49,376 nucleotides of DNA from Pseudoflavonifractor phocaeensis (GTDB lineage Bacteria > Bacillota > Clostridia > Oscillospirales > Oscillospiraceae), in NCBI RefSeq assembly GCF_016901955.1, contig NZ_JACJLC010000018.1:1-49376 (forward strand), read 5' to 3'. Shown one piece after another: positions 1 to 49,376 of this stretch (positions are counted from its first letter, which is position 1; every line of letters begins with the position of its first letter). The notes under the pieces were generated by a model. The model was not told where the DNA came from and ran no database searches. It saw nothing but the letters and a program-made list of their open reading frames with translations. Position numbers and translations under genes: made by a program.

Positions 1-2
1 GT

Positions 3-2060
<2,058 letters not shown>

Positions 2061-2080
2061 GGGATTGTATTCCATATTAC

Positions 2081-2195
2081 CTTCCCCCCACAGGGGGGAA
2101 GGTGGCCCGCAGGGCCGGATGAGGGGGCCCACGACTGAAAGAACCCCTCATCAGTCAGCCTGCGGCTGACAGCTTCCCCCCACAGGGGGGAAGCT
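2081..2195. repeat. R1 dispersed palindromic element, full copy
   Basis: A 115-bp element between gyrB and gyrA. The left arm holds a CTTCCCCC/GGGGGAAG palindrome, then GGCCCGCAGGGCC, then GGATGAGGGG. After a short centre the right arm runs CCCCTCATC, then GTCAGCCTGCGGCTGAC, then a second CTTCCCCC/GGGGGAAG palindrome. The whole is an imperfect inverted repeat made of smaller hairpins. Related copies lie at 8138-8252 (full), 5117-5613 (with a gene inside), and 28648, 29698, 40146, 40284 and 49331 (single arms). Confidence 0.9.
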
Positions 2196-2238
2196 TATAC
2201 GGAACAGATTCCTATCCTGAAGATTGAGAGGCAACAGC

Positions 2239-4746
2239 ATGAGCAAAAAGCCACAGTACGACCCGGAGGAGATCCGGTATCCGGACCAGATCATCGTCAC
2301 CTCACCCCTGGTGAAGGAGATGGAGCAGTCCTATATCGAGTATGCCATGAGCGTCATCAAGGGCCGGGCCCTGCCCGATGTGCGGGACGGCCTGAAGCCG
2401 GTCCACCGGCGCATCCTCTACGCCATGTATGAGGACAACCTGACGGCGGATAAGCCCTTTAAAAAGTCGGCCACCTGCGTGGGCGACGTGCTGGGCCGGT
2501 ACCACCCCCACGGGGACGGCAGCGTGTACGACGCCCTGGTGCGCCTGGCTCAGGATTTCTCCATGCGCTATCCCCTGGTGGACGGACACGGCAACTTTGG
2601 CTCCATTGACGGCGACCCCGCCGCCGCCTACCGGTATACCGAGGCCCGTATGTCCAAGATCTCTGACGAGATGCTGCGGGACATCGAAAAGGACACGGTG
2701 AACTGGGACCCCAACTTTGATGAGACCCGGAAGGAGCCCCGGGTGCTCCCCAGCCGGTTCCCCAATCTGTTGGTCAACGGCTCGGCGGGCATCGCCGTGG
2801 GCATGGCCACCAACATTCCGCCCCACAACCTGCGGGAGGTCATCAACGCCACCATCTGCGTGCTGGACGATCCCAACGCCACCCTGGGGGATCTGATGGA
2901 GCACGTGAAGGGCCCTGATTTCCCCACCAAGGGGATCATCATGGGCCGCTCCGGCATCCGGGCGGCCTACGCCACCGGCCGGGGCCGGGTGTGCGTCCGG
3001 GCCCGGACGGAGTTTGAGGAGTTCGGCCAGAACCGCACCCGCATCATCGTCACCGAGATCCCCTACCAGGTCAACAAGCGGATGCTCATCAAAAACATGG
3101 CCGACCAGGTGGAGGACAAGCGGCTGGAGGGCATCTCCGACATCCGGGACGAGTCCGACCGCAACGGCATGCGGGTGGTCATCGAGCTGAAGCGGGACGC
3201 CAACCCCCAGGTGGTGCTCAACCGCCTGTTCGCCCAGACCCAGCTCCAGACCACCTTTGCCATCAACATGCTGGCCCTGGTGGACGACCAGTCCCAGCCC
3301 AAGATCCTCTCCCTGCGGCACATCCTGGACGAGTACATCGCCTTCCAGGAGGAGATCATCGTCCGGCGCACCCGCTACGACCTGAAAAAGGCCCAGGAGC
3401 GGGCCCACCTGCTGGAGGGTCTGCTCATCGCCCAGGACAACATCGACGAGGTCATCCGCATCATCCGCTCCAGCTATGACAACGCCAGGGAAAACCTGAT
3501 GGCCCGCTTTGGCCTGGATGAGGTCCAGGCCCAGGCCATCCTGGACATGCGCCTGAAAGCCCTCCAGGGCCTGGACCGGGAGAAGCTGGAGGCCGAGTAT
3601 AAGGAGCTGGAGGCGCGCATCGCCTACTACAACGAGCTGCTGGCCAGCGAGGAGAAGATCCGGGGGGTGCTGAAGGAGGAGCTCATCGCCATCCGGGACA
3701 AGTACGGCGACGACCGGGTCACCGAGATCCAGGACGTGGAGGACGAGATCGACATTGAGGATCTCATCGAGGAGGAGGAGTGCGTGTTCACCCTCACCGC
3801 CGGGGGCTACATCAAGCGCACCCCCGCCTCCACCTACCGGGCCCAGCGCCGGGGGGGCAAGGGCATTACCGCCATGGCCACCAAGGAGGAGGACTATGTG
3901 GACACGGTGTTCACCGCCTCCACCCACGACTATATCCTCTTCTTTACCAACAAGGGCCGGGTCCACCGGAAGAAGGGCTACCAGATCCCCGAGGCCGGCC
4001 GCACCGCCAAGGGCACCAATCTGGTGAACATCCTGCCAGTGGAGCAGGAGGAGAAGGTCACCGCCATGATCCATCTGCGGGAGTTCCCGGAGGACCGGTA
4101 TCTGGTGATGGTCACCCGCCGGGGCACCGTGAAGCGCATCCAGCTCTCCTCCATCCACACCGCCCGGAAGGCGGGCATCCGCTGCATCACCCTGGAGGAG
4201 GGGGATGAGCTGATCTGCGTCCGGGAGACCGACGGAGACAAGGCCATCCTTATCGTCACCCATGACGGCATGGCCATCTGCTTCAAGGAGACCGACGTGC
4301 GCTGCATGGGCCGGGACGCCGCCGGCGTCCGGGGCATCAGCCTGCGGGAGGGCGACTTCGTGGTGGGGGCCGCCCGGGCCAAGCGGGAGCATCAGGTGCT
4401 GATGATCACCGAAAACGGCTATGGCAAGCGTACCGATATGGACGAGTATATCCGCTCCGGCGGCCTGCAGAAGCGGGGCGGCTTCGGCCTGAAGGGCTAC
4501 AACGTCACCGACAAGACCGGATGCGTGGTGGGGGTCAAGGTGGTGAACGACCAGGACGACGTGCTGGTCATCAACGACGCCGGGGTCATCATCCGCATGG
4601 CGGTGTCCGGTATCTCCACCTACGGCCGCACCGCCCAGGGGGTCAAGATCATGAACCTGGAGGAGGGGGTCAAGGTGATCTCCTTCGCCCGCACCGACCA
4701 CGAGGAGGACGAGGAGGACAGCTCCGCAACCGAAGGGGAGGCATAA
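2239..4746 (+). CDS. gyrA: DNA gyrase subunit A
   Basis: Breakage-reunion subunit of gyrase. The 835 residues include the winged-helix/tower region with the catalytic tyrosine in [11 protein letters not shown] (near residue 132). A six-bladed C-terminal wrapping domain carries the GyrA box QRRGGKG near 535, which distinguishes GyrA from ParC. The protein ends in an acidic tail ([10 protein letters not shown]). ATG 2239 was chosen because GAGAGGC lies seven bases upstream; a TTG 15 bases earlier lacks a site. In the quinolone-resistance region the sequence is [12 protein letters not shown], so glycine replaces the serine found at E. coli position 83. gyrB lies upstream across an R1 repeat, and a small SHOCT gene follows within 4 bases. 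Confidence 0.97.
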
Positions 4747-4749
4747 GCC

Positions 4750-5100
4750 ATGGCCAGAAAACGGGTGACCTACCGGCCCAGTAAGACCGGCGGGGTGTTC
4801 GGCGGGGTGGCCGGGGGCATTTTTGTGCTCATCGGCCTGTTCGTGGTGATCCCCACCTTCGGGGCCTTTGGCGTTCTGTGGACCCTGTTTGCCGCCGGAA
4901 TCATGGCCACCAACCTGTACCAGGCCTTCGGCAAGGGCTATGTGGGTCCGGAAATCCACATTGAGGACGAAAGTGTGGAAAACGCCCCCGGGCAGGACCC
5001 GGAGGAGCGGCTGCGCCAGCTCCAGGCCCTCTACGACCAGCGGCTCATCACCAGGGAGGAGTACGACCAGAAGCGGCAGGAGATTTTGAAGGAATTATAA
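4750..5100 (+). CDS. Small membrane protein with C-terminal SHOCT domain
   Basis: Function unknown. The 116-residue protein has a basic N terminus, two hydrophobic segments (about residues 16-37 and 39-57, rich in Gly and Phe) and an acidic linker. It ends in ERLRQLQALYDQRLITREEY, the short helical SHOCT motif often found at the ends of membrane or stress-related proteins. It starts 3 bases after the gyrA stop. GGGGAGG, overlapping the end of gyrA, serves as ribosome binding site, so it is probably translated from the gyrase mRNA. The SHOCT assignment is confident from the LYDxGxITxEEF-like pattern. Any role in topology or membrane stress would be a guess. Confidence 0.85.
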   Translation: MARKRVTYRPSKTGGVFGGVAGGIFVLIGLFVVIPTFGAFGVLWTLFAAGIMATNLYQAFGKGYVGPEIHIEDESVENAPGQDPEERLRQLQALYDQRLITREEYDQKRQEILKEL

Positions 5101-5116
5101 TATAATACCGCTTGAC

Positions 5117-5613
5117 CTTCCCCCCACAGGGGGGAAGGTGGCCCGCAGGGCCGGATGAGGGGGCGTATGACATGCGTTTATGGATGAAAAGAAACGCCCA
5201 GTGTCTGAGAAAAAACGCCACCAAAGAAGAAAACAAGTTGTGGTATCAGTTTTTGCGTACCTATCCCATCCAATTTCGGCGGCAGGTGGTATTTGGCTCT
5301 TATATCCTGGATTTCTACTGTGCCTCTGCCAAGCTGGCGGTAGAGCTGGACGGCTCCCAGCATTTTGAGGAGGCGGGACAGGAAGAGGATCGAACCCGCA
5401 CGGCGTTTTTGAGCCAGAACTATGGTATTACCATATTACGGTTTAGCAATTTGGATATTTTACACCGGTTTGAGGGTGTCTGCACGGTCATTGATCAGGA
5501 AGTGGAACGGCGTGCCCCCTCATCCGCCCCCTGCGGGGGCACCACGGGTCAAGGAAAGGTTCCTTTGATCGGACTGTCCCCCGGACAGTCCGACCCCCCT
5601 GTAGGGGGAAGGT
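5117..5613 (+). mobile_element. R1 cassette carrying a DUF559 gene
   Basis: The left R1 arm (5117-5165) and an inverted right arm (5514-5613) bracket a single gene. Left arm order: CTTCCCCC palindrome, GGCCCGCAGGGCC, GGATGAGGGGGC. Right arm order: GCCCCCTCATCCG, CCCCCTGCGGGGG, then about 55 extra bases with their own palindrome (GGACTGTCC/GGACAGTCC), then CCCCCTGTAGGGGGAAGG. The gene-free copies at 2081 and 8138 have the same outer ends with only a few bases between the arms. This is the expected relation between a gene-bearing element and its short non-autonomous derivatives. Target-site duplications are not obvious. Confidence 0.7.
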
Positions 5614-5627
5614 CTGGAAGGAGAAGC
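5172..5627 (+). CDS. DUF559 (PD-(D/E)XK-like) protein, no stop of its own
   Basis: DUF559 proteins are small relatives of the Vsr/restriction endonuclease-like fold. Seen here: [20 protein letters not shown], then [10 protein letters not shown], a core with [16 protein letters not shown] and [11 protein letters not shown] (the likely D...ExD nuclease motif, about residues 36-60), and [10 protein letters not shown]. The start is ATG 5172, just inside the left R1 arm, with no clear ribosome binding site. The frame has no stop before rnhA: it reads through the right R1 arm and continues in frame to 6065. A single 297-residue DUF559-RNase HI polypeptide is therefore formally possible. I consider the domain to end near base 5510 and the rest to be translated repeat. 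Nuclease activity is inferred from the fold, not shown. Confidence 0.65.
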
Positions 5628-6065
5628 ATGAAAACAGTTACCATTTACACCGACGGAGCCTGCTCAGGCAATCCGGGCCCCGGAGGGTGGGGGGCCATCC
5701 TGCAATATGGGGAGCATAAAAAGGAGCTCTCCGGCGGGGCGGCCCACACCACCAACAACCGCATGGAGCTGACGGGGGTGATTACCGCCCTGAAGGCCCT
5801 GAAGGAGCCCTGCGCCGTGGAGCTCTACTCCGACTCCAAGTATGTCATCGACGCTCTGCAAAAGGGCTGGGCCAAGGGCTGGCGGGCCAGAGGGTGGATC
5901 AAATCGGACAAAAAGCCCGCCCTCAATCCAGACCTGTGGGAGGAGCTGCTGGACCTGTGCGCCTACCACAGGGTGAACCTCCACTGGGTCAAGGGCCATG
6001 CTGACAATCCGTATAACAACCGCTGCGACGAGCTGGCGGTGGCGGAGAGCAAAAAGTACAAATAG
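5628..6065 (+). CDS. rnhA: Ribonuclease HI
   Basis: Degrades the RNA strand of RNA-DNA hybrids in the cytoplasm. The 145 residues match the usual length for RNase HI. Catalytic residues are visible: Asp in [15 protein letters not shown] (near residue 8), Glu in [11 protein letters not shown] (near 46), Asp in [10 protein letters not shown] (near 68), and the C-terminal His/Asp region [21 protein letters not shown] 5628 is chosen because GGAAGGAG lies four bases upstream and the protein begins there like other RNases HI. The upstream frame is open into a DUF559 repeat cassette, so automatic annotation may give a false N-terminal extension. The basic hybrid-binding region [12 protein letters not shown] is present. 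Confidence 0.95.
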
Positions 6066-6102
6066 GGGGCTAAACATCCCCCGCCGGAGCAAGGAGAATT
6101 TT

Positions 6103-6609
6103 ATGCGTATCGCCATTGTATATGACAGCCTGACCGGCAACACCGCCCAGGTGGCCCAGGCCATCAGGGAGGCCTGTACCGGCCAGGAGATCGTGGCCTT
6201 TGGCCCGCCCCCCCAGAATGTGGACCGGGCGGAGCTGGTGTTTGCCGGGTCCTGGACCGACAAGGGGGGTCCCACCGCTGCCATGAAGGAATTTTTGGCC
6301 GGGCTTTTCGGCAAACGGGTGGCCCTCTTCGGCACCGCCGGTTTTGGTATTTCGGAGCTGTACTTCGGAGCCCTGGCCGACCGGTTCCAGGCGGAGGTAC
6401 CCAAGGGAAACCAGGTGGTAAGCACCTTTTTCTGCACCGGGAAAATGCCCCAGGCGGTGAAGGACCGGTACGAGGCCCAGCTGAAGGCCGATCCGGAAAA
6501 CGGCAAGCTCAAGACTATGCTACAGGCCTTTGACATGGCCCTGTCCCACCCGGATCAGGAGGACCTGGAGCAGGCCGCCGAGTTCGCCCGGGAGGCCATG
6601 GGGGTATAA
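6103..6609 (+). CDS. Flavodoxin-like protein
   Basis: Probably a small FMN-binding electron carrier or flavodoxin-domain protein (168 residues). The N terminus IAIVYDSLTGNTAQVAQAI is the flavodoxin phosphate-binding loop after the first strand. FAGSWTDKGGP and FGTAGFG fit the later FMN-contacting loops. ATG 6103 follows AAGGAGAA at good spacing; an in-frame upstream ATG overlapping rnhA is unlikely. It follows rnhA by 37 bases and ends just before a strong bidirectional terminator. No partner oxidoreductase is adjacent, so the redox partner is unknown. The length and the absence of a radical-SAM or beta-lactamase domain exclude larger flavodoxin fusions. Confidence 0.85.
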   Translation: MRIAIVYDSLTGNTAQVAQAIREACTGQEIVAFGPPPQNVDRAELVFAGSWTDKGGPTAAMKEFLAGLFGKRVALFGTAGFGISELYFGALADRFQAEVPKGNQVVSTFFCTGKMPQAVKDRYEAQLKADPENGKLKTMLQAFDMALSHPDQEDLEQAAEFAREAMGV

Positions 6610-6621
6610 AAGAACCGCATG

Positions 6622-6661
6622 AAAAAATGGGTCTGTCGTATTTACGACAGACCCATTTTTT
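6622..6661. terminator. Bidirectional intrinsic terminator
   Basis: AAAAAATGGGTCTGTCG and CGACAGACCCATTTTTT form a long perfect stem around TATTTA. It has A/T tracts on both sides and sits between the convergent flavodoxin and glyS genes, so it can serve both. Confidence 0.93.
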
Positions 6662-6670
6662 GATGAGAAA

Positions 6671-8107
6671 TCAGAACTTGACCCGCTCAGCGATATAGTT
6701 TTTCACTTCGCTCATGGGGATGCGCACCTGCTCCATGGAGTCCCGCTCCCGGATGGTGACGCAGCCGTCGGCGGGGGTGTTCTCGTCGCCCACGGTCTGG
6801 AAGTCCAGGGTGATGCAGAAGGGGGTGCCGATCTCGTCCTGGCGGCGGTAGCGCTTGCCGATGGAGCCGGCGTCGTCATAGTCCACCATAAACTCCTTCG
6901 CCAGCTCGTCCCGCAGCTGCTGAGCGGGGCCGGACAGGACCTCCTTCTTGGACAGGGGCAGCACGGCGCACTTGAAGGGAGCCAGAGCGGGGTGGAGGCG
7001 GAGCACGGTGCGGATGTCGTCGTTGCCCTTTTTGTCCTGACCCACCACCTCCTGGTCGAAGGCGTCCACCAGGAAGGCCAGGGTCACACGGTCGGCGCCC
7101 AGAGAGGGCTCGATGACATAGGGGATATAGTGCTCGTTCTTTTCCTGGTCAAAGTAGGTCATGTCCTTGCCGGAGGTGGTCTGGTGGGCGTTCAGGTCAA
7201 AGTTGGTCCGGCTGGCCACGCCCCACAGCTCGCCCCAGCCGAAGGGGAAGACGAACTCAAAGTCGGTGGTGGCGTTGGAGTAATGGGAGAGCTCCTCAGG
7301 CTCGTGGTCCCGGAGCCGCAGGTTCTCGTCCTTCATACCCAGGTCCAGCAGCCACTGGTGGCAGAACTCCTTCCAGTACTTGAACCACTCCAGCTCGGTG
7401 CCCGGCTGGCAGAAGAACTCCAGCTCCATCTGTTCAAACTCCCGGGTGCGGAAGGTGAAGTTGCCGGGGGTGATCTCGTTGCGGAAGGACTTGCCCACCT
7501 GGCACACGCCGAAGGGCAGCTTCCGCCGGGTGGTGCGCTGCACGTTCTGGAAATTCACAAAAATGCCCTGGGCGGTCTCGGGCCGCAGGTACACCGTATT
7601 CTTGGCGTCCTCGGTGACTCCCTGGAAGGTCTTGAACATCAGGTTAAACTGGCGGATGTCGGTCCAGTTGTGCTTGCCGCAGGTGGGGCAGGGGATGTTG
7701 TGCTCCTCCACAAAGGCCTTCATGTCGGCCTGGCTCATGGCGTCCACGCTGTGGCCCAGGTCAAAGCTGTTCTCCTGGCACCAGTCCTCGATGACCTTGT
7801 CGGCGCGGAAGCGCTCCTTGCACTCCTTGCAGTCCATCAGCGGGTCAGAGAAGCCCCCCACATGGCCGGAGGCCACCCACACCTGGGGATTCATCAGGAT
7901 GGCGGCGTCCAGACCCACGTTATAGGGGTTCTCCTGGACGAACTTCTTCCACCAGGCCTTCTTTACGTTGTTCTTCAGCTCCACGCCCAGAGGGCCGTAG
8001 TCCCAGGTGTTGGCCAGACCGCCGTAGATCTCGCTGCCGGCAAAGATGAAGCCCCGGCCCTTGCACAGGGTGACGATCTGTTCCATGGTCTTGTCGGTGT
8101 TTTTCAT
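6671..8107 (-). CDS. glyS: Glycyl-tRNA synthetase (single-chain, alpha2 type)
   Basis: Charges tRNA-Gly. The 478-residue protein is the eukaryote-like class II form (GlyQS/GRS1), not the bacterial alpha2beta2 enzyme. Motifs: [21 protein letters not shown] at the N terminus, an insert with paired cysteines ([20 protein letters not shown]), class II motif 2 [23 protein letters not shown], and motif 3 in [15 protein letters not shown]. An anticodon-binding domain begins near residue 375. ATG 8107 is preferred over ATG 8116 because AAGGAG lies 10 bases from the first but only 1 from the second. Expression should be controlled by the glycine T-box leader at 8411-8643. About 300 bases, including an R1 repeat, separate the T-box terminator from the start. 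Confidence 0.96.
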
Positions 8108-8137
8108 GGGTATCATGCTCCTTTTCTGGTATTTGAC

Positions 8138-8252
8138 CTTCGCTCCCCAGGGGAGAAGGTGGCCCGGAGGGCCGGATGAGGGGGCGGAAGTACGGTGCTT
8201 CCCCTCATCAGTCAGCCTGCGGCTGCCAGCTTCCCCCCGGAGGGAGGAAGCT
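8138..8252. repeat. R1 dispersed palindromic element, full copy
   Basis: A second full R1 copy of 115 bp. It has a left arm with GGCCCGGAGGGCC and GGATGAGGGGG, a centre of about 16 bases, and a right arm CCCCTCATCAGTCAGCCTGC followed by a CTTCCCCC/GGAGGGAGGAAG palindrome. It lies inside the untranslated leader of glyS, between the T-box terminator and the start codon. Confidence 0.88.
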
Positions 8253-8261
8253 TTTTGCTTG

Positions 8262-8402
8262 GCCCAAAGCGTTACTCACGCTTCGGCACGTGCGCGGACG
8301 GGGAGATAACTTCTCCGGCTCCGTGCAGACCCGGCCCGCTTCCAGCGATCCTGGGCTCTGCCCTGCGCTCGGCGTTATCTCCCCTGCTCACGGCCTCAGA
8401 CG
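8262..8402 (-). other. Structured part of the glyS leader, function unknown
   Basis: This stretch holds no credible gene. It has an 11-base inverted repeat, GGGGAGATAAC at 8300-8310 and GTTATCTCCCC at 8374-8384. Inside these arms is a second pair (GCAGAC...TCTGC), and outside them a small hairpin AGCGT/ACGCT at 8269-8283. The whole could fold into one long arm in the glyS transcript. I cannot assign it to a known riboswitch class; it may be another dispersed element. Confidence 0.4.
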
Positions 8403-8410
8403 CTGTAAAC

Positions 8411-8643
8411 AAAAAACGCCCTGAGCCGGTTTTCGGCTCAGGGCGAACAAAATGTCCGTGGTTCCACCTGAATTCGTACCTGGCTGGTACGCGCTTCATT
8501 CCCGGTAACGGCGGGGGACCGGCGGGGCATTGCCTCCCCGCGGCTTACGGGCGCCTTCCCTCCCCTTTCACCGAAGCCTTGCACCGTCCGGCTCCTCTCT
8601 GAGGCGAAACAAGGGGGTACTCTTCCCGGTCACAGCCTGTAAT
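8411..8643 (-). promoter_or_regulatory. T-box riboswitch (glycine) controlling glyS
   Basis: Read on the minus strand, this has GGGAAGAGTACC and the Stem I loop sequences AGAGAGGAG and GGTGCAAGG. The specifier region is GGGAAGGCGCCC, in which GGC (8553-8555) is a glycine codon. The conserved T-box AGGTGGAACCACGG follows (about 8455-8469). A terminator stem CGCCCTGAGCCG/CGGCTCAGGGCG then ends in a T run (8411-8445). The layout is the compact glyQS type. Uncharged tRNA-Gly should pair with GGC and with the antiterminator and allow read-through into glyS. The specifier was placed by comparison with the known glyQS leader. Confidence 0.92.
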
Positions 8644-8649
8644 GGGCGT

Positions 8650-8678
8650 ATTTTATCACCTTTTCCCCTGTTCGTCAA
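8650..8678 (-). promoter_or_regulatory. Promoter of the glyS T-box transcript
   Basis: On the minus strand TTGACG (8673-8678) and TAAAAT (8650-8655) are separated by 17 bases, a near-consensus housekeeping promoter. Transcription would begin near 8643, directly at the 5' end of the T-box and just after the coaBC stop codon. Confidence 0.85.
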
Positions 8679-8697
8679 GGCAAAAAAGGGGGGGAGG

Positions 8698-9894
8698 TCA
8701 CCGGCGGGCCATAATTTCATCCAGCAGGGCGTGGGCGGCCTCTTCCTTGCTCATCAGGGGGAGCTCCCTGGCCCCGTCGGCGGCAATGAGGGTGAGCACG
8801 TTGGTGTCCACCCCAAAGCCCGCCCCTGCCTGCTTCAGGTTGTTGGCGGCGATGAGGTCGATGCCCTTTTTCTCCAGCTTCTTTTTGGAGTTTTCCACCA
8901 TGTCGCGGGTCTCCATGGAAAAGCCGCAGAGAAACTGCCCCGGCCGCCGGTGGGCTCCCAGCCAGGCCAGGATGTCGCTGGTGCGGGAGAGGGGGAGGGA
9001 CAGGTCGGCGTCGGTACCGCTCTTTTTGATCTTGTCCTCCGCCACCGCGGCCGGGCGGTAGTCGGCCACGGCGGCGGCCTTGATGATGATATCCTGCTCC
9101 GGGGCACGGCTGGTCACCGCCTCAAACATATCCTGGGCGGAGACGACGTCCACCACCTCCAGGTAGGGGGGCTTTTTCAGATCCACCGGCCCGGACACCA
9201 GGGTGACGGCCGCTCCCCGGGCGGCGGCGGCCTTGGCGATGGCGTAGCCCATCTTGCCGGTGGAGTGGTTGGTGAGGTAGCGCACCGGGTCCAGGGCCTC
9301 CCGGGTGGGTCCGGCGGTGACCAGCACGTTGAGGCCGGTCATATCCTTTTCATGGCTGAGGGCGTGGAGGACACATTCCAGCAGATCCTCCGGCTCGGGC
9401 ATCTTGCCCTTGCCCACCGCCCCGCAGGCCAGGCGGCCGCTGGCGGGCTCCACGATTTCCCAGCCGTACTTTCGCAGAATGTCCAGGTTGTCCTGGGTGA
9501 CGGGGTTTTCGTACATCCTGGTGTTCATGGCGGGGGCGGCGATCTTGGGGCAGTCGCAGGCCAGAATGGTGGTAGTGAGCATGTCGTCGGCCAGGCCGTG
9601 GGCCAGCTTGGCCAGCACGTTGGCGGTGGCGGGGGCCACCAGCACCAGGTCGGCCTGGTCGGCCAGGGCGATGTGCTCCACCTGGAAGGTGTAGTTCCGG
9701 TCAAAGGTGTCCACGCTCACCCGATTGCCCGTCAGGGACTCAAAGGTGTGGGGGCCGATAAACTCGGTGGCGTTTTTGGTCATCAGCACCTGGACGTTGG
9801 CCCCCTGCTTCACCAGGGCGGAGGCCAGGGAGGCGGATTTATAGCAGGCAATGCCGCCGGTGACGGCCAACAGCACGGTTTTTCCTTTTAACAT
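8698..9894 (-). CDS. coaBC: Bifunctional phosphopantothenoylcysteine decarboxylase / phosphopantothenate-cysteine ligase
   Basis: Makes 4'-phosphopantetheine from phosphopantothenate, cysteine and CTP in two steps of coenzyme A synthesis. 398 residues. The CoaC flavoprotein half (1-185) shows the flavin-binding start VTGGIACYKS, His in VEHIALA (near 74), PAMNTRMYENP (121-131) and the catalytic Cys in GRLACGAVGKGKMPEPE (157). The CoaB half begins near 190 with VTAGPTREALDPVRYLTNHSTGKMG and has AAAVADYRP near 275. ATG 9894 follows AGGAG at good spacing. It is divergent from the pantothenate transporter gene and coaX, giving a coenzyme A cluster. Its stop abuts the glyS T-box promoter. Confidence 0.96.
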   Translation of the reverse strand: MLKGKTVLLAVTGGIACYKSASLASALVKQGANVQVLMTKNATEFIGPHTFESLTGNRVSVDTFDRNYTFQVEHIALADQADLVLVAPATANVLAKLAHGLADDMLTTTILACDCPKIAAPAMNTRMYENPVTQDNLDILRKYGWEIVEPASGRLACGAVGKGKMPEPEDLLECVLHALSHEKDMTGLNVLVTAGPTREALDPVRYLTNHSTGKMGYAIAKAAAARGAAVTLVSGPVDLKKPPYLEVVDVVSAQDMFEAVTSRAPEQDIIIKAAAVADYRPAAVAEDKIKKSGTDADLSLPLSRTSDILAWLGAHRRPGQFLCGFSMETRDMVENSKKKLEKKGIDLIAANNLKQAGAGFGVDTNVLTLIAADGARELPLMSKEEAAHALLDEIMARR

Positions 9895-9914
9895 AAGTTC
9901 TCTCCTTTTATCAG

Positions 9915-9988
9915 ACGGGCGGCCTCAGGCCGCCCCTACGCAGGGGTGTTCCAAATGTGCAGTAGGGGCGCACACTGTGCGCCCGCCG
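9915..9988. repeat. R2 hairpin repeats, inverted pair
   Basis: Two R2 units in opposite orientation: GGGCGGCCTCAGGCCGCCCC followed by TAC, and GTAGGGGCGCACACTGTGCG followed by CCC. Both units have GTAGGGGC outer ends. The inner stems differ (GGCC.GGCC against GCACA.TGTGC), but each is self-complementary. They lie between divergent coaBC and the ECF gene, downstream of neither. Confidence 0.85.
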
Positions 9989-10031
9989 CCCCCAATTATA
10001 GCAGACCGCCCCCCGCTTTTCCACATTCCGA

Positions 10032-10060
10032 TTGCATTTTGTGGACAGAGCCGGTATAAT
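10032..10060 (+). promoter_or_regulatory. Promoter of the pantothenate uptake / coaX operon
   Basis: TTGCAT (10032-10037), a 17-base spacer and TATAAT (10055-10060) form a good housekeeping promoter. The predicted start near 10067 gives a leader of about 118 bases before the ECF gene. Confidence 0.75.
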
Positions 10061-10170
10061 GACTGCGGCTGTACCTCTCAGGACCGCTGTACTCGGTGGA
10101 GACGGCAGGCCCGGCGCGGGAGGGGAGCCACACAAAATTTTGCGCTGTATCCCCACGGGGAACGGCAGCA
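10061..10170 (+). promoter_or_regulatory. Long structured leader, possible regulatory RNA
   Basis: The leader can pair CTGC (from 10063) with GCAG (near 10108) around an inner hairpin TCTC..ACCG / CGGT..GAGA. Given the coenzyme A genes downstream, a metabolite-sensing leader such as a pan-type motif is conceivable. I do not recognise a known riboswitch consensus, and there is no obvious terminator or anti-SD sequestering stem. Confidence 0.3.
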
Positions 10171-10184
10171 GGAGGTAATTGTAT

Positions 10185-10868
10185 ATGAAACAAGCACCCA
10201 CCCGGTCCCAGCGGAGCAAACAGATCCAGAGCATGGCCATTCTGGCTATGTTCACCGGTATTATCTTTTTGCTCACCTTTACCCCCCTGGGTCTCATTGA
10301 CCTGCCCGTCATCAAGGCCACCATACTCCATGTGCCGGTGATCATCGGTTCCATTCTTCTGGGGCCCAAGAAGGGTGCTTTTCTGGGGGTTATGTTTGGC
10401 TTGTCCAGCATGATCAAAAATACGCTTGTGCCCGGCCTGTCCTCTTTTGTCTTTTCTCCCCTGATCCCCGTCCCCGGTCTGGACCGGGGCAGCCCCTGGG
10501 CCCTGTTTATTTGCTTTGTCCCCCGCATCCTGGTAGGGGTCACCCCCTGGCTGGCGTACACTTTCATTAAATTCCTGTTCCGGAAATCCAATGCCGGCGT
10601 CCAGACCACGGGCATGGTGATCGCCGGGATCGTAGGCGCGCTCACCAACACCGCCCTGGTGATGGGCTCCATTGGCGTTATCTTTACCGAGGCCTACGCC
10701 GCCGCCCAGGGCATCCCCGCCACCGAGGTGCTGGCCTTCATTCTGGGCATCGTGGCCATGAATGGGGTGCCTGAGGCCATCGTAGCCGCTGTGGTCACCC
10801 CCGCCGTGTGCGTTCCCCTGGTGCGGGCCCTGAAGCTGGAAAAGGCCCCTGTGGTCCAGCCCGCCTGA
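10185..10868 (+). CDS. ECF transporter S component, probably for pantothenate
   Basis: A 227-residue integral membrane protein with about five or six hydrophobic segments (IFLLTFTPLGLI, VPVIIGSILLG, ALFICFVPRILVGV, VIAGIVGALTNTALVMGSIGVIF, VPEAIVAAVVTPAVCVPLVRA). The N terminus has a polar RSQRSKQIQ segment, then hydrophobic helix 1, as is usual for S components that borrow a shared EcfAAT energy module. The substrate is inferred from position only: it overlaps coaX by one base and faces coaBC, which matches vitamin B5 uptake (PanT-like). ATG 10185 was chosen since AGGAGG ends nine bases upstream; an in-frame TTG at 10179 is too close. No ECF ATPases lie in the window. Confidence 0.85.
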   Translation: MKQAPTRSQRSKQIQSMAILAMFTGIIFLLTFTPLGLIDLPVIKATILHVPVIIGSILLGPKKGAFLGVMFGLSSMIKNTLVPGLSSFVFSPLIPVPGLDRGSPWALFICFVPRILVGVTPWLAYTFIKFLFRKSNAGVQTTGMVIAGIVGALTNTALVMGSIGVIFTEAYAAAQGIPATEVLAFILGIVAMNGVPEAIVAAVVTPAVCVPLVRALKLEKAPVVQPA

Positions 10869-11626
10869 TGATCCTGGCGGCAGATATCGGCAACACCACC
10901 GTGGCCCTGGCCGCGCTGGAGGGCCGGAAGGTGGTGTTCACCCGCCGCCTGCCCGGAGCTCCCGCCCTGGACGGGGGGGCCTGGGGGGCTGTGTTTGAAA
11001 AGCAACTGGCCGGGACCGGTCTGCCCGCCCCGGAGGGGGCGGTACTCTCCTCGGTGGTGCCTGCTCTGACCGGCCCGGTGGGGGAGGGACTGGAGCGGCT
11101 CACCGGTCGCCCAACCCTGGTGGTGGAGAAGGATACCCCCACCGGCCTGTCCCTGGAGCAGTATGACGTCTCCAATCTGGGCATGGACCGGGTGGTGGAC
11201 TGCGTGGCCGCCCTGACCCTGTACGGCGGGCCGGCGGCGGTCTTTGACCTGGGTACCGCCACCACCCTGTCGGTGGCCGACAAAGACGGCCGGTTTTTGG
11301 GGGGGATGATCCTGGCGGGGGTCTCCCTGGGGCTGGAGGCTCTGGCCGCCCGGGCGGCCCAGCTGCCACCGGTGACTCTGGCTCCGCCGGAGGGGGTGCT
11401 GGGCACGGATACCATATCCTGTATGCGCCACGGAGCCCTCTATGGGGCGGTGGGCGCCATTGAGAGCGTCTCCCGCCGGTTGGAAGAGGAGCTGGGGCCC
11501 ATCACCGTGGTGCTCACCGGAGGTCACAGCTCCCTGGTGGCCCCTTTGCTCCAGATCCCCGTCCGCTGGGAGCCCGATCTGACCTTTTTGGGTCTGGGGG
11601 CTATTTTGGAGCGAAACAGAATATAA
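10868..11626 (+). CDS. coaX: Type III pantothenate kinase
   Basis: Phosphorylates pantothenate, the first committed step of coenzyme A synthesis, with the acetate/sugar kinase (ASKHA) fold. 252 residues. The phosphate loop is AADIGNTTVALA at residues 4-15. Substrate and cation sites appear as GMDRVVDCVAAL near 104 and FDLGTATTLSV near 125. GGMILAGVSLGLEAL follows, and the adenosine motif is LTGGH near 218. ATG 10868 overlaps the TGA of the upstream transporter gene (TGATG), so the two are translationally coupled. Uptake, kinase (CoaX) and CoaBC give an almost complete route from external pantothenate to phosphopantetheine. Confidence 0.95.
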   Translation: MILAADIGNTTVALAALEGRKVVFTRRLPGAPALDGGAWGAVFEKQLAGTGLPAPEGAVLSSVVPALTGPVGEGLERLTGRPTLVVEKDTPTGLSLEQYDVSNLGMDRVVDCVAALTLYGGPAAVFDLGTATTLSVADKDGRFLGGMILAGVSLGLEALAARAAQLPPVTLAPPEGVLGTDTISCMRHGALYGAVGAIESVSRRLEEELGPITVVLTGGHSSLVAPLLQIPVRWEPDLTFLGLGAILERNRI

Positions 11627-11630
11627 GCCC

Positions 11631-11662
11631 ACGGGCCTGCCGCAATGTCGCAGCAGGCCCGT
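11631..11662. terminator. Hairpin between convergent coaX and yihY-like genes
   Basis: ACGGGCCTGC pairs with GCAGGCCCGT. On the plus strand it is followed by a T-rich stretch (TAATATTCTTCTTTTTT), so it probably ends the coaX transcript. It has no run of T on the other strand. Confidence 0.6.
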
Positions 11663-12531
11663 TAATATTCTTCTTTTTTCAGCTCTTTCAGGTATTTGAC
11701 CTTTTTGTGCCGGTACCACACGCAGTTGAACAGATTGCCAATGATCAGGATGTTGCCGCAGAGGTAGAGCCACACCAGCATGATGATAATGGAGGCCAGG
11801 GATCCGTACACCAGGGAGTACCGGGAGGACAGGCCGATGAACAGGGAGAAAAGCATGGAGGAAAGCACCAGGGCTACGGAGGCCAGAAAGGCCCCTGTCA
11901 GAACGGGAGGCCGGGGCTTGCCTCGGGGGGCGGCCATGCGGTAGACCACCGATACAAAGAAAAAGACCAGAAAAAACAGCAGCAAAAACCGCAGCCACTG
12001 CCAGTCCCAGGGGAGCAGGTGAGACTCCAGGTGGAAAAACTCCTCTATGGCCTGAAACAGCCAGCCGCCGGTGAGCAGTACAACCAGGGACAGACAGATG
12101 GTTACCAGCAGCAGCAGGGAAAACACAAAGCTGGCCAGAATCTGCCGGAACCCCCGATAGCCCTTCCGGCCGTACAGATCCTCCATCACCGCCATCAGGC
12201 TGCGAAAGGCCGCCGAGGCGAAAAAAAGGGTGGTGAGCACCCCCGCCACCAGCAGTCCGGGGGACTGGTTGGTGGTGATATAGCGCACGTATTCCAACAG
12301 GATCCCGGCAATGGCCTGGGGAAGCAGGGGAGAGGCTGCCTGGATCACCCCGGGCAGGTCAATGGGCAGCAGGCTGATAAAGGCGTTGAGGCAAATGAGC
12401 AGTGGAAAAAAGGACAGCACCAGAAAATAGGCCAGCTCCGCCGCCGACCTGGAGAGGCGCTTGGTAAAATACAGCTTTACCATCTCCAGCGTAAACTTGA
12501 CCGCCGCCTTTTCCAACAGCCGCTTGGGCAT
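11662..12531 (-). CDS. YihY/BrkB-family inner membrane protein
   Basis: A 289-residue polytopic protein with about six hydrophobic helices. The first region, AELAYFLVLSFFPLLICLNAFISLL, is the family hallmark. Others are LLVAGVLTTLFFASAAFRSLMAVMEDLYG, FVFSLLLLVTICLSLVVLLTG, WLRFLLLFFLVFFFVSVVYRM and SLASIIIMLVWLYLCGNILIIGNLFN. The biochemical role of this family is not settled; older annotation as RNase BN is wrong. The start is ambiguous: GGGGAGGTGA lies 3 bases from ATG 12537 and 9 from ATG 12531, and I prefer the latter. It is convergent with coaX and lies downstream of pta, behind a terminator. Confidence 0.85.
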   Translation of the reverse strand: MPKRLLEKAAVKFTLEMVKLYFTKRLSRSAAELAYFLVLSFFPLLICLNAFISLLPIDLPGVIQAASPLLPQAIAGILLEYVRYITTNQSPGLLVAGVLTTLFFASAAFRSLMAVMEDLYGRKGYRGFRQILASFVFSLLLLVTICLSLVVLLTGGWLFQAIEEFFHLESHLLPWDWQWLRFLLLFFLVFFFVSVVYRMAAPRGKPRPPVLTGAFLASVALVLSSMLFSLFIGLSSRYSLVYGSLASIIIMLVWLYLCGNILIIGNLFNCVWYRHKKVKYLKELKKEEY

Positions 12532-12612
12532 GGCCATTCACCTCCCCGGGATTTGTTTCAATATACCATAAAATGGAAATTAGTGCAACCGTTTTGTGAC
12601 TGCTCAAGAAAA

Positions 12613-12643
12613 GGGAGCACCTGCGCTTGGCACAGGTGCTCCC
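12613..12643 (-). terminator. Intrinsic terminator of pta
   Basis: Minus-strand GGAGCACCTG and CAGGTGCTCC form a ten-base stem, followed by CTTTTCTTG. It lies 17 bases after the pta stop. Confidence 0.85.
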
Positions 12644-12659
12644 CGGATGGATGTACGGA

Positions 12660-13643
12660 TCAGGCCAGAGCCGCGGTGATGATGGCCATGGAGTAGACCT
12701 CCTGGGCGTTGCAGCCACGGGACAGGTCGTTGATGGGGGCGTTCAGGCCCAGCAGCACGGGGCCGTAGGCGTCAAAGCCGCCCAGACGCTGGGCAATCTT
12801 GTAGCCAATGTTGCCCGCGTTGATGTTGGGGAAAATAAAGGTGTTGGCCTGACCGGCGACCTTGGAGTCCTTGCACTTGGTCTCGGCCACCTTGGGGGAG
12901 ACAGCGGCGTCAAACTGAAGCTCGCCGTCCACGGCGAAGTCGGGATTGGTGGCCAGGACCTTTTCATAGGCGTGGCGCATCTTGTCCACGGTCTCGCCCT
13001 TGCCGGAGCCCTTGGTGGAGTAGCTCAGCATGGCCACCTTGGGGTCGATGCCAAAGGTGCGGGCACAGTGGGCCACCTCAGTGGTGATCTCCACCAGCTC
13101 GTCCTCGGTGGGATCGATGTTGATGGCGCAGTCGCCCATGGCCAGCACGGTGTTGTCACCCACGCCCTCACGGACCAGAATAAAGCAGGAGGACACGATC
13201 TTGTTGCCCGGCTTGGTCTTGATGAGCTGGAGAGCGGGGCGGACGGTATCAGCGGTGGAATAGGTGGCGCCGCCCAGCAGGCAGTCGGCCACGCCCATCT
13301 TCACCAGCATGGTACCGAAGTAGTTGCCCTTCTTCAGGGCGGCCCGGCACTCGTCGGAAGTCATCTTGCCGCGGCGCAGCTCCACCATGGCCTCCACCAT
13401 CTTGTCCATCTCGTCGTAGGTGGCGGGGTCAACGATCTCAGCGCCCCGGATGTTGTAGCCGGCCTCCTCAGCGGCGGCGTGGACCTCGTCCACATTGCCG
13501 ATGAGCACGGGGGTCAGCCAGGTACCGGCCAGCAGACGGGCGCTGGCCTCCAGGATGCGGGGATCGGTACCCTCGGTAAAAACGATCTTTTTGGGGCTCT
13601 TTTTCAGAGTATCGATGAGTTGCTGAAACATATGAATGGCCAT
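12660..13643 (-). CDS. pta: Phosphate acetyltransferase
   Basis: Interconverts acetyl-CoA and acetyl phosphate, feeding ATP formation through acetate kinase. 327 residues, the short single-domain PTA form. Family features: KKIVFTEGTDPRILEAS near the N terminus, KKGNYFGTMLVKMGVADCLLGGATYSTADTVRPAL near 105-140, SSCFILVRE near 155, and a C-terminal NINAGNIGYKIAQRLGGFDAYGPVLLGLNAPINDLSRGC. ATG 13643 follows GGAGGAG by six bases; the five upstream codons are dropped. ackA is not adjacent. It is transcribed alone from a promoter at 13706-13735 and ended by a hairpin at 12613. Confidence 0.95.
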   Translation of the reverse strand: MAIHMFQQLIDTLKKSPKKIVFTEGTDPRILEASARLLAGTWLTPVLIGNVDEVHAAAEEAGYNIRGAEIVDPATYDEMDKMVEAMVELRRGKMTSDECRAALKKGNYFGTMLVKMGVADCLLGGATYSTADTVRPALQLIKTKPGNKIVSSCFILVREGVGDNTVLAMGDCAINIDPTEDELVEITTEVAHCARTFGIDPKVAMLSYSTKGSGKGETVDKMRHAYEKVLATNPDFAVDGELQFDAAVSPKVAETKCKDSKVAGQANTFIFPNINAGNIGYKIAQRLGGFDAYGPVLLGLNAPINDLSRGCNAQEVYSMAIITAALA

Positions 13644-13705
13644 GGGAATCTCCTCCAATTCAAATATACAGACCAGTTTGTGCCAAAAGACTTGGCGGTA
13701 TAGTT

Positions 13706-13735
13706 ATTATACACCCGCCATCCCAAAAACTACAA
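13706..13735 (-). promoter_or_regulatory. Promoter of pta
   Basis: Minus-strand TTGTAG (13730-13735), an 18-base spacer and TATAAT (13706-13711), about 63 bases upstream of the pta start. Confidence 0.65.
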
Positions 13736-13769
13736 GCCAACCGGCCGAAATAATTGTAAAAAATATGAC

Positions 13770-13798
13770 TTTACTTTTTGTATTTTAAAAATTATACT
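13770..13798 (+). promoter_or_regulatory. Promoter of the Xre-type regulator
   Basis: TTTACT (13770-13775), 17 bases, TATACT (13793-13798), in an AT-rich stretch that stands out from the GC-rich surroundings. The predicted leader is about 70 bases. Confidence 0.6.
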
Positions 13799-13874
13799 AT
13801 ACGTATTGTTTATGACCTCGGCCGACATCCCAAAGTGGGATGGGCTGCTAAATAGAGATTGAGAGAGGTGCGCT

Positions 13875-14573
13875 ATGTCATCAGATTTTTCCCGCTGTCT
13901 TTCCCTGCTGCGGCAGGAGAAGGGGGTATCCCAGCGGGCGGTGGCCAAGGAGCTGGGGATCAGCCAGGCCCTGCTGTCCCACTATGAAAACGGCGTCCGG
14001 GAGCCCGGCCTGGCCTTTGTCATCAAGGCCTGCAACTATTACAATGTGTCCGCCGACTTTCTCCTGGGCCGGACTCTCAGCCGGGACGGCACCACCATCG
14101 CCGCCGAGGAGCTGTACGACTACTCCGCCGAAAAGGACAACGTGCTCCACGGCTCCATCCTGGCCACTCTGAATAAAAAACTGCTGGTCAACTCCACCGG
14201 GGTGCTTTTCGACCTGCTGGGCAAAACGGGGAAGAAGGAGGCCATCAACGCCGCCGCCGACTTTTTGGGTACCGCCATCTATAAGATGTTCCGTCACCTG
14301 TACCGGGCTGACGGCACCCAGAACGAGGACTTTTTCTCGGTGTCCGCCCGGGAGTTCACCGCCGGAATACCCACCGCCGACATGATCTGCGCCGAGTCCG
14401 ACTACGTCCAGGCCCTGGCCGACTGTGTCAAGGAGAAGGGCAACCTGCCCGCCATGAACAATGACGCCCTGTCCAAAAATTACCCTGGTCTGTACCAGTC
14501 CCTTCTCCAGATCATCCACAACACCGGCGAGCGCATCAACCGCCGGGTGGACGCCCGCCACCAGGAGCGGTAA
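13875..14573 (+). CDS. Xre-family transcriptional regulator
   Basis: A 232-residue DNA-binding protein. Residues 8-63 form a classical HTH_3 domain: CLSLLRQEKGVSQRAVAKEL, GISQALLSHYENGVREPGL, then ACNYYNVSADFLLGR. The remaining 165 residues are mostly helical (ATLNKKLLVNSTGVLFDLLG, INAAADFLGTAIYKMFRHLYR, and a tail ending GERINRRVDARHQER), and I do not recognise a named effector domain. ATG 13875 follows GAGAGAGGTG. It stands alone between divergent pta and lepA. An AT-rich upstream region could hold its own operator. The target genes are unknown; pta or a sporulation-entry function are only positional guesses. Confidence 0.88.
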   Translation: MSSDFSRCLSLLRQEKGVSQRAVAKELGISQALLSHYENGVREPGLAFVIKACNYYNVSADFLLGRTLSRDGTTIAAEELYDYSAEKDNVLHGSILATLNKKLLVNSTGVLFDLLGKTGKKEAINAAADFLGTAIYKMFRHLYRADGTQNEDFFSVSAREFTAGIPTADMICAESDYVQALADCVKEKGNLPAMNNDALSKNYPGLYQSLLQIIHNTGERINRRVDARHQER

Positions 14574-14596
14574 CATCAGAGTGAAAAGTGGGATAT

Positions 14597-14628
14597 CGTA
14601 GGGGCGGGTTCCCAGACCCGCCCGCCCG
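14597..14628. repeat. R2 hairpin repeat
   Basis: CGTAGGGGCGGGTTCCCAGA followed by CCCGCCC. The inner arms GGGT and ACCC pair. It lies between the Xre gene and lepA. Confidence 0.8.
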
Positions 14629-14708
14629 GATGGTTTTGCGGGATTCCAGCCCACAAATTTCACTACAATAGTTGATAATAACGTCATATTATAACGGGAG
14701 GTATTCAC

Positions 14709-16517
14709 TTGACCGACCAATCCAAGATCAGAAACTTCTCTATCATTGCCCATATCGACCATGGTAAGTCCACGCTGTCCGACCGGCTCATTGAGCAGTG
14801 CAACGCAGTCACTGCCCGGGAGATGGAGTCCCAGCTGCTGGACAACATGGACCTGGAAAAGGAGCGGGGCATCACCATCAAGGCCCGGGCGGTGCGGCTG
14901 AATTACCAGGCCGCCGATGGGGAGACCTACGAGCTCAACCTCATCGACACCCCCGGCCATGTGGACTTCAACTATGAGGTTTCCCGGTCCCTGGCCGCCT
15001 GCGAGGGGGCAATTCTGGTGGTGGACGCCGCCCAGGGCATTGAGGCCCAGACCCTGGCCAATACCTACCTGGCTATGGAGCACGACCTGGAGATTTTGCC
15101 GGTGGTGAACAAGATCGATCTGCCCGCCGCCGATCCCCAGCGGGTGAAGGACGAGATCGAGAATATCATCGGTATTCCTGCCCAGGATGCCCCGGAGATC
15201 TCCGCCAAGGTGGGCATCAATATCCCCGCCGTGCTGGAGGACATCGTACAAAACATCCCCGCCCCCAAGGGGGACCCCAAGGCTCCCCTGAAGGCTCTCA
15301 TTTTTGACAGCCAGTACGACGCATACCGGGGGGTCATCGTCTACTTCCGGGTCATGGAGGGGACGATCAGGACCGGCATGAACGTGAAGCTGATGGCCTC
15401 CGGCGCCACCTATCAGGTGCTGGAGTGCGGCCACCTGCTCCCCCTGGGCATGGAGCCCTGCAAGGAGCTCATCGCCGGGGAGGTGGGCTACTTCACCGCC
15501 TCCATCAAGAATGTGAAGGACACCCAGGTGGGTGACACCATCACCGGGGCGGACAACGGGGCAACCGAGCCACTGCCCGGCTACCGCCCCGCACGGGCTA
15601 TGGTGTACTGCGGCATTTACACCGAGGACGGCTCCAAGTACCCCGACCTGCGGGACGCTCTGGAGAAGCTCCAGCTCAACGACGCCTCTCTGTCTTTTGA
15701 GCCGGAATCCTCTGTGGCCCTGGGGTTTGGCTTCCGCTGCGGCTTTTTGGGGATGCTCCACATGGAGATCATCCAGGAGCGGCTGGAGCGGGAGTTCGAC
15801 CTGGATCTCATCACCACCCTGCCCTCCGTCATCTACCGGATCACCAAGACCGATGGCTCGGTGGTGATGGTGGATAACCCCCACAACTACCCCGACCCCG
15901 CCGTCATCGAAATGGCGGAGGAGCCCTACGCCAAGGTGTCCATCGTCACGCCCCCTGACTACGTGGGCAACATCATGCCCATGTGCCAGGAGCGCCGGGG
16001 AGAGTACAAGGACATGCAGTATCTGGACACCAACCTGGTAGAACTCCACTACTCCATGCCCCTGGGAGAGATCATCTACGACTTCTTCGACACCCTGAAG
16101 GCCCGCACCAAGGGCTACGCCTCCCTGGACTACGAGATGGACCGCTATGAGCCTTCCGAGCTGGTGAAGGTAGACATGCTCCTCAACGGCGACCAGGTGG
16201 ACGCCCTCTCCTTCATCGCCCACAAGGACAAGGCCTATCCCCGGGCCCGGCGGCTGTGCGAAAAGCTGAAGGAGAATATCCCCCGCCAGCTCTTTGAGGT
16301 GCCGGTGCAGGCCGCCATCGGCGGCAAGATCATTGCCCGGGAAACCGTCAAGGCCATGCGGAAGGACGTGCTGGCCAAGTGCTACGGCGGCGACATCACC
16401 CGGAAAAAGAAGCTGCTGGAAAAGCAGAAAGAGGGCAAGAAGAAAATGCGCTCTCTTGGCACCGTGCAGATCCCCACGGAAGCCTTTATGGCGGTGCTCA
16501 AGCTGGACGAGGAATAA
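14709..16517 (+). CDS. lepA: Elongation factor 4 (LepA), ribosome back-translocase
   Basis: Translational GTPase that acts on stalled or mis-translocated ribosomes. 602 residues. G-domain motifs: [14 protein letters not shown] (G1), RGITI (G2), DTPGHVDF (G3), [10 protein letters not shown] (G4). The EF4-specific C-terminal domain ends at [20 protein letters not shown] then VLKLDEE. The start is TTG 14709, seven bases after GGGAGG. The last 28 codons (16433-16517) are present again 252 bases downstream (16685-16769) with ten codon differences, nine of them silent. The intact gene's own end is the less GC-rich copy, so its C-terminal coding segment may have been brought in by the element that follows. 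Confidence 0.97.
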
Positions 16518-16684
16518 ACGGAACGTATCTTTTCTTACCCTCTGGGCCCCGCAAGGCGGGGCGGCGCTTGCGCCGTACAAGCGTTTTGGGCAGGGCTCAA
16601 AACCTTGGCGCAGGCGGAATTCACTTCCGCCGAGCATGTCAAATAAAAATGGGGTCCCCACAAAGGGCAAGCCCTTTGTGGGGC
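16518..16684 (+). mobile_element. R3 element after lepA
   Basis: 167 bases between two copies of the lepA 3' end. Conserved parts, in order: a CCCCGC/GCGGGG hairpin; a CGGCGC/GCGCCG hairpin; a variable segment; GGCGGAA-TTCAC-TTCCGCC (16613-16631); an A-rich linker; and GGGGT followed by a CCCCACAAAGGG/CCCTTTGTGGGG hairpin (16656-16683). The second lepA end starts one base after the last hairpin. The same parts in the same order occur after mgsA and after the nucleoside permease gene. No protein-coding potential is apparent. Confidence 0.75.
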
Positions 16685-16769
16685 GGGCAAGAAGAAGATG
16701 CGGAGTCTGGGGACAGTCCAGATCCCCACCGAGGCCTTTATGCCGGTGCTCAAGCTGGACGAGGAATAA
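16685..16769 (+). pseudogene. Stranded second copy of the lepA 3' end
   Basis: Encodes [20 protein letters not shown] then VLKLDEE and a TAA stop. It is identical to the LepA C terminus except for one Ala to Pro change. Nine other codons differ silently, including a TCT to AGT serine switch. It has no start codon or ribosome binding site, and its frame is closed by a stop inside the R3 element. It lies directly upstream of the terminator that would be lepA's own, so it is probably the original gene end. Confidence 0.8.
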
Positions 16770-16772
16770 CAT

Positions 16773-16806
16773 AAAAAATGGCTGCCTGAAAAGGCAGCCA
16801 TTTTTT
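16773..16806. terminator. Bidirectional terminator between lepA and the SLH gene
   Basis: AAAAAATGGCTGCCT and AGGCAGCCATTTTTT around GAAA form a perfect stem with A/T runs on both sides. It lies between convergent genes and just after the stranded lepA end. Confidence 0.93.
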
Positions 16807-16812
16807 ATGGGA

Positions 16813-19800
16813 TCATTCCATGTCCCGATACAGGAAGGTGACGATCTGGCTTCTGGTGCAGGTGGCGTCAGGGGAGAAGAAGGTACCGGCGGCATTGGTG
16901 CCGTTGGTGACGCCAATCTCCACCGCCCACAGCACGGCGTCGTAGTAGTAGGCCGAACCGCTCACATCCTGGAAGGGGTTGTCCTCCGTCTGGGGCTCCG
17001 GGGTCTTTTCCGTCCGGTGGAGGAAGGTGACGATCTGACCCCGGGTGCAGGTGGCGTCGGGGGAGAAGAGGGTGCCTGCGGCGTTGGTGCCGTTGGTGAT
17101 GCCCTGCTCCACCGCCCACAGCACCGCCTGGTAGTAGTAGGCGGTTTCGTCCACGTCGGTGAAGGGATTGTGGGTGCTCTTGGGCTGGGGCTGGCCCATG
17201 GCCCGCCACAGGAAGGTGACCACCTGGGCCCGGGTGCAGCTCATGTCGGGGGAGAAGAGGGTGCCTGCGGCGTTGGTGCCGTTGGTGATCTGGGGCTGGT
17301 GGTTCACCGCCCAGATCACCGCGTCATAGTAGTAGGCCCCGTCAGCCACGTCGGCAAAGGGCATGGGGTCCTCCAGGATCAGCGAGGCGGTGCCGCCGCT
17401 GGGGGTACCGGCGTAGGTCATTACCTGGCTATATTGGACGGCCAGCGCGTCCTTGTCCTGAAGGCCCTCCGCCGCCTGGAACCGGAAGGCGGTGGCGCAC
17501 AGCTTGCCGTCATCAGTCAGCCCGGCGTCCAGGGGGGTGAGGGTACCGGTGAGGGGGGACCCGTTCCGGGTGATGGTCACCGTCTGGGCGGTCACCGTGG
17601 CGGTCTCCACCGGGCGGCTGAATTTCAGGACGGGGGACTGGCCGATCTCACAGGTCAGGGTGAGGGTGGCCGCCGCCGTGGACACCAGGCCTACGTTCAC
17701 GTCGGTCTGGACGGGGGGCACCGGCAGCCAGTCGCTGTAGACGGTCTGGTAGCCCGCCTTTTCGTACTTCACCTGCCACCAGCCGTCGGGCACCATCCAC
17801 AGGTACTGCCCCATCAGGTCGGTGGTAAGGGGATTGTGCTGGTCAAAGGCGGCGGCGTCCCACTTCTGGCTTTCGGCGGCGTTTTTGGTGGGCTTGGTCT
17901 CGCTGTCGCTGTAGTATAGGGTGGTAGTCACCCCGGAGAGCCGGTTGGAGGGGATGCCCTCATACACGTAGCCGGAGGGGTCCACCCCTACCGGGGTATC
18001 ATAGTCAATGTAGGTGGTAATGGGTTCCTCTTCCTCATACGGCACGTTGATAAAGGTAATGTCGTTTTGACCCAGCTCTGTGGTGAGGGTCTTGACTCTG
18101 GTGAGGGGCATATAGCCTGCGGGCCAGTCGATCTCCTCGATCTCCAGCTGGTGGTCGGGGGGTACCGGCAAGGTCACCGAGCCCCCGGCATCGGTGGTAT
18201 AGGTGCCCAGGGTGTCGTTGGTGGTCTCGTCGGTGACCAGGAAGGTGGCGATGGGAAGAGTGCCCTCCGCCTCCTTGTAAATGGTGAGCTTGGCGGGGGT
18301 GTACTTGAGGGTGACCACCTTCCACAGGTCATAATTGTCTCCCAGCCCGGTGTAGTGGACTTTTACGGGGATACTGTATTCCTCCTGCGGGCTGCCGTTG
18401 ACCGAGACGATGCCGTCCCGGCTGACGGTGATGGGGCTGTTCTGTCCCTGATCTACCAATTCAAACCAGTAGCGGTCCAGGCCAAACACCCGGCTGCCGG
18501 TGGGGATGTCGTCGGGTGGGCCTTCCTCCGCCTGGAGGCCGGAAAAGTCCATATAGTCCATGGCCATGTTGACCAGCTCGGTAAGGCGGTCCCCGTCGGT
18601 AACCAGAATGGGTGCACCCTCCAAAACGGTAAATTTGGTGGGCATGTACTTTTCTCCGCTTTCCTTACGGAAAAACGTATTCTTTAGGTTGTCCGAGGTA
18701 AAATCCTTGGTGAGACTGGCAATGCCAAATTCAAAATCGGACTTACCCAGCTTTTTCCCAAAGGTTAGCCCAGCCTCCGCGCCGGAACGGGACACAATGG
18801 CTAACTGTTGATATTTTTCTTGCTTATATTGTCCCTGGGAGTTTACCTTGCCGTGGCCGATATTGATGTTGCCCACCACAAACTCACTATAGATCCCGGC
18901 GGTGATGATTTCGAGCAGATTCAGATTCAGACCAAACCGAAGGGAAGGGGCGATCCAACATACAGCATGGGAGGTGGACTGGAAAGCACCGCCCAGGGAT
19001 GTGGAGCCAAAGCAGCGGAACGTGTTATTGACATAGGCCACGCCCGCGCTGGCGGAAGCGGTGGTCCGGATCTCGCTTGTTGTGATTCCGTAGAGAAGGC
19101 CCTCCATGCCGATGGAGATGCTGGGGGAGAACTCCAGGGGGGTGGTGCCGATGGGGATGGAGGGAGCAAAGGAGAGGGATGGACTGTTCCAGAAGCCGCT
19201 GATCCCCACTTCCTCCAGGATGCGCTGGTTGGCGTCTTCATGAAAATAGCTGTTGAGAAGAAGGTCTATAGGGTTGCTGCTGGTGGTGAGGGTAATATCC
19301 GCTTCAATGTCCTCGGTAATGGTGGCTGTCAGATAGGCCGGTTCCTGGGGACCGGTCTCCCGCCAGAAGCCCCAGCCCAGGTTAAACCGGAAGAGCAGAT
19401 CCAGACTGGTGGTTTCCGTAATCGTCGCGGTCGCACCAGGTAAGTAGATGGTAAGGGTTGTTTTCAGTGCCAGGGTGCGCTTATCCGGATTGGTGGGATC
19501 TGTTTTCCAGCTGGGTACGATCTTTACCTCCGGAGGGGAAAGCACCGCCAGCTCGGCGGAGCTGGAATAAGGGGACATCAGATCCAAAAGCTCGGAATAG
19601 AAGCCGGATTGCAGTATATTTTCCGTCAACTGGGCCTCCAGCTCCTCCAGACCGTCGATTTGAGGGGGTACGCTGGTATCAATGTCCGCCTGGGAGAAGG
19701 ACAGCGTTTCAAAAATATTGTTGATGCCGGCCTCTACCAGCTGGCCGTCCTCTGTGACCCCCCAGGCCTCCTCAAAGTCGCCCACCACATAGACGCTGCC

Positions 19801-22584
19801 GGGGGTAAGGCTTGCCGGAAGCTGGTCCACAAACTGGACCCCCTCGGCGTACACCACCTCCGCCGGGGCCTCCAGGTCCATGCCGTCGATGACCACATAC
19901 AGCTGGTCCACGTCGGGGTAGTCCGTAAAAACGCCGCTGTCCAGCTCCGCTACATAGATGCCGTCGCCGTCCCAGGCGGGGCTGACGGAATACCCGCTGC
20001 CGGTGGAGGCGGAGGTGAAGGGGATCTCCTGGCCCCAGCCGTCGGATACCGTCAGGGAGGAGGGGTCGGATACCTGGAAGGTAAAGTCCGGCCCGCCCAC
20101 GGCAAAGGCTCCGTCGGTGTAGTCATAGGCCTGGAGCTCTTCGGTCTCCTCCGGCTCCTCGGGTTCCGGCTCCTGGCCGGGCTCCACATCCACCCCGGGG
20201 GACTGCTCCGGGGTGCTTCCGTTGTTGGGGACAAACTCCACCTGGAACCCCTTGGGCGCGTTGTAGGCTGTGTAATCATATTCCCCGATCCAGGCGTCCT
20301 CCGCCGCGTGATACCGTAGAGGGACCTGGATCTGCTCTCCAACATAATTGTAGGTGATGACGGTTACCCGCTTCTGAGCCGAGGAATCCTTGGCAAAGTC
20401 CACCCGGAACTCCAGGGTGGGGAGTTCGGGCCAGAAGGTGTAGTGATTGTGGCTGTTCTCACCAGTGACATAGTTGATGACAAAGGACGTCTCCAAAATG
20501 GCGCCGGTGTTGTCCGAGCTGTAAGTATGGTTTGTGACCGTAAGGGTCTCCACCTCGTCGGTTTCGGGGAGGTATGTCACCTCATAATCCTCCGAGCGGA
20601 TGGTGCTGCCGTCGGTGAGGGTGAGCAGGGCGTACACCGTGTGAACTCCCTCCACATCGGGGAGGGTCACAGTTCCCGACCAGGTGCCCAAAACGTTGGC
20701 CTGGGCCACGCCCAGCGCGTCCTTGCCCTCATAGAAGGTGACGGTGCTCTCGGGCACCGCCGTGCCCGACACAGGCAGCTCCAGCCGGGAAGTACGGCTG
20801 GGGAGAGAGAGATCAAAGGCGCTTACCGCAAAGTCCAGGGTTTCCTGATGGGTTTCTCCACCGGCGGCTATGTTGGCGGTGAGGGTTTTTGTGCCGGTGT
20901 CGGAGGCCACCGCGGTGAACCGTACCGCCCCGCCCACATCCAGGGGGACTGTCAGGGGATCGGTCCTGGTGGGGGTGACGGTCTTGCTGTCCACCGTCAG
21001 GCTGCCCGGCACATAGCGGACCCCGTCGGGCAGGGGGAAGGAGATGGTGCCCTCCTCCGCCCCCAGGCTCACCACCGCCCGGACGGTAAAGCTGGCCCCC
21101 TGGGTCACCTGGCCGGAGGGAATGGACAGCTCACAGGCATAGGCCTGGACCGCGCTGTCGCTGACGGTCACCGAGGAGGCCAGATAGCGGGTCTCCTCGC
21201 CCACATCCAGGCTGATCTCCTTCCCGGTGGTGTTGTCCACCGCTTTCATGGACGGACCCAGGGTGACCGGACCGGAGGCCGCCATCACCACCTGGGCGCC
21301 CGTTTTGTCCAGATGGACCGTGCCCCCCAGCAAATTGAGCCGGCCGCCCTGGGCACACATCAGGGGCATACTGCGGTCGATCATGCTCTCCAGGGAGATC
21401 TGGCCGCTGAGGATGGTAAAGGAGCCGGCGGCCAGTACCGAAAGGCCGTCTCCGTTGGTGCCCAGAGCGGTCACATTGCCGCCGTTGACGGTAAGGGAGC
21501 CCTCGTCCACTGAGATGCCGTATTGGCCGGTGAGTTCCGCGGTGCCGCCGGTGAAGGTGAGCTCGCCCATACCGGCCACCCCCAGGGCGGGGCTGGCGGC
21601 ATTGCTGTTGACCGTCAGGGTACCGCCGGACTGGGAAAAGACGGCCCCTTCGTTGACCCGGATGCCGTTGCCGCCGGAAACAGGGGCGTTGACGGTACCG
21701 TCCAGCAGCTGGAAGGAGGTGCCTGCCCCCACAACGCGCACCGAGGACCCCTGATTCTGGGGGTCGGTAGGAGCGTCTACGTTGAGCTGGCCCCCGTCCA
21801 CCACAAACTGGCTGCCCGCCCGGATGTGTAGGATGTTTTCGGAGTCCGACTCCTGGCTGGAGGCGGCGGTCAGATTCATGGTGGCCCCCTGGCCCACCAA
21901 CACAGTGGGGGCCTCCAGGTCCGGCTGGCTCTCCAGTCCGGTACTGAGCCGGTTGGCGGTAAAGGTACAGTTGGTGAAGCTGGCGGTGGGCTGCACCGGC
22001 CCGCCGCTGGTGAGGACCATGCCCGACCGGCCCAGCACCTCCAGGGTGGAGCCTCCCTCCACCGCCAGACTGCTGGCGACGCAGTCAAAGACAGAGGGGG
22101 AGCTCTCGGTGGTATCCTCCGAGCGGAGGGACAGGGAGGCGCCATCGGTGACTACCATGTGGGAGTTGTCCGCCTTGCAGGCGTGGGTTTCTCCCCCCGA
22201 AACCTCCACCGTCAGACTGCCGGGGCCCCGGAAGGTGACGGTACTTTCAGCCAGAGTCAGGGCATACCGCTCTGAGCTGCTGGTGCGGATGGTGCTGGTT
22301 CCCTCCAGCACTACGGTGAGGGACCCGCCCGACAGCAGGACGCTGCCCAAAGCAGCGTTGTTCAGGGTGAGAACGCCGCTGCTGTAGCTGGTGCCGGCGG
22401 GCATGGGTACGAGAGACACATTGCCCTCCTCGTCCTCTTCCTGGCAGCGCGCTCCGTTTTCCACTACACGGATATCGTTGATAATAATGTTGGGGCCGCC
22501 CTCTTTGGCCAGAGCCTGCACAGGCAGCAGGGACAGGGTGACGGCGATCACCAGGATCAGGGACAGGATACGTCGTCTCATCAT
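16813..22584 (-). CDS. Very large secreted surface protein with three SLH domains
   Basis: A 1923-residue exported protein, probably non-covalently bound to the cell wall. A signal peptide spans about residues 1-26 (RRRILSLILVIAVTLSLLPV, cleavage after ALA). Residues about 30-470 are rich in Gly-Ser-Thr beta strands of the GGxLTVxGG type and look like a parallel beta-helix. An acidic Pro-Glu linker is near 805, and aromatic-rich beta regions follow. A prealbumin-like/Cna-B-type domain (TIYKEAEGTLPIATF) is near 1431-1490. Three SLH repeats occupy about 1738-1923, each with AYYYDAVxWAV and NGTNAAGT then FSPD. ATG 22584 follows AAGGAG by seven bases. No catalytic motif was recognised. Adhesion or a structural surface role is an inference. 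Confidence 0.9.
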   Translation of the reverse strand: MMRRRILSLILVIAVTLSLLPVQALAKEGGPNIIINDIRVVENGARCQEEDEEGNVSLVPMPAGTSYSSGVLTLNNAALGSVLLSGGSLTVVLEGTSTIRTSSSERYALTLAESTVTFRGPGSLTVEVSGGETHACKADNSHMVVTDGASLSLRSEDTTESSPSVFDCVASSLAVEGGSTLEVLGRSGMVLTSGGPVQPTASFTNCTFTANRLSTGLESQPDLEAPTVLVGQGATMNLTAASSQESDSENILHIRAGSQFVVDGGQLNVDAPTDPQNQGSSVRVVGAGTSFQLLDGTVNAPVSGGNGIRVNEGAVFSQSGGTLTVNSNAASPALGVAGMGELTFTGGTAELTGQYGISVDEGSLTVNGGNVTALGTNGDGLSVLAAGSFTILSGQISLESMIDRSMPLMCAQGGRLNLLGGTVHLDKTGAQVVMAASGPVTLGPSMKAVDNTTGKEISLDVGEETRYLASSVTVSDSAVQAYACELSIPSGQVTQGASFTVRAVVSLGAEEGTISFPLPDGVRYVPGSLTVDSKTVTPTRTDPLTVPLDVGGAVRFTAVASDTGTKTLTANIAAGGETHQETLDFAVSAFDLSLPSRTSRLELPVSGTAVPESTVTFYEGKDALGVAQANVLGTWSGTVTLPDVEGVHTVYALLTLTDGSTIRSEDYEVTYLPETDEVETLTVTNHTYSSDNTGAILETSFVINYVTGENSHNHYTFWPELPTLEFRVDFAKDSSAQKRVTVITYNYVGEQIQVPLRYHAAEDAWIGEYDYTAYNAPKGFQVEFVPNNGSTPEQSPGVDVEPGQEPEPEEPEETEELQAYDYTDGAFAVGGPDFTFQVSDPSSLTVSDGWGQEIPFTSASTGSGYSVSPAWDGDGIYVAELDSGVFTDYPDVDQLYVVIDGMDLEAPAEVVYAEGVQFVDQLPASLTPGSVYVVGDFEEAWGVTEDGQLVEAGINNIFETLSFSQADIDTSVPPQIDGLEELEAQLTENILQSGFYSELLDLMSPYSSSAELAVLSPPEVKIVPSWKTDPTNPDKRTLALKTTLTIYLPGATATITETTSLDLLFRFNLGWGFWRETGPQEPAYLTATITEDIEADITLTTSSNPIDLLLNSYFHEDANQRILEEVGISGFWNSPSLSFAPSIPIGTTPLEFSPSISIGMEGLLYGITTSEIRTTASASAGVAYVNNTFRCFGSTSLGGAFQSTSHAVCWIAPSLRFGLNLNLLEIITAGIYSEFVVGNINIGHGKVNSQGQYKQEKYQQLAIVSRSGAEAGLTFGKKLGKSDFEFGIASLTKDFTSDNLKNTFFRKESGEKYMPTKFTVLEGAPILVTDGDRLTELVNMAMDYMDFSGLQAEEGPPDDIPTGSRVFGLDRYWFELVDQGQNSPITVSRDGIVSVNGSPQEEYSIPVKVHYTGLGDNYDLWKVVTLKYTPAKLTIYKEAEGTLPIATFLVTDETTNDTLGTYTTDAGGSVTLPVPPDHQLEIEEIDWPAGYMPLTRVKTLTTELGQNDITFINVPYEEEEPITTYIDYDTPVGVDPSGYVYEGIPSNRLSGVTTTLYYSDSETKPTKNAAESQKWDAAAFDQHNPLTTDLMGQYLWMVPDGWWQVKYEKAGYQTVYSDWLPVPPVQTDVNVGLVSTAAATLTLTCEIGQSPVLKFSRPVETATVTAQTVTITRNGSPLTGTLTPLDAGLTDDGKLCATAFRFQAAEGLQDKDALAVQYSQVMTYAGTPSGGTASLILEDPMPFADVADGAYYYDAVIWAVNHQPQITNGTNAAGTLFSPDMSCTRAQVVTFLWRAMGQPQPKSTHNPFTDVDETAYYYQAVLWAVEQGITNGTNAAGTLFSPDATCTRGQIVTFLHRTEKTPEPQTEDNPFQDVSGSAYYYDAVLWAVEIGVTNGTNAAGTFFSPDATCTRSQIVTFLYRDME

Positions 22585-22615
22585 TGGCCGCTCCTTTCTC
22601 TTTTCAGGATCTTCT

Positions 22616-22651
22616 CAGTGTCAGTGTACCACATGCTGAGAAATGCATCAA
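22616..22651 (-). promoter_or_regulatory. Promoter of the large SLH gene with ACACTG direct repeat
   Basis: Minus-strand TTGATG (22646-22651), 17 bases, TACACT (22623-22628). The -10 box is part of TACACTGACACTG (22616-22628), two tandem ACACTG units. The same 13 bases occur at the same place in the promoter of the prsA-like gene at 41756-41768. Confidence 0.6.
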
Positions 22652-22684
22652 TATTTAGAAAGCGGCCAGTGGAAAATTGTGGGA

Positions 22685-23587
22685 TCAGCTCAAAAACAGC
22701 TCAATGTCCGCCAGGGTAAGACCGGGGTGGAGGGCCAGGTTGATGCCGTAGCCCACCACCTTGGCCAGGTCGGCCACCCGGGCGTCGATGTCCCGGGGGG
22801 TGACCAGCAGCCCGCTGCCCGCTCCCCGGAGCGCCTGGGGGTCCAGGTGGGCCTTGCCCGCCTCGGCCAGCAGATCCGCGGCCAGAGTGGCCCCGTCCAC
22901 CACGGTGGGTACCCCGATGGCGATGACCGGTACCCCCAGGCTTCCCCGGTCCAGGGCCGCCCGGGCGTTGCCCACCCCGGAGCCGGGTGTGATGCCGGTA
23001 TCCGCCAGCTGAACGGTGGCGCATACACGGGTCACCGATCGGGCCGCCAGGGCGTCTACCGCCAGGATGCAGGCCGGTCGCACCTTTTCCGCCACCGCCC
23101 GCACCAGCTCCCCGCTCTCCACTCCGGTAGTGCCCAGCACCCCCGCCGCCAGAGCGGCCACCGGCCGGAAGGACCCAAACTGTTCCGGCAGCTTTTCCAC
23201 CAGGTGGCGGGTCACCAGGGTGTGGTCGGCGGCCTTGGGACCGATATTGTCCGGGGTGATGGCCCGGTTGCCCAGCCCCACCACCAGCACCGGGGCTCCA
23301 GCCGGCAGGTCCAGCAGGGCGGTGAGCTCGGCGGCTACTGCCCGGGCCGCCCGGCCGAAGGCGTCCTCCTCCCGCCGGGCCAGGCCGGCCAGGTCAATGG
23401 TCACGTAGCTGCCCACCGGCTTGCCAATGGCCTTGGCTCCCCGGTCGTCAGTGATCTTTACCACAGTTACCGGCCAGCCCTCCCGCTCTGTCTCCTCCTG
23501 GAGCACGCCCTCCAGAGCCCCCGGACTGCCCCCCTCCCGCAGCAGCTGGGCGGCCTCCACCGCCAGATCGGTGCGCCGTTTATCCAT
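22685..23587 (-). CDS. gpr: Germination protease (GPR)
   Basis: Endopeptidase (family A25) that degrades small acid-soluble spore proteins when a spore germinates. It is made in the forespore as a zymogen. 300 residues, slightly shorter than Bacillus GPR. Signatures: MDKRRTDLAVEAAQLLRE at the N terminus, VTVVKITDDRGAKAIGKPVG near 40-60, VVGLGNRAITPDNIGPKAADHTLVTRHL near 108-135 (strongly conserved core), and GVGNARAALDRGSLGVPVIAIGVPTVVDG near 210-240. ATG 23587 follows AGGAGGGCAAT. It lies next to rpsT, an arrangement common in Clostridia, here divergently. Its presence marks the organism as a spore former. A forespore sigma promoter was not identified by eye. Confidence 0.95.
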   Translation of the reverse strand: MDKRRTDLAVEAAQLLREGGSPGALEGVLQEETEREGWPVTVVKITDDRGAKAIGKPVGSYVTIDLAGLARREEDAFGRAARAVAAELTALLDLPAGAPVLVVGLGNRAITPDNIGPKAADHTLVTRHLVEKLPEQFGSFRPVAALAAGVLGTTGVESGELVRAVAEKVRPACILAVDALAARSVTRVCATVQLADTGITPGSGVGNARAALDRGSLGVPVIAIGVPTVVDGATLAADLLAEAGKAHLDPQALRGAGSGLLVTPRDIDARVADLAKVVGYGINLALHPGLTLADIELFLS

Positions 23588-23697
23588 ATTGCCCTCCTTA
23601 GATACCCCAAGATATGGTGTTTTGTGGTCATGTCTCCTCTATTTTTTGCGGAGACGGGCCCCATATGCAAAAAAAGTGAAATTTTTTAAAAAAACTG

Positions 23698-23726
23698 TTG
23701 CAATTTCCGCTGCTACCTGCTAGAAT
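23698..23726 (+). promoter_or_regulatory. Promoter of rpsT
   Basis: TTGCAA (23698-23703), 17 bases, TAGAAT (23721-23726), preceded by an A/T-rich stretch that could act as an UP element (23670-23695). Confidence 0.8.
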
Positions 23727-23785
23727 GTAAAAATGCACGGGGCAAACTATGTGTAAAACTATCGTCATCGGAGGAGGTGTTTGGT

Positions 23786-24049
23786 TTGCCGAATATTAAG
23801 TCTGCCAAGAAGCGTGTCCTGGTGAACAAGACCAAGGCCATGCAGAACAAGGCCGCGAAGTCCGCCCTCAAGACCGACATCAAGAAGTTTGAGGCCGCAG
23901 TGGTCGAAGGCAACCGCAGCGAGGCCGAGGGCGCTTACAAGGTGGCCGTTAAGGCGGTCGACAAGGCCGTGGTTCATGGTCTGCTGCACCGGAACAACGC
24001 TGCGCACAAGAAGAGCGCCATGACCATCAAGCTGAATAAGCTGGCCTGA
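23786..24049 (+). CDS. rpsT: 30S ribosomal protein S20
   Basis: Primary 16S rRNA-binding protein of the small subunit. 87 residues, highly basic: PNIKSAKKRVLVNKTKAMQN at the N terminus, a central long helix, and HGLLHRNNAAHKKSAMTIKL near the C terminus, all typical of S20. The start is TTG 23786 rather than GTG 23777, because S20 proteins begin MPNIKSAKKR and GGAGG ends eight bases before the TTG. It is a monocistronic unit with its own promoter and terminator. The weak TTG start agrees with the known poor start codons used for S20 autoregulation in other bacteria. Confidence 0.97.
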   Translation: MPNIKSAKKRVLVNKTKAMQNKAAKSALKTDIKKFEAAVVEGNRSEAEGAYKVAVKAVDKAVVHGLLHRNNAAHKKSAMTIKLNKLA

Positions 24050-24064
24050 TCTGTGGTCAACATG

Positions 24065-24092
24065 AAACCGCCTGCGGGGCAGGCGGTTTTTT
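24065..24092 (+). terminator. Intrinsic terminator of rpsT
   Basis: ACCGCCTGC and GCAGGCGGT form a nine-base stem around GGG, followed by TTTTTT. Confidence 0.92.
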
Positions 24093-24112
24093 GCTGCCCA
24101 AAAGGGGCGGTC

Positions 24113-24232
24113 TTGTCAACTGTGACAAAATTTCCCCGGCGGCGGGGTGGTCCAAAAGCGAATATAGAGGAGAACCGGTTACAAAGGGGGCCTTTTCACT
24201 ACATGTGGTGGAAAGGCCCTTGTCAAGGGTGC
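24113..24232 (+). promoter_or_regulatory. Cluster of small palindromes upstream of the M23 gene
   Basis: Three inverted repeats: TTGTCA-ACTG-TGACAA (24113-24128), an imperfect CCTTTTCAC/GTGGTGGAAAGG (about 24190-24218) and CCCTTG-T-CAAGGG (24220-24232). They lie 36 to 180 bases upstream of the promoter at 24268. The first has the form of a repressor operator. No gene occupies 24093-24397 on either strand that I can support. Confidence 0.35.
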
Positions 24233-24267
24233 GGAAAGAAAAATCAGGGAAAAAGACGGTCAGACCC

Positions 24268-24296
24268 TTGACTTTTTGAAGAAATGCGTGTATTAT
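24268..24296 (+). promoter_or_regulatory. Promoter of the M23 peptidase gene
   Basis: TTGACT (24268-24273), 17 bases, TATTAT (24291-24296). The leader of about 95 bases contains GTATCC...GGATAC, able to form a small stem. Confidence 0.82.
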
Positions 24297-24397
24297 TGCA
24301 CCTGTAACCATTTGTAACTTTTCGTATCCGGCTGTACACCATTTGGATACAGCTGTGTTACCATTGATATTTTGATCGACGAGAGGAGAAGTCCCAC

Positions 24398-25867
24398 ATG
24401 GACGAGATTCTTCACCAACCTTCCCAGGCTGGGCAGACCGGGGCCGTCCCCGCTCCGGTGAGGGGCGCCATCGCCGCCGGGCTGGAGCGATTCCAGGGCT
24501 GGAAAGACCAGGCCACCGCCGGTGGCCACCGCATCATCAACCCCATCCACTTCCTGGCCCTGGCGGCCGTGGTGGGAGTGGCGGCTGTGGTAAGCACTGT
24601 GTACACCCCCGCCTACGTGGTGTCGGTGGACGGCGTGGCTGTGGGCACCGTGGCAGACCCCCAGACCTTTGAGCAGGTGGTGGACCGGGTGGAGAGCCGG
24701 GCCGCCAGCATTCTGGGCCACGACTACACCCTGGACCAGGAGGTCAGCTACTCCCTGGCTCTGGTGGAGCAGGAGGATCTCACCCCCGCGGCCAGCTTTG
24801 AGAATTACCTCTTCGATCAGATCGGCGACGTGGCGGAGCAATACGTGCTCACGGTCAACGGACAGGTCATTGGCTCGGCCAACGAGCAGTCCACCCTCAA
24901 CCAGGTACTGGAGCAGGTGAAGGCCGCCTATATTACCGAGGACACCGTGTCCGCCGAGTTTACCTCCGGTGTGTATATCACCAAGGAGTATGTGCCGGTG
25001 GACACCAACCAGGATACCGACGCCATGCTGGCCGCCCTAACCGCCAACACCAACGGCCAGACCACCTATGAGGTCCAGAAGGGAGACACCTTTGTGGACA
25101 TCGCCGCCGCCAACGGTATGACCCTCTCCGAGCTGGAGGCCCTCAACCCCGACACTGACAGCAGCTGCATTTATATCGGCCAGATCCTCAACGTGAAGGA
25201 GGAGGTCCCCTTCCTGTCCGTCAAGACGGTGGACCACATCACCTACACCGAGGAGATCGCCTGCCCGGTGGTGGAGGTGGAGGACAGCTTCATGTACCAG
25301 GGTGAGTCCAAGGTACTGGATGAGGGCATCCCCGGTACCCAGGTGGTCACCGCCGATGTGTCTTACCTCAACGGAGTGGAGCAGGAGCGCACCGTGCTGG
25401 AGACTCAGGTCACCCAGGAGGCTACCAATAAGGTCATCGCCGTGGGTACCAAGGTGCGGCCCACCTGGCTGCCCACCGGCACCTATATTTGGCCGGTGTA
25501 CGGCAATATCACCTCCTACTTTGGCTACCGCTCCATCTTCGGCTCCTACAGCTATCACCGGGGCCTGGATATCGCCACCGCCTACGGCACCACCATTAAG
25601 GCCTCTGACGGCGGTACCGTGGTGTGGTCGGGCACTGGCACCGGCAGCTACTGGAGCTACGGCAACTACGTGGTCATCGACCACGGCAACGGGGTGCGTA
25701 CCCTGTACGCCCACTGCTCCAGCCTGCTGGTCTCCACCGGCGACAAGGTTTACCAGGGCCAGGCCATTGCCCGGGTGGGCTCCACCGGCCGGTCCACCGG
25801 TAACCACTGTCACTTTGAGGTGCAGATGAACGGCACTCCCGTCAACCCCCTGGCCTACCTGGGGTAA
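24398..25867 (+). CDS. Membrane-anchored LysM/G5/M23 cell-wall endopeptidase
   Basis: Probably a peptidoglycan endopeptidase used in wall growth, division or sporulation. 489 residues: a cytoplasmic N terminus, one membrane span (about 48-68, FLALAAVVGVAAVVSTVY), then an extracellular region. A LysM domain is near 222-266 (TYEVQKGDTFVDIAAANGMT ending YIGQILNV). A G5 domain is near 270-348 (VKTVDHITYTEEIACPVVEV, and QERTVLETQVTQ). A C-terminal peptidase M23 domain from about 365 carries the zinc ligands in YHRGLDIA (His, Asp) and HCHFEVQ (His-x-His). ATG 24398 follows GAGAGGAGAAG. It has its own sigma-A-like promoter and a strong terminator. Its architecture matches SpoIIQ/YgeR-like M23 proteins with LysM. 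Confidence 0.93.
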   Translation: MDEILHQPSQAGQTGAVPAPVRGAIAAGLERFQGWKDQATAGGHRIINPIHFLALAAVVGVAAVVSTVYTPAYVVSVDGVAVGTVADPQTFEQVVDRVESRAASILGHDYTLDQEVSYSLALVEQEDLTPAASFENYLFDQIGDVAEQYVLTVNGQVIGSANEQSTLNQVLEQVKAAYITEDTVSAEFTSGVYITKEYVPVDTNQDTDAMLAALTANTNGQTTYEVQKGDTFVDIAAANGMTLSELEALNPDTDSSCIYIGQILNVKEEVPFLSVKTVDHITYTEEIACPVVEVEDSFMYQGESKVLDEGIPGTQVVTADVSYLNGVEQERTVLETQVTQEATNKVIAVGTKVRPTWLPTGTYIWPVYGNITSYFGYRSIFGSYSYHRGLDIATAYGTTIKASDGGTVVWSGTGTGSYWSYGNYVVIDHGNGVRTLYAHCSSLLVSTGDKVYQGQAIARVGSTGRSTGNHCHFEVQMNGTPVNPLAYLG

Positions 25868-25883
25868 CAGAACAAGGACAGCA

Positions 25884-25916
25884 ACAGCCCGGCGCGAAAG
25901 CGCCGGGCTGTTTTTT
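25884..25916 (+). terminator. Intrinsic terminator of the M23 gene
   Basis: ACAGCCCGGCGC-GAAA-GCGCCGGGCTGT: a twelve-base stem with a tetraloop, followed by TTTTTT. Confidence 0.95.
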
Positions 25917-25921
25917 GGGGT

Positions 25922-26071
25922 TCAGGACTCCTCCAGCTTCCGCAGATGGGCCTTGAGCACCTGGTTGATGTAGCTGGAGATGGAGCGGTCCTCCTGCTCC
26001 GCCAGGGTTTGAATTTCTTTTAAAATGGGCTCGTCCAATGTAAGACTAATCTTTATTTTCAACGGCTTCAT
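25922..26071 (-). CDS. Small ribbon-helix-helix protein
   Basis: A 49-residue protein: MKPLKIKISLTLDEPILKEI at the N terminus, then QTLAEQEDRSISSYINQVLK and a charged tail ending LRKLEES. The beta strand KIKISLTLD followed by two helices, with SISSYINQVLKAHL as the second, is the CopG/Arc/MetJ ribbon-helix-helix pattern. It is probably a dimeric DNA-binding protein. ATG 26071 follows AGGTGA at seven bases. It is divergent from another very small gene at 26160, and the 88 bases between them contain the promoters. It could be an autoregulating antitoxin-like repressor. No toxin is recognised next to it on the same strand. Confidence 0.8.
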   Translation of the reverse strand: MKPLKIKISLTLDEPILKEIQTLAEQEDRSISSYINQVLKAHLRKLEES

Positions 26072-26113
26072 AGCATCACCTGTACAAACTATACCATTTT
26101 ACAAGATATGATA

Positions 26114-26142
26114 TTGACGAATCGGATAGTATCGCCTATAAT
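26114..26142 (+). promoter_or_regulatory. Promoter of the small gene at 26160
   Basis: TTGACG (26114-26119), 17 bases, TATAAT (26137-26142), a near-perfect promoter. The leader would be only about 11 bases. On the opposite strand TATAGT (complement of 26087-26092) is a possible -10 box for the ribbon-helix-helix gene. The spacer contains GATAGTATCG, a possible operator half. Confidence 0.8.
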
Positions 26143-26159
26143 CCTACTTGGTGATACAT

Positions 26160-26366
26160 ATGATGCACACGAATGAATTTGAAGCGGCTTTTTCTGATTT
26201 TCTGGAGCGCCATGAGTATGACGAGGCGGAGAACTATCTGTTTTCCATGGTGCGGCTGGCTTTTGCCGCCGGGTGGAAGGCGGCGGGAGGCGCGCCCCCC
26301 AAAGCGGAGCGGCTCTTTGAACTCATTGTGCCTCGAAAGGAAGAAAACCCGGCGGAGTCTGAGTGA
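26160..26366 (+). CDS. Small hypothetical protein
   Basis: 68 residues from ATG 26160, chosen because GGTGA lies five bases upstream; ATG 26163 and upstream GTG/TTG codons are possible. The sequence begins MMHTNEFEAAFSDFLERHEY, continues DEAENYLFSMVRLAFAAGWK and ends KERLFELIVPRKEENPAESE-like. It is mostly helical, acidic at the start, with an amphipathic AFAAGWKAAGG segment. I do not recognise a family. It has its own near-consensus promoter, and its last codons form part of the terminator hairpin. It is divergent from a ribbon-helix-helix gene, which may regulate it. Confidence 0.6.
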   Translation: MMHTNEFEAAFSDFLERHEYDEAENYLFSMVRLAFAAGWKAAGGAPPKAERLFELIVPRKEENPAESE

Positions 26367-26380
26367 CTTCGCCGGGTTTT
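26344..26380 (+). terminator. Terminator overlapping the end of the small gene
   Basis: AAAACCCGGCG and CGCCGGGTTTT pair, with GGAGTC/GACTT extending the stem. The stop codon of the small gene lies inside the loop region. This compact arrangement supports the gene being a real, separately transcribed unit. Confidence 0.8.
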
Positions 26381-26452
26381 CCCCATGCCGCAATGAAAAT
26401 GTGGAAAAATCAATGGGCATGGCCCTATCATTGGGGGCGGGGGTCGGGAGGT

Positions 26453-26671
26453 GCGGGCGACCACAGGTCGCCCCTACGGGCAAAATCGCGGCCATTTGTA
26501 GGGGCGACCTGCGGTCGCCCGGCGTGCCGTTTTTTGTCCACGGTCCGGCGCGGCGTCCAGAAGCCGCCCCCTACGAAAATACCTTTGTAGGGGCCGGCGT
26601 CCCCGACGGCCCGGAAAACGCCGGACAAACCGGCTCCGTAGGGGCGGGTCCCAGACCCGCCCGGCGGGCGT
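26453..26671. repeat. Cluster of five R2 hairpin repeats
   Basis: Units at about 26453-26478 (GGGCGACCACAGGTCGCCCC), 26497-26524 (GTAGGGGCGACCTGCGGTCG), 26547-26575 (degenerate, ends CCCCCTACG), 26586-26614 (GTAGGGGCCGGCGTCC) and 26637-26671 (GTAGGGGCGGGTCCCAGACC). They occur in both orientations, and outer GTAGGGGC is constant. Apart from these repeats and the two terminators, the stretch 26381-26735 holds nothing I can support as a gene. Confidence 0.85.
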
Positions 26672-26699
26672 AGAAACAAACGATGGACAAAAGGGGGGC

Positions 26700-26732
26700 A
26701 AAAACCCCCGTCGGTGCTCCGGCGGGGGTTTT
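26700..26732 (-). terminator. Terminator of aspS
   Basis: AACCCCCGTCGG and CCGGCGGGGGTT pair around TGCT. On the minus strand the stem is followed by TTTTTG, just after the aspS stop. Confidence 0.88.
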
Positions 26733-26738
26733 CCTGTA

Positions 26739-28532
26739 TTATTCCTCGTCCTCGGTCTTGGTGCAGGCGATGTTCAGCTCGTCCAGCTGGGCCTGGGTGA
26801 CCACGCTGGGGGCCCCCATCATCAGGTCCTGGGCGTTCTTGTTCATGGGGAAGGGAATGATCTCCCGGATGGACTCCTCACCGGCCAGCAGCATGACCAT
26901 CCGGTCCACGCCGGGGGCAATACCGGCATGAGGGGGAGCGCCATAGGTGAAGGCGTTGTACATGGCGGGGAACTTGGCCTTCACGTCGTCCTCACCCAGC
27001 CGCACCAGCTGGAAGGCCTCGATCATGATCTCCGGGTCGTGGTTCCGGACGGCGCCGGAGGACAGCTCCACGCCGTTGCACACCAGGTCGTACTGGAAGG
27101 CGGTGATGGACAGGGGGTCCACCTCCCCGGAAGCCGCCTTCTTCAGGATCTCCAGGCCGCCGTTGGGCATGGAGAAGGGGTTGTGGCAGAACTCCAGCAG
27201 GCCGGACTCCTCGCCGATCTCGTACATGGGGAAATCCACGATCCAGCAGAACTCGTAGCGCTCCTTGTCCATGTGGTTGGGGCAGAAGGCGCCCAGCTTG
27301 GAGCGGAGCACACCGGCGGTCTTCTGGGCGGTCAGCAGCTTGCCGGCGGTGAGGCCCACGAAGCAGCCGGGCTCCAGCCCCAGGGCGGATACCACCTGGT
27401 CCTTGATGGGCTGGACGAACTTGGCGATGCCGCCTACGAGCTCGCCCTTCTCGTCATAGCGGAACCAGTAGGCCTTGTTGCCGGACTGGACCTCCACCTC
27501 GTTGCAGATACCGTCAATCTGCTTGCGGGTACCCTCAAAGCCGGACACTACGATGGCCTTCACCGTGTTGCCCTCGAAGGGCCCGAAGCCGCAGCCGGAC
27601 AGCAGGTCGGTGGCGTCGGTAAGGGTCAGGTCGATGCGCAGGTCGGGCTTGTCCGAGCCGTACTTGTCCATGGCCTCCAGGAAGGAGATCCGGCGGAAGG
27701 GGGCCTCAGAGGCCACGTTGTAGGTGCCGTACTGGGCGAAAATGGGGGGGAGCACCTGCTCCAGCACAGCGAACACATCCTCCTGACCGGCAAAGGCCAT
27801 CTCCATGTCCAGCTGGTAGAACTCGCCGGGGGAGCGGTCGCCCCGGGCGTCCTCATCCCGGAAGCAGGGGGCGATCTGGAAGTACTTATCAAAGCCGGAG
27901 GCCATCAGCAGCTGCTTGAACTGCTGGGGGGCCTGGGGGAGAGCGTAGAACTTGCCGGGATGCTTCCGGCTGGGCACCAGGTAGTCCCGGGCGCCTTCGG
28001 GGGAGGAGGCGGTGAGGATGGGGGTGGTGATCTCCATAAAGCCCTGGGCGGTCATGGCCTGCCGCAGGGCGGCCACCACCTGGCAGCGGAGGATGATGTT
28101 GTTCTTAACGGCAGGGTTGCGCAGGTCCAGGTAGCGGTATTTCAGCCGCTGGGTCTCGTCGGCCTCCCGGCTGCGGTTCACCTGGAAGGGCAGCTCGTTG
28201 TGGCGGCAGCGGCCCAGTACCTCGATCCGTTCAGGTACCACCTCAATGTCGCCGGTGGGCAGCTTGGGGTTCTTGGAATCCCGCTCCCGCACTACGCCGG
28301 TGACCGCAATGGTGGATTCCTTGTTCAGCGCCTTGATGGTCTTGACCATCTCCTCAGTCTCGGCCACCACCTGGGTGGTGCCATAGAAGTCCCGCAGCAC
28401 GGCAAAGCCCAGGCTGGCGCCTACCTCACGGAAATTCTCCAAAAAGCCCGCCAGAGTGACGGTCTGGCCCACCTGCTCCATGCGGAGTTCCCCACAGCTG
28501 TGGGTGCGGTAGGCGGTTTTGACATTGGCCAT
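26739..28532 (-). CDS. aspS: Aspartyl-tRNA synthetase
   Basis: Class II synthetase charging tRNA-Asp. 597 residues, the usual size for the bacterial form. N-terminal OB-fold anticodon domain (about 1-110: VGQTVTLAGFLENFREVGAS). Catalytic core with FMEITTPILTASSPEGARDY (motif 1 region, near 168-190), FRDEDARGDRSPGEFYQLDM (motif 2, near 216-240), a bacterial GAD insertion (about 290-420) and PPHAGIAPGVDRMVMLLAG (motif 3, near 525). ATG 28532 has GGAG ten bases upstream. No T-box was found upstream; 28533-28733 contains only a half R1 repeat and a weak promoter-like TTGATA-19-TATAAT. gatCAB is not in the window, so whether it is discriminating cannot be judged. Confidence 0.96.
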   Translation of the reverse strand: MANVKTAYRTHSCGELRMEQVGQTVTLAGFLENFREVGASLGFAVLRDFYGTTQVVAETEEMVKTIKALNKESTIAVTGVVRERDSKNPKLPTGDIEVVPERIEVLGRCRHNELPFQVNRSREADETQRLKYRYLDLRNPAVKNNIILRCQVVAALRQAMTAQGFMEITTPILTASSPEGARDYLVPSRKHPGKFYALPQAPQQFKQLLMASGFDKYFQIAPCFRDEDARGDRSPGEFYQLDMEMAFAGQEDVFAVLEQVLPPIFAQYGTYNVASEAPFRRISFLEAMDKYGSDKPDLRIDLTLTDATDLLSGCGFGPFEGNTVKAIVVSGFEGTRKQIDGICNEVEVQSGNKAYWFRYDEKGELVGGIAKFVQPIKDQVVSALGLEPGCFVGLTAGKLLTAQKTAGVLRSKLGAFCPNHMDKERYEFCWIVDFPMYEIGEESGLLEFCHNPFSMPNGGLEILKKAASGEVDPLSITAFQYDLVCNGVELSSGAVRNHDPEIMIEAFQLVRLGEDDVKAKFPAMYNAFTYGAPPHAGIAPGVDRMVMLLAGEESIREIIPFPMNKNAQDLMMGAPSVVTQAQLDELNIACTKTEDEE

Positions 28533-28647
28533 GTGAAATCAACTCCAAATTATAAGATCAAAGGGGGTGCGGATATCAACAAATGTGGGCGGGTGGGGGC
28601 CGGCGGCTTTATGGGGCGCGACGACCCCGGTGCGCCATGGTGCAGTT

Positions 28648-28694
28648 CCCCTCATCCGGCCCTGCGGGCCACCTTCCCCCCTGAGGGGGGAAGG
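28648..28694. repeat. R1 half element
   Basis: CCCCTCATCCGGCCCTGCGG then GCCACCTTCCCCC/GGGGGGAAGG: a single right-hand R1 arm upstream of aspS, with no matching left arm. Confidence 0.85.
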
Positions 28695-28733
28695 TCAGGA
28701 CGGGCGCAGTTTGTCAGTGGGGCGGCCTGGACC

Positions 28734-29663
28734 TCAGCCCTTCTGGTCCAGGTACCGGCTGTAGTACACCTGCACGTCGAAGTTCTTGTACAGCTGGGTG
28801 CCATCCTTGGCGGTGACCCCGAAGCAGGCCAGGGCGGTGTTCTTCACATAGTTCAGGAAGGTGACTCCGTCCACGGTGTTGAACCAGTTGAACTCCATGC
28901 CCTGGGCGGCACAGGCGGCCTCCAGCTCGTCGATCAGGCTCTGGACATAGGGCAGGTAGGCTCCGGCGGTGGTGCCGTTGGTAAAGAGCACGTCAGAGGG
29001 CTTCAGCCCAGCGGCGGTGAAGGGGGTATAGTCGGCGGGGGTGAAGGTCTGCCGCAGGGAGGTGCGGGCCACCCGGGCCACCATGGCGGCGGTCTCCGCC
29101 CGGGTCAGGGTCTTGTCGGCGGAGAAGGTGCCCCACTTGTCCACGCCGGTGAGGATACCGGCGTTATAGAAGGCCAGCACGTCGGCGTCGGCGCTGTCCG
29201 GCAGGGTGGTGATGGTATTGATGGGGGAGAGCATCTCGTCGGGCACCACGGCGCACAGCAGGGTGACAAACTCCTGCCGGGTGGCCTGCTTGGTGGGGGT
29301 GGGGACGGTGATGCCCAGGTTTTCGAGGTAGTTTACATAAGACCCATACCAGGGGAGGGTCTCGCCGGGCTTGGGGGTGATCATGGGGATCTCCTCCCCA
29401 GTGATGGCGGCGTTCATCCGGGCGGCGATAGCGGCCACCTCGCCCACAGAGAGCACCTGATTGGGGGCAAAGCCGGTGTCGGTACCGGTCATCAGGCCCA
29501 CCTCATAGCAGGCCTGGGCGGTGGCGGCGAACCAGTCGGTGGGCTTCACGTCGCTGTAGCCCGGGTAGGTGTTCACCTGGGGAAAGGCCTCCTCCGGGGT
29601 AAGGGCGGCGGCGGAGCCCACCAGCAGGGCGGCGGACAGCACCAGAGCGGCAAGTTTTTTCAT
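28734..29663 (-). CDS. Secreted SLH-domain protein
   Basis: A 309-residue exported protein. The signal peptide is MKKLAALVLSAALLVGSAAA (cleavage near residue 20-22). It has two or three SLH-like segments: YSDVKPTDWFAATAQACYEV then GLMTGTDTGFAPNQVLSVGE near 34-80, a second divergent one near 110-160, and LAFYNAGILTGVDKWGTFSA then DKTLTRAETAAMVARVART near 160-205. The C-terminal 100 residues contain YLPYVQSLIDELEAACAAQG and a tyrosine-rich end (VQVYYSRYLDQK) and are not recognised. ATG 29663 follows AAGGAGG by eight bases; an earlier start at 29687 lacks a site. It lies between hisS and aspS, flanked by R1 half elements on both sides. Confidence 0.87.
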   Translation of the reverse strand: MKKLAALVLSAALLVGSAAALTPEEAFPQVNTYPGYSDVKPTDWFAATAQACYEVGLMTGTDTGFAPNQVLSVGEVAAIAARMNAAITGEEIPMITPKPGETLPWYGSYVNYLENLGITVPTPTKQATRQEFVTLLCAVVPDEMLSPINTITTLPDSADADVLAFYNAGILTGVDKWGTFSADKTLTRAETAAMVARVARTSLRQTFTPADYTPFTAAGLKPSDVLFTNGTTAGAYLPYVQSLIDELEAACAAQGMEFNWFNTVDGVTFLNYVKNTALACFGVTAKDGTQLYKNFDVQVYYSRYLDQKG

Positions 29664-29697
29664 CAAAGGTTCCTCCTTGTCAGTCAATGGGGGCGGG

Positions 29698-29745
29698 CCC
29701 CCTCATCCGGCCCTTCGGGCCACCTTCCCTCGTGTGGGGGAAGGT
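29698..29745. repeat. R1 half element
   Basis: CCCCCTCATCCGGCCCTTCG, GGCCACC, then TTCCCTCGTGTGGGGGAAGG. A right-hand arm in the same orientation as the one at 28648. Together the two flank the small SLH gene as direct, not inverted, copies. Confidence 0.85.
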
Positions 29746-29783
29746 CTTTTTGTTATAGACGAAAGCCCAGGAGGAAAGTTCCG

Positions 29784-31136
29784 TCAGCCCTGGGGTTCCT
29801 GGATGGGGGAGCCAACCGCTCGGGCGGCCAGGGTGTCCCGCACCAGGGCCACCGCCTCTTCGGGGGCGAGGGCCTGCTGCTGGCCGGTGGTCAGATCCTT
29901 CACCGTCACCTTGCCCTGCTGAATCTCATCCTCCCCCAGGAAGGCGGCAAAGGGGATGGACAGTTTGTTGGCGTAGGTCAGCTTCTGCTTGAATTTCTTC
30001 TGCTCACAGTGGAGCTGGGCCCGCACCCCCGCCTCCCGCAGAGCGGTGGCAAAGGAGATGGCGGGGGAGAGGTCCTCCGTCATGGGCAGGATGAGCACGT
30101 CGGCAGGGGCGGTGTTCAGCTGCTCATTGAGGTAGCCCTGGGCCTCCAGCACCGAGAACAGCCGGGTCAGGCCGATGGAGATGCCCACGCCGGGGAGCTG
30201 CTTGTCGGTGTAATACTCCGCCAGGTTGTCGTACCGGCCGCCGGAGCAGATGGAGCCCACCTCCGGGTGGTCCAGCATCACCGTTTCATATACGGTGCCG
30301 GTGTAGTAGTCCAGCCCCCGGGCAATGGTGAGATCCACCATAAAGTGGTCGGCGGGCACCCCGAAGGCGGACAGATACTTCACCACCGTCTCCAGCTCGG
30401 CTACGCCCTGGTCAAAGAGCTCGTTTTTGCCCCGGAAGGGAGCCAGGGCGGCCATGGGGTCGTCGGCGGAGAGCAGAGCCAGCAGAGAGTCGGCCGCCTC
30501 CGCCGGTACGGCAAAATCGTCCACCAGAATGGCCTTCACCTTGTCGGAACCGATCTTCTCCAGCTTGTCGATGGTGCGCATCACGTCTCCGGCCTGCGCC
30601 TCCAGGCCCAGCACGGCAAACAGGCCGTTGAGTACCTTCCGGTTGTTCAGCCGGATCTTGAACCGGTGGAGCCCCAGGGCAGTGAAGGTTTTGTAAATGA
30701 TGGCGGGGATCTCGGCCTCGTTGATGATGTCCAGGGCGCCGTCGCCGATCACGTCGATGTCCGCCTGGTAAAACTCCCGGTAACGGCCCTTCTGGGCCCG
30801 CTCCCCCCGGTAGACCTTGGCGATCTGGAACCGGCGGAAGGGGAAGGTGAGCTCGTTCTGGTGGAGGGCCACGTACTTGGCCAGGGGGACCGTCAGGTCA
30901 AACCGGAGGGCCAGGTCGGTGTCCCCCTTCTGGAAGCGGTAGATCTGCTTTTCGGTCTCGCCGCCGCCCTTGGCCAGCAGCACCTCGGCGGCCTCCACCG
31001 CCGGGGTATCCAGGGGAGTAAAGCCGTAGAGGGCATAGCTTTTGCGTAAAATGTCCACCATCCGGTCGAACTGCACCTGCCGGGCAGGCAGCAGCTCCAT
31101 GAAGCCGGAGAGGGTGCGGGGTTTGATTTGGGCCAT
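29784..31136 (-). CDS. hisS: Histidyl-tRNA synthetase
   Basis: Class II synthetase charging tRNA-His. 450 residues. Motif 1 region with TPLDTPAVEAAEVLLAKGGG near 40-60; motif 2 FRRFQIAKVYRGERAQKGRY then REFYQADIDVIG near 100-132; the HisRS signature ARGLDYYTGTVYETVM near 272-288; CSGGRYDNLAEYY near 298; and GVGISIGLTRLFSVLE (motif 3) near 318. The C-terminal anticodon domain spans about 340-435. ATG 31136 follows AAAGGAG by seven bases. It is preceded by a T-box leader at 31253-31480. An R2 repeat lies between the T-box terminator and the start codon. Confidence 0.96.
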   Translation of the reverse strand: MAQIKPRTLSGFMELLPARQVQFDRMVDILRKSYALYGFTPLDTPAVEAAEVLLAKGGGETEKQIYRFQKGDTDLALRFDLTVPLAKYVALHQNELTFPFRRFQIAKVYRGERAQKGRYREFYQADIDVIGDGALDIINEAEIPAIIYKTFTALGLHRFKIRLNNRKVLNGLFAVLGLEAQAGDVMRTIDKLEKIGSDKVKAILVDDFAVPAEAADSLLALLSADDPMAALAPFRGKNELFDQGVAELETVVKYLSAFGVPADHFMVDLTIARGLDYYTGTVYETVMLDHPEVGSICSGGRYDNLAEYYTDKQLPGVGISIGLTRLFSVLEAQGYLNEQLNTAPADVLILPMTEDLSPAISFATALREAGVRAQLHCEQKKFKQKLTYANKLSIPFAAFLGEDEIQQGKVTVKDLTTGQQQALAPEEAVALVRDTLAARAVGSPIQEPQG

Positions 31137-31194
31137 AGTGATGCTCCTTTGTGTTGAGATTAAGAGATCAGAGATGGAGATAGGGTTCGGGTGT

Positions 31195-31217
31195 GTAGGG
31201 GCGGCCTGTGGCCGCCC
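31195..31217. repeat. R2 hairpin repeat in the hisS leader
   Basis: GTAGGGGCGGCCTGTGGCCG then CCC: an R2 unit with GGCC/GGCC inner arms, between the hisS T-box terminator and the hisS start. Confidence 0.85.
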
Positions 31218-31252
31218 AGGCGGAACGGAACAGGGGGCAGCTTTACGGGGGT

Positions 31253-31480
31253 AAAAAGGCGCTCTCGTCCCTTGTCACGGGACGAAAGCGCCTGCTTTCG
31301 TGGTGCCACCCATGTTCGGAGCGGTACGCCGCTCCCTCTGTCCTTCTGGTGCGGGAAGGGGACCGCGCCCGTCTCCGGGCCCGCTGGTGGAGCCGTCTCC
31401 CGTCCGCCTGCCGTGGATGCTCGCAGCCGTGGCATCCTTCTCTGGTCCGGTGGTGTGGGCGGTACTTGCTCCGTCATGGC
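31253..31480 (-). promoter_or_regulatory. T-box riboswitch controlling hisS
   Basis: Minus strand: AGCAAGTACC (near 31470), Stem I loop sequences AGAGAAGGATGCC and GGCTGCGAGCATCC, and the conserved T-box GGGTGGCACCACG (31299-31311). A terminator follows, GGCGCTTTCGTCCC/GGGACGAGAGCGCC then TTTTT (31253-31292). A CAC histidine codon occurs in the expected part of Stem I (GGCTCCACCAG), but the exact specifier cannot be fixed by eye. The promoter is not evident. The 5' edge lies within about 25 bases of the stranded mgsA end, so transcription may come through from mgsA. Confidence 0.88.
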
Positions 31481-31503
31481 GGTATGATGGCTGGGCCTTC
31501 CCC

Positions 31504-31564
31504 TTACGCGGTAAAGGGCTTGGTCTTGGGGTTGATGATGTCGCGCCAGTCCAAATCCCCCCGC
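31504..31564 (-). pseudogene. Stranded second copy of the mgsA 3' end
   Basis: Encodes GDLDWRDIINPKTKPFTA and a TAA stop. It is identical in protein sequence to the end of MgsA (31714-31774), but six codons and the stop differ: CGC for AGA, GAC for GAT, ATC for ATT, AAG for AAA twice, GCG for GCC, TAA for TGA. All changes are silent. It has no start codon. This copy uses the GC-ending codons typical of the genome. Confidence 0.8.
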
Positions 31565-31713
31565 GCCCCACCCGATGCGGAGCATCGTGTGGGGACCCCA
31601 ATGATTGAAATTGCGGCCGTCGGAAGTGAATTCCGCCGGCCTTCGGCGGCAAGAGCCGCCGCGCCGCCTAAGGCGGCGTGCTGGAGCGGGGGGAAGGATG
31701 CTGCCGTCTTGTC
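31565..31713 (-). mobile_element. R3 element after mgsA
   Basis: 149 bases between the two mgsA ends. In mgsA direction: GCCGCCTTAGGCGGC hairpin, GGCGGC-TCTT-GCCGCC hairpin, CGGCGGAA-TTCAC-TTCCGACGG, linker GCCGCAATTTCAATCATT, then GGGGT and CCCCACACGATG/CATCGGGTGGGG (31566-31594). Same order of parts as the lepA and permease copies, with different stem sequences that still pair. Confidence 0.75.
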
Positions 31714-32130
31714 TCAGGCGGTAAAGGGTTTGGTTTTGGGGTTAATGATATCTCTCCAGTCCAAATCCCCCCGCTCCAGACCGTGGATGAGCATCTCGGC
31801 GGTGGCCACGTTGGTGGCCACGGGGATATTGTACTGGTCGCACAGGCGGGTGATATACTTCAGGTCGGAGTCCAGGTCGTTGGACTGGGGATCGGAGAAG
31901 AACAACACCATGTCGATCTCGTTGTAGGCGATCCGGGCGCCGATCTGCTGGCTGCCCCCGTGCTCGTGGGAGAGGAAAAGCTGTACGGGCAGACCGGTGG
32001 CTTCGGCCACCAGACGACCTGTCGTGTTGGTGGCACAGATCGTATGCTTGGACAGGATGCCGCAGTAGGCAATGCAGAATTGGACCATCAGTTCCTTTTT
32101 GCGATCATGGCTCATCAACGCGATATTCAT
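31714..32130 (-). CDS. mgsA: Methylglyoxal synthase
   Basis: Converts dihydroxyacetone phosphate to methylglyoxal and phosphate, a bypass of lower glycolysis under phosphate limitation. 138 residues. Phosphate-binding ATNTTGRLV near 33-41, then LFLSHEHGGSQQIGARI; catalytic Asp in MVLFFSDPQSNDLDSDL near 80; and CDQYNIPVATNVATAEMLI near 98-116 with the second Asp. ATG 32130 follows GAGAGG. Its last 20 codons recur downstream beyond an R3 element with only silent changes. The gene's own end has less GC at third positions (AGA, GAT, ATT, AAA, AAA) than the downstream copy. minD lies upstream on the same strand. Confidence 0.95.
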   Translation of the reverse strand: MNIALMSHDRKKELMVQFCIAYCGILSKHTICATNTTGRLVAEATGLPVQLFLSHEHGGSQQIGARIAYNEIDMVLFFSDPQSNDLDSDLKYITRLCDQYNIPVATNVATAEMLIHGLERGDLDWRDIINPKTKPFTA

Positions 32131-32163
32131 AGTAAACCTCTCTTCCTTAGTTATATGAGCGGG

Positions 32164-32904
32164 TCATCGCAGCTTCATCAGGGGGACCTTTTGTCCCAGC
32201 AGTCGTTTGGCAATGTTGAGATAGGCCTGAGCGGCTCCCCGGCTGGCGCACAGGATCAGGGGCGTGCCCTGATTGGCGCTGAGCATGACCTGGGGGTCCT
32301 CCGGCACCAAACCCAACAGAGGCAGTCCGGCGGTATCCATGGCGTCGTCAATGGTGGTGTGGAGCCGGCGGAGCAGCCTGGGCTGCACCCGGTTTACCAC
32401 CAAATGGATGTGGGGCATCCTGCCCCAGAGGATGGACACGGTGTGCTGGGCGTCCCGCAGGGCGGAGGCGTCGGTGGTGGAGACCACGATGCCCCGGTCT
32501 GCGGCACAGGCCGCCAGCTGAAAGCCGGTCCCCAGACCGGCGGGGGAGTCGATCAGGATGTAGTCAAAAAATCCCTTGGCCTGCCGCACCAGGTCCCGTA
32601 CGGCGCTCTGGGAGATGGGCTCTCTGGGCGGGGTCACCGGAGCTGTGAGCATGCTCAGCCCCTGGATCACCGGGTGGGGAGTGACCGCCCGCTCCAGCGG
32701 GCAGCGGCCGGTGAGTACATCGGTAAAGTCCATCAGGGCCCGGTCGCTGAGTCCCAGCGTCAGATCCAGGTTGCGCAATCCGATGTCCATATCCATGCAC
32801 AGCACCTTGTGGCCCAGGGCGGCCAGGCAGGAGCCCACGCCGCCGGTCAGAGAGGTCTTTCCGGTGCCGCCTTTCCCCGATGTGATGACGATTGCAGTGG
32901 ACAT
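32164..32904 (-). CDS. minD: MinD-like division-site ATPase
   Basis: ParA/MinD-family ATPase that positions the division septum through membrane cycling. 246 residues, slightly short for MinD. Deviant Walker A GKGGTGKTSLTGG at residues 9-21, MDMDIGLRNLDLTLG near 40, the Walker B region YILIDSPAGLG near 117, and a C-terminal amphipathic segment AYLNIAKRLLGQKVPLMKLR that fits a membrane-targeting helix. ATG 32904 follows AGGAG by eight bases; the ORF extends upstream but without homology. No minC or minE is next to it. mgsA follows after 33 bases and is probably co-transcribed. Confidence 0.85.
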   Translation of the reverse strand: MSTAIVITSGKGGTGKTSLTGGVGSCLAALGHKVLCMDMDIGLRNLDLTLGLSDRALMDFTDVLTGRCPLERAVTPHPVIQGLSMLTAPVTPPREPISQSAVRDLVRQAKGFFDYILIDSPAGLGTGFQLAACAADRGIVVSTTDASALRDAQHTVSILWGRMPHIHLVVNRVQPRLLRRLHTTIDDAMDTAGLPLLGLVPEDPQVMLSANQGTPLILCASRGAAQAYLNIAKRLLGQKVPLMKLR

Positions 32905-32929
32905 AGGCTCACTCCTGACATACAAGATA

Positions 32930-32958
32930 AGAATAACACAATAGTTCGCGGGACGCAA
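32930..32958 (-). promoter_or_regulatory. Promoter of minD-mgsA
   Basis: Minus-strand TTGCGT (32953-32958), 17 bases, TATTCT (32930-32935), about 26 bases before the minD start. Confidence 0.55.
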
Positions 32959-32992
32959 TGCTTAACTTAGTCATTGATGCACAAAAAATCCC

Positions 32993-33703
32993 TTAAAGGG
33001 GGGCTTTTTGTATCCTGGCCCACCGTCGGGGATAGCCATTGGGGGTGGGGGAGACCTTTTCCACCACCACCACCCGGTGGCTGACCCCCGTTCCGGGGAT
33101 CTCATAGTCCACCCGGGGGAGCAGGCGGCCCCCCAGCTTGGCAATACCCCGGGCGGCCCGGTCCACCTCGGCGGCGCTGTCCACGCTTTTCATGGCCAGA
33201 AATTTACCGCCTACCTTTACATAGGGCAGACAGAGCTCACACAGCACCTCCAGGGAGGCCACCGCCCGGGACACGGCATAGTCAAAGCTATCCCGGTATC
33301 CGGCCTGATGGGCCTGTTCCTCGCCCCGGGCATGGAGGCAGGTGACGTGGTCCAGTGAGAGGGCATCACACACGCTCTCCAGCCAGGTCACCCGCTTGCC
33401 CAGGGAGTCCAGCAGGGTGACGGTGAGAGAGGGCTCCAGGATCTTCAAAGGCAGGCCGGGAAATCCGGCCCCAGTGCCCACGTCGATGAGGGTCTTGCCG
33501 TTGAAATCCTCTCCAATGGTCAGCAGGGCTGCGCAGTCCAGGAAGTGAAGGTCCACCACCTGGTCTGGCTCGGTGATGGCGGTCAGGTTCATGACCCGGT
33601 TCTGCTCCAGCAGCAGCCGACCGTATTCCGCCAGCTGGCCGGCTGCCTGGGGAGGCGGGGTAAGGCCCAGGGCGGTCAGGCCCTGTTCGATCCGTTGCTT
33701 CAT
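32993..33703 (-). CDS. rsmG: 16S rRNA (guanine-527-N7)-methyltransferase
   Basis: Methylates G527 of 16S rRNA using S-adenosylmethionine. 236 residues. N-terminal helical part with YGRLLLEQNRVMNLTAITEP near 28-47. SAM site LIDVGTGAGFPGLPLKILEP near 72-91, LLDSLGKRVTWLESVCDAL near 97, and SRAVASLEVLCELCLPYVKV near 145, followed by GGKFLAMKS. It overlaps the start of the upstream small membrane protein gene's stop by four bases (ATGA), so the two are coupled. Position near parA/parB matches the classic origin-proximal gidB neighbourhood. The stop lies inside a weak A/T-flanked hairpin (32981-33006). Confidence 0.95.
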   Translation of the reverse strand: MKQRIEQGLTALGLTPPPQAAGQLAEYGRLLLEQNRVMNLTAITEPDQVVDLHFLDCAALLTIGEDFNGKTLIDVGTGAGFPGLPLKILEPSLTVTLLDSLGKRVTWLESVCDALSLDHVTCLHARGEEQAHQAGYRDSFDYAVSRAVASLEVLCELCLPYVKVGGKFLAMKSVDSAAEVDRAARGIAKLGGRLLPRVDYEIPGTGVSHRVVVVEKVSPTPNGYPRRWARIQKAPL

Positions 33704-34053
33704 TGTCCACCTCCGAAGTTAGCCAGCAGGGCTGGGATGCCCAGGCACAGGCTGATGATGAAGCCTGCCACGCATACCGCCGCCAGCACGCCCATGGAGA
33801 CCTTTCGGGAGGGCGGGCTGTCCGGATGGCGGGCCAGATAAAGGGCGATGGCAAACATACCGCCGATGCCGGGACAGGCAAAGAGAGGAGCGATGCCGTA
33901 GAGGTAGCTGCCCTGGTGGAAGAAGGGGTACAGGTTGAGGACCACAAAGCCCACCATGTACACCACGCCGGTCCAGGCCAGGATGCGCTTGACAGGGGAG
34001 GCGGGGGTGTAGGACTCCCGCTCCGGAGTTTGGTCGTCAGGTCGGTCAGTCAT
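33700..34053 (-). CDS. Small membrane protein, hypothetical
   Basis: 117 residues with a polar, acidic N terminus (TDRPDDQTPERESYTP). It has three hydrophobic segments: ILAWTGVVYMVGFVVLNLY (about 24-42), IAPLFACPGIGGMFAIALYL (54-73) and VSMGVLAAVCVAGFIISLCL (85-104). I do not recognise the family. It overlaps mscL upstream by eight bases and rsmG downstream by four, so it is translated within one operon with both. Its ribosome binding site GAAGGAGCAGAAGC is inside mscL. It could be an accessory membrane protein, but nothing in the sequence shows its job. Confidence 0.8.
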   Translation of the reverse strand: MTDRPDDQTPERESYTPASPVKRILAWTGVVYMVGFVVLNLYPFFHQGSYLYGIAPLFACPGIGGMFAIALYLARHPDSPPSRKVSMGVLAAVCVAGFIISLCLGIPALLANFGGGQ

Positions 34054-34459
34054 GCTTCTGCTCCTTCAACAGGTCGCGGATCTCCGCCAGCAGCTCCTCC
34101 TGGGTAGGCTTGGGGGGCTCGGCGGGCTTGGGCTCCTCCTCTTTTTTCCGGTGGAAGGTATTGAGTCCCTTCACCAGACAGAAAATGACGAAGGCCATGA
34201 TAAGGAAGTTGACCACCGCCTGAATAAAGCTGCCGAAGGCGATGGTGGCGCCGCCCACGGAGAAGGTCAGGGCGGCAAAGGTGGATTCCCCAATAAAGAT
34301 GCCTACGAAAGGCATAAGGATGTCGTTGGTGAGGGAATCCACAATGGTCTTGAAGGCGCCGCCGATGATGACGCCCACCGCCAGGTCCATGACATTGCCC
34401 CTGGCGATAAATTTGCGAAACTCGGCAAGGAAGCCTTTGGTTTTCTCTTTTGCGGACAT
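34046..34459 (-). CDS. mscL: Large-conductance mechanosensitive channel
   Basis: Homopentameric channel opened by membrane tension during hypo-osmotic shock. 137 residues. N-terminal amphipathic helix KGFLAEFRKFIARGNVMDLA then VGVIIGGAFKTIVDSLTNDI (first membrane helix with the gating glycines), a periplasmic-type loop, and second helix FGSFIQAVVNFLIMAFVIFCLV near 78-98. A cytoplasmic C-terminal bundle follows, LLAEIRDLLKEQ after a Pro/Glu-rich linker. ATG 34459 follows AAAGGAG. It is the first gene of a unit with the small membrane protein and rsmG. Confidence 0.96.
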   Translation of the reverse strand: MSAKEKTKGFLAEFRKFIARGNVMDLAVGVIIGGAFKTIVDSLTNDILMPFVGIFIGESTFAALTFSVGGATIAFGSFIQAVVNFLIMAFVIFCLVKGLNTFHRKKEEEPKPAEPPKPTQEELLAEIRDLLKEQKHD

Positions 34460-34532
34460 AGATACTCCTTTGTATAGGGGAAAAAATCAAATAGGGGAGG
34501 GGGAGGCGGCCGCTGGCCGTCCTCCCAACCCA

Positions 34533-35834
34533 TTACGCCTTGGGGGTAAGCACTTCCTTGCCGCCCATGTAGGGCCGCAGGGGGGCGGGGATCTTCACCG
34601 AGCCGTCGGCCTGGAGGTTGTTCTCCAGGAAGGCGATGAGCATCCGGGGGGGCGCCACCACGGTGTTGTTCAGGGTGTGGGGCAGGTAGGTGCCCTTTTC
34701 CCCCTTGACCCGCATCTTCAGACGGCGGGCCTGGGCGTCACCCAGATTGGAGCAGGAGCACACCTCGAAGTACTTCTGCTGCCGGGGGGACCAGGCCTCG
34801 ATGTCGCAGGACTTCACCTTCAGATCGGCCAGGTCGCCGGAGCAGCACTCCAGCTGACGGACGGGGATGTCCATGGACCGGAAGAGCTCCACGGAGTACC
34901 GCCACATCTGCTCGTACCAGTGCATGGAGTCCTCAGGCTTGCACACCACCACCATCTCCTGCTTCTCGAACTGGTGGATGCGGTACACGCCCCGCTCCTC
35001 GATGCCGTGGGCCCCCTTCTCCTTGCGGAAGCAGGGGGAGTAGGAGGTGAGGGTCTGGGGCAGCTTATCCTCGGGAATGATCTGGTCGATGAACTTGCCG
35101 ATCATGGAGTGCTCGCTGGTACCGATGAGGTAGAGGTCCTCCCCCTCGATCTTGTACATCATGGCGTCCATCTCGGTCTGGGACATGACTCCCTCCACCA
35201 CGTTGCCGTGGATCATGAAGGGAGGAATGCAGAAGGTAAAGCCCTTGTCCATCATAAAGTCCCGGGCGTAGGCCAGCACCGCCTCGTGGAGCCGGGCGAT
35301 GTCCCCCATGAGATAGTAGAAGCCGGAGCCGGATACCCGCCCCGCGGCGTCCATATCGATGCCGTCAAAGGACTCCATGATCTGGGTGTGGTAGGGGATC
35401 TCGAAGTCGGGGGTCACCGGCTCGCCAAACCGCTGGACCTCCACGTTGCAGGAGTCGTCGGGGCCGATGGGCACGGAGGGGTCGATGATGTTGGGGATCT
35501 GGAGCATGATATGGCGGATCTGCTCGGCCAGCTCGGCCTCCCGCCCCTCCAGGTAGGCCAGCCGGTCGGCGTCCGCCTTGACCTCGGCTTTCAAGGCCTC
35601 GGCTTCCGCCAGCTTGGAGGGGTCCTTTTTGGACTGGCCCATGAGTACGCCAACCTGCTTGCTCTTGGCGTTGCGGGCGGTGCGAAGATCCTGGGCCTCC
35701 TGGATGGTTTTGCGATTTTCGGCATCCAGAGCCACTACCTCGTCCACCAGGGGCAGCTTGGCGTCCTGGAATTTCTTCTTGATGTTTTCCTTTACCACGT
35801 CCGGATTTTCCCGGACGAATTTGATATCCAGCAT
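34533..35834 (-). CDS. serS: Seryl-tRNA synthetase
   Basis: Class II synthetase charging tRNA-Ser (and tRNA-Sec if present). 433 residues. N-terminal long coiled-coil arm that binds the tRNA variable arm (about 30-105, KTIQEAQDLRTARNAKSKQV and following). Catalytic motifs: motif 2 SYSPCFRKEKGAHGIEERGV then YRIHQFEKQEMVVV near 265-300, and motif 3 HTLNNTVVAPPRMLIAFLEN near 385-405. ATG 35834; the ribosome binding site AAAGG is only moderate. No T-box leader is visible upstream. It lies downstream of parA-parB and a coiled-coil membrane gene, a common clostridial neighbourhood. Confidence 0.96.
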   Translation of the reverse strand: MLDIKFVRENPDVVKENIKKKFQDAKLPLVDEVVALDAENRKTIQEAQDLRTARNAKSKQVGVLMGQSKKDPSKLAEAEALKAEVKADADRLAYLEGREAELAEQIRHIMLQIPNIIDPSVPIGPDDSCNVEVQRFGEPVTPDFEIPYHTQIMESFDGIDMDAAGRVSGSGFYYLMGDIARLHEAVLAYARDFMMDKGFTFCIPPFMIHGNVVEGVMSQTEMDAMMYKIEGEDLYLIGTSEHSMIGKFIDQIIPEDKLPQTLTSYSPCFRKEKGAHGIEERGVYRIHQFEKQEMVVVCKPEDSMHWYEQMWRYSVELFRSMDIPVRQLECCSGDLADLKVKSCDIEAWSPRQQKYFEVCSCSNLGDAQARRLKMRVKGEKGTYLPHTLNNTVVAPPRMLIAFLENNLQADGSVKIPAPLRPYMGGKEVLTPKA

Positions 35835-35879
35835 ATATGCTCAACCTTTCTTGTGTGGTTTATAAGCGCCGGTCCCGGC

Positions 35880-35899
35880 GGCCGCCATATATGGCGGCC
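35880..35899. repeat. 20-bp perfect palindrome
   Basis: GGCCGCCATATATGGCGGCC, eight bases downstream of the coiled-coil gene stop and upstream of serS. It has no T run, so it is a poor intrinsic terminator. It may be a protein binding site or an mRNA-processing hairpin. Confidence 0.6.
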
Positions 35900-35906
35900 T
35901 GCCTTA

Positions 35907-36458
35907 TCAGTAGAGAGCTTCGTAGATCTCCTGGTACCGGTCGTAAGGGGAGAAGCGGTCGTTGTCGGTGGCGCTCTCCCTGGGCAGGGATTCGGGCAGC
36001 TCCTGGCCCATCTCCTCGATGAGGGACCTGGCCAGGCTGTAGCGGCCCCGGACGTAGGCCTCGTTGATCTGCCAGAACCAGTCCAGAGCGGTGGAGGCCT
36101 GGGTCAGCTCATCCACCTGATCCTGGAGATCGTTGATCTGATCCTCCTGGCTGGCGATAGTGGACTGGTCCACGCTCTGGGCGGCCTCCAGCGCAGCCAC
36201 CTGCTCCTTCAGAGCCTCATTTTGGGCGATGGTGTTTTGCAGGGATTCGGTGGCGGAGTTGGAGGTCTGTTGCAGGTTGTCGATGGCCTCCTGGTTGGCC
36301 CGCCGCTGCATCATAAGAGACATGAGCAGCAGCACAAAGGCGGCGGCAAACAGGATCATCAGGTAAAAGACCACGGGGTTGCTCTTGTTGGGCTTTTCGT
36401 GCTCCGCGTCGTGTTGGAGCTGGCCCCTGGTCTGCTTATCGTCGTCAGAATGGCTCAA
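35907..36458 (-). CDS. Single-pass membrane protein with coiled coil, hypothetical
   Basis: 183 residues. A hydrophilic N terminus (SHSDDDKQTRGQLQHDAEHE) is followed by one membrane helix at about 29-50 (VVFYLMILFAAAFVLLLMSL). A long heptad-rich coiled coil spans about 52-120 (AIDNLQQTSNSATESLQNTI and DQINDLQDQVDELTQASTAL). A helical C-terminal domain with ALDWFWQINEAYVRGRYSLA and RSLIEEMGQELPES follows. I do not recognise the family. It overlaps the end of parB by four bases (ATGA), so it is translationally coupled to the segregation genes. In other Clostridia this slot often holds an unrelated DUF4446 gene. A membrane link for chromosome segregation is only a positional idea. Confidence 0.8.
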   Translation of the reverse strand: MSHSDDDKQTRGQLQHDAEHEKPNKSNPVVFYLMILFAAAFVLLLMSLMMQRRANQEAIDNLQQTSNSATESLQNTIAQNEALKEQVAALEAAQSVDQSTIASQEDQINDLQDQVDELTQASTALDWFWQINEAYVRGRYSLARSLIEEMGQELPESLPRESATDNDRFSPYDRYQEIYEALY

Positions 36459-37351
36459 AGGTCCGTACCTCCTTGGTGGGCGGAGGGCAGCTGCTCCAGC
36501 AGCTCCAACAGGGTGTTGAGATCCTCCGCGTCGTAGTATTCCAATTCAATTTTGCCCTTTTTCTTGCCGTTAATAATATTGACCTTTCGACCGAACCGGG
36601 TGGCCAGGGATTTTTCAGCCTCCCGCAGGTAGATGGTCAGGTCGGGGCCGGGAGCGGCGGCGGGCGGAGCCTCCTCCTTTTCTCCCGCGGCCAGACGTTT
36701 GGCAAGGGCCTCAGTCTGACGGACGCTCAGATCCTCGGCAATGACCTTTTGGGCCAGCTTCTTTTGCAGCTCTCCGGTGGGGGCGGTCAAAATGGCCCGG
36801 GCGTGTCCGGCGGACAGCTTGCCCTCTTCCAGCAGCAGGTGGACCACGTCGGGCAGGGCCAGCAGCCGGAGGGCGTTGGCGATGGCGGGCCGGGACTTAC
36901 CCACCCGCTGCGCCACCTCCTCCTGGGTCAGACCATATTCCTCCATTAGCGTTTTATAGCCGTTGGCCTCTTCCACCGGGTTCAGGTCCTCCCGCTGGAG
37001 GTTTTCAATGAGCCCCAGCTCCATGACCTTCCGGTCGTCGGCCTCGATGATGACGGCGGGGATCTCGCTAAGGCCCGCCAGCTTGGCGGCCCGCCACCGC
37101 CGCTCCCCGGCGATGATCTGATAGTAGCCCGAGGACAGCCGCCGCACTGTCAGGGGCTGGATCACCCCATGGGTGCGGATGGAATCGGCCAGATCCTGAA
37201 GGCTGGACTCCTCAAAGCGTTTCCGGGGCTGTTTGACCCCCGGTTCCACCTGGGCGATGGGGAGGGAGAGGGATCCGCCCTCCTGGGACTGCAAGGCGGC
37301 GTCTCCCAACAGGGCACCCAGACCTTTGCCCAGGCCCCGTTCCAATGCCAT
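36455..37351 (-). CDS. parB: Chromosome partitioning protein ParB/Spo0J
   Basis: CTP-dependent clamp that loads at parS and organises the origin region with ParA and SMC. 298 residues. N-terminal ParA-stimulating segment RGLGKGLGALLGD, ParB/Srx domain with ADSIRTHGVIQPLTVRRLSS and the CTP-binding box AGERRWRAAKLAGL near 80. The helix-turn-helix is LTQEEVAQRVGKSRPAIANA near 145. A C-terminal dimerisation region follows a Pro/Ala linker. ATG 37351 is spaced nine bases from AAGGAG; ATG 37357, which overlaps the parA stop as ATGA, is the alternative. Two parS sites lie just upstream of parA. Confidence 0.95.
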   Translation of the reverse strand: MALERGLGKGLGALLGDAALQSQEGGSLSLPIAQVEPGVKQPRKRFEESSLQDLADSIRTHGVIQPLTVRRLSSGYYQIIAGERRWRAAKLAGLSEIPAVIIEADDRKVMELGLIENLQREDLNPVEEANGYKTLMEEYGLTQEEVAQRVGKSRPAIANALRLLALPDVVHLLLEEGKLSAGHARAILTAPTGELQKKLAQKVIAEDLSVRQTEALAKRLAAGEKEEAPPAAAPGPDLTIYLREAEKSLATRFGRKVNIINGKKKGKIELEYYDAEDLNTLLELLEQLPSAHQGGTDL

Positions 37352-37353
37352 GG

Positions 37354-38139
37354 TCATTCGCTCCTTTCTTCCCGTGTAATAGTGTAGCTGTTGTGCTCGG
37401 CCAGCTCCTCCGCCAGAGCGGTATAGGCCTCTGCGCCCCGGGAGTAGGGGTCATAGGCCTGGACCGGCTTTCCAAAGCTGGGGGCCTCGGAGAGCCGTAC
37501 GTTTCTGGGGATCACTGTGGCGAATACCTGCCCGGGGAAGTGGCGCTTGACCTCCTCCGCCACCTGCATGGACAGGTTGGTGCGTCCGTCGTACATGGTG
37601 AGGATGACACCCTCCAGGCTGATCCTGGGGTTGAGGGACCGCTTAACGATGCGGATGGTAGACAGCAGATCGCTGAGCCCTTCCAAAGCGTAATACTCGC
37701 ATTGCACCGGCACCAGCACCGTGTCGGCGGCGCACAGTGCGTTGAGGGTAAGCAGCTCCAGGGAAGGGGGACAGTCAATAAAAATGTAATCATAGCTGTC
37801 CGCCAGCTGATCCAGGGCATTTTTCAGCAGATATTCCCGGTGATCGGCGGTGATCATCTCTACTGTAGCCCCGGCCAGGGATTTGTTGGAGGGGATCACG
37901 TCCACAAAGGGGGTTTTTACAATGGATTTGGTCACGTCCACTCCGTTGAGCAGTACGTCATAAATGTTGGGGGAGAGGGTCTTGTCCACGCCAAAGCCGG
38001 AGGTGGTGTTGGCCTGAGGATCAAAATCACATACCAAGATCCGCTGACCCAGCTTTTGCAGGGCGGCGGCCAGATTGACGCAAGTGGTGGTTTTTCCCAC
38101 GCCGCCCTTTTGGTTTACGATTGCAATGGTCTTTGCCAT
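37354..38139 (-). CDS. parA: Chromosome partitioning ATPase ParA/Soj
   Basis: Deviant Walker ATPase that works with ParB in origin segregation and, in spore formers, in control of DnaA and sporulation. 261 residues. MAKTIAIVNQKGGVGKTTTC at the N terminus (deviant Walker A, residues 10-18), CDFDPQANTTSGFG near 41, YIFIDCPPSLELLTLNAL near 114, and VILTMYDGRTNLS near 165. ATG 38139 was chosen from homology; the 22 codons upstream are leader. The stop overlaps the parB region. Promoter TTGAAT-17-TATAAT lies upstream, with parS beyond it. Confidence 0.96.
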   Translation of the reverse strand: MAKTIAIVNQKGGVGKTTTCVNLAAALQKLGQRILVCDFDPQANTTSGFGVDKTLSPNIYDVLLNGVDVTKSIVKTPFVDVIPSNKSLAGATVEMITADHREYLLKNALDQLADSYDYIFIDCPPSLELLTLNALCAADTVLVPVQCEYYALEGLSDLLSTIRIVKRSLNPRISLEGVILTMYDGRTNLSMQVAEEVKRHFPGQVFATVIPRNVRLSEAPSFGKPVQAYDPYSRGAEAYTALAEELAEHNSYTITREERSE

Positions 38140-38176
38140 AGCGCACCTGCCTTTATCATTCCTGCGTATGGTGTAT

Positions 38177-38205
38177 ATTATAGCCTTTGCTTTGGCGCAA
38201 TTCAA
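38177..38205 (-). promoter_or_regulatory. Promoter of parA-parB
   Basis: Minus-strand TTGAAT (38200-38205), 17 bases, TATAAT (38177-38182). It is 20 bases from the nearer parS site, so bound ParB could affect its activity. Confidence 0.75.
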
Positions 38206-38225
38206 CTGAAAAGAGGAAGAAAGTA

Positions 38226-38241
38226 TGTTTCACGTGAAACA
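38226..38241. promoter_or_regulatory. parS site 1
   Basis: TGTTTCACGTGAAACA, a perfect 16-bp match to the bacterial chromosomal parS consensus, extended by one A/T pair to an 18-bp palindrome. Confidence 0.97.
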
Positions 38242-38271
38242 TGGCCTATGTGCAAAGAGACAAAAGCCGGA

Positions 38272-38287
38272 TGTTTCACGTGAAACA
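38272..38287. promoter_or_regulatory. parS site 2
   Basis: A second perfect TGTTTCACGTGAAACA, 46 bp from the first (centre to centre). It is embedded in a larger 26-bp perfect palindrome (38267-38292) with CCGGA/TCCGG arms. The palindrome could also act as a hairpin at the end of the noc transcript. Confidence 0.97.
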
Positions 38288-38326
38288 TCCGGTCTTTGAA
38301 GAGATAGGAGATGTGATTTAAAATGT

Positions 38327-38404
38327 GTAGGGGCGGCCTGTGGCCGCCCGCCTGAAAGGATACCGAAACCGGGGGGCGGGCCCATGTGGGCGTCGGCCCC
38401 TACG
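38327..38404. repeat. R2 hairpin repeats, inverted pair
   Basis: GTAGGGGCGGCCTGTGGCCG then CCC at 38327-38349, and GGGCGGGCCCATGTGGGC... ending GGCCCCTAC at about 38374-38403. Outer GTAGGGGC / GCCCCTAC ends face outward. It lies between parS and the noc stop. Confidence 0.82.
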
Positions 38405-38444
38405 GACAGCAACCAACGGAACCGGGTGGTTATTGGGCGTGCGG

Positions 38445-39251
38445 TCAGCCCTTGGGAATGGTAATGGTAAGCAGAATGGCGTCGTCAGTCTCCTGGCGTT
38501 TGCAGTTGGCCTTGACCCCGGCGCTTTTCATCATAGTCAGCCCCCGGGTGACCGTGTTTAGAAAAAGGCGCACATCCTTTATAATAAAGGAAGGCTTTTT
38601 CCGCCGGGGGGCGCCTGGGGCGGGGTTTAGCAGCTCCTCCACGTACTGCTCCGTTTTGGCTACGGTCAGGCCCTCCCGTGCCACATAGCGGGCGGCCTCA
38701 TCCTGGGCGGCGGGGTCCTCCAAGCGGAGGAGGGCCCGGGCGTGACGTTCGGTACAGCCGTGCTCCCGGAGTACCGTCAGCGCGGCGGCGGGGAGGCGAA
38801 GGAGCCGCAGCTTATTGGCTACCGCCGACTGGGACTTGCCAATCCGCCGGGCGGCTTCCTCCTGGGACAGATGGTAGGTCTGAATCAGAGCGGACAGAGC
38901 GGCGGCTTCCTCTACGAAGTCCAGATCCCGGCGCTGAAGATTTTCCACCAGGGCCAGCAGGGAGGACTCCTGTCCGTCCACGCTGACCAGGATGCAGGGC
39001 ACTTCCTCCAGCCCCGCCAGCTTGGAGGCCCGCAGCCGCCGTTCCCCGGACACCAGCTCATACCCCAGCCCCACCCGGCGTACCGACAAAGGCTGGAGCA
39101 CCCCGTGCTCCTTAATGCTGGCGGCCAGCTCCTCCAGCCCGTCCTGGGCAAAAAACTGCCGGGGCTGGGCCGGGTTGGGGGAAATGGTGTTAATGGGTAA
39201 AAATTGCACTCGGGTGCTCTCAAACAGGCCCTTGCGGCGCAGCAGCGGCAT
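38445..39251 (-). CDS. noc: Nucleoid occlusion protein Noc (ParB paralogue)
   Basis: ParB-like CTPase that binds its own DNA sites and prevents septum formation over the nucleoid. 268 residues. A short N-terminal segment MPLLRRKGLFESTRVQFLPI is basic and amphipathic, as in the membrane-targeting helix of Noc. ParB domain with ASIKEHGVLQPLSVRRVG and the CTP box SGERRLRASKLAGL. Helix-turn-helix YHLSQEEAARRIGKSQSAVA then NKLRLLRLP, closer to Noc (KSQSxxANKLRLL) than to the ParB of this window (KSRPAIANALRLL). C-terminal half ends LLTITIPKG. ATG 39251 follows AAGGAGG by seven bases. No perfect Noc-binding ATTTCCCGGGAAAT site was seen in the window. Confidence 0.88.
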   Translation of the reverse strand: MPLLRRKGLFESTRVQFLPINTISPNPAQPRQFFAQDGLEELAASIKEHGVLQPLSVRRVGLGYELVSGERRLRASKLAGLEEVPCILVSVDGQESSLLALVENLQRRDLDFVEEAAALSALIQTYHLSQEEAARRIGKSQSAVANKLRLLRLPAAALTVLREHGCTERHARALLRLEDPAAQDEAARYVAREGLTVAKTEQYVEELLNPAPGAPRRKKPSFIIKDVRLFLNTVTRGLTMMKSAGVKANCKRQETDDAILLTITIPKG

Positions 39252-39344
39252 AAGTATTCCTCCTTGGTAAATTATGGATTTCACCTATAGCCTACCACAT
39301 TTTCCCGCAAAGGGAGGGGAAGGGCGTCGAGTGGGAAATATTTT

Positions 39345-40028
39345 TTATTCCTGTGCCAGCCGGCTGGCCAGGGCCCGGAGAAAGACCAAATTGCTGGGCC
39401 GCTGAGGGGGCAGGCCTCCCATGAGAGCTGTGTAGTCCGGATGGGCCGCGGTCTGGAGCTTGTCCACCATGGCCCGGATGTTTTTCTCCACGCTGGCGTA
39501 GCTGGTTCGGTCCTGGGCAATGGTGGGGGCGTAGGCCTCCTTTAACAAGGCGTTGGGGTCCCGGCACAGCACCGCCGCCGCCCGGGCCGCGGCGGCTACC
39601 CCCATGCCGGAAGCCCCCATGGATTCCAGCAGGGCGGCGGCCCGGTCCGCCAGGGGAGACAGGCAGAGGGAGGCAAGCAGCTGTGGGAGGCTTTGAAAGT
39701 TGATGGGCTTTACCAAATAGTAGCTGGCCCCCAGGGAAAGGGCATAGTGGATTACCTGGGGATTGGAGATCTGAGAGGTCACTACCACCACCGGCCGCTG
39801 GGGCAGCTTGGACAGGGCGCTCAGAACGCCCAGCCCGTCCAGGCCGGGCATCACCAGGTCCAGCAGCACGGCGTGGGGCCGCAACCGCGCAACCAGCTCC
39901 AGACCTTCCAGGCCGTCTGAGGCCATACCGCACAGCTCCAGGCCGGACAGAGAGGAAAACGCGCCGGTCACCAGCAGCCGGGCGGCCGGATCGTCTTCCA
40001 GCACCAGTACCCGAATGGGCCCTTCCAT
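39345..40028 (-). CDS. Spo0A-like response regulator
   Basis: A 227-residue two-domain response regulator. The receiver domain (about 4-120) has the acidic pair in VLVLEDDPAARLL, the phosphorylated Asp in VLLDLVMPGLDGLG near 57, the switch Thr/Ser in VVVVTSQ and Lys in YYLVKPINF near 107. The C-terminal domain (about 135-227) resembles Spo0A: LLKEAYAPTIAQ, TSYASVEKNIRAMVDKLQ as the recognition-helix region, and PQRPSNLVFLRALASRLAQE matching the KPTNSEFIAMVADKL motif of Spo0A. ATG 40028 follows AAGGGGG. It is about 40 residues shorter than Bacillus Spo0A, with a very short linker. It could be the organism's Spo0A or a divergent paralogue. It lies 93 bases upstream of noc on the same strand. 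Confidence 0.8.
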   Translation of the reverse strand: MEGPIRVLVLEDDPAARLLVTGAFSSLSGLELCGMASDGLEGLELVARLRPHAVLLDLVMPGLDGLGVLSALSKLPQRPVVVVTSQISNPQVIHYALSLGASYYLVKPINFQSLPQLLASLCLSPLADRAAALLESMGASGMGVAAAARAAAVLCRDPNALLKEAYAPTIAQDRTSYASVEKNIRAMVDKLQTAAHPDYTALMGGLPPQRPSNLVFLRALASRLAQE

Positions 40029-40145
40029 GGCTTTTTCCCCCTTACTTCCCGGTATTTTATACAATATTATCATAACCCATCTGTTTCTGGATGTAAATGG
40101 GAAGTTGGATTCGGGGGGAGACTGTGGGCATCTGCTCTGACGCGG

Positions 40146-40200
40146 GGCCCCCTCATCCGCCCCCTGCGGGGGCACCTTCCCCCCTGAGGGGGGAAGGTCT
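40146..40200. repeat. R1 half element
   Basis: GGCCCCCTCATCCGCCCCCT, then GCGGGGGCACC, then CCTTCCCCCC/GGGGGGAAGG. A single right-hand arm upstream of the Spo0A-like gene. Confidence 0.87.
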
Positions 40201-40219
40201 GAGGGTTCGATTTTTGCCT

Positions 40220-40243
40220 GTAGGGGCGGATATCATCCGCCCG
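40220..40243. repeat. R2 hairpin repeat
   Basis: GTAGGGGCGGATATCATCCG then CCC, with inner arms GGAT/ATCC. It is sandwiched between two R1 half elements. The stretch 40029-40402 contains only these repeats, the prsA terminator and the promoter region of the response regulator. Confidence 0.82.
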
Positions 40244-40283
40244 CGGTACCGGTAACCGCTCCGTTGTCGATGAACAGGCCGTT

Positions 40284-40335
40284 CCCCTCATCCGCCTCCT
40301 GCGGGGGCACCTTCCCCCCTGAGGGGGGGAAGGTT
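40284..40335. repeat. R1 half element
   Basis: CCCCTCATCCGCCTCCTGCG, GGGGCACC, then CTTCCCCCC/GGGGGGGAAGG. A right-hand arm, a direct repeat of the one at 40146, with which it flanks an R2 unit. Confidence 0.87.
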
Positions 40336-40356
40336 TTGGGGTGGTCGCCAGGGCGC

Positions 40357-40388
40357 AAAAAACAGCAGCGGGGTTACCGCTGCTGTTT
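40357..40388 (-). terminator. Terminator of the PrsA-like gene
   Basis: Minus-strand AAACAGCAGCGG and CCGCTGCTGTTT pair around a five-base loop and are followed by TTTTG. Confidence 0.9.
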
Positions 40389-40402
40389 GATAGGGCTTAG
40401 AA

Positions 40403-41710
40403 TCAGGCCGCCGGGGACTCGGCGGGGGTTTCGGTCTCCGGCGCGGGAGTCTCGGTTTCGGCGGCGGGGGTTTCGGTCTCAGCCGCCGGGGACTCGGTCT
40501 CGGCGGCGGGAGAGGCGCTGGCCTGAGCCTCTGCCTCGGCCTGCTGTTCCTCCTGCCACTGGAGGGCCATGTTCATCATAAAGTCGTAGAAGGCCTTGGG
40601 GTCCAGGTTCTTGTAGGCGTCGGTGGTCTCCACCTGGGCGTCGGCTCCCCACTGCTCCAGCTTCAGATTCATGCAGTAGTCGGAGTAGGCCGCCCTGGTC
40701 TCATCATTCTTGGCGTCCACTCGCATGAGGATGTGATAGCCATAGCTGGTCTCCACCGGCTGGCTGATCTCGCCCACCTCCAGGGCGGTACCGGCGTTGG
40801 CAAACTCCACCATCAGGGAGGAGGTGCCGTCCAGCAGCATACCGCTGGACAGGAAGGTGTACCCTTCGGGCTTGAGCAGATCCCCGGTCTCCTCGTCCCG
40901 GCCGTCGCCGCTCTTCTCATTCATGGCCTCGTCAAAGGCGGCGGCGGGGTCGGCGGCGGCGGTGATCTCCGCGTAGAGGGCCTCGGCCTCCGCCTTGGTG
41001 GCCGCTTTTTCCTCGTCGGTGGGGTCGGAGCCGTCCTCGTGTTCCGGGAAAACCAGAAGGATGTGCTTGCAGGTGTAGATGCCCTCGGAGTCGATCATGT
41101 TCTGGAGGGCCTCGTCGGTGGCCTCAAACTCTCCGGCCTCCTCAAATTTGGTCTGGAGCCCGGACACCTGATAGTAGGCGTCGTTGAGGGACAGGTAGCC
41201 CTCCCGGGAGATGCACTGCTGATCCAGCCACTCCTGGAGGGTCAGGCCATAGTACATCTCGTACATCTGCCCCAGCTGCTCCAGACTGGCCTCGGCCTCC
41301 GCCCGCTGGTCCTCGGTGACGGTCACCCCATTGGCCTCCGCCTGGGCGGCCACTACGGCGTACAGCTTGCTGGTTTCCAGAGCGGCGTCCTTCAAATAGT
41401 CGGCGGTGGGGGTGTCCTCAATGGTCTCCTCCCAGGCCTCATCGTCCGCCAGATAGCCCATGCTCTTGGCGGTGGAGATGCTGGTGAGCAGCCAGTACAG
41501 GTACTGGTCGGCGGTAACGTCCCGGCCGTCTACGGTGAAGAGCACCGTGTCCCGGGTCAGACCAGTGGCCTGGTAGGCGATATCGTCCGCCGCCGGGGTG
41601 GCGGCGGGGGTGGTCTCCGCCGGAGCGGGGTTCCCGTTGGAGCAGCCGGTCAGCGCCCCCAGCAGCAGCGCGCCGCTGAGACCGGCGCACAAAAGTCGGT
41701 TCCATTTCAT
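40403..41710 (-). CDS. PrsA/SurA-type peptidyl-prolyl isomerase lipoprotein
   Basis: Extracytoplasmic foldase anchored by lipid. 435 residues. Type II signal peptide with lipobox LTGC (Cys near residue 23: RLLCAGLSGALLLGALTGCS). A SurA-like N domain follows (VLFTVDGRDVTADQYLYWLL and helical region to about 205). A parvulin-type rotamase domain is near 220-335 (YTCKHILLVFPEH, the core around FDEAMNEKSGDG, and VETSYGYHILMRVD). The C-terminal 55 residues are a low-complexity Ala/Glu/Thr/Pro tail with repeated AETETPA units. ATG 41710 follows AAGGAGG by nine bases. Its promoter at 41763 shares a 13-base ACACTG repeat with that of the large SLH surface protein. Confidence 0.9.
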   Translation of the reverse strand: MKWNRLLCAGLSGALLLGALTGCSNGNPAPAETTPAATPAADDIAYQATGLTRDTVLFTVDGRDVTADQYLYWLLTSISTAKSMGYLADDEAWEETIEDTPTADYLKDAALETSKLYAVVAAQAEANGVTVTEDQRAEAEASLEQLGQMYEMYYGLTLQEWLDQQCISREGYLSLNDAYYQVSGLQTKFEEAGEFEATDEALQNMIDSEGIYTCKHILLVFPEHEDGSDPTDEEKAATKAEAEALYAEITAAADPAAAFDEAMNEKSGDGRDEETGDLLKPEGYTFLSSGMLLDGTSSLMVEFANAGTALEVGEISQPVETSYGYHILMRVDAKNDETRAAYSDYCMNLKLEQWGADAQVETTDAYKNLDPKAFYDFMMNMALQWQEEQQAEAEAQASASPAAETESPAAETETPAAETETPAPETETPAESPAA

Positions 41711-41755
41711 GTTTCTTGTCCTCCTTGTTACAGCCGGCCCACAGGCCGGGAAAAC

Positions 41756-41791
41756 AGTGTCAGTGTACACCCTTTTCCCTCAAAAGGCAAT
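41756..41791 (-). promoter_or_regulatory. Promoter of the PrsA-like gene with ACACTG direct repeat
   Basis: Minus-strand TTGCCT (41786-41791), 17 bases, TACACT (41763-41768), the latter being part of TACACTGACACTG (41756-41768). An identical 13-mer overlaps the -10 box of the SLH gene at 22616-22628. Confidence 0.6.
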
Positions 41792-41824
41792 CAAACCAGG
41801 GGACATTCATAAAAAGTTCACAAC

Positions 41825-42682
41825 TCAGGCCCGGAGGAAGCCCTTGCCGAAGATCTCGCTGGAGTTGGCCACGATCATGAAGGCCTTGGGGTCCACCTGC
41901 CGCAGATGACGGCGGAGGGTCACCGCCTGCCGCCGGGACAACACGGTGAGCACCACGTGGTGGACCTCATGGGTATAGGCCCCCTGGGCCTGCCACAGGG
42001 TGGCCCCCCGGCCCAGGGTATGGGTGACGTAGCTGCACACATGCTCCGGGTCGGAGGTGATGATGAAGAAGGCTTTTCGGCGGTTGAGGGACTCAATGGC
42101 GCTGTCCACCAGCACCGACTTCAGGGCCAGGCCCAGCAGGGAGCACAGACCGGCGGTGATGTCGAACACCACCAGGGCGGCGGCGGCAATGGCCACGTCG
42201 CTGACCAGCAGAGCGGTGCCCACGTCCAGGCCGGTATACTTCTTTAAAATCATGGCGGCGATATCGGTGCCGCCGGAGGAGGCGTCAATGTTGAAGAGGA
42301 TGGCGGCTCCCAGGGCGGGCAGGATCACGGCAAACAGCAGCTCCAGCATGAGCTGGTCGGTAAGAGGGGCGGACATGGGGCAGATGAGGGAGAAGAGCTG
42401 AATCAGCCCCGCCGACAGCAGAGAGCAGTACACCGTCCGGAACCCAAAGCTCTTGTCCAGCAGCAAAAAGCCCAGGATAAGGAAAAGCACGTTGATAATG
42501 GAGTTGTAGGTGGAGGCGCTGAGGGCGGGAAACACCTTGCCCAGCAGGATGGACAGACCGGACACGCCACCCATGGAAAAGTTATTTGGAAATTTAAAGA
42601 AATAGACCCCAATGGACAGCATAATGGTGCCAATGTTCATCCAGATAAATTCCTTCAGGAACCGTTTCTGTTCTATGGTCAT
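41825..42682 (-). CDS. YitT-family membrane protein (DUF161/DUF2179)
   Basis: 285 residues. Six hydrophobic helices in the first 190 residues, with the family pattern FPNNFSMGGVSGLSILLG near 36-53 and DASSGGTDIAAMILKKYTGL then DVGTALLVSDVAI near 148-178. A soluble C-terminal DUF2179 domain spans about 205-285 (FIITSDPEHVCSYVTHTLGR, HEVHHVVLTVLSRRQAVTLR, then VDPKAFMIVANSSEIFGKGF). The function of the family is unknown. ATG 42682 follows AAGGAGAGACC. It is monocistronic, divergent from xpt, and probably transcribed from the promoter at 42767-42795. Confidence 0.92.
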   Translation of the reverse strand: MTIEQKRFLKEFIWMNIGTIMLSIGVYFFKFPNNFSMGGVSGLSILLGKVFPALSASTYNSIINVLFLILGFLLLDKSFGFRTVYCSLLSAGLIQLFSLICPMSAPLTDQLMLELLFAVILPALGAAILFNIDASSGGTDIAAMILKKYTGLDVGTALLVSDVAIAAAALVVFDITAGLCSLLGLALKSVLVDSAIESLNRRKAFFIITSDPEHVCSYVTHTLGRGATLWQAQGAYTHEVHHVVLTVLSRRQAVTLRRHLRQVDPKAFMIVANSSEIFGKGFLRA

Positions 42683-42766
42683 AAGCGGTCTCTCCTTTCG
42701 CCAGGACGGGGAGAATGGAGTAAAGTATTTTAACTTTACTGAAATGGGCGCCGCCGGGTCAATGCC

Positions 42767-42795
42767 ATTGTAACATTCCCCCTGAGAAAGCACAA
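42767..42795 (-). promoter_or_regulatory. Promoter of the YitT-family gene
   Basis: Minus-strand TTGTGC (42790-42795), 17 bases, TACAAT (42767-42772). A second possibility closer to the gene is TTGACC-18-TAAAGT. Confidence 0.6.
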
Positions 42796-42836
42796 GAAAG
42801 TGATTTGGCAAAGAGTACCGGAAGAAGGGAAAAATT

Positions 42837-42892
42837 TGACCCGTCATATCAGACAAAATTGATAAAAAGTGATGACGGGTCAGTGGTTTTTT
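42837..42892 (+). terminator. Orphan terminator-like hairpin upstream of xpt
   Basis: TGACCCGTCAT (42837-42847) pairs perfectly with ATGACGGGTCA (42872-42882) around an A-rich 24-base loop, followed by GTGGTTTTTTG. It has the form of an intrinsic terminator on the plus strand, but no gene precedes it. It may end a short leader or small RNA that starts within 42700-42830, or take part in control of xpt. It does not match the purine riboswitch consensus. Confidence 0.5.
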
Positions 42893-42908
42893 GATAAAAT
42901 ATGGTCAG

Positions 42909-42937
42909 TTGCAGAGTATGGCAAAATTCGCTAGAAT
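42909..42937 (+). promoter_or_regulatory. Promoter of xpt
   Basis: TTGCAG (42909-42914), 17 bases, TAGAAT (42932-42937). It lies downstream of the orphan hairpin and gives a leader of about 28 bases. Confidence 0.7.
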
Positions 42938-42971
42938 AATTATGAATAATCTGTTAAGGGAGACGGCGCCA

Positions 42972-43544
42972 ATGAAATTGCTGGAAGAGCGCATCCGTAC
43001 CGACGGGAAGATCCGGGAGGGCGGCGTGCTGAAGGTAGACAGCTTTCTCAACCATCAAATGGACGTAAGCCTGTTCCAGGAGATGGGTAAGGAGTTTTTG
43101 CGCTTATACAAGGACTGCGGGGTTACCAAGATTTTGACCATCGAGGCATCGGGGATCGGGATCGCGTGTGTGGCCGCGCAGTTTTTTGATTGCCCGGTGA
43201 TTTTCGCCAAAAAGAACAAGACCAAAAACATCGCCGGCGACGTGTATACCTCCAAGGTAGAGTCCTTTACCCACGGCAAAGTGTATGATATCATCGTAGC
43301 AAAGGAGTTCCTGCGGCCGGAGGACCGGGTGCTTATCATTGACGACTTCCTGGCCAACGGCTCCGCCCTCCAGGGTCTTATCAAGCTGGTGCTGGACGCC
43401 GGGGCCACCCTGGTGGGGGCCGGCATTGCCGTAGAGAAGGCTTTCCAGCCCGGCGGCGAGATGATCCGCGGCATGGGGGTCAGGGTGGAATCTTTGGCCC
43501 GCATCAAGTCCATGAGCGTGGAGAACGGCGTGGAATTTTGCTGA
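42972..43544 (+). CDS. xpt: Xanthine phosphoribosyltransferase
   Basis: Salvages xanthine with PRPP to give XMP. 190 residues, the usual length. N terminus MKLLEERIRTDGKIREGGVL then KVDSFLNHQMDVSLFQEMG is typical of Xpt. Substrate loop TIEASGIGIACVAAQF near 57-72, KKNKTKNIAGDVYTSKVESF near 80-100, and the PRPP-binding motif VLIIDDFLANGSALQGL near 122-138. ATG 42972 follows AAGGGAG by nine bases; the upstream in-frame ATG 42891 lies in the promoter region. It is followed by nucleoside transporter genes on the same strand, giving a purine uptake and salvage unit. Confidence 0.95.
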   Translation: MKLLEERIRTDGKIREGGVLKVDSFLNHQMDVSLFQEMGKEFLRLYKDCGVTKILTIEASGIGIACVAAQFFDCPVIFAKKNKTKNIAGDVYTSKVESFTHGKVYDIIVAKEFLRPEDRVLIIDDFLANGSALQGLIKLVLDAGATLVGAGIAVEKAFQPGGEMIRGMGVRVESLARIKSMSVENGVEFC

Positions 43545-43760
43545 GCCCGCCGTGGGTGGAAAATGACCCGTAGGGGTCGGCCTCTGGACGCCCCGCCGTA
43601 TGGGGGATGAGACCGTTCCGCCGGGCCGTCGGGATGAAGAGGGGCGGATGGTCCGCGTCCTTACCATGCCCCCATTTCGTCTGTTCAATCCAGCCCGTAG
43701 GGAAGAGGGCTGTTTTGAAGGAAATATGGAAGCAAAGAAATGATTAAGGAGGAAACGATC

Positions 43761-45047
43761 ATGAAGAAGAGAAAACTGCTGTCTCTGCTGCTGGCCGGCG
43801 CTATGGCGCTGAGCCTGGCCGCCTGTGGCGGTGGTGGCGGCACCACCCAGACCCCCGCCGGTGGCGAGACCACTCCCGCCGGTAGCGAAACCACCCCCGC
43901 CGGCAGCGAGACCGAGACCAAGACCGTAAAGGTGGGCCTGATCTGCATCGGCGACGAAAATGACCAGGGCTACACCTACAACTTCATTCGTGGCAAGGAA
44001 GCCGTTACCGAGAAGCTGGCCGCCAAGGGCATCAACATTGACTGGCAGGTCAAGTGGAACATCGGCGAGGACTCCTCCTGCGAGGAGGCCAACATCGAGC
44101 TGGCCGAGGAGGGCTGCCAGCTCATCATCAACAACTCCTTCGGCTTTGAGCCCTTTATGCTGAAGGTGGCCCCCGACTACCCCGAGATCGAGTTCATCGC
44201 CTGCACCAACCAGGCCAGCTGGACTGATGATCTGGAGAACACCCACAACGCCTTCGCCAACATCTACGAGGGCCGCTATCTGGCCGGTGTGGCTGCCGGC
44301 ATGAAGATGCAGGAGATGATCGACAACGGCGACATCACCGCCGAGCAGGCCGTCATCGGCTACGTGGGCGCCTACTCCTTCGCCGAGGTGATCTCCGGCT
44401 TTACCGCCTACTACCTGGGCGCCAAGAGCGTGTGCCCCAGCGTGACCATGAAGGTCCAGTTCGTGGGCTCCTGGTCTGACGCCACCGAGGAGGGCAACGC
44501 CGCCCAGGCCCTGTGTGACGCCGGGTGCATCATGATCTCCCAGCACTCCGACAACACCACCCCCGCCACCGCCGCCCAGAACGCCGGCGTGTTCCACACC
44601 GGCTACAACAACGACATGATCTCCGTGGCCCCCGAGTCTTCCCTCATCTCCACCCGCATCGACTGGTCCGTGTACTTTGAGTACGCCATCGAGGCCGTGG
44701 CCAACGGCGAGAGCTTCGACCAGGATTGGTGCCACGGCATGGACGAGGGCGCTGTGGTCATGACCGAGCTCAACGAGGACATCGCCGCCGAGGGCACCGC
44801 CGAGAAGCTGGCCGAGGTGGAGGAGCAGATCCGCTCCGGCGCGCTGCAGGTGTTCGACACCTCCACCTTCACCGTGGACGGCGCCGAGCTCACCACCTGC
44901 TTCGCCCTGGATACCGACGGCGACTTCGTGGCCGATTCTGAGGAGGCCGTGTTCGACGGGGCCTTCCATGAGTCCTACTTCCAGTCCGCCCCCTACTTCA
45001 CCGTGGAGATCGACGGCATCGAGTGGCTCAACTCCGCGTTCGGCTAA
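43761..45047 (+). CDS. BMP-family nucleoside-binding lipoprotein of an ABC transporter
   Basis: Extracytoplasmic solute-binding protein (Med/BmpA/PnrA family), which usually binds purine nucleosides. 428 residues. Lipoprotein signal MKKRKLLSLLLAGAMALSLA with lipobox LAAC (Cys near 22). A Gly/Thr/Pro linker with three near-repeats of TPAGSET follows. The periplasmic-type fold begins KTVKVGLICIGDENDQGYTY near 53-72, with the family's binding-cleft elements GYTYNFIRG, NNSFGFEPFMLKVAPDYPEI, NIYEGRYLAGVAAGMKM, and ISQHSDNTTPATAAQN. ATG 43761 follows AAGGAGG by eight bases. It lies 216 bases after xpt. A terminator after it probably lets part of the transcription through to the ATPase and permease genes. 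Confidence 0.93.
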   Translation: MKKRKLLSLLLAGAMALSLAACGGGGGTTQTPAGGETTPAGSETTPAGSETETKTVKVGLICIGDENDQGYTYNFIRGKEAVTEKLAAKGINIDWQVKWNIGEDSSCEEANIELAEEGCQLIINNSFGFEPFMLKVAPDYPEIEFIACTNQASWTDDLENTHNAFANIYEGRYLAGVAAGMKMQEMIDNGDITAEQAVIGYVGAYSFAEVISGFTAYYLGAKSVCPSVTMKVQFVGSWSDATEEGNAAQALCDAGCIMISQHSDNTTPATAAQNAGVFHTGYNNDMISVAPESSLISTRIDWSVYFEYAIEAVANGESFDQDWCHGMDEGAVVMTELNEDIAAEGTAEKLAEVEEQIRSGALQVFDTSTFTVDGAELTTCFALDTDGDFVADSEEAVFDGAFHESYFQSAPYFTVEIDGIEWLNSAFG

Positions 45048-45062
45048 TCCCGTTCTCTCCGG

Positions 45063-45091
45063 AAAAGAGGGCTGCGCCGCAGCCCTCTTTT
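45063..45091 (+). terminator. Hairpin after the BMP lipoprotein gene
   Basis: AAAAGAGGGCTGCG and CGCAGCCCTCTTTT pair almost without a loop and end in TTTT. It is probably a partial terminator that lowers ATPase/permease expression relative to the binding protein. Confidence 0.82.
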
Positions 45092-45148
45092 CTGCCTTTT
45101 CCCGGGAAATGATGGGAAGGCGGGCATCGTCCCGGATATGGTTTTGCC

Positions 45149-45229
45149 CGTAGGGGCGACCCTTGTGGTCGCCCGTCGTACCGGCTCCTGCCTCGAAAGG
45201 CCGGGCGGCCACAAGGGCCGCCCCTACGA
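45149..45229. repeat. R2 hairpin repeats, inverted pair
   Basis: GTAGGGGCGACCCTTGTGGT then CGCCC (45149-45173), and GGGCGGCCACAAGGGCCGCC then CCTACG (45203-45229). The two units are inverted relative to one another and could form one long stem. They lie inside the transporter operon, between the binding-protein and ATPase genes. The rest of 45092-45358 holds nothing I can support. Confidence 0.85.
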
Positions 45230-45367
45230 TGGTGGTTCTGTCGCCGCCGGGCCCGCCGGTGTCCGGCCCCACGGGGTGGGCGCCATATCAGTTGCAGGGG
45301 CGATTGGCAACCGCCCGGCCCACAGCACACAGCAGCACATGAACAGATCACAGGAAGGATGACAGCC

Positions 45368-46951
45368 TTGGAAAAAACTGTCCATGCCATTGAATTGAAG
45401 CATATCACCAAGCGGTTTGGCAAGGTGGTGGCCAACGACGGCGTCGATCTGGCCCTGAACCGGGGAGAGATCCTCTCCCTGCTGGGGGAGAACGGCAGCG
45501 GCAAGACCACCCTGATGAACATGCTCTCCGGGATCTACCTCCCCGACGAGGGAGAGATCCTGGTGGGGGGCCAGCCGGTGTCCATCCGCTCCCCCAAGGA
45601 CGCCTACCGACACGGCATCGGAATGATCCACCAGCACTATAAGCTGGTGGAGGTGTTCACCGCCGCCGAAAACATCGCCCTGGGTCTCAGCGGCAAGGAT
45701 CATGACCGCAAGACCATTGCCGCCCAGGTCCAGACCATCAGCGACAAATACGGCTTTGGCATCGACCCCAACAAAAAGGTGTACGATATGTCGGTGTCGG
45801 AAAAGCAGACGGTGGAGATCGTGAAGGTGCTCTACCGGGGGGCGGAGATCCTCATCCTGGACGAGCCCACCGCCGTCCTCACCCCCCAGGAGACCGACCG
45901 GCTCTTTGACATCCTCCGGGCCATGAAGGCCGACGGCAAGGCCATCGTCATCATCACCCACAAGCTCCACGAGGTCATGGCTATCTCCGACAAGGTGGCG
46001 GTGCTCCGCAAGGGCAAGTATATCGGCACCGTCAACACCGCCGAGACCAACCCCCAGGCCCTCACCGAGATGATGGTGGGCCACGCCGTCACCCTGAACA
46101 TCGACCGTCCCCAGGCCAAGTACAAGGACCTGCGGCTGGAGGTAAAGGGCCTGAACTGCCTGGGAGGCGAGGGCCTGCCGGTGCTGAAGGACATCAATTT
46201 CCAGGCCTTCGGCGGAGAGATTTTGGGCATCGCCGGCATCGCCGGCTCCGGCCAGAAGGAGCTGCTGGAGGCCATTGCCGGCCTGCAGAAGGCCCAGTCC
46301 GGCCACATCTTCTACTATCCTCCCCATCCCAACAGCGACATCGCCGGCAACCATGTGCCGGTGGATAAGGCGGGAGAAGAGCTGGTGGGCAAGACCCCCG
46401 GCCAGATCCGGAAGGTGGGGGTGTCCCTGGCCTTCGTCCCCGAGGACCGGCTGGGCATGGGCCTGGTGGGAGGTATGGGCATGGTGGACAACATGATGCT
46501 CAAGACCTACAAGGACAACCCCGGTCCCTTTGTGGATCGGAAGCCGCCCAAGGCCCTGGCCGAGCGGCTCATTGAGGAGCTGGAGATCGTCACCCCCGGG
46601 GTGTCCACTCCGGTGCGGCGGCTGTCCGGCGGCAATGTGCAGAAGGTGCTGGTGGGCCGGGAGATCGCCTCCACCCCCACGGTGCTCATGACCGCCTATC
46701 CTGTCCGGGGCCTGGACATCAACTCCTCCTACACCATCTACCGCCTGCTCAACGAGCAGAAGATGAAGGGCGTGGCGGTGCTGCTGGTGGGAGAGGATCT
46801 GGACGTGCTGCTGGAGCTGTGCGACCGCATCCTGGTGCTGTGCGGCGGCCAGGTGTCCGGCGTGGTGGACGGCCCCACCGCCACCAAAGAGGAAGTGGGC
46901 CTGCTCATGACCCATGTGGGCGGCGGAAAGGAGGGAGATCGCCATGCATGA
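45368..46951 (+). CDS. ABC transporter ATPase with two nucleotide-binding domains (nucleoside uptake)
   Basis: Energises the nucleoside importer. 527 residues, two fused ABC domains like NupO/RbsA. Domain 1 has Walker A GENGSGKTTLMN near 40, a divergent signature MSVSEKQTVEIVK and Walker B ILILDEPTAVLT near 165. Domain 2 (from about 255) has a degenerate Walker A GIAGSGQKELLEAI, signature RRLSGGNVQKVLVGREI and a degenerate Walker B VLMTAYPVRGLD, the usual asymmetry of this family. The start is TTG 45368 because GGAAGG is nine bases upstream; ATG 45359 directly abuts that site. The 3' end overlaps the first permease gene by eight bases. Confidence 0.94.
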   Translation: MEKTVHAIELKHITKRFGKVVANDGVDLALNRGEILSLLGENGSGKTTLMNMLSGIYLPDEGEILVGGQPVSIRSPKDAYRHGIGMIHQHYKLVEVFTAAENIALGLSGKDHDRKTIAAQVQTISDKYGFGIDPNKKVYDMSVSEKQTVEIVKVLYRGAEILILDEPTAVLTPQETDRLFDILRAMKADGKAIVIITHKLHEVMAISDKVAVLRKGKYIGTVNTAETNPQALTEMMVGHAVTLNIDRPQAKYKDLRLEVKGLNCLGGEGLPVLKDINFQAFGGEILGIAGIAGSGQKELLEAIAGLQKAQSGHIFYYPPHPNSDIAGNHVPVDKAGEELVGKTPGQIRKVGVSLAFVPEDRLGMGLVGGMGMVDNMMLKTYKDNPGPFVDRKPPKALAERLIEELEIVTPGVSTPVRRLSGGNVQKVLVGREIASTPTVLMTAYPVRGLDINSSYTIYRLLNEQKMKGVAVLLVGEDLDVLLELCDRILVLCGGQVSGVVDGPTATKEEVGLLMTHVGGGKEGDRHA

Positions 46952-48032
46952 ACAGCACAGTCCCCTGATCCGCCTGGCCAAGCGGGACGCCATGCCCCGG
47001 GGCCAGGTGTGGGCCATTCGGGGGGCCTCCTTTGTGGCGGCCTTTCTGATCAGCGCCCTGATCTTCCTGCTCATGGGCCACAGCCCCGTGGAGGCCTACG
47101 GCACCATGATCAGCGGCTCCCTGGGCAAGCCCACCGCCATCCGGCAGACGGTGCGCATCGCCGTCCCCCTGCTGGGCACCGCCCTGGCCATTGCCCCCTG
47201 CTTCAAAATGCGGTTCTGGAACATCGGCGCCGAGGGTCAGATCACCGCCGGCGCTGTGGGAGCCAGCTACTTCGCCCTGTTCTGGGCGGATAAGCTGCCC
47301 GGCCCCGCCCTGCTGGTGGTCATGGCTCTGGCCGGCGCCATCTGCGGCGGCCTGTGGGGCCTGGTGCCCGCCTTCTTCAAGGCCAAGTGGGGCACCAACG
47401 AGACCCTGTTTACCCTGATGATGAACTATATCATGATCGGCGTGGTGAAATGGCTCCAGGGCGGCCCCTGGGAGGGCCGGCCCGGTTCCCAGATCATCCC
47501 CCAGTTCGACTCCGCCGCCGTGCTGCCCAAGGTGCTGGGGGTCCACTGCGGCTGGATCATCGTCCTCATCATGACGGTGGCTATGTTCATCTATATGAAG
47601 TACACCAAGCAGGGCTATGAGATCGCCGTCATCGGCGAGAGCGAGAACACCGCCCGGTACGCCGGCATGAACGTGGGCAGGATCATCATGCGCACCATGT
47701 TCCTGTCCGGGGCCATGGCGGGCCTGGTGGGCTTCATCGTGGCCTCCGGCGCGGACAACACCCTTCATTCCGGAGTGGCCGCCGGGGTGGGCTTTACCGC
47801 CATTACCGTGGCCTGGCTGGCCCAGCTCAATCCCTTTGCCATGATCGCCATCTCTATGCTGCTGGGCGTCCTGGAAAAGGGAGCCGACACGTTGCAGACC
47901 CGGCTGGAGGTGCCCGCCTCCATCTCGGATATCATCACCGGCATCTTCTTGTTCTGTATGCTGGGGTGTGAGTTCTTCATCAACTACCGGCTGATCCTCC
48001 GGGGCGGCCATAAGGAGGTGGCCAAGCAATGA
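46944..48032 (+). CDS. ABC transporter permease, nucleoside type (NupP-like)
   Basis: Membrane subunit of the nucleoside importer. 362 residues with eight to nine hydrophobic helices: RGASFVAAFLISALIFLLMG near 25-45, VRIAVPLLGTALAIAPCFKM near 70, and the BPD_transp_2 signature FWNIGAEGQITAGAVGASYF near 92-112. GTNETLFTLMMNYIMIGVVK lies near 150, and GESENTARYAGMNVGRIIMR (the ATPase-contacting loop) near 232. ATG 46944 lies eight bases inside the ATPase gene, with GGAGGGAG upstream. It ends overlapping the second permease gene (ATGA). The two permeases should form a heterodimer. Confidence 0.93.
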   Translation: MHEQHSPLIRLAKRDAMPRGQVWAIRGASFVAAFLISALIFLLMGHSPVEAYGTMISGSLGKPTAIRQTVRIAVPLLGTALAIAPCFKMRFWNIGAEGQITAGAVGASYFALFWADKLPGPALLVVMALAGAICGGLWGLVPAFFKAKWGTNETLFTLMMNYIMIGVVKWLQGGPWEGRPGSQIIPQFDSAAVLPKVLGVHCGWIIVLIMTVAMFIYMKYTKQGYEIAVIGESENTARYAGMNVGRIIMRTMFLSGAMAGLVGFIVASGADNTLHSGVAAGVGFTAITVAWLAQLNPFAMIAISMLLGVLEKGADTLQTRLEVPASISDIITGIFLFCMLGCEFFINYRLILRGGHKEVAKQ

Positions 48033-49018
48033 GTATCAATCAAAATGCCGTGCTGCTGCTCATCATGGCCGCCGTGCTCAACGGCGTGCCTCTGCTCTAT
48101 GGTACCCTGGGCGAGATCCTGTCGGAAAAGGCGGGCAACCTGAACCTGGGCGTGGAGGGCATGATGTTCATGGGTGGGGCCATGGGCCTGGGAGCCGCCT
48201 TCTACTATGAGGCCGCCGGCGGCACCATCGGGGTGCTGGCCGTTTTCCTGGCTCTCTTCTTTGCCTTCCTGGGCGGCGCCATCGGAGCCCTCATCTACGC
48301 CTTCCTCACCATTACCCTCCGGGCCAACCAGAACGTCACCGGTCTTGCCCTGGCCATCTTCGGCACCGGCGGAGGCCAGTTCATCGGCGAGTATATGCGG
48401 GTGACCTCCGGGGGCTATGTGGCCGTCAGCAACGCCCTCAAGGCAGTGTTCCTCAACTCCCCCTTCCCGGCGGCCCTTCAGCAGCTGCCGGTGGTGGGGC
48501 CCCTGCTCTTCGGCCACAGTGTGTTCCTCTACCTGGGCGTGATCCTGGCGGTGGGAATGCACCTCTTCCTCAAACGCACCCGGGCGGGGCTGTCCCTCCG
48601 GGCGGTGGGCGAATCCCCCGCCACCGCCGACGCCGCCGGTATCAACGTGACCCGGTATAAATACCTGGCCACCGTGCTGGGGGGCGGCATCTCCGCCATC
48701 GGCGGCATGGTGTATATCATGACCATCGCCAGCTGTGTGTGGAACCACGAGGCCCTCTCCGGCGAGGGCTGGCTGGCCGTGGCCCTGGTCATCTTCTGCC
48801 TGTGGCGGCCCCTTAACGCCGTCTGGGGCTCCATTCTCTTTGGAGCCCTGATGATCCTCTACCAGCGGCTCCATTTGGGCTTCATTCCCGACGAGCTGTA
48901 CAAGATTTTGCCCTACGTGGTCACCGTTATCGTGCTCATCTTTACCTCCCTGCGCAACAGCAAGGATAAGCAGCCCCCCAACTCTTTGGGGCTGGCCTAT
49001 TTCAGGGAAGAAAGGTAA
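48029..49018 (+). CDS. ABC transporter permease, nucleoside type (NupQ-like)
   Basis: Second membrane subunit. 329 residues. N terminus with AVLLLIMAAVLNGVPLLYGT, the signature LGEILSEKAGNLNLGVEGMM near 28-47 (the NupQ/YufQ hallmark), LRANQNVTGLALAIFGTGGG near 92, the coupling loop AVGESPATADAAGINVTRYK near 192, and LWRPLNAVWGSILFGALMIL near 257. It starts at ATG 48029, overlapping the previous stop. The last 15 codons recur at 49170-49219 beyond an R3 element. Four codons and the stop differ, all silently. The gene's own end (TAT, AGG, GAA, AGG, TAA) looks less like local codon use than the stranded copy. Confidence 0.93.
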   Translation: MSINQNAVLLLIMAAVLNGVPLLYGTLGEILSEKAGNLNLGVEGMMFMGGAMGLGAAFYYEAAGGTIGVLAVFLALFFAFLGGAIGALIYAFLTITLRANQNVTGLALAIFGTGGGQFIGEYMRVTSGGYVAVSNALKAVFLNSPFPAALQQLPVVGPLLFGHSVFLYLGVILAVGMHLFLKRTRAGLSLRAVGESPATADAAGINVTRYKYLATVLGGGISAIGGMVYIMTIASCVWNHEALSGEGWLAVALVIFCLWRPLNAVWGSILFGALMILYQRLHLGFIPDELYKILPYVVTVIVLIFTSLRNSKDKQPPNSLGLAYFREER

Positions 49019-49169
49019 GAAAAGGGGAAGCCCTCTTTGGAAAAAGGGGCTGCTGATCCGGGACCCGCCGCAGGCGGGACGCGCTTTTGCGCGCAGGCCG
49101 GGGGGATTCACTTCCCCCGGCCGCAAATGGAAATACGGGGCCCCCACGGGACCAGTCCCGTGGGGAAAC
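49019..49169 (+). mobile_element. R3 element after the nucleoside permease gene
   Basis: 151 bases between the two gene ends. Parts, in order: CCCGCCGCAGGCGGG hairpin; CGCGCTTTTGCGCG hairpin; GGCCGGGGGGA-TTCAC-TTCCCCCGGCC (49097-49122); linker GCAAATGGAAATA; then GGGGCCCCCACGGGAC/GTCCCGTGGGG (49142-49165). The copied gene end begins four bases later. The TTCAC loop and the CCCCAC/GTGGGG base of the last hairpin match the other two R3 copies. Confidence 0.75.
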
Positions 49170-49219
49170 AAGCAGCCCCCAACTCTTTGGGGCTGGCCTA
49201 CTTCAGAGAAGAGCGGTGA
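49170..49219 (+). pseudogene. Stranded second copy of the permease 3' end
   Basis: Encodes PNSLGLAYFREER and a TGA stop, identical in protein to the permease C terminus. TAC replaces TAT, AGA replaces AGG, GAG replaces GAA, CGG replaces AGG and TGA replaces TAA. A one-base difference in a C run marks the edge of the match. A short frame from 49037 runs through the element into this copy, but it has no supporting features. Confidence 0.78.
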
Positions 49220-49222
49220 CCG

Positions 49223-49268
49223 AAAAAAGCTCCCGGCCTGGCGCTTGCGCCAGGCCGGGAGCTTTTTT
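49223..49268 (+). terminator. Terminator of the nucleoside transporter operon
   Basis: AAAAAAGCTCCCGGCCTGGC and its complement form a stem of 21 bases around CTTG, ending in TTTTTT. It lies three bases after the stranded gene end, as expected if that end was originally the end of the permease gene. Confidence 0.95.
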
Positions 49269-49299
49269 CGGAGAGTGGAGAGTGAAGATAGGAGATATT

Positions 49300-49323
49300 G
49301 TAGGGACGGCCTGTGGCCGCCCG
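49300..49323. repeat. R2 hairpin repeat
   Basis: GTAGGGACGGCCTGTGGCCG then CCC, preceded by GATAGGAGAT, a flank also seen before the R2 unit at 38327. Confidence 0.8.
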
Positions 49324-49330
49324 TTCAAGC

Positions 49331-49376
49331 CTTCCCCCGGGGGAAGGTGGCCCGGAGGGCCGGATGAGGGGGGGCG
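49331..49376. repeat. R1 element, left arm, cut by the window edge
   Basis: CTTCCCCCGGGGGAAGG, then GGCCCGGAGGGCC, then GGATGAGGGG: a left R1 arm running off the end of the window. Whether a right arm or a gene follows cannot be seen. Confidence 0.8.

What the first reader, a model, noticed from the sequence alone, without database searches (positions are those of the whole stretch)
31504..31774. mgsA also ends twice around an R3 element, with only silent differences and a swapped stop codon
The last 19 codons of mgsA recur 210 bases downstream. Six codons and the stop differ (TGA in the gene, TAA in the copy) without changing one residue. The gene's own end uses AT-ending codons (AGA, GAT, ATT, AAA, AAA), while the stranded copy uses the GC-ending codons usual here. 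The 149-base spacer has the same hairpin order as the element after lepA. Finding the same arrangement at an unrelated gene excludes a lepA-specific accident.
Basis: partly seen in the sequence, partly recalled or inferred. Interest (0 to 1): 0.88.

Follow-up and report, generated by a model that had tools for sequence, protein, structure and literature searches.

The report
Guide-bearing inserts that mend gene ends
Gut bacteria related to Flavonifractor carry many tiny insertions (about 200 bases) that break the edge of a housekeeping gene but bring a spare copy of that edge, plus a short sequence matching the break point, which suggests an undescribed kind of guide-directed mobile DNA.

Summary
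In detail: mgsA's last 61 nt recur 210 nt downstream around a 149-nt structured spacer, with only silent differences and a swapped stop.

It belongs to a family. A covariance model of the spacer's 3' part hits all 20 genomes of the genus and 18 of 79 other relatives; Rfam has no gathering-level match in the window's copies. In the genus 66 of 71 examined copies sit between two copies of adjoining sequence, typically a gene edge.

Each unit is [functional edge copy]-[guide]-[hairpin scaffold]-[displaced native edge].

Empty sites exist in relatives. Edge copy and guide belong together; scaffolds group by site, not by genome. Best reading: a non-autonomous, homing-like element that regenerates its target as integrative islands do, with guide pairing defining the site. 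None of five searched enzyme families tracks it; mobility, guide function and enzyme are inferred, not shown.

The parts
31714..32130 (-). mgsA, methylglyoxal synthase, the interrupted host gene
   Evidence: NCBIfam NF003559 at 132 bits, cut-off 84
31714..31774 (-). Left copy: the functional mgsA end (TGA stop), the first part of the unit; junction between 31775 and 31774
   Evidence: Direct repeat; synonymous-only differences
31681..31694 (-). Guide: 14-nt exact complement of the junction (31766-31779), 5 nt on the left flank and 9 nt in the left copy
   Evidence: Inverted repeat I1, 100%
31565..31680 (-). Scaffold (the R3 element proper); the modelled part R1 is 31565-31641
   Evidence: 80.4 bits with R1; RNA folding z -5.2 for 31500-31790
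31504..31564 (-). Right copy: displaced native mgsA end (TAA stop)
16433..16517 (+). Left copy of the lepA unit (functional lepA end; lepA is 14709-16517)
   Evidence: Direct repeat, 87% over 85 nt; lepA TIGR01393
16530..16544 (+). Guide of the lepA unit (imperfect in this genome)
16545..16684 (+). Scaffold of the lepA unit; R1 part 16609-16684
   Evidence: 77.8 bits
16685..16769 (+). Right copy: displaced native lepA end, followed by a terminator-like hairpin
   Evidence: nearest to the empty lepA of G009
48965..49018 (+). Left copy of a third unit: end of an ABC-transporter permease gene (48029-49018)
   Evidence: Pfam BPD_transp_2
49046..49059 (+). Guide-like segment of the third unit (imperfect)
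49096..49166 (+). Scaffold, R1 part, of the third unit
   Evidence: 65.7 bits
49167..49219 (+). Right copy of the third unit, with a 1-nt deletion that shifts its frame
   Evidence: Sequences; gapped repeat

Best explanation
The R3 element is the scaffold of a non-autonomous, site-specific insertion unit made of [copy of a gene edge]-[guide]-[hairpin scaffold]. Shown: the anatomy, the fixed pairing register of the guide, uninterrupted sites in relatives, site-specific scaffold lineages, and that left copy and guide agree with each other more than with the right copy. Inferred: the unit enters a conserved site in a gene by a guide-directed recombination or homing reaction; its own edge copy regenerates the gene, as integrative islands do at tRNA genes, and pushes the native edge aside. 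The silent differences would then exist because the edge was carried in from another lineage, not because anything was recoded in place. The enzyme is unknown and, if dedicated, acts in trans.
For: Duplication in 66 of 71 copies of the genus and in 56 of 81 further elements in GTDB records. Exact 8-mer complements of the junction start at -4 in 33 of 66 loci, none at -25..-8, shuffled maximum 4; further set 21 of 49, maximum 3. Where left and right copies differ the guide equals left 30, right 7, neither 11. 169 synonymous to 21 non-synonymous left-right codon differences. Right lepA copy of this genome is 5/85 from its closest lepA relative, which is empty; the left copy is 10/85. mgsA site occupied in 7 of 19 genomes with mgsA and uninterrupted in 10. 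Scaffold distance 0.26 at the same site in different genomes, 0.47 at different sites of one genome. Tandem units at one site. Scaffold helices covary: 39 both-side changes against 11.3 shuffled.
Against: No enzyme found, no excised form, no transcription data. G042 and G089 carry at least 49 matches each, and 20 of 24 examined there have no duplication, so the scaffold may do something else. 22 of 66 loci lack an exact guide 8-mer. In mgsA of genomes other than this one the left copy is not consistently more divergent than the right. A co-conversion tract was hinted at for only one genome pair. Right copies keep the same stop position in 36 of 45 loci, which could also mean that they are still used.
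Confidence: 0.58

Rival explanations
1. Intron-like unit: [left copy-guide-scaffold] is removed from RNA, the guide acting like a group I internal guide sequence that pairs with the upstream exon and the start of the downstream exon. Unspliced mRNA uses the left end, spliced mRNA the right end, so both stay conserved.
For: Guide register spans about -5 to +6 or more, the geometry described for group I P1 and P10 (PMC3984707 passages). Removal would restore a full-length gene with the same stop position in 36 of 45 loci.
Against: Antisense units at gene starts have the same design (12 antisense-assigned loci at 6 sites). Right copies can be broken: in-frame stop in lepA of G007, replacements in mgsA of G001, a 1-nt deletion in the third window copy. 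No intron match in Rfam. T at -1 in only 8% of 64 targets and no fixed last G.
Confidence: 0.1
2. Target-site duplication: the element inserts anywhere with a long (about 35-110 nt) duplication, the guide being a snap-back scar copied from the target; only insertions near gene edges survive. The copies diverge later in place.
For: Explains the shared start of both copies and the inverted junction copy in one event. Some pairs are identical or nearly so over their blastn alignment (39, 44 and 46 nt at 100% in L155, L156, L122).
Against: The displaced copy should decay at random, but differences are mainly synonymous in both orientations (169:21 sense; 24:9 in the better-assigned antisense loci). 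In this genome's lepA the displaced copy tracks the empty relative better than the functional copy does. L155 has two different C-termini. Scaffolds group by site.
Confidence: 0.17
3. Retrotransposition: a reverse transcriptase in trans copies a transcript made of gene end, guide and scaffold into the nicked target from the scaffold's 3' end, the upstream side being resolved by homology.
For: The scaffold's 3' end is the precise junction, and the unit begins with mRNA-like gene-end sequence. 7 of 8 searched members of the genus other than carriers without RT do have an RT: G002, G004, G013, G014, G015, G017 and G018.
Against: No RVT_1 match in G000 (99.89% complete), nor in G029, G073, G080, G042, G089; among guide-bearing genomes this exclusion rests on G000 alone. 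Antisense units do not carry an mRNA end.
Confidence: 0.08
4. A fixed regulatory 3' UTR structure (terminator or mRNA stabiliser) that duplicated the gene end by chance recombination.
For: Strong predicted folding (z -5.2 at mgsA; -3.2 at lepA) after stop codons.
Against: Absent from the same genes in many congeners; also antisense at gene starts; does not predict a guide or a displaced edge.
Confidence: 0.05

Closest known systems
Integrative genomic islands that regenerate their target gene (tDNA islands, PMC4383910; the e14/icd case is recalled)
   Same: Element carries the missing gene fragment, integration restores the gene, and a displaced fragment marks the far end (passages).
   Different: Unit of about 210 nt in mgsA with no room for an integrase gene, protein-gene edges at many different sites, a guide complementary to the site.
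Group I introns
   Same: A guide segment pairs with sequence on both sides of the junction (passages); site-specific lineages with presence/absence.
   Different: No Rfam intron match, wrong end bases, both orientations relative to the gene, and a copy of the exon end inside the unit.
REPINs moved by RAYT (Y1) transposases (PMC3116915, passages)
   Same: Short, hairpin-rich, gene-free, many copies, tandem arrays.
   Different: Sits inside gene edges with a duplicated edge; Y1 family not found in several carriers.
IscB/TnpB guide RNAs and IS110 bridge RNAs (recalled; PMC11208160 seen in a listing only)
   Same: Structured RNA-like scaffold next to a guide for a DNA site.
   Different: Enzymes do not track the element; the guide is complementary to the copy carried by the unit itself.
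Diversity-generating retroelements (recalled)
   Same: A gene's 3' end is repeated downstream, next to hairpins.
   Different: No reverse transcriptase match in this genome; differences are mainly synonymous.

Membership tests
Target-regenerating integrative island | Regenerated gene plus displaced fragment at the two ends | tested here: met
   66 of 71 copies in the genus have the duplication; same stop position in 36 of 45
Target-regenerating integrative island | Integrase gene in the element | tested here: not met
   mgsA unit is 210 nt and the left copies found start 38-272 nt upstream of the modelled scaffold (800 nt searched); a trans-acting integrase was not searched for
Group I intron | Conserved ribozyme core | tested here: not met
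   No intron family in the window at gathering scores or in five element loci at E up to 1
Group I intron | Guide pairs with both sides of the 5' junction | tested here: met
Group I intron | U before the 5' splice site, G as last base (recalled) | tested here: not met
   T at -1 in 8% of 64; last bases C, A, G or T
Retroelement (group II intron, DGR, TPRT) | Reverse transcriptase in carriers | tested here: inconclusive
   RVT_1 absent in 6 of 13 carriers searched including G000, present in 7; only G000 of the six is known to bear guides
IscB (OMEGA) | RRXRR nuclease in carriers | tested here: inconclusive
   0 of 20 genomes, but no control genome rang either
TnpB (OMEGA) | PF07282 protein in carriers | tested here: not met
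   Absent from 10 of 13 carriers, among them G000, G004, G015, G017
REPIN/RAYT or IS200-like | Y1 transposase in carriers | tested here: not met
   No match in 8 of 13 carriers, among them G013; weak in G000
IS110 bridge-RNA element | IS110 transposase in carriers | tested here: not met
   PF01548 absent from carriers G013, G029, G080, G042, G089; of these only G013 is known to bear guides

The most novel reading that the evidence does not exclude
A categorically new class of minimal mobile element: about 200 nt, no gene of its own, a nucleic-acid guide that spans and defines its insertion site, and a carried replacement edge that keeps the invaded housekeeping gene working. In effect a natural guide-directed homing cassette with built-in rescue, served by a still unknown enzyme.
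Probability: 0.4. Interest if true: 0.93.

Novelty: categorically new. Interest (0 to 1): 0.82.

Why it matters
If the guide does direct insertion, this is a gene-free, programmable insertion system present in many copies in common gut bacteria, which repairs what it breaks, the logic that engineered gene drives with recoded rescue were built to achieve. It would point to an unidentified enzyme. It also creates duplicated gene ends that need an explanation in annotation, and leaves a natural record of gene exchange between species at housekeeping genes.

Tried and rejected
Enzyme hunt in 20 genomes, 13 with the element and 7 without: RVT_1, RRXRR, TnpB, Y1 and IS110 families do not track it. 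Limits: the RRXRR search had no positive control; of the carriers that lack RT only G000 was seen to bear guides, and of those that lack IS110 only G013; G029, G073 and G080 were never inspected for duplications or guides. Integrases and other families were not searched.

Search for an autonomous copy: no duplicated locus holds a long insert, but only 800 nt upstream were searched. Clustering stop-to-stop frames of 180 aa or more in 117 GTDB loci gave small clusters whose leading members, read by eye, look like housekeeping genes or overlapping antisense frames.

INPHARED phages: two unannotated records. Viral contigs: 7 stretches with the exact 19-mer; L056 and L057 match the model; the other five were read by eye, not searched with the model, and show only the hairpin.

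Site motif: only G at -2 (75% of 64) and a weak TGG[AG] before the junction.

Literature: (listings) found nothing describing such elements; no bioRxiv is held, so unpublished or subscription work may exist.

Frames: one search mislabelled six of the seven mgsA loci it kept (one of them kept as sense with a stop). For antisense I quote 12 loci at 6 sites with a GC3 contrast of at least 0.30, tallied by hand (24 synonymous, 9 non-synonymous); the tally printed for all 22 'anti' loci is 27:43. One search gave 158:42 in 44 loci with a cruder choice.

Guide tests: the score-selected comparison (left 50, right 9; own genome 114, other genome 39) is biased towards the left copy, so the anchored test is relied on. 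The first GTDB test (58 of 84, peak 22 of 51) held 3 elements already in hand; without them it is 56 of 81 and 21 of 49. Some loci of that set come from genomes used before. Searches gave nothing useful.

Full report
What is there. mgsA (31714-32130, minus strand) ends twice. Its last 61 nt (31714-31774) recur at 31504-31564, offset 210, with 149 nt between. Six sense codons and the stop differ and no residue does. lepA (14709-16517) shows the same around 16518-16684, and an ABC-permease gene near the window's end a third time (48965-49219).

The spacer is a family. The genome that holds the window (G000, 3.50 Mb; the window is contig C80) has more copies, at genes read here as pgi, deoC, a sepF-like gene (two tandem units), smc, an unidentified gene with two tandem units, ilvN, a crotonase-like gene and, antisense, the start of uvrC. 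Only the window's three genes were named by a profile search; the other names come from reading translations. The 3' part of the spacer is two covarying hairpins (GGCGGAA-TTCAC-TTCCGCC and GGGGTCCCCAC-loop-GTGGGGC): 39 both-side changes against 11.3 in shuffles, 93% of cells paired. In Rfam the window's elements have no gathering-level match; five other element loci at E up to 1 gave two T-boxes elsewhere and one sub-threshold match (M23 RNA, 24 bits against 41, E 0.7) over the 5' hairpins of one scaffold. A covariance model, R1, hits 38 of 99 genomes: all 20 of the genus (8 to 49 matches; 49 is the number scored), 13 others of the family, and 5 of other families, of which G042 and G089 reach 49 and three have 1-3 weak matches.

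Anatomy of the unit. I fetched 80 regions around hits picked by hand from the best in 12 genomes. With 12 earlier loci they gave 109 R1 matches. I analysed 98 and left out 11: repeats of the same place, matches at contig ends, and five second matches (L030, L144, L149, L153, L170). In 72 of 98 the sequence after the scaffold recurs upstream: 66 of 71 in the genus, 4 of 24 in G042 and G089, 2 of 3 in phage contigs. A few of the 72 are second units of tandem arrays, or repeats between scaffolds (L056, L137). Three of the five genus loci without a blastn hit show a short or eroded copy (L095, L118, L164). The copy that completes the gene lies on the guide side; it reaches the stop codon 34-106 nt past the junction in 44 sense loci, or the start codon and ribosome-binding site in the antisense case read in detail, uvrC. 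Some copies include the gene's terminator (L100; L016).

The guide. Between the functional copy and the scaffold lies a segment complementary to the insertion point (0 is the first base of the copy). Without preselection, exact 8-mer complements start at -4 in 33 of 66 loci, at no position from -25 to -8, and beyond +17 only once each at +27 and +33; no position exceeds 4 in 200 shuffles. 44 of 66 loci and 24 of 35 sites have one starting between -6 and +1; 22 loci have none. In GTDB records 90 of 103 model matches were tested; after removing 6 with short flanks and 3 elements already in hand, 56 of 81 have the duplication and, of 49 testable, the peak is 21 at -4 to -2, shuffled maximum 3. 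Among 44 loci selected for a guide, at least 40 pair at each position from -3 to +3, decaying to background by about +11.

Which copy is native. In lepA the displaced copy of this genome differs from its closest lepA relative, G009, which is empty, at 5/85, and the functional copy at 10/85. In mgsA the displaced copy is 2/59 from its nearest sequence and the functional copy 6/59, although 100 nt of gene body just upstream differ by only 4-7 from six relatives. In the other mgsA units neither copy is consistently the more divergent. In 39 sense-assigned loci there are 169 synonymous and 21 non-synonymous codon differences in 786 codons. Displaced copies are not always kept intact: an in-frame stop in lepA of G007, two replacements in mgsA of G001, a 1-nt deletion in the third window copy. 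The simplest reading is that the two ends diverged in different lineages while both were functional, and met at insertion. Where left and right differ, the guide agrees with left 30 times, right 7, neither 11, in 33 loci: left copy, guide and scaffold behave as one block.

Mobility. Of 19 genomes with mgsA, 7 carry the unit at the identical position (in G004 with a shortened scaffold), G007 has a remnant, 10 are uninterrupted, and G012 cannot be judged because its contig ends. Of 18 lepA loci read, five carry it (G000, G012, G002, G007, G001), G013 has a remnant, and G006, G008 and G013 carry another insert family. Scaffolds are closer at the same site in different genomes (mean 0.26, 65 pairs) than at different sites in one genome (0.47, 242 pairs); the nearest neighbour in another genome is at the same site in 35 of 50 (one of its site clusters falsely groups second units of tandem arrays). 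This fits site-specific lineages with gain and loss, as in homing elements; vertical descent with loss and conversion is not excluded. A possible co-conversion tract upstream of the lepA site was seen between G000 and G012 only (7 differences in 240 nt).

Mechanism. The arrangement equals that of integrative islands, whose attP carries the missing gene fragment, so that integration restores the gene and a displaced fragment marks the far end (passages of PMC4383910). What is added is the guide, which pairs with both sides of the empty site much as a group I internal guide sequence pairs with both exons (passages of PMC3984707), and the absence of any gene. An RNA intron is unlikely: antisense units have the same design, displaced copies can be broken, no intron core matches, and the end bases do not fit. 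Of five enzyme families none tracks the element, with the limits given under Tried and rejected. Guide function, mobility and a trans-acting enzyme are inferred, not shown. On re-checking I raised the odds of a retro route (RT absence in guide-bearing genomes rests on G000 alone) and lowered the main reading slightly, to 0.58.

Limits. One assembly per species, many of them fragmented; frames assigned automatically and partly wrong; loci picked from the best-scoring hits; no bench data. No publication describing the element was found (listings); passages were read in three papers.

Noticed in passing
L013, L016/L017, L154, L161: A second insert family (GGAGGAGRCGCAAGGGARCG ... GCGGACTTTGSGSCGACGA) sits at gene ends next to R3 units; 3 of 4 copies found by pattern lie between duplicated gene ends. 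No guide was recognised by eye.
   Followed up: partly
lepA loci L314 (G006), L320 (G008), L322 (G013); similar insert right of the units in L103 and L122: A third insert family (GCATCCGCAARGTTCCCTCCTCGCGG ... CTTAACGCTGCG at lepA) also duplicates the last codons of lepA; in G013 it sits beside the remnant of an R3 unit.
   Followed up: no
G042 and G089 (L131-L150): Two genomes of another family in the order carry at least 49 matches each; 20 of 24 examined have no duplication and no guide was seen, so the scaffold may have another way of life there.
   Followed up: partly
L056, L057 (viral contigs): The element occurs in phage contigs; in L057 a phage gene end is duplicated (95% over 149 nt), and by eye a 14-nt complement of the site lies at and after the stop.
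   Followed up: partly
L054, L055, L058, L059, L060 (viral contigs): The exact hairpin GGCGGAATTCACTTCCGCC also lies next to or between genes of unrelated phages without the rest of the scaffold.
   Followed up: no
L002 and L003 (G000 C267 and C283): The assembly breaks inside what looks like a tandem array of units at pgi; such arrays may fragment assemblies.
   Followed up: no
window 2079-2135, 5115-5171, 8136-8192, 28646-28697, 29690-29740, 40142-40192, 40277-40327, 49331-49372: A separate REP-like hairpin repeat (CCCCTCATCCGGCCCTGCGGGCCACCTTCCCCC) occurs throughout the window in both orientations.
   Followed up: no
window 8436-8642, minus strand: T-box leader (Rfam RF00230, 102 bits).
   Followed up: no
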